A stretch of DNA of 12,579 nucleotides from Clostridia bacterium. GTDB lineage: Bacteria > UBA6262 > WVXT01 > JAUXBS01. Made by a program: the position numbers and the translations under genes. The notes beneath the pieces were generated by a model, which saw only the letters and a program-made list of their open reading frames with translations, did not search any database and had not been told where the DNA came from. Below, piece after piece: positions 1 through 12,579 of this stretch. Numbering within the stretch: position 1 is the stretch's first letter; every line of letters begins with the position of its first letter. The DNA lies in contig JAUXDE010000047.1 of the NCBI GenBank assembly GCA_030618495.1, positions 1 through 12,579 on the forward strand, in the 5' to 3' direction.

Positions 1-51
1 TTCAAGGAAAGACGACGAAGGCATATCGAGAATATGGCTTGTACTCTGTCT
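1..51. repeat. Possible fragment of a structured repeat module
   Basis: No coding region is visible here. The stretch carries a short hairpin (CATAT at 22-26, loop CGAGA, ATATG at 32-36) preceded by TTCAAGG and GACGACGAAGG. This layout resembles the module at 93-150 inside the neighbouring element, which also has TTCAAGG followed by a short hairpin with different stem bases. I read it as a partial or diverged copy of the same repeat family, cut by the window edge. The resemblance is short and was judged by eye, so it is tentative. Confidence 0.3.
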
Positions 52-294
52 CATAAATTACCGTTATTTTTGAGGCTATAGTCTGAGGTGAATTCAAGGC
101 GTTAGGAGAGCGCAATGCGGTGGCATTGTAACCGACGAAACAACGAAGAAGTCGACCGGAATTTAGCCTCCCGAAGGGCTTCGGGCTTTTGGCCTGTGCC
201 TTTGCAACACTCGGCTTACATACACCAGGTATGCTCGCCTCTCGTTGCTTCGGTGCGGCTCAAAATCCCCTGGCAAAAATAACGGGAATTTATG
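52..294. repeat. Intergenic element with 21-bp terminal inverted repeats
   Basis: The ends 52-72 and 274-294 are inverted copies matching at 20 of 21 positions; the mismatch is 60 against 286. Between them lie a hairpin at 113-128 (CAATGC / GCATTG), a hairpin at 170-185 (CCCGAA / TTCGGG) and a hairpin at 219-233 (CATAC / GTATG). The outer two sit in similar flanking sequence in opposite orientation, so the element is roughly symmetric about its centre. No ORF of useful length is present and I see no clear target-site duplication. It could be a MITE-like or REP/BIME-like dispersed repeat, or a structured RNA. The right end lies just before the ribosome binding site of the gene at 311, so the element forms most of that gene's upstream region. 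The inverted repeats are certain; the class is inference. Confidence 0.7.
170..190 (+). terminator. Terminator-like hairpin inside the intergenic element
   Basis: CCCGAA at 170-175 pairs with TTCGGG at 180-185 around a GGGC loop and is followed by CTTTT. The form is that of a small rho-independent terminator, but the T-run is only four bases and is followed by GG, so termination would be weak. It also marks the centre of the inverted-repeat element and may simply be a structural part of it. Confidence 0.35.
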
Positions 295-310
295 TTAAGG
301 AGCACTTATA

Positions 311-1597
311 ATGGCTGAAATAGCGCCGTTCAACGGGATTTTTTATAACAAGGGTAAGATTGGCGATATTATGAAGGTCGTTGCCCCTCCCTATGATGTT
401 ATTTCCGATGAAGAAAGAGAGAAGTATTACAATAACAGTGAATCCAATATCATACGTATAATACTTGGCAAGGATTCTCCCGGGGATGACAAGGAAAATA
501 ACCGTTATTCCCGCGCGGAGAAATTTATGCTTAAATGGCTGGACGAAGGAATACTTAAAAGAGACGACAAGCCGGCAATTTACCTGCTTGAACAGGAGTA
601 TGGTTTGCCTGACGGTTCAAGAAAAGTAAGGAAGGGCTTCATAAGCCTGGTTAAACTGGACCAATACAATTGGGTGCGTCCTCATGAGAAAACGCTCTCA
701 GGCCCCAGGGAGGACAGGCTCAGGTTGTTCCGGTCCTGCAGGTCGAATTTCAGCCCTATTTTTACATTTTACTCGGACCCTTCAAAGTCAGCGGGTGAAA
801 TTATCGCGGAAAAAGAAAAGTCAGAACCTGACATGATACTTGACAGTATTAAGGGTGTCAGGGAGTCGTTGTGGAAAATTAACGAAGAAGGCCTTGTCCG
901 GAAGTTAGTGGAAATGATGAAGAGCAAGATGTTCTACATCGCTGACGGGCATCACCGTTACGCAACCGCCTTGAACTACCAGTCTCAAATGAAGGCGGCA
1001 AATCCGGGTTCTGGTGGCGATGAGCCTTATAATTACACGATGGTGTATTTCACCAACATGGAAGATGAAGGTATTACTATTTTTCCCACGCACCGCATGG
1101 TAAGGGATTTACCGGATTTCAATATAGATGTTTTAATGAAGAAGTTGGAACTGTATTTTGATATAATATCCTGCGGTGGCAGGGAAGATATGTTAAAGCG
1201 TCTTTCGGATTCTGATGACAACAGCGAAATAGGCATGTATACCGGAGGAGATAATTTTTTCGTGCTTAAACCTGGGAATGAAAATGTCTTAAACAATATT
1301 ATCAAGGGCAGGCCCGGGGCGTATTACAGGTTGAATGTCGCTGTTCTTCACGAACTGGTCATGAACAGGGTTTTAAACGTGTCCGGGGACACGTTTAAGA
1401 ATATTGTTTATTCCAAGGATGTGGACGAGGTTATAAAAAAAGTGAAGGAAGGTTCGGTTCAAGCGGGATTCATGCTTAAGCCCATTGGTATATCCGAACT
1501 CAGGGATGTGGTGGAATCCGGGGAGTTAATGCCCAGAAAGGCAACTTACTTCTTCCCGAAGCTTTTAAGCGGCATGGTTATTAACAGGATAAAATGA
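311..1597 (+). CDS. DUF1015 family protein
   Basis: This 428-residue cytoplasmic protein matches the DUF1015 family in length and motifs. I see the N-terminal VAPPYDVIS (residues 24-32), the HEKTLSGPREDRLRL block (125-139), the hallmark ADGHHRYATAL (211-221) and FPTHRMV (258-264). The His- and Asp-rich central motif suggests a metal or phosphate-binding catalytic site, but I know of no established biochemical activity for the family. In some bacteria members lie near serine biosynthesis genes; nothing here supports that link. The ATG at 311 has a good Shine-Dalgarno sequence (AAGGAGC, 297-303). The stop overlaps the next start by 4 nt (ATGA), indicating translational coupling to the TPR gene. 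There is no signal peptide or membrane segment. Family assignment is firm; function is unknown. Confidence 0.88.
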   Translation: MAEIAPFNGIFYNKGKIGDIMKVVAPPYDVISDEEREKYYNNSESNIIRIILGKDSPGDDKENNRYSRAEKFMLKWLDEGILKRDDKPAIYLLEQEYGLPDGSRKVRKGFISLVKLDQYNWVRPHEKTLSGPREDRLRLFRSCRSNFSPIFTFYSDPSKSAGEIIAEKEKSEPDMILDSIKGVRESLWKINEEGLVRKLVEMMKSKMFYIADGHHRYATALNYQSQMKAANPGSGGDEPYNYTMVYFTNMEDEGITIFPTHRMVRDLPDFNIDVLMKKLELYFDIISCGGREDMLKRLSDSDDNSEIGMYTGGDNFFVLKPGNENVLNNIIKGRPGAYYRLNVAVLHELVMNRVLNVSGDTFKNIVYSKDVDEVIKKVKEGSVQAGFMLKPIGISELRDVVESGELMPRKATYFFPKLLSGMVINRIK

Positions 1598-3069
1598 AAA
1601 TGGCTTTAAATAAAATGAAATCATTGTTGATTATAACAGTTCTTGCCTGCGTTATCTTTACGGGTGGGGCTGACGCTTTCAACGTTGAAGCAACGTCGCT
1701 TTTTCATTATATAATGGGAATGTTGTACTTGTATGACGGGGAAGTGGATAAAACCGTCCATGAGTTTGAAAAAGCCGTGAGCCTGGATGATAGTTCGCTT
1801 CTACTGCGTAAAAGCGCCATGGAACTGTATTTTTCCAGTATGGACTATGATAAGACGGAGGAAGAAGCAAAAAAGATTTTACAGCTAAACGGGGACGATA
1901 TTCAAGCCGCCAGGTACATGGCGGAGATTGCCGCAATATATAAAAAGGACATTAATGAAGCGGTGAAGTATCAGAAAAAAGTAATAGAACTTGAGCCGGA
2001 CGATATACAATCGAGGTTCTTTATGGCGGCCCTGTACGGGGAACTTGAGGATGTGAAGTCTGCTGAAAGGGAGTATAAGAAAATAATAGAGCTTGATAGA
2101 AAAAATATTCAGGTGTATTTCCTGCTGGCTTCAATCTATGAATATGAAAAAAACCATAAAAAAGCGCTCAAATGTTACAAGCGTTTAATGAGAATGGAAC
2201 CGGGGAATCCCGGGATTTACAACGGGCTCGGCACGCTGTATTACAACATGAAAAAAACCTCAAAAGCCAAAAAGTTATTCCTGGAGTGCTTAACGCTTGA
2301 CCCTGATAACCTGAAGGCGTTATATCATCTTGCCCAGATAAATGAAGATGCCGGGGAAATTGAGAAGGTTATTCATTACCTGGAAAAGATAAACAAGCTT
2401 CAGCCGAATATAGTTCAAACTCACGTACACCTTGGCATCGATTATATTGAAGTGGGAAGAATTGATGATGCGGTTGAAATCATGCGGAAGGCGGCGGAAA
2501 TTGATTCTGAGAAAAGTTCCGTGTGGACTATAATGGGAATAGCTCTTGAGCATAAGAAAATTTATGATAAAGCCATAGAGGCTTTTTCCAGCGCAATTGA
2601 AATAAATCCGAACAAAAAGGAGAATTACTTCCATCTCGGTCTTTGTTATGATAACCTTAAGAAGCATGAAGAATCGGACAATGCTTTTAAAAAGGCGATT
2701 AATATTGATCCGGGATTCGCCCAGGCGCTTAATTATCTCGGTTATTCATGGGCAGAGAGGGGAGTAAATCTTGATGAAGCGCTCGTTCACGTGAAGGATG
2801 CGCTTAAGGCCGAACCTGGTAACGGGGCGTTTATAGACAGCCTGGGCTGGATATACTACAAACAGGGCAGGCACAAAGAAGCTGAGCAGTTGCTGAGGAA
2901 AGCCTCAAAATTGGTAGAGGATCCTGTTATATACGAACATCTGGGGGATGTTTATTCCGAACTTGGGATTGTCGGCAAGGCGATTGCTTCTTACAGGAAA
3001 GCGCGGGGGCTTGATCCTGACAAAGATGAATTAAAGAATAAAATGAATAAACTCAGGAAAGGAAAATAA
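1594..3069 (+). CDS. Secreted tetratricopeptide-repeat (TPR) protein
   Basis: The 491-residue product starts with a signal peptide: basic N-region, hydrophobic LLIITVLACVIF and a probable signal peptidase I site after GADA near residue 28. There is a Cys in the hydrophobic core, but the VLAC context is a poor lipobox. The rest is about 12-13 consecutive TPR units of about 34 residues from near residue 35 to 480, many with the typical A-x-x-x-Y/F-x-K-A-I-x-x-x-P pattern, as in the units ending INPN and IDPG. TPR solenoids are protein-interaction scaffolds, so a periplasmic or envelope assembly role is likely, but no partner can be named. AGGA at 1586-1589 precedes the ATG; in-frame ATGs at 1600 and 1615 are alternatives. 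It overlaps the DUF1015 gene by 4 nt. A TPR gene before ispE is, as I recall, seen in some deltaproteobacteria. Confidence 0.88.
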   Translation: MKMALNKMKSLLIITVLACVIFTGGADAFNVEATSLFHYIMGMLYLYDGEVDKTVHEFEKAVSLDDSSLLLRKSAMELYFSSMDYDKTEEEAKKILQLNGDDIQAARYMAEIAAIYKKDINEAVKYQKKVIELEPDDIQSRFFMAALYGELEDVKSAEREYKKIIELDRKNIQVYFLLASIYEYEKNHKKALKCYKRLMRMEPGNPGIYNGLGTLYYNMKKTSKAKKLFLECLTLDPDNLKALYHLAQINEDAGEIEKVIHYLEKINKLQPNIVQTHVHLGIDYIEVGRIDDAVEIMRKAAEIDSEKSSVWTIMGIALEHKKIYDKAIEAFSSAIEINPNKKENYFHLGLCYDNLKKHEESDNAFKKAINIDPGFAQALNYLGYSWAERGVNLDEALVHVKDALKAEPGNGAFIDSLGWIYYKQGRHKEAEQLLRKASKLVEDPVIYEHLGDVYSELGIVGKAIASYRKARGLDPDKDELKNKMNKLRKGK

Positions 3070-3090
3070 ATTTCAAACAAGCAACAATCC

Positions 3091-3113
3091 CTAGTGTAGT
3101 AACACTACACTAG
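3091..3113. repeat. Perfect 23-bp palindrome between the TPR gene and ispE
   Basis: The arms CTAGTGTAGT (3091-3100) and ACTACACTAG (3104-3113) are perfect inverted repeats around AAC. No T-run follows, so it is not a standard rho-independent terminator in either direction. It ends 20 bp before the ispE start, where it could be an operator, an mRNA stability hairpin at an operon junction, or a short REP-like repeat. The structure is certain; the role is not. Confidence 0.6.
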
Positions 3114-3133
3114 CGCGGTGTAAAGGTAAAAAG

Positions 3134-3985
3134 ATGAAGGTTATTGCGCCGGCAAAAATAAACCTGTATCTTGAAATTCTGGGCAGGGATAGAAACGGGT
3201 ATCACAGGATTAAAACGGTTTTTCAGTCCGTCAAGCTCTATGATGAAATAATCTTGTCGGAAACAAAACACGATAAAATAGAAGTTGCCTGCTACAATGA
3301 TAAAAAGAAGAGATTAAAAGGACTTTCAGGGAAGAAGAACATTGTTTATAAAACTGCATTGCTCTTGAAGCAGCAGTATAAAGTTAACAAAGGTGCCAGG
3401 ATAAGGATTAACAAGAGTATTCCCGTTGCCGCGGGGTTGGGCGGCGGCTCATCCGATGCCGCAGCGGCGCTGTCAGGGTTGAACAGCCTATGGAAACTCA
3501 GGATTGAACGGAATGAACTTATTCATATAGCCCGGAAGCTTGGAGCAGACGTGCCGTTCTTTCTTTTCGGGGATACTGCCCTGGGAGAAGGTTACGGCGA
3601 TGTTGTTTCACCGTTTCCCCACATAGGCAGGAAATGGGTTTTACTGGTCAAGCCGGATTTCGCGGTTAAGACGAAATGGGTTTATGATAAAGTAAATAAA
3701 AAGAAGAGTCTGACAAATGATATTAATGTTAACAGGATTAAAAGGTTGTTGCGTGAAAATCCGGGTAAATTGTTGTTTAACAGGCTGGAGGAGGTGGTGG
3801 TTACAAGGTACCCTGTAATTAACAGGATAAAGAAATATCTTGTTGATAACGGGGCGGAATTTTCAATGATGTCAGGCAGTGGTCCTACTGTTTTTGCTTT
3901 TGTTGAGAACAGGAAAACCGGAATTAAACTAAAAAAAGAAATTGTAAAAATGTTTAATTGTTCTTCATGGTTGATTACAACGTAA
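3134..3985 (+). CDS. ispE: 4-diphosphocytidyl-2-C-methyl-D-erythritol kinase (IspE)
   Basis: IspE is the GHMP-family kinase of the MEP isoprenoid pathway. It uses ATP to phosphorylate the 2-hydroxyl of CDP-methylerythritol. The 283-residue length is typical. The N-terminal APAKINLYLEILG (5-17) holds the conserved catalytic Lys8. NGYHRIKTVFQSV (21-33) is the substrate-binding block. PVAAGLGGGSSDAAAAL (97-113) is the GHMP glycine-rich ATP loop. GADVPFF (137-143) holds the catalytic Asp139, and SGSGPTVFAF (247-256) is the C-terminal GHMP motif. All key residues are present. The ATG follows AAAGG with about 7 nt spacing. It is the first gene of the conserved ispE-spoVG-glmU-prs-rplY-pth order and shows that the organism makes isoprenoids by the non-mevalonate route. 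Confidence 0.96.
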   Translation: MKVIAPAKINLYLEILGRDRNGYHRIKTVFQSVKLYDEIILSETKHDKIEVACYNDKKKRLKGLSGKKNIVYKTALLLKQQYKVNKGARIRINKSIPVAAGLGGGSSDAAAALSGLNSLWKLRIERNELIHIARKLGADVPFFLFGDTALGEGYGDVVSPFPHIGRKWVLLVKPDFAVKTKWVYDKVNKKKSLTNDINVNRIKRLLRENPGKLLFNRLEEVVVTRYPVINRIKKYLVDNGAEFSMMSGSGPTVFAFVENRKTGIKLKKEIVKMFNCSSWLITT

Positions 3986-4027
3986 GACAGAGCACAAGTG
4001 CTAGATTAAAATGAGGAGGAGCTGAGA

Positions 4028-4462
4028 ATGCAGATTACCGAGATTCGCGTGTATCCGAGGAACGAAGAGAAACTAAAAGCTTTTATAACGGTGACTTTCG
4101 ATGATGCATTTGTCGTCCGTAATCTGAAGGTGATTCAGACCAAGGAAAACCTGTTTGTGGCGATGCCTTCAAGGAAAATGGCTGATGGTACCCATAAGGA
4201 TATAGCCCATCCCATTAACAACGAAACCCGCAAGCATATTGAGGAAAAAGTACTTGCTGCCTACAAGCAGAAAATAAGCGAAGAAGGTGTTGAGAAAAAA
4301 TCTGCGCCTGAACAAAAAATAAGCGAAGAAAATGTTGAGAAAAAACCCGCGCCTGAACAAAAAACAAGCGAAGAAGGTGTTGAGAAAAAACCCGCGCCTG
4401 CCAGGACGGAATTTGGAGGAGGGGAAACTTCTGCTACGGAAGCAGAAGACAAGGTGGAATAA
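4028..4462 (+). CDS. spoVG: SpoVG family nucleic-acid-binding regulator with repeated C-terminal tail
   Basis: Residues 1-80, beginning MQITEIRVYP and including VAMPSRKMADGTHKDIAHPI (44-63), form a complete SpoVG domain. SpoVG binds DNA and RNA and, in Gram-positives, affects septation, sporulation and virulence gene expression. It is also present in many non-sporulating phyla, so it does not imply sporulation here. The family is usually about 85-100 residues; this one is 144 because of three tandem 15-residue units (81-125) plus a Gly/Glu-rich end. The tail is charged (E and K), proline-containing and probably disordered. An AGGAGG Shine-Dalgarno sequence (4014-4019) fixes the start. A weak hairpin (AGCAC / GTGCT, 3991-4002) lies in the ispE-spoVG gap. 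The position before glmU-prs matches the Bacillus order, with purR and yabJ absent. Confidence 0.95.
   Translation: MQITEIRVYPRNEEKLKAFITVTFDDAFVVRNLKVIQTKENLFVAMPSRKMADGTHKDIAHPINNETRKHIEEKVLAAYKQKISEEGVEKKSAPEQKISEENVEKKPAPEQKTSEEGVEKKPAPARTEFGGGETSATEAEDKVE
4268..4402 (+). repeat. Three 45-bp in-frame tandem repeats in spoVG
   Basis: Three consecutive 45-bp units encode QKISEEGVEKKSAPE, QKISEENVEKKPAPE and QKTSEEGVEKKPAPA. They differ at only a few bases each, so duplication was fairly recent or the copies are kept alike. The unit length is a multiple of three, so changes in copy number keep the reading frame. Confidence 0.9.
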
Positions 4463-4489
4463 GACAGCCGGACCACACTATCGTTAACT

Positions 4490-4561
4490 TGGGGAGTAGC
4501 CAAGTCGGTAAGGCAACGGCCTTTGGCGCCGTGATCATAGGTTCGAGTCCTATCTCCCCAG
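4490..4561 (+). tRNA. tRNA-Gln (anticodon TTG)
   Basis: A full 72-nt cloverleaf can be drawn by hand. The acceptor TGGGGAG (4490-4496) pairs with CTCCCCA (4554-4560), and the discriminator base is G4561. The D arm is GCC / GGC, the anticodon stem is ACGGC / GCCGT with loop CTTTGGC (anticodon TTG), the variable loop is GATC and the T arm is ATAGG-TTCGAGT-CCTAT. The weak first U-A pair and G discriminator are known identity elements of glutamine tRNA. CCA is not encoded, so it must be added by nucleotidyltransferase. It lies 27 nt after spoVG in the same direction with no promoter I can recognise, so it is probably processed from a longer transcript. Confidence 0.95.
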
Positions 4562-4573
4562 TGGAAACTAGTA

Positions 4574-4622
4574 AAATAGGGACAGACACCTATTTATTTG
4601 AAGTGTCCGAAAAAATCGGACA
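4574..4622. repeat. REP-like pair of hairpins after tRNA-Gln
   Basis: Two perfect hairpins stand side by side: AAATAGG (4574-4580) with CCTATTT (4589-4595), and TGTCCGA (4604-4610) with TCGGACA (4616-4622) around AAAAA. GGACA at 4580-4584 could also pair with TGTCC at 4604-4608, giving an alternative fold. There is no T-run for termination. The block GGGACAGACACCTATTT looks to me like a palindrome that recurs in REP or RAYT-type repeats of other genomes, but that is memory and cannot be checked here. The rest of the 127-bp tRNA-glmU gap shows no clear promoter. Confidence 0.5.
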
Positions 4623-4688
4623 GTTGAAATTGTCTGCGCCGGATGGAAAGATGCGCGATATATAAATTATGAACCTGAAGATTACTTT

Positions 4689-5459
4689 ATGAAAATGATG
4701 AAAAAGAAAAATATTCTGTCAATCATTCTTGCCGCCGGCGAAGGAACCCGGATGAAATCCTCCCTGCCCAAGGTGCTTCACAGGATATCCGGCAAACCCA
4801 TGATAGAATATGTGTTGGATTCGGTTACAGGGGCCGGTTGCAGGGAAAATTATGTTGTTGTGGGGTATGAAAAGGAAAAAGTAAAAAAAGCGATTAGAGG
4901 AAACAGTTATAAGGGTAAAGTGAAGTTCATTGAGCAAAGCCCGCTTCTCGGTTCAGGTCATGCGGTTATGCAGGCAAAGAAGCTGCTGGGCAAATTCACG
5001 GGGGACATTGTTGTTACCTGCGGGGATGTGCCGCTGTTAACTACAAAAACATTGAAATGCTTGATTAACTTTCATGCCAGCCAGGCAAACGATACAACCG
5101 TGTTGACCGCGGTGGTTGATAACCCTTTTGGATACGGCAGGGTAATTGTGAGCGCCAATGGCAGGGTCACTAAAATCGTTGAGGAGAGAGACGCCACACA
5201 CGCGCAGAGAACAATTAACAGGATAAATACGGGGATATACTGTTTTAAAGCGCGGGAGCTGTTTAAAGCGCTTGATAAGGTAAAACCCGATAATAAGAAA
5301 AAGGAGTATTACCTTACGGATGTTGTTAAGATAATGTCCGGCGCGCGTAAGAAGGTGGGGTTTAAGGAAGCGCCCGACAGCAGGGAAGTAGCAGGAGTTA
5401 ATACCGCCGGGCAGCTTGCAATGGCGGAGAAGTACCTTTTGCGGGGAAAAGGAAAATAA
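4689..5459 (+). CDS. glmU: One-domain GlmU-type UDP-N-acetylglucosamine pyrophosphorylase
   Basis: The 256-residue protein is the nucleotidyltransferase half of GlmU, which joins GlcNAc-1-phosphate and UTP to give UDP-GlcNAc, the precursor of peptidoglycan and lipopolysaccharide. LAAGEGTRMKSSLPKVLH (14-31) is the uridylyltransferase signature. GSGHAV (88-93), GDVPLL (112-117), NPFGYGR (145-151), INTGIY (179-184) and VAGVNTAGQL (234-243) follow in the expected order. Full-length GlmU is about 450 residues, with a left-handed beta-helix that acetylates GlcN-1-P. Here the protein ends just after the linker, and prs starts 25 bp later with no trace of the missing domain, so it looks like a natural short form rather than a frameshift. 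No strong Shine-Dalgarno sequence is seen; ATGs at 4695 and 4698 are possible starts. A different sugar substrate cannot be excluded. Confidence 0.88.
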   Translation: MKMMKKKNILSIILAAGEGTRMKSSLPKVLHRISGKPMIEYVLDSVTGAGCRENYVVVGYEKEKVKKAIRGNSYKGKVKFIEQSPLLGSGHAVMQAKKLLGKFTGDIVVTCGDVPLLTTKTLKCLINFHASQANDTTVLTAVVDNPFGYGRVIVSANGRVTKIVEERDATHAQRTINRINTGIYCFKARELFKALDKVKPDNKKKEYYLTDVVKIMSGARKKVGFKEAPDSREVAGVNTAGQLAMAEKYLLRGKGK

Positions 5460-5484
5460 ACATTCAAGGGAGGGAAAAGAATCA

Positions 5485-6426
5485 ATGGAATACGGTAAAC
5501 TAAAAATATTCAGCGGGCGGGCCAATCCAAAATTGACGAAGAAGATATGCGATTATATCAAAGTTTCGTCCGGGGCTATAAAGGTTACCACGTTTTCAGA
5601 CAAGGAATGCAGGGTGCAGATCAGGGAAAACGTGCGGGGAGCCGACTGTTTCATCATTCAGTCCACATCAATGCCGGCAAATGATAACCTCATGGAACTT
5701 CTGCTTATAATTGACGCCCTCTCACGCGCTTCGGCAAGCAGGATTACGGCTGTCATGCCTTATTACGGGTACGCCAGGCAGGATAAGAAGGACGAGCCGC
5801 GAGTTCCGATAACGGCAAGGCTCGTTGCCGACCTGATTACGACGGCGGGGGCGAACAGGGTGCTGACAATGGACCTGCACGCTTCACAGATACAGGGATT
5901 TTTCAAAATTCCCGTGGACCATCTTTACGCCAGGCCCGTTTTCCTTGAGTATGTGAAGATGATGGGAATGCAGGATATAGTGGTGGTTTCACCCGATACA
6001 GGCGGCGCCGAGAGAGCGCGGTCTTTTGCCAAGAGATTGGGCGCGTCCATGGCAATCGCAGACAAACGGCGGTCTGCCCCTAACAAGGCTTCCGTTATGC
6101 ATATAATAGGAAAGGTAAAGGACAAAAACATAATTATACTTGACGACATTGTTGATACCGCGGGAACTTTAACTGAAGTTGCAAAAACGTTAAAGAAAAA
6201 GGGAGCAAATGATATTTACGCGGCATGTACCCATGGGGTATTGTCGGGTGAAGCCATTGAAAGAATCAATAAATCGCCATTGAAAGGATTGTTGATATCG
6301 GATTCAATGAGCCTGTCGCACCTGAAGAGCAAGAAGAAGATTAAGGTGGTTTCCGTGGCGCCGCTTCTGGGAGAAGCGATTTTAAGGACCCATAGCAATT
6401 CGTCAATAAATGATTTATTTTTGTAA
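5485..6426 (+). CDS. prs: Ribose-phosphate pyrophosphokinase (PRPP synthetase)
   Basis: Prs transfers the pyrophosphate group of ATP to ribose-5-phosphate, making PRPP for purine, pyrimidine, histidine, tryptophan and NAD synthesis. The 313-residue length is that of bacterial class I enzymes. Recognisable blocks are the N-terminal KLKIFSGRANPKL, FSDKECRVQIRENVRG, the ATP-binding MPYYGYARQDKKDEPRVPIT, the catalytic-region TMDLHASQIQGFF, VVSPDTGGAERAR, and the PRPP-binding IILDDIVDTAGTLTE. The reading frame is open from an ATG at 5416 inside glmU. The ATG at 5485 is preferred because the homologous sequence begins there and AGGGAGGG lies about 10 nt upstream. It follows glmU as in Bacillus and precedes rplY by 19 nt. 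Confidence 0.97.
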   Translation: MEYGKLKIFSGRANPKLTKKICDYIKVSSGAIKVTTFSDKECRVQIRENVRGADCFIIQSTSMPANDNLMELLLIIDALSRASASRITAVMPYYGYARQDKKDEPRVPITARLVADLITTAGANRVLTMDLHASQIQGFFKIPVDHLYARPVFLEYVKMMGMQDIVVVSPDTGGAERARSFAKRLGASMAIADKRRSAPNKASVMHIIGKVKDKNIIILDDIVDTAGTLTEVAKTLKKKGANDIYAACTHGVLSGEAIERINKSPLKGLLISDSMSLSHLKSKKKIKVVSVAPLLGEAILRTHSNSSINDLFL

Positions 6427-6445
6427 AAAAAACTAGGAGGTAGAT

Positions 6446-7222
6446 ATGAGTGGTCGAGAAGTGGTTTTGAAGGCTGAAGCAAGGGAGCTTACTACAAGGG
6501 GAAAGGTTAACGAATTAAGAAGAGAGGGAAAAATCCCGGCAGTATTGTATGGGGAGAAGGAAAAAAATGTTTTCCTGGTGGTTGATAGCAAAGAATTTTA
6601 CCTGGCCACGCATACCGAGCACGGGGAGCATGCCGTTATTTCACTCCAGGTGAATGATGGAGACAAGAAAAAGACCAGGAACGTGATTGTCAAAGAGACT
6701 CAGATCCATCCGGTCAGTAGGAATGTGCTTCACGTTGATTTTCTCCAGATTTCCCTGACACAGGAAATTGAAGTTACCGTTGCGGTTGAGACCACCGGAC
6801 TGGCGCAGGGGGTTGACGTCCAGGGTGGAGTTCTTGACCAGGTTACCAGGGAAGTAAAGATTAAATGTCTGCCTACGGCGATACCCGACAAGATTGAAAT
6901 TGATGTTACGTCTATGAATATCGGAGATAGCATGAAGATAAGCGACCTGAAGGTTTCTGGTAAGGTTGAAATTCTTGAAGATCCGGAAAGAATAGTCGCC
7001 ACGATTATTCAGCCGACTATAATCGAGGAGAAACCTTCTGAAGAAGAGGTTGTGGAAGGCGAAGAGGGAGCGGCTGAACCGGAGGTTATTGAAAAGGGCA
7101 AGAAAGAAGCTGAAGGTGAAGGTGAAGCCGAAGCTGAAGGCGGAAAAAAGGGAAAGCCTGAAGCTCAGGGAAAACCTGACGCTAAAGACGGGGATAAGCA
7201 GTCAGATGAAAAGAAAAAATAA
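6446..7222 (+). CDS. rplY: 50S ribosomal protein L25 (TL5/Ctc type) with acidic-basic tail
   Basis: L25 binds 5S rRNA in the large ribosomal subunit. This is the long two-domain form known as TL5 or Ctc. Residues 5-98 are the 5S-binding beta-barrel domain (VNELRREGKIPAVLYG, ETQIHPVSRNVLHVDF). Residues 104-188 are the C-terminal TL5 domain (GVDVQGGVLDQVTREVKIKC, IGDSMKISDL). From about 193 to 258 runs a very Glu/Lys/Gly/Ala-rich low-complexity tail with E-x-E-x and K-K-G-K-P-E stretches, longer than usual. The ATG has a strong Shine-Dalgarno sequence (TAGGAGGT, 6434-6441). In Bacillus the homologue ctc is also a general stress gene; no stress promoter is visible here. Position between prs and pth is the conserved one. 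Confidence 0.96.
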   Translation: MSGREVVLKAEARELTTRGKVNELRREGKIPAVLYGEKEKNVFLVVDSKEFYLATHTEHGEHAVISLQVNDGDKKKTRNVIVKETQIHPVSRNVLHVDFLQISLTQEIEVTVAVETTGLAQGVDVQGGVLDQVTREVKIKCLPTAIPDKIEIDVTSMNIGDSMKISDLKVSGKVEILEDPERIVATIIQPTIIEEKPSEEEVVEGEEGAAEPEVIEKGKKEAEGEGEAEAEGGKKGKPEAQGKPDAKDGDKQSDEKKK

Positions 7223-7242
7223 TTTTTCAAGAGTGGACACAA

Positions 7243-7869
7243 TTGAAGATAATTATAGGATTGGGGAATCCGGGTAGAAAGTACAAAAACAACAGGCACA
7301 ACCTCGGGTTCAGGGTAATAGATAAATTATCAGATTACCTTGAGGTGCCGGTAGATAAAAAAAAGTTCAGTTCAAAATACGGCAAGAAGGGCTCGGAACT
7401 GCTTCTCGTAAAACCCGTAACTTTCATGAATGACAGCGGAAGCGCCGTGATTTCATGGATTAATTATTACAAGGTTGAACAGAAGGACCTATTGGTGGTA
7501 TGTGATGATTTAACCCTGGATTTAGGTTTACTTCGGTTCAGGAGAAGCGGTTCTCACGGCGGTCACAACGGTATCAAGTCAGTAATTTCCCGACTTAACT
7601 CAAACCAGTTTCCGAGATTACGCATGGGAATAGGTTTGCCCCGGATAACAGGCGTGGTTAGGGGTAAATCGCCGGAAGAAGATTTCGGATTACCTCTTGA
7701 TTCTGCTGATTACGTATTACAGGACTTTAAAAAGGACGAGAAAGATTCTGTTGAAAAAATGATAAACTATGTTCCCATGGCGGTTAAGGAGTTTATTGAA
7801 AACGGAATTGATGAGGCAATGAACAAGTACAATAACCGCTCAATTGTAGAAAGTACCGGGAAACCATGA
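7243..7869 (+). CDS. pth: Peptidyl-tRNA hydrolase
   Basis: Pth cleaves the ester bond of peptidyl-tRNAs that drop off stalled ribosomes and so recycles tRNA. The 208-residue protein begins KIIIGLGNPG and has the catalytic set of the family: Asn9, His19 in NNRHNLGF, Asn63 in FMNDSG and Asp88/Asp89 in VVCDDL, plus the GSHGGHNGIKS loop (103-113) and RLRMGIG. The start codon is TTG: no in-frame ATG or GTG lies between it and the end of rplY 20 nt upstream, and homologues begin at this point. The ribosome binding site is weak, and a TTG start may lower expression or rely on coupling to rplY. The stop overlaps the permease start by 4 nt. Confidence 0.96.
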   Translation: MKIIIGLGNPGRKYKNNRHNLGFRVIDKLSDYLEVPVDKKKFSSKYGKKGSELLLVKPVTFMNDSGSAVISWINYYKVEQKDLLVVCDDLTLDLGLLRFRRSGSHGGHNGIKSVISRLNSNQFPRLRMGIGLPRITGVVRGKSPEEDFGLPLDSADYVLQDFKKDEKDSVEKMINYVPMAVKEFIENGIDEAMNKYNNRSIVESTGKP

Positions 7870-9110
7870 AAGCAGCCACCTTAATTATTTTCATTGTAAG
7901 TTATTTCTTTTTTATTTACAGGAAGAATTACAGGGCGCAAATATGCTGGGCTGCCGTGCTTCTATTGATTGCGGCCGGTATTATAAATATAAGCGATGTC
8001 ATATCTTTTGTTGACTGGAACGTGCTTGCGATTTTTGTCGGCGCAATGATAGTGGCGCAGATATTTAACTACTCAAAAGTTCCGGCATGGCTTGCGGATG
8101 TCCTGGTTTCCCGGTCAAAAAATGTTAGTTGGGCGATCCTTTCCGTATGTCTCATATCGGGTATTATATCAACATTCGGAGAGAACGTCGCAACGGTGCT
8201 TATCGTTGCGCCGATAGCTTTTGCCATAGCAAGGAAACTGGACGTATCTCCGGTGCCTTTCCTTATAGGCATAGCAATCTCAAGTAATCTCCAGGGCGCC
8301 GGCACCCTGGTGGGAGACCCGCTCAGCATGCTTATTGCGGGTTATATTCCGATTAATTTTAACGACTTTTTCTGGTTCGGGGGCAGGCCGGGCATATTCT
8401 TTGCGGTGCAGGCGGGGTTTGTCACATCTTTTGTCGTTCTATATTTCATTTTCAGGAAACATAAAAAGAAGATAAGTTATAAAACATCGGTAAAAGTGAA
8501 ATCGTGGATTCCGACAGTTATACTTGGATTGATGGTTCTGGCGCTCGCGGTGGGTTCTCTCGTTTCAGGTATTGCTGCCGCAGGGTTGATATGCATGGTT
8601 TTCGCTGTTTTAAGCCTTGCAATTTACAGGAGTGAAATTAAACAGGTATTCAGTGAATTTGACCGGGAAACTTTTTTCTTCCTGGCTGGAATATTCGTCA
8701 TGGTGGGTACGCTTACGAAAGTCGGCATCATTGACAGCCTTACTGGTGTTTTCACGGGAATTGTCGGGAACAACAGTTTGGCCGCGTACCTGCTTATCGT
8801 GTGGTTTTCGGTGTTATTTTCCGCTTTCATCGACAGTATTCCTTTTACCCTGGCAATGCTCCCCGTGGCGCAGTCACTATCGCAGGGGCTGGGAATAGAG
8901 CCGTACCTGCTTTACTTCGGATTGGTGATAGGGGCTTCCGTAGGCGGCAACATTACGCCTATAGGGGCGTCGGCGAATATCGTTGCCTGCGGAATGCTTG
9001 CGAAGGAGGGGCGCCCCGTGGGATTCTTTGAATTTGTCAGGATCGGACTTCCTTATACTATTGTTGCCGTCCTTACAAGTTCGGCGGTTATCTGGTTTTT
9101 ATGGAGATGA
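7866..9110 (+). CDS. ArsB/NhaD (SLC13-like) family membrane permease
   Basis: This 414-residue integral membrane protein has roughly 10-12 hydrophobic segments and the internal two-fold pattern of the ion transporter superfamily. The first half has VDWNVLAIFVGAMI (49-62), FGENVAT (104-110) and SSNLQGAGTLVGDP (139-152). The second half has FFLAGIFVMVGTL (271-283), IDSIPFT (322-328) and GASVGGNITPIGASANI (356-372). The paired GDP and GASAN hairpin motifs are those seen in ArsB/NhaD and citrate-transporter-like proteins. Substrates in the family include arsenite, Na+ in exchange for H+, and di- and tricarboxylates; the sequence alone does not decide. No arsenic-resistance genes are nearby. The ATG overlaps the end of pth (ATGA) without a clear Shine-Dalgarno sequence, so translation is probably coupled. 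A new promoter follows the gene. Confidence 0.85.
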   Translation: MKAATLIIFIVSYFFFIYRKNYRAQICWAAVLLLIAAGIINISDVISFVDWNVLAIFVGAMIVAQIFNYSKVPAWLADVLVSRSKNVSWAILSVCLISGIISTFGENVATVLIVAPIAFAIARKLDVSPVPFLIGIAISSNLQGAGTLVGDPLSMLIAGYIPINFNDFFWFGGRPGIFFAVQAGFVTSFVVLYFIFRKHKKKISYKTSVKVKSWIPTVILGLMVLALAVGSLVSGIAAAGLICMVFAVLSLAIYRSEIKQVFSEFDRETFFFLAGIFVMVGTLTKVGIIDSLTGVFTGIVGNNSLAAYLLIVWFSVLFSAFIDSIPFTLAMLPVAQSLSQGLGIEPYLLYFGLVIGASVGGNITPIGASANIVACGMLAKEGRPVGFFEFVRIGLPYTIVAVLTSSAVIWFLWR

Positions 9111-9128
9111 TAGAAACACCACACTCTC

Positions 9129-9157
9129 TTTACAATGTTCCTGGGTTTTGCTATAAT
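9129..9157 (+). promoter_or_regulatory. Sigma70-type promoter with extended -10, before the DUF502-hppA pair
   Basis: TTTACA (9129-9134) and TATAAT (9152-9157) are separated by 17 bp, and TG sits one base before the -10 box (9149-9150), an extended -10. Transcription would start near 9164, giving a leader of about 30 nt before the ATG at 9194. This is one of the two clearest promoters in the window and separates the DUF502-hppA pair from the long upstream run. Confidence 0.75.
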
Positions 9158-9193
9158 AAAGTCTTTGGGGTCTGAGTTAATCAGGGATTTATC

Positions 9194-9814
9194 ATGATAA
9201 TAAAAACAGTCAGAAATCAGTTTTTTACGGGTATTTCCGTAATTCTTCCGGTGGCCTTGACTCTTTATATTTGTTATTTCATATTCAGGGTAACGGGCAG
9301 GATACTACTTCCCATTGTAATGAAGGTACCTGTCTTGAAAGAACTGCCTTACCTTATTACTCAAGTAGTAAGCATTATTACCCTTATCGTATTAATATGG
9401 ATAATAGGTGTTTTAGCAAGGAACTTCATCGGGAAACGCTTACTGAAACTGACGGAATTAATTATGCTCAAGGCGCCCGTCCTTAACCGTATTTATGAGG
9501 GGATACGGCAAATAGTCCGAACGATAACCGTTTCAAAGACCGCTTTCAGAAGAGTTGTGATGATAGAGTATCCGAGGAAGGGGATTTATTCCCTGGCATT
9601 TGTGACCAATGTTATAAAGGATAAGAAAACGAAACTTTCATTGTTCATTTCTACCACGCCGAATCCAACATCAGGCTTTTACCTGATAGTCCCGGAGGAG
9701 GAGACTGTTCCCGTGGACATGACCATTGAGGAGGGAATGAAGTTGGTTGCGTCGGCAGGAATAGTGACACCGGAAAAACTTGCGAAAAAAATAGCTAAAA
9801 AAAGGAGTAATTGA
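9194..9814 (+). CDS. DUF502 family membrane protein
   Basis: The 206-residue protein belongs to the DUF502 family, small membrane proteins found across many bacteria and in plant endomembranes. Two transmembrane segments lie at about residues 12-33 (GISVILPVALTLYICYFIF) and 50-74. A soluble domain follows, with the family's conserved blocks around LNRIYEGIRQIVRTI, FRRVVMIEYPRKGIYSLAFV, STTPNPTSGFYLIVPEEE and MTIEEGMKLVASAGI. A biochemical function is not established as far as I know. AGGGA at 9183-9187 serves as a Shine-Dalgarno sequence for the ATG. The gene lies behind its own good promoter, and its stop is only 2 nt from the hppA start, so the two are almost certainly one transcript. This hints at a membrane role related to the ion pump, which is inference. 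Confidence 0.9.
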   Translation: MIIKTVRNQFFTGISVILPVALTLYICYFIFRVTGRILLPIVMKVPVLKELPYLITQVVSIITLIVLIWIIGVLARNFIGKRLLKLTELIMLKAPVLNRIYEGIRQIVRTITVSKTAFRRVVMIEYPRKGIYSLAFVTNVIKDKKTKLSLFISTTPNPTSGFYLIVPEEETVPVDMTIEEGMKLVASAGIVTPEKLAKKIAKKRSN

Positions 9815-9816
9815 TT

Positions 9817-11892
9817 ATGGAAGTTTTTAATGAAAGCCTGACAGGTATCTGGATTGCCCTTGGTTGTGGTGTGTTGGGTTTATTGTTTGTGGTTTACCTG
9901 GCTTTTAAGGTCCTGAAAAAAAATGTTGGCCCGAGCAAGGTTCAGGAGATATCGGATTTGATTCATGACGGCGCGATGGCGTTCCTGAAAAGGGAATACA
10001 TGTCAATCCTTGTATTCGTGGTATTGCTGGGCGCGGTCATATTTTTCTTTATTGCAAAGAAGACGGCATTTGCTTTTATAATCGGCGCGGCATGTTCCGT
10101 TCTTGCGGGTAATATAGGTATGCAGATAGCCACGCGCTCCAACGGCAGGACGGCGCAGGGCGCAACGAAGAGTTTTAACGAGGCGCTGGGAATAGCTTTC
10201 CCCGGCGGAGCGGTAATGGGAATAAGCGTTGTGGGTATCGGCCTGTTTGGTTTAGCGGGGGTCTACCTGCTGTTGATTCACCATGCGGGACTGCACTACA
10301 ATGACTTGATTTCAAAGGTAGCAGAAGCAACACAGCTGCTCGTGGGGTTCAGCATGGGGGCATCGCTGGTTGCGCTTTTCGGCAGGGTCGGCGGCGGAAT
10401 TTATACCAAGGCGGCTGACGTGGGAGCGGATCTTGTGGGTAAGGTTGAAGCGGGCATCCCTGAAGATGATCCGCGAAACCCCGCGGTAATCGCCGATAAT
10501 GTAGGAGATAATGTGGGTGACGTCGCGGGTATGGGCGCGGACCTCTTTGAATCATACGTGGGGGCGATAATATCGGGCATGGTGATAGCAATGACCGTTC
10601 TCAGGCCCGAAATCAGGTTTAAAGGAGTACTGCTTGTGCTGTTACTGTCGGCATGGGGTATTATATCGTCTATAATAGGTGTTTTCTTTGTAAGAATGGA
10701 TGAGAAATCCAATCCGCAGAAGGCATTGAACAACGGGTTGATTTCCAGTTCAGTTGCCCTGGTTATCGGAGCGACAGCGTTGACCATCTTTCAGTATGGC
10801 AGGATAAATGCCCTGTGGTCAGTGATCGCGGGATTGGTAGCGGGGTTGATTATAGGATTTACTGCCGAGTACTATACCACGGGTAAGGTGGTAAAGTCAA
10901 TCGCAAATGAAGCAAAAACGGGCCCGGCTACGGCGATTATCAGCGGATTGGCTTACGGTATGTACAGTACGGTAATACCCGTAGTGATTATCGGGGTGGC
11001 AATAGTCGTTTCGTACAAGTTTAACGGTATTTTCGGCATCGCCCTGTCTGCCATCGGAATGCTGTCTATTACCGGGATGACGGTTGCTGTTGATGCTTAT
11101 GGCCCCATTGCCGATAATGCGGCCGGTATCGCTGAAATGGCGGGGATGGGCCCTGAAGTGAGAAAAAGAGCTGAACGCCTTGATGCTGTGGGCAATACCA
11201 CGGCGGCTATAGGCAAGGGGTTTGCCATTGGTTCGGCTGCTTTAACGGCTCTGGCTTTGTTCACCGCTTTTGCGCAGGTGTCCGGGTTAAACCTTTATGG
11301 GGCAATCGTTATCAATATTATGAAGCCGGAAGTAATTGCCGGATTGTTCATTGGCGGGGTGATTCCATTCCTGTTTTCAGCCGCAACGATGCGGGCTGTG
11401 GGTAAGGCTGCATTCTATATAGTGGAGGAGGTCAGGAGACAGTTCAGGGAAATCCCGGGATTAATGGAAGGCAAGGCAAAACCGGATTCAGCGCGTTGCG
11501 TGGATATTACCACCAGGGGAGCGCTGAGAGAGATGGTATTCCCCGGACTGATGGCCGTAATACTGCCTGTTGTGCTGGGATCTGTTCTGGGTGTTGAGGC
11601 GCTGGGTGGTTTCCTTGCGGGTTCTCTTGTCAGCGGGGTGCCCCTTGCAATATTTCTTGCCAACAGCGGAGGAGCATGGGATAATGCAAAAAAATATATT
11701 GAGGAAGGGAATCTTGGAGGAAAAGGCTCCGATGTGCACAAAGCTTCGGTTATCGGTGATACTGTCGGTGACCCGCTGAAAGACACGTCCGGACCATCCA
11801 TAAATATATTATTGAAACTAATGGCTATTGTTGCTCTTGTTTTTGCGCCGGTAATTATAAAACTGAACGATTTAATTTTTCACCTGTTTTAG
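9817..11892 (+). CDS. hppA: K+-dependent membrane pyrophosphatase, probably Na+-pumping
   Basis: HppA hydrolyses pyrophosphate and uses the energy to move Na+ or H+ across the membrane. From the ATG at 9817 the protein has 691 residues and about 16 membrane segments, normal for the family. The catalytic region near 200-246 includes GIPEDDPRNPAVIADNVGDN followed by VGDVAGMGADLFES. DAYGPIADNAAGIAEM lies near 426-441, and IGDTVGDPLKDTSGPS is near the C-terminus. GNTTAAIGKG has Ala where K+-independent enzymes carry Lys, which predicts K+ dependence. With the bacterial GADLFES motif this fits the Na+-pumping group, though some related enzymes pump H+ or both. A TTG at 9811 is also open in frame, but AAAGGAG (9801-9807) is spaced properly only for the ATG at 9817. 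It follows DUF502 directly. Confidence 0.95.
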   Translation: MEVFNESLTGIWIALGCGVLGLLFVVYLAFKVLKKNVGPSKVQEISDLIHDGAMAFLKREYMSILVFVVLLGAVIFFFIAKKTAFAFIIGAACSVLAGNIGMQIATRSNGRTAQGATKSFNEALGIAFPGGAVMGISVVGIGLFGLAGVYLLLIHHAGLHYNDLISKVAEATQLLVGFSMGASLVALFGRVGGGIYTKAADVGADLVGKVEAGIPEDDPRNPAVIADNVGDNVGDVAGMGADLFESYVGAIISGMVIAMTVLRPEIRFKGVLLVLLLSAWGIISSIIGVFFVRMDEKSNPQKALNNGLISSSVALVIGATALTIFQYGRINALWSVIAGLVAGLIIGFTAEYYTTGKVVKSIANEAKTGPATAIISGLAYGMYSTVIPVVIIGVAIVVSYKFNGIFGIALSAIGMLSITGMTVAVDAYGPIADNAAGIAEMAGMGPEVRKRAERLDAVGNTTAAIGKGFAIGSAALTALALFTAFAQVSGLNLYGAIVINIMKPEVIAGLFIGGVIPFLFSAATMRAVGKAAFYIVEEVRRQFREIPGLMEGKAKPDSARCVDITTRGALREMVFPGLMAVILPVVLGSVLGVEALGGFLAGSLVSGVPLAIFLANSGGAWDNAKKYIEEGNLGGKGSDVHKASVIGDTVGDPLKDTSGPSINILLKLMAIVALVFAPVIIKLNDLIFHLF

Positions 11893-11893
11893 T

Positions 11894-11921
11894 TTGACTT
11901 ATGATTTTCCATATGTATAAT
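11894..11921 (+). promoter_or_regulatory. Sigma70-type promoter of the rpsF-ssb unit
   Basis: TTGACT (11894-11899) and a perfect TATAAT (11916-11921) are 16 bp apart. The -35 box begins one base after the hppA stop codon, so the promoter fills the very start of the gap. Transcription would begin near 11928, giving a leader of about 105 nt before rpsF, which is long enough for the regulatory hairpin at 11968-12007. Confidence 0.8.
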
Positions 11922-11967
11922 AGAAAAGCTGGGAATCAAAACACATGGTTTCCCGGTAAAATCCTTT

Positions 11968-12007
11968 GCTCTTCACCGGACGCTCACAGGGCGCTGATGT
12001 GAAGAGC
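11968..12007 (+). promoter_or_regulatory. Candidate S6:S18 autoregulatory leader hairpin of rpsF
   Basis: GCTCTTCAC (11968-11976) pairs perfectly with GTGAAGAGC (11999-12007). On top is an asymmetric internal loop (CGGA on the 5' side, CTGAT on the 3' side) and an inner stem CGCTC / GGGCG (11981-11985 with 11989-11993). The 5' strand therefore carries CACCGG at the helix junction. Published S6:S18 leaders in rpsF mRNAs have a conserved CCG at such a bulge, imitating the S6:S18 site of 16S rRNA. The location between promoter and rpsF Shine-Dalgarno sequence is right. A further weak hairpin GGGAA / TTCCC (11931-11954) lies upstream. The fold was drawn by hand. Confidence 0.6.
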
Positions 12008-12032
12008 TGAATAATCCAGAAAGGAGGTACGC

Positions 12033-12533
12033 ATGTCTATGCCAACCTACGAGGCAATGTTCGTGAACCGAGCTGAAACGCCACCTGAAAAAATCAAAGA
12101 AATAACTGAAAGGATTAAGGCAACTATTACCCAGGATGACGGTGAGATATTTTTGTCCGAAAACTGGGGTAAGAGAAAGCTGACTTTTGAAATGAAGGGG
12201 TGCAGGGACGGTAATTATTCCCGCATTGTTTTTTCCACAAAACCCGCGTTTATCAAGGAGTTAAACAAGTCACTCCAGATCGATGATGACGTTATCAGGC
12301 ATATCATCGTGAAAACGCCTAAGAATGCCGGAAAAACATTGGAAAAAAACGAAAAAGAAGGCAGTGACGGTGAAAAGAAGGTAGAGGTAGCGAAAGTGGA
12401 AGAGGTAGCGAAAGTGGAAGAGGTAGCGAAAGTGAAAGAGGTAGCGAAAGTGGAAGAGGTAGCGAAAGCGGAAGAGGTAGCGAAAGCAGAAGGGGTAGTG
12501 AAGGAAGAAGAAAAAACGGGAAAGGAGGTATAG
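12033..12533 (+). CDS. rpsF: 30S ribosomal protein S6 with repeated Val-Ala-Lys-Val-Glu-Glu tail
   Basis: S6 binds 16S rRNA with S18 on the platform of the small subunit. Residues 4-97 form the complete S6 domain: YEAMFVNRAETPPEKIKEI, ENWGKRKLTFEMKGCRDGNY and LQIDDDVIRHIIVK. A typical S6 has 95-130 residues; this one has 166. The extra part is a Lys/Glu-rich linker and seven hexapeptides from residue 119 (VAKVEE with variants VAKVKE, VAKAEE, VAKAEG and VVKEEE), likely helical or disordered and pointing away from the core. Acidic tails on S6 are known elsewhere (E. coli S6 carries added glutamates), but this repeat is distinctive. The Shine-Dalgarno AAGGAGGT is near-perfect. It is followed by ssb after 3 nt, the usual rpsF-ssb-rpsR order. 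Confidence 0.96.
   Translation: MSMPTYEAMFVNRAETPPEKIKEITERIKATITQDDGEIFLSENWGKRKLTFEMKGCRDGNYSRIVFSTKPAFIKELNKSLQIDDDVIRHIIVKTPKNAGKTLEKNEKEGSDGEKKVEVAKVEEVAKVEEVAKVKEVAKVEEVAKAEEVAKAEGVVKEEEKTGKEV
12387..12494 (+). repeat. Six 18-bp in-frame tandem repeats in rpsF
   Basis: Six consecutive 18-bp units of the form GTAGCGAAAGTGGAAGAG encode VAKVEE-type hexapeptides. The first copies are almost identical at DNA level, later ones carry a few changes (GTG to GCG or GCA; GGA to AAA). A seventh degenerate unit extends to 12512. The near-identity and 3n unit length suggest slippage-prone expansion that keeps the frame. Confidence 0.92.
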
Positions 12534-12536
12534 CAC

Positions 12537-12579
12537 ATGGCAAGAGGAACTATAAACAGGGTTATTTTGATTGGCAGGC
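12537..12579 (+). CDS. ssb: Single-stranded DNA-binding protein, N-terminal fragment
   Basis: The last 43 bases encode MARGTINRVILIGR, the characteristic first strand of the SSB OB-fold, which coats single-stranded DNA in replication, recombination and repair. The rest lies beyond the window. The ATG starts 3 nt after the rpsF stop, and its Shine-Dalgarno sequence (AGGAGGT, about 12523-12529) lies inside the end of rpsF, so the two are translated from one message. rpsF-ssb-rpsR is a widespread order, and rpsR is expected next. Identification rests on 14 residues plus context. Confidence 0.9.
   Translation, partial: MARGTINRVILIGR

Follow-up and report, generated by a model that had tools for sequence, protein, structure and literature searches.

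A probable foldback MITE upstream of a DUF1015 gene and the diverged element families that share its fold more than its sequence

Bacterial MITEs are short, non-coding, dispersed elements with inverted ends and a short target duplication that do not carry a transposase of their own. A MITE family usually corresponds to a single interior derived from a parent element, and MITE interiors are normally viewed as dispensable filler. Other repeats with inverted symmetry include the REPINs and BIMEs associated with RAYT, which are palindromic, intergenic and present in many copies, as well as ERIC, Correia and similar foldback repeats, which are foldable, imperfect palindromes located in intergenic regions beside genes. 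Elements of the IS481 family, such as IS481 and TnRErm46/ISRe46, have CTAG targets and ends that start with TG and finish with CA; NCTAGN repeats have been described for TnRErm46 (PMC6794481). Additionally, template switching is reported as a process that creates and maintains RNA hairpins (PMC8794818) and that occurs at quasipalindromes in E. coli (PMC7202029).

The element considered here is located near the start of a 12,579-nucleotide stretch of DNA (contig JAUXDE010000047.1; hereafter the window). The original prediction described a non-coding element at positions 52–294 whose ends match at 20 of 21 inverted positions (52–72 and 274–294). The match of the ends is confirmed, and no ORF of at least 80 aa is found within the element; the borders, by contrast, are corrected to 42–304 (263 bp) based on the alignment of complete copies (Table 1). 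The inverted match extends outward to 41–72 and 274–305, where the two sides are 81% complementary over 32 nt, and the terminal inverted repeats of the window copy are imperfect and about 30 nt long. These ends are of the family A type (TGCTCTGTRACATAAATT-like). With up to 3 mismatches allowed, the genome of the window contains 25 occurrences of the 21-nt end and 0 of a reversed control, indicating that the inverted ends are far above chance.

Table 1. Positions of the element, its parts and the adjacent features in the window.
Feature	Position	Strand	Remarks
Part of a family B element, to about B position 88	1..37	+	A inserted into B; B is cut by the contig start
CTTG, left target-repeat position, degenerate YTAR	38..41	.	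Compared with the CTAG/GTAG/CTAC duplications of related elements
Complete element of family A, probable foldback MITE	42..304	+	263 bp; borders from alignment of copies and flanks
Left terminal inverted repeat TACTCTGTCTCATAAATTACCGTTATTTTT, subtype a end	42..71	+	5' side of terminal stem
Left hairpin arm of conserved fold	75..167	+	Helices 2–6
Short central hairpin CCCGAAGGG	170..178	+	Helix 7; near-invariant in families A and B
Right hairpin arm of conserved fold	184..268	+	Helices 8–11
Right terminal inverted repeat, subtype b end	275..304	-	TGCTCC.. on minus strand; 3' side of terminal stem
AAGGAG, Shine-Dalgarno-like site	297..302	+	Mutated right terminal repeat; 8 nt before ATG
CTTA, right target-repeat position, degenerate YTAR	305..308	.	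Copy flanks
Gene for DUF1015 protein, directly downstream	311..1597	+	PF06245, E 1.2e-90

Further copies of the element have been identified by sequence searches. In its own genome (a 1.69-Mb assembly of 179 contigs), family A occupies about 17 places, represented by 24 BLAST pieces; one genome of the same genus yields 11 pieces at about 8 places, and family A is not found in 58 other genomes searched; these copy numbers are derived from searches and from sequence stretches of the genome. Family B is more abundant, occupying about 30 places. The search for copies proposed with the original prediction thus returned many copies rather than one. Assignment to the MITE class is supported, as the copies are scattered through two genomes of the same genus, mostly lie between genes and have matching ends. 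The second of these genomes bears the name 'Clostridia bacterium' CSMAG_2805; the kinship list contains hardly any other members of its order and, outside that order, nothing nearer than domain, and the name may be wrong.

The families are found inserted within one another. An identical junction between B and A is observed on four contigs (C92, C41, C42 and C178), and on two others (C63 and C64) B resumes, with the right part that is otherwise missing, after the right end of A. The shared junction and the resumption of B indicate that an A element was once inserted near position 88 of B; the resulting composite is now present at several places in the genome. Two copies, that of the window and that at C92:25.9 kb, combine a left end of the composite type with a right end of the other subtype, which abuts a host gene. 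Such mixed ends reflect either recombination with an A copy that was already in place or a chimera introduced by assembly across the repeat. A 266-bp element that defines family C is nested in an A copy at C157, and family D is nested in A copies at C92:6.6 kb of the same genome and at C147 of the other genome. All four families are 263–266 bp in length. Where pairwise identity was measured (families A, B and D), it is 47–52% for A and B, 46–51% for A and D, and 57–61% for B and D, and the alignments are almost gapless. A 292-kb sample scanned for inverted-repeat elements of similar length contained only families A–D and a few unrelated inverted repeats. An unrelated 121-bp near-perfect inverted repeat starting with GGGTCAGACCTTAACATTTAAC was also observed (L280, G000 C82, 1726–1846).

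The flanks of related elements provide information on the target. Exact 4-bp duplications occur in related elements, often as CTAG/CTAG and also as GTAG/GTAG and CTAC/CTAC, and because non-palindromic pairs are repeated as well, these are true 4-bp duplications. For this reason a TA-only duplication of the Tc1/IS630-like kind was dropped. Exact duplications are found around one intact family A copy (L256) and one B copy (L270), whereas the target repeats of the window copy are mismatched. The A element at L256 (375–637, G001 C137) lies between two convergent ORFs that end exactly at the element borders, where the palindromic CTAG target repeats seem to provide, through their TAG, a stop codon on each strand. 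The outer 19 nt of the ends, GTGCTCTGTRACATAAATT, are also present as exact matches in Stahlbacteria, Zixibacteria, Omnitrophota and the unplaced bacterium CSMAG_454, and with up to 3 mismatches there are 10–30 sites in each of four of the five genomes concerned. In these lineages (L124–L145 and L216–L255) the repeat bounds elements of about 100–230 bp with CTAG flanks, whose interiors are unrelated to families A–D and consist mostly of GTCATTCCCG-type hairpins. The exact end was not found in viral contigs. Matches to GTGCTCTGTRACATAAATT in Pseudoalteromonas and Alphaproteobacteria lack a plausible second end and are regarded as chance occurrences. The presence of a shared, CTAG-targeted end in distant lineages suggests that a single type of transposase has spread widely among uncultured bacteria.

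The same features bear on the BIME or REP class, to which the original prediction had alternatively assigned the element and which is not borne out. According to this explanation, the element would be a BIME or REPIN moved by the RAYT (Y1) transposase of its own genome. A RAYT-like gene of 218 aa is present at C61, scoring 65 bits against NF047646 (below the cut-off of 80), and the left flanks of the element often end in TAG. The gene is flanked by other repeats (GGGGACACGTACC) with no A or B end nearby, however, and terminal repeats of about 30 nt with real 4-bp target duplications are not features of REP sequences, making this explanation highly improbable. The inverted repeat that flanks the RAYT-like Y1 gene (L184, G000 C61, 1172–1828), GGGGACACGTACCTAATTATT, differs from the ends of the element.

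The element combines dispersal, matching ends, nesting, a shared fold and, among its relatives, 4-bp duplications, and it is probably a non-autonomous foldback-type DNA transposon (MITE) that is mobilized by a DDE transposase acting in trans and whose arms are kept complementary at the DNA level. The proposed transposase would recognize the TG...CA ends and cut at CTAG, a combination that makes it most likely a member of the IS481 family. Complementarity of the arms could be kept by template switching between them; alternatively, a cruciform or a single-stranded hairpin may be required in transposition or its control. Copies that persist are mostly codirectional with surrounding genes. The proposed enzyme is predicted from the ends and targets of the elements. 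A gene for an IS481-family transposase of 328 aa is located at a contig end in the genome of the window (L215, G000 C116, 1222–2208) and scores 187 bits, below the curated cut-off of 224. Its possible right end, TGTAACAGTTCAGGACTTTCTGG beside TAAG, is unlike the ends of families A–D, and its left end falls outside the assembled sequence. Six transposase families were searched in the element-bearing genomes and none with matching ends was found, although the assemblies are fragmented and the search was limited to these six, so that this absence is weak. The rve profile identified the IS481-type gene and an IS3-type fragment. DDE_3 (IS630), DDE_Tnp_1_6, DDE_Tnp_1, DDE_5 (IS701) and Y1 were either missing from both the genome of the window and the same-genus genome or unlinked to the ends. 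The IS3-type integrase-core fragment (L213, G000 C61, 1486–1767) is 93 aa long, and the rest of that element is not seen.

The secondary structure of the element has been probed using 15 complete or nearly complete copies, for which RNAalifold returned one structure made up of a terminal stem, a left arm, a central hairpin and a right arm. The terminal stem of about 30 pairs is built by the terminal repeats, and the overall fold is cloverleaf-like. The three small hairpins in the original prediction are present, but as parts of this larger conserved fold. In an alignment of 16 sequences, 91.1% of cells are paired and 55 of the 76 pairs have changes on both sides, where the 16 sequences represent only four deep lineages. 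The covariation score, for a fold derived from the same sequences, is 0.509, compared with 0.193 for shuffled controls and 0.07–0.135 with slid partners. Covariation extends beyond the ends and reaches the inner arms. A separate alifold run retained 49 pairs, 36 of them with double changes, and omitted most of the right arm. On its own, the window copy also folds better than its shuffles (z = -4.0 as DNA and -3.5 as RNA). Furthermore, motifs outside the pairs are near-invariant between families at about 50% identity, and families B, C and D retain residual inverted symmetry across the whole element. Families A–D share their fold more than their sequence.

It is doubtful, though conceivable, that these families constitute a superfamily of mobile elements that inherit a branched DNA (or RNA) fold as their unit in place of a sequence. 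In that case the fold itself would be recognized in transposition or on a transcript, and length, branching and pairing would have been kept for this reason while the sequence, including the terminal repeats, diverged to about 50% identity. A literature search on cloverleaf MITEs returned nothing. Four MITE families that have diverged to about 50% identity with the same length and fold in one genus provide a natural data set, which could be used to distinguish selection for a DNA fold in a transposon from its mere upkeep by template switching.

The conserved fold raises the question of whether the paired molecule is DNA or RNA. As a rival explanation, the element could be a mobile structured RNA whose plus strand is transcribed with the host operon, with selection acting on the RNA fold. 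Compensatory changes in nearly all helices are consistent with this explanation, and in 14 of 16 copies the plus strand is the more stably folded of the two, although the difference in stability is small and the 16 copies represent four lineages. RNA under selection on one strand should strongly favor G-U pairs. In contrast, in a structure derived without G-U pairs, the departures from Watson-Crick pairing comprise 13 G-U and 14 A-C, and since the two are equally frequent the fold looks like a DNA-level property, arising from template switching between the arms or from a need for the DNA fold. This count replaced a strand test on folds in which G-U was allowed, which was biased by the folding itself. 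Inverted symmetry across the whole element, as retained in families B, C and D, is also unexpected for an RNA, and the window copy contains no promoter- or terminator-like site. Rfam returned no match for the element up to E = 1, the only match elsewhere in the window being tRNA. Consequently, the structured-RNA alternative of the original prediction stands insofar as the fold is conserved with strong covariation, while the equal G-U and A-C counts and the mobility of the element speak against an RNA gene, and selection on a transcript is considered unlikely.

The orientation of the copies also fits a transcribed element, as the plus strand is codirectional with neighboring genes in 33 cases and opposite in 8 (two-sided binomial p = 1e-4, with ORFs used as gene proxies and composite copies, which have a common ancestry at different sites, counted as separate insertions). 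A second count in complete contigs of the genome of the window gave 26:4. Where third-position skew and gene direction disagreed (n = 9), 7 of 9 followed the gene. Because these contigs carry nearly all genes on one strand, the orientation bias is confounded with the bias of genes toward the leading strand, and transcription and replication are inseparable in them. In contigs L276–L315 of G000 the strand bias is very strong: in most of these contigs almost every gene lies on the same strand, usually in agreement with the GC skew. The mechanism proposed above gives no account of the orientation bias.

Within the preferred reading of a foldback MITE, a sub-case must be considered in which the fold has no function and template switching at imperfect palindromes simply copies one arm onto the other. 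The outermost bases of family B vary (TTTC, TTAC, TCTC and AATC), yet both ends match in most copies, and such matched, multi-nucleotide changes fit copying of one arm onto the other. The template-switching reports cited above and the lack of strand asymmetry in the departures are likewise in agreement with a functionless fold. On the other hand, the arms stay imperfect, the unpaired motifs noted above are near-invariant, and length varies only between 263 and 266 bp in the four families. This sub-case is a substantial possibility, falling somewhat short of an even chance, and if it is true the reason to call the fold selected falls away.

The original prediction also set the element directly against the ribosome binding site of the DUF1015 gene, and the AAGGAG in question proves to lie inside the right terminal repeat. 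The right end of the window copy reads GTTAAGGAGCAC, while most other A copies read GTTACAGAGCAC or GTTACGGAGCAC and have ACAGAG or ACGGAG at the position of AAGGAG. The end of the window copy consequently places AAGGAG 8 nt ahead of the ATG (Table 1), and the right repeat would supply what appears to be the Shine-Dalgarno sequence of the DUF1015 gene. The window copy thus looks like a transposon end that has been turned into a ribosome binding site, and its right end appears to have been co-opted for this role. At C92, the end ACGGAGCAC is located just before a reading frame that begins ATG GTA AAA and encodes a protein that we take, by eye, to be TrpF. Elsewhere in the window (12033–12533 and 4028–4462), unusual low-complexity tails are observed, comprising VAKVEE repeats in an S6-like protein (assigned by eye) and KISEEGVEKKPAPEQ-like repeats in SpoVG.

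Comparison with the systems introduced above places the element closest to the bacterial MITEs, with which it shares each of the features listed for them. It differs in that four diverged families have one length and one branched fold instead of one family with one interior, and in that no parent of families A–D was found in the genomes searched. The CTAG target and the TG and CA termini are shared with IS481-family elements; however, families A–D are non-autonomous, the duplication in their related elements is 4 bp whereas that of TnRErm46 is 6 bp (NCTAGN), and their terminal repeat is not common to the IS481-type gene of the same genome. The palindromic, intergenic and multicopy character of REPINs and BIMEs is also shared, although the element differs from these in its 30-nt terminal repeats, its target duplication, its length of 263 bp and the absence of linkage to RAYT. 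Finally, the element resembles ERIC, Correia and similar foldback repeats in being an intergenic, foldable, imperfect palindrome beside genes, but whereas ERIC and Correia are single sequence families, several families are found here that share a fold and little sequence.
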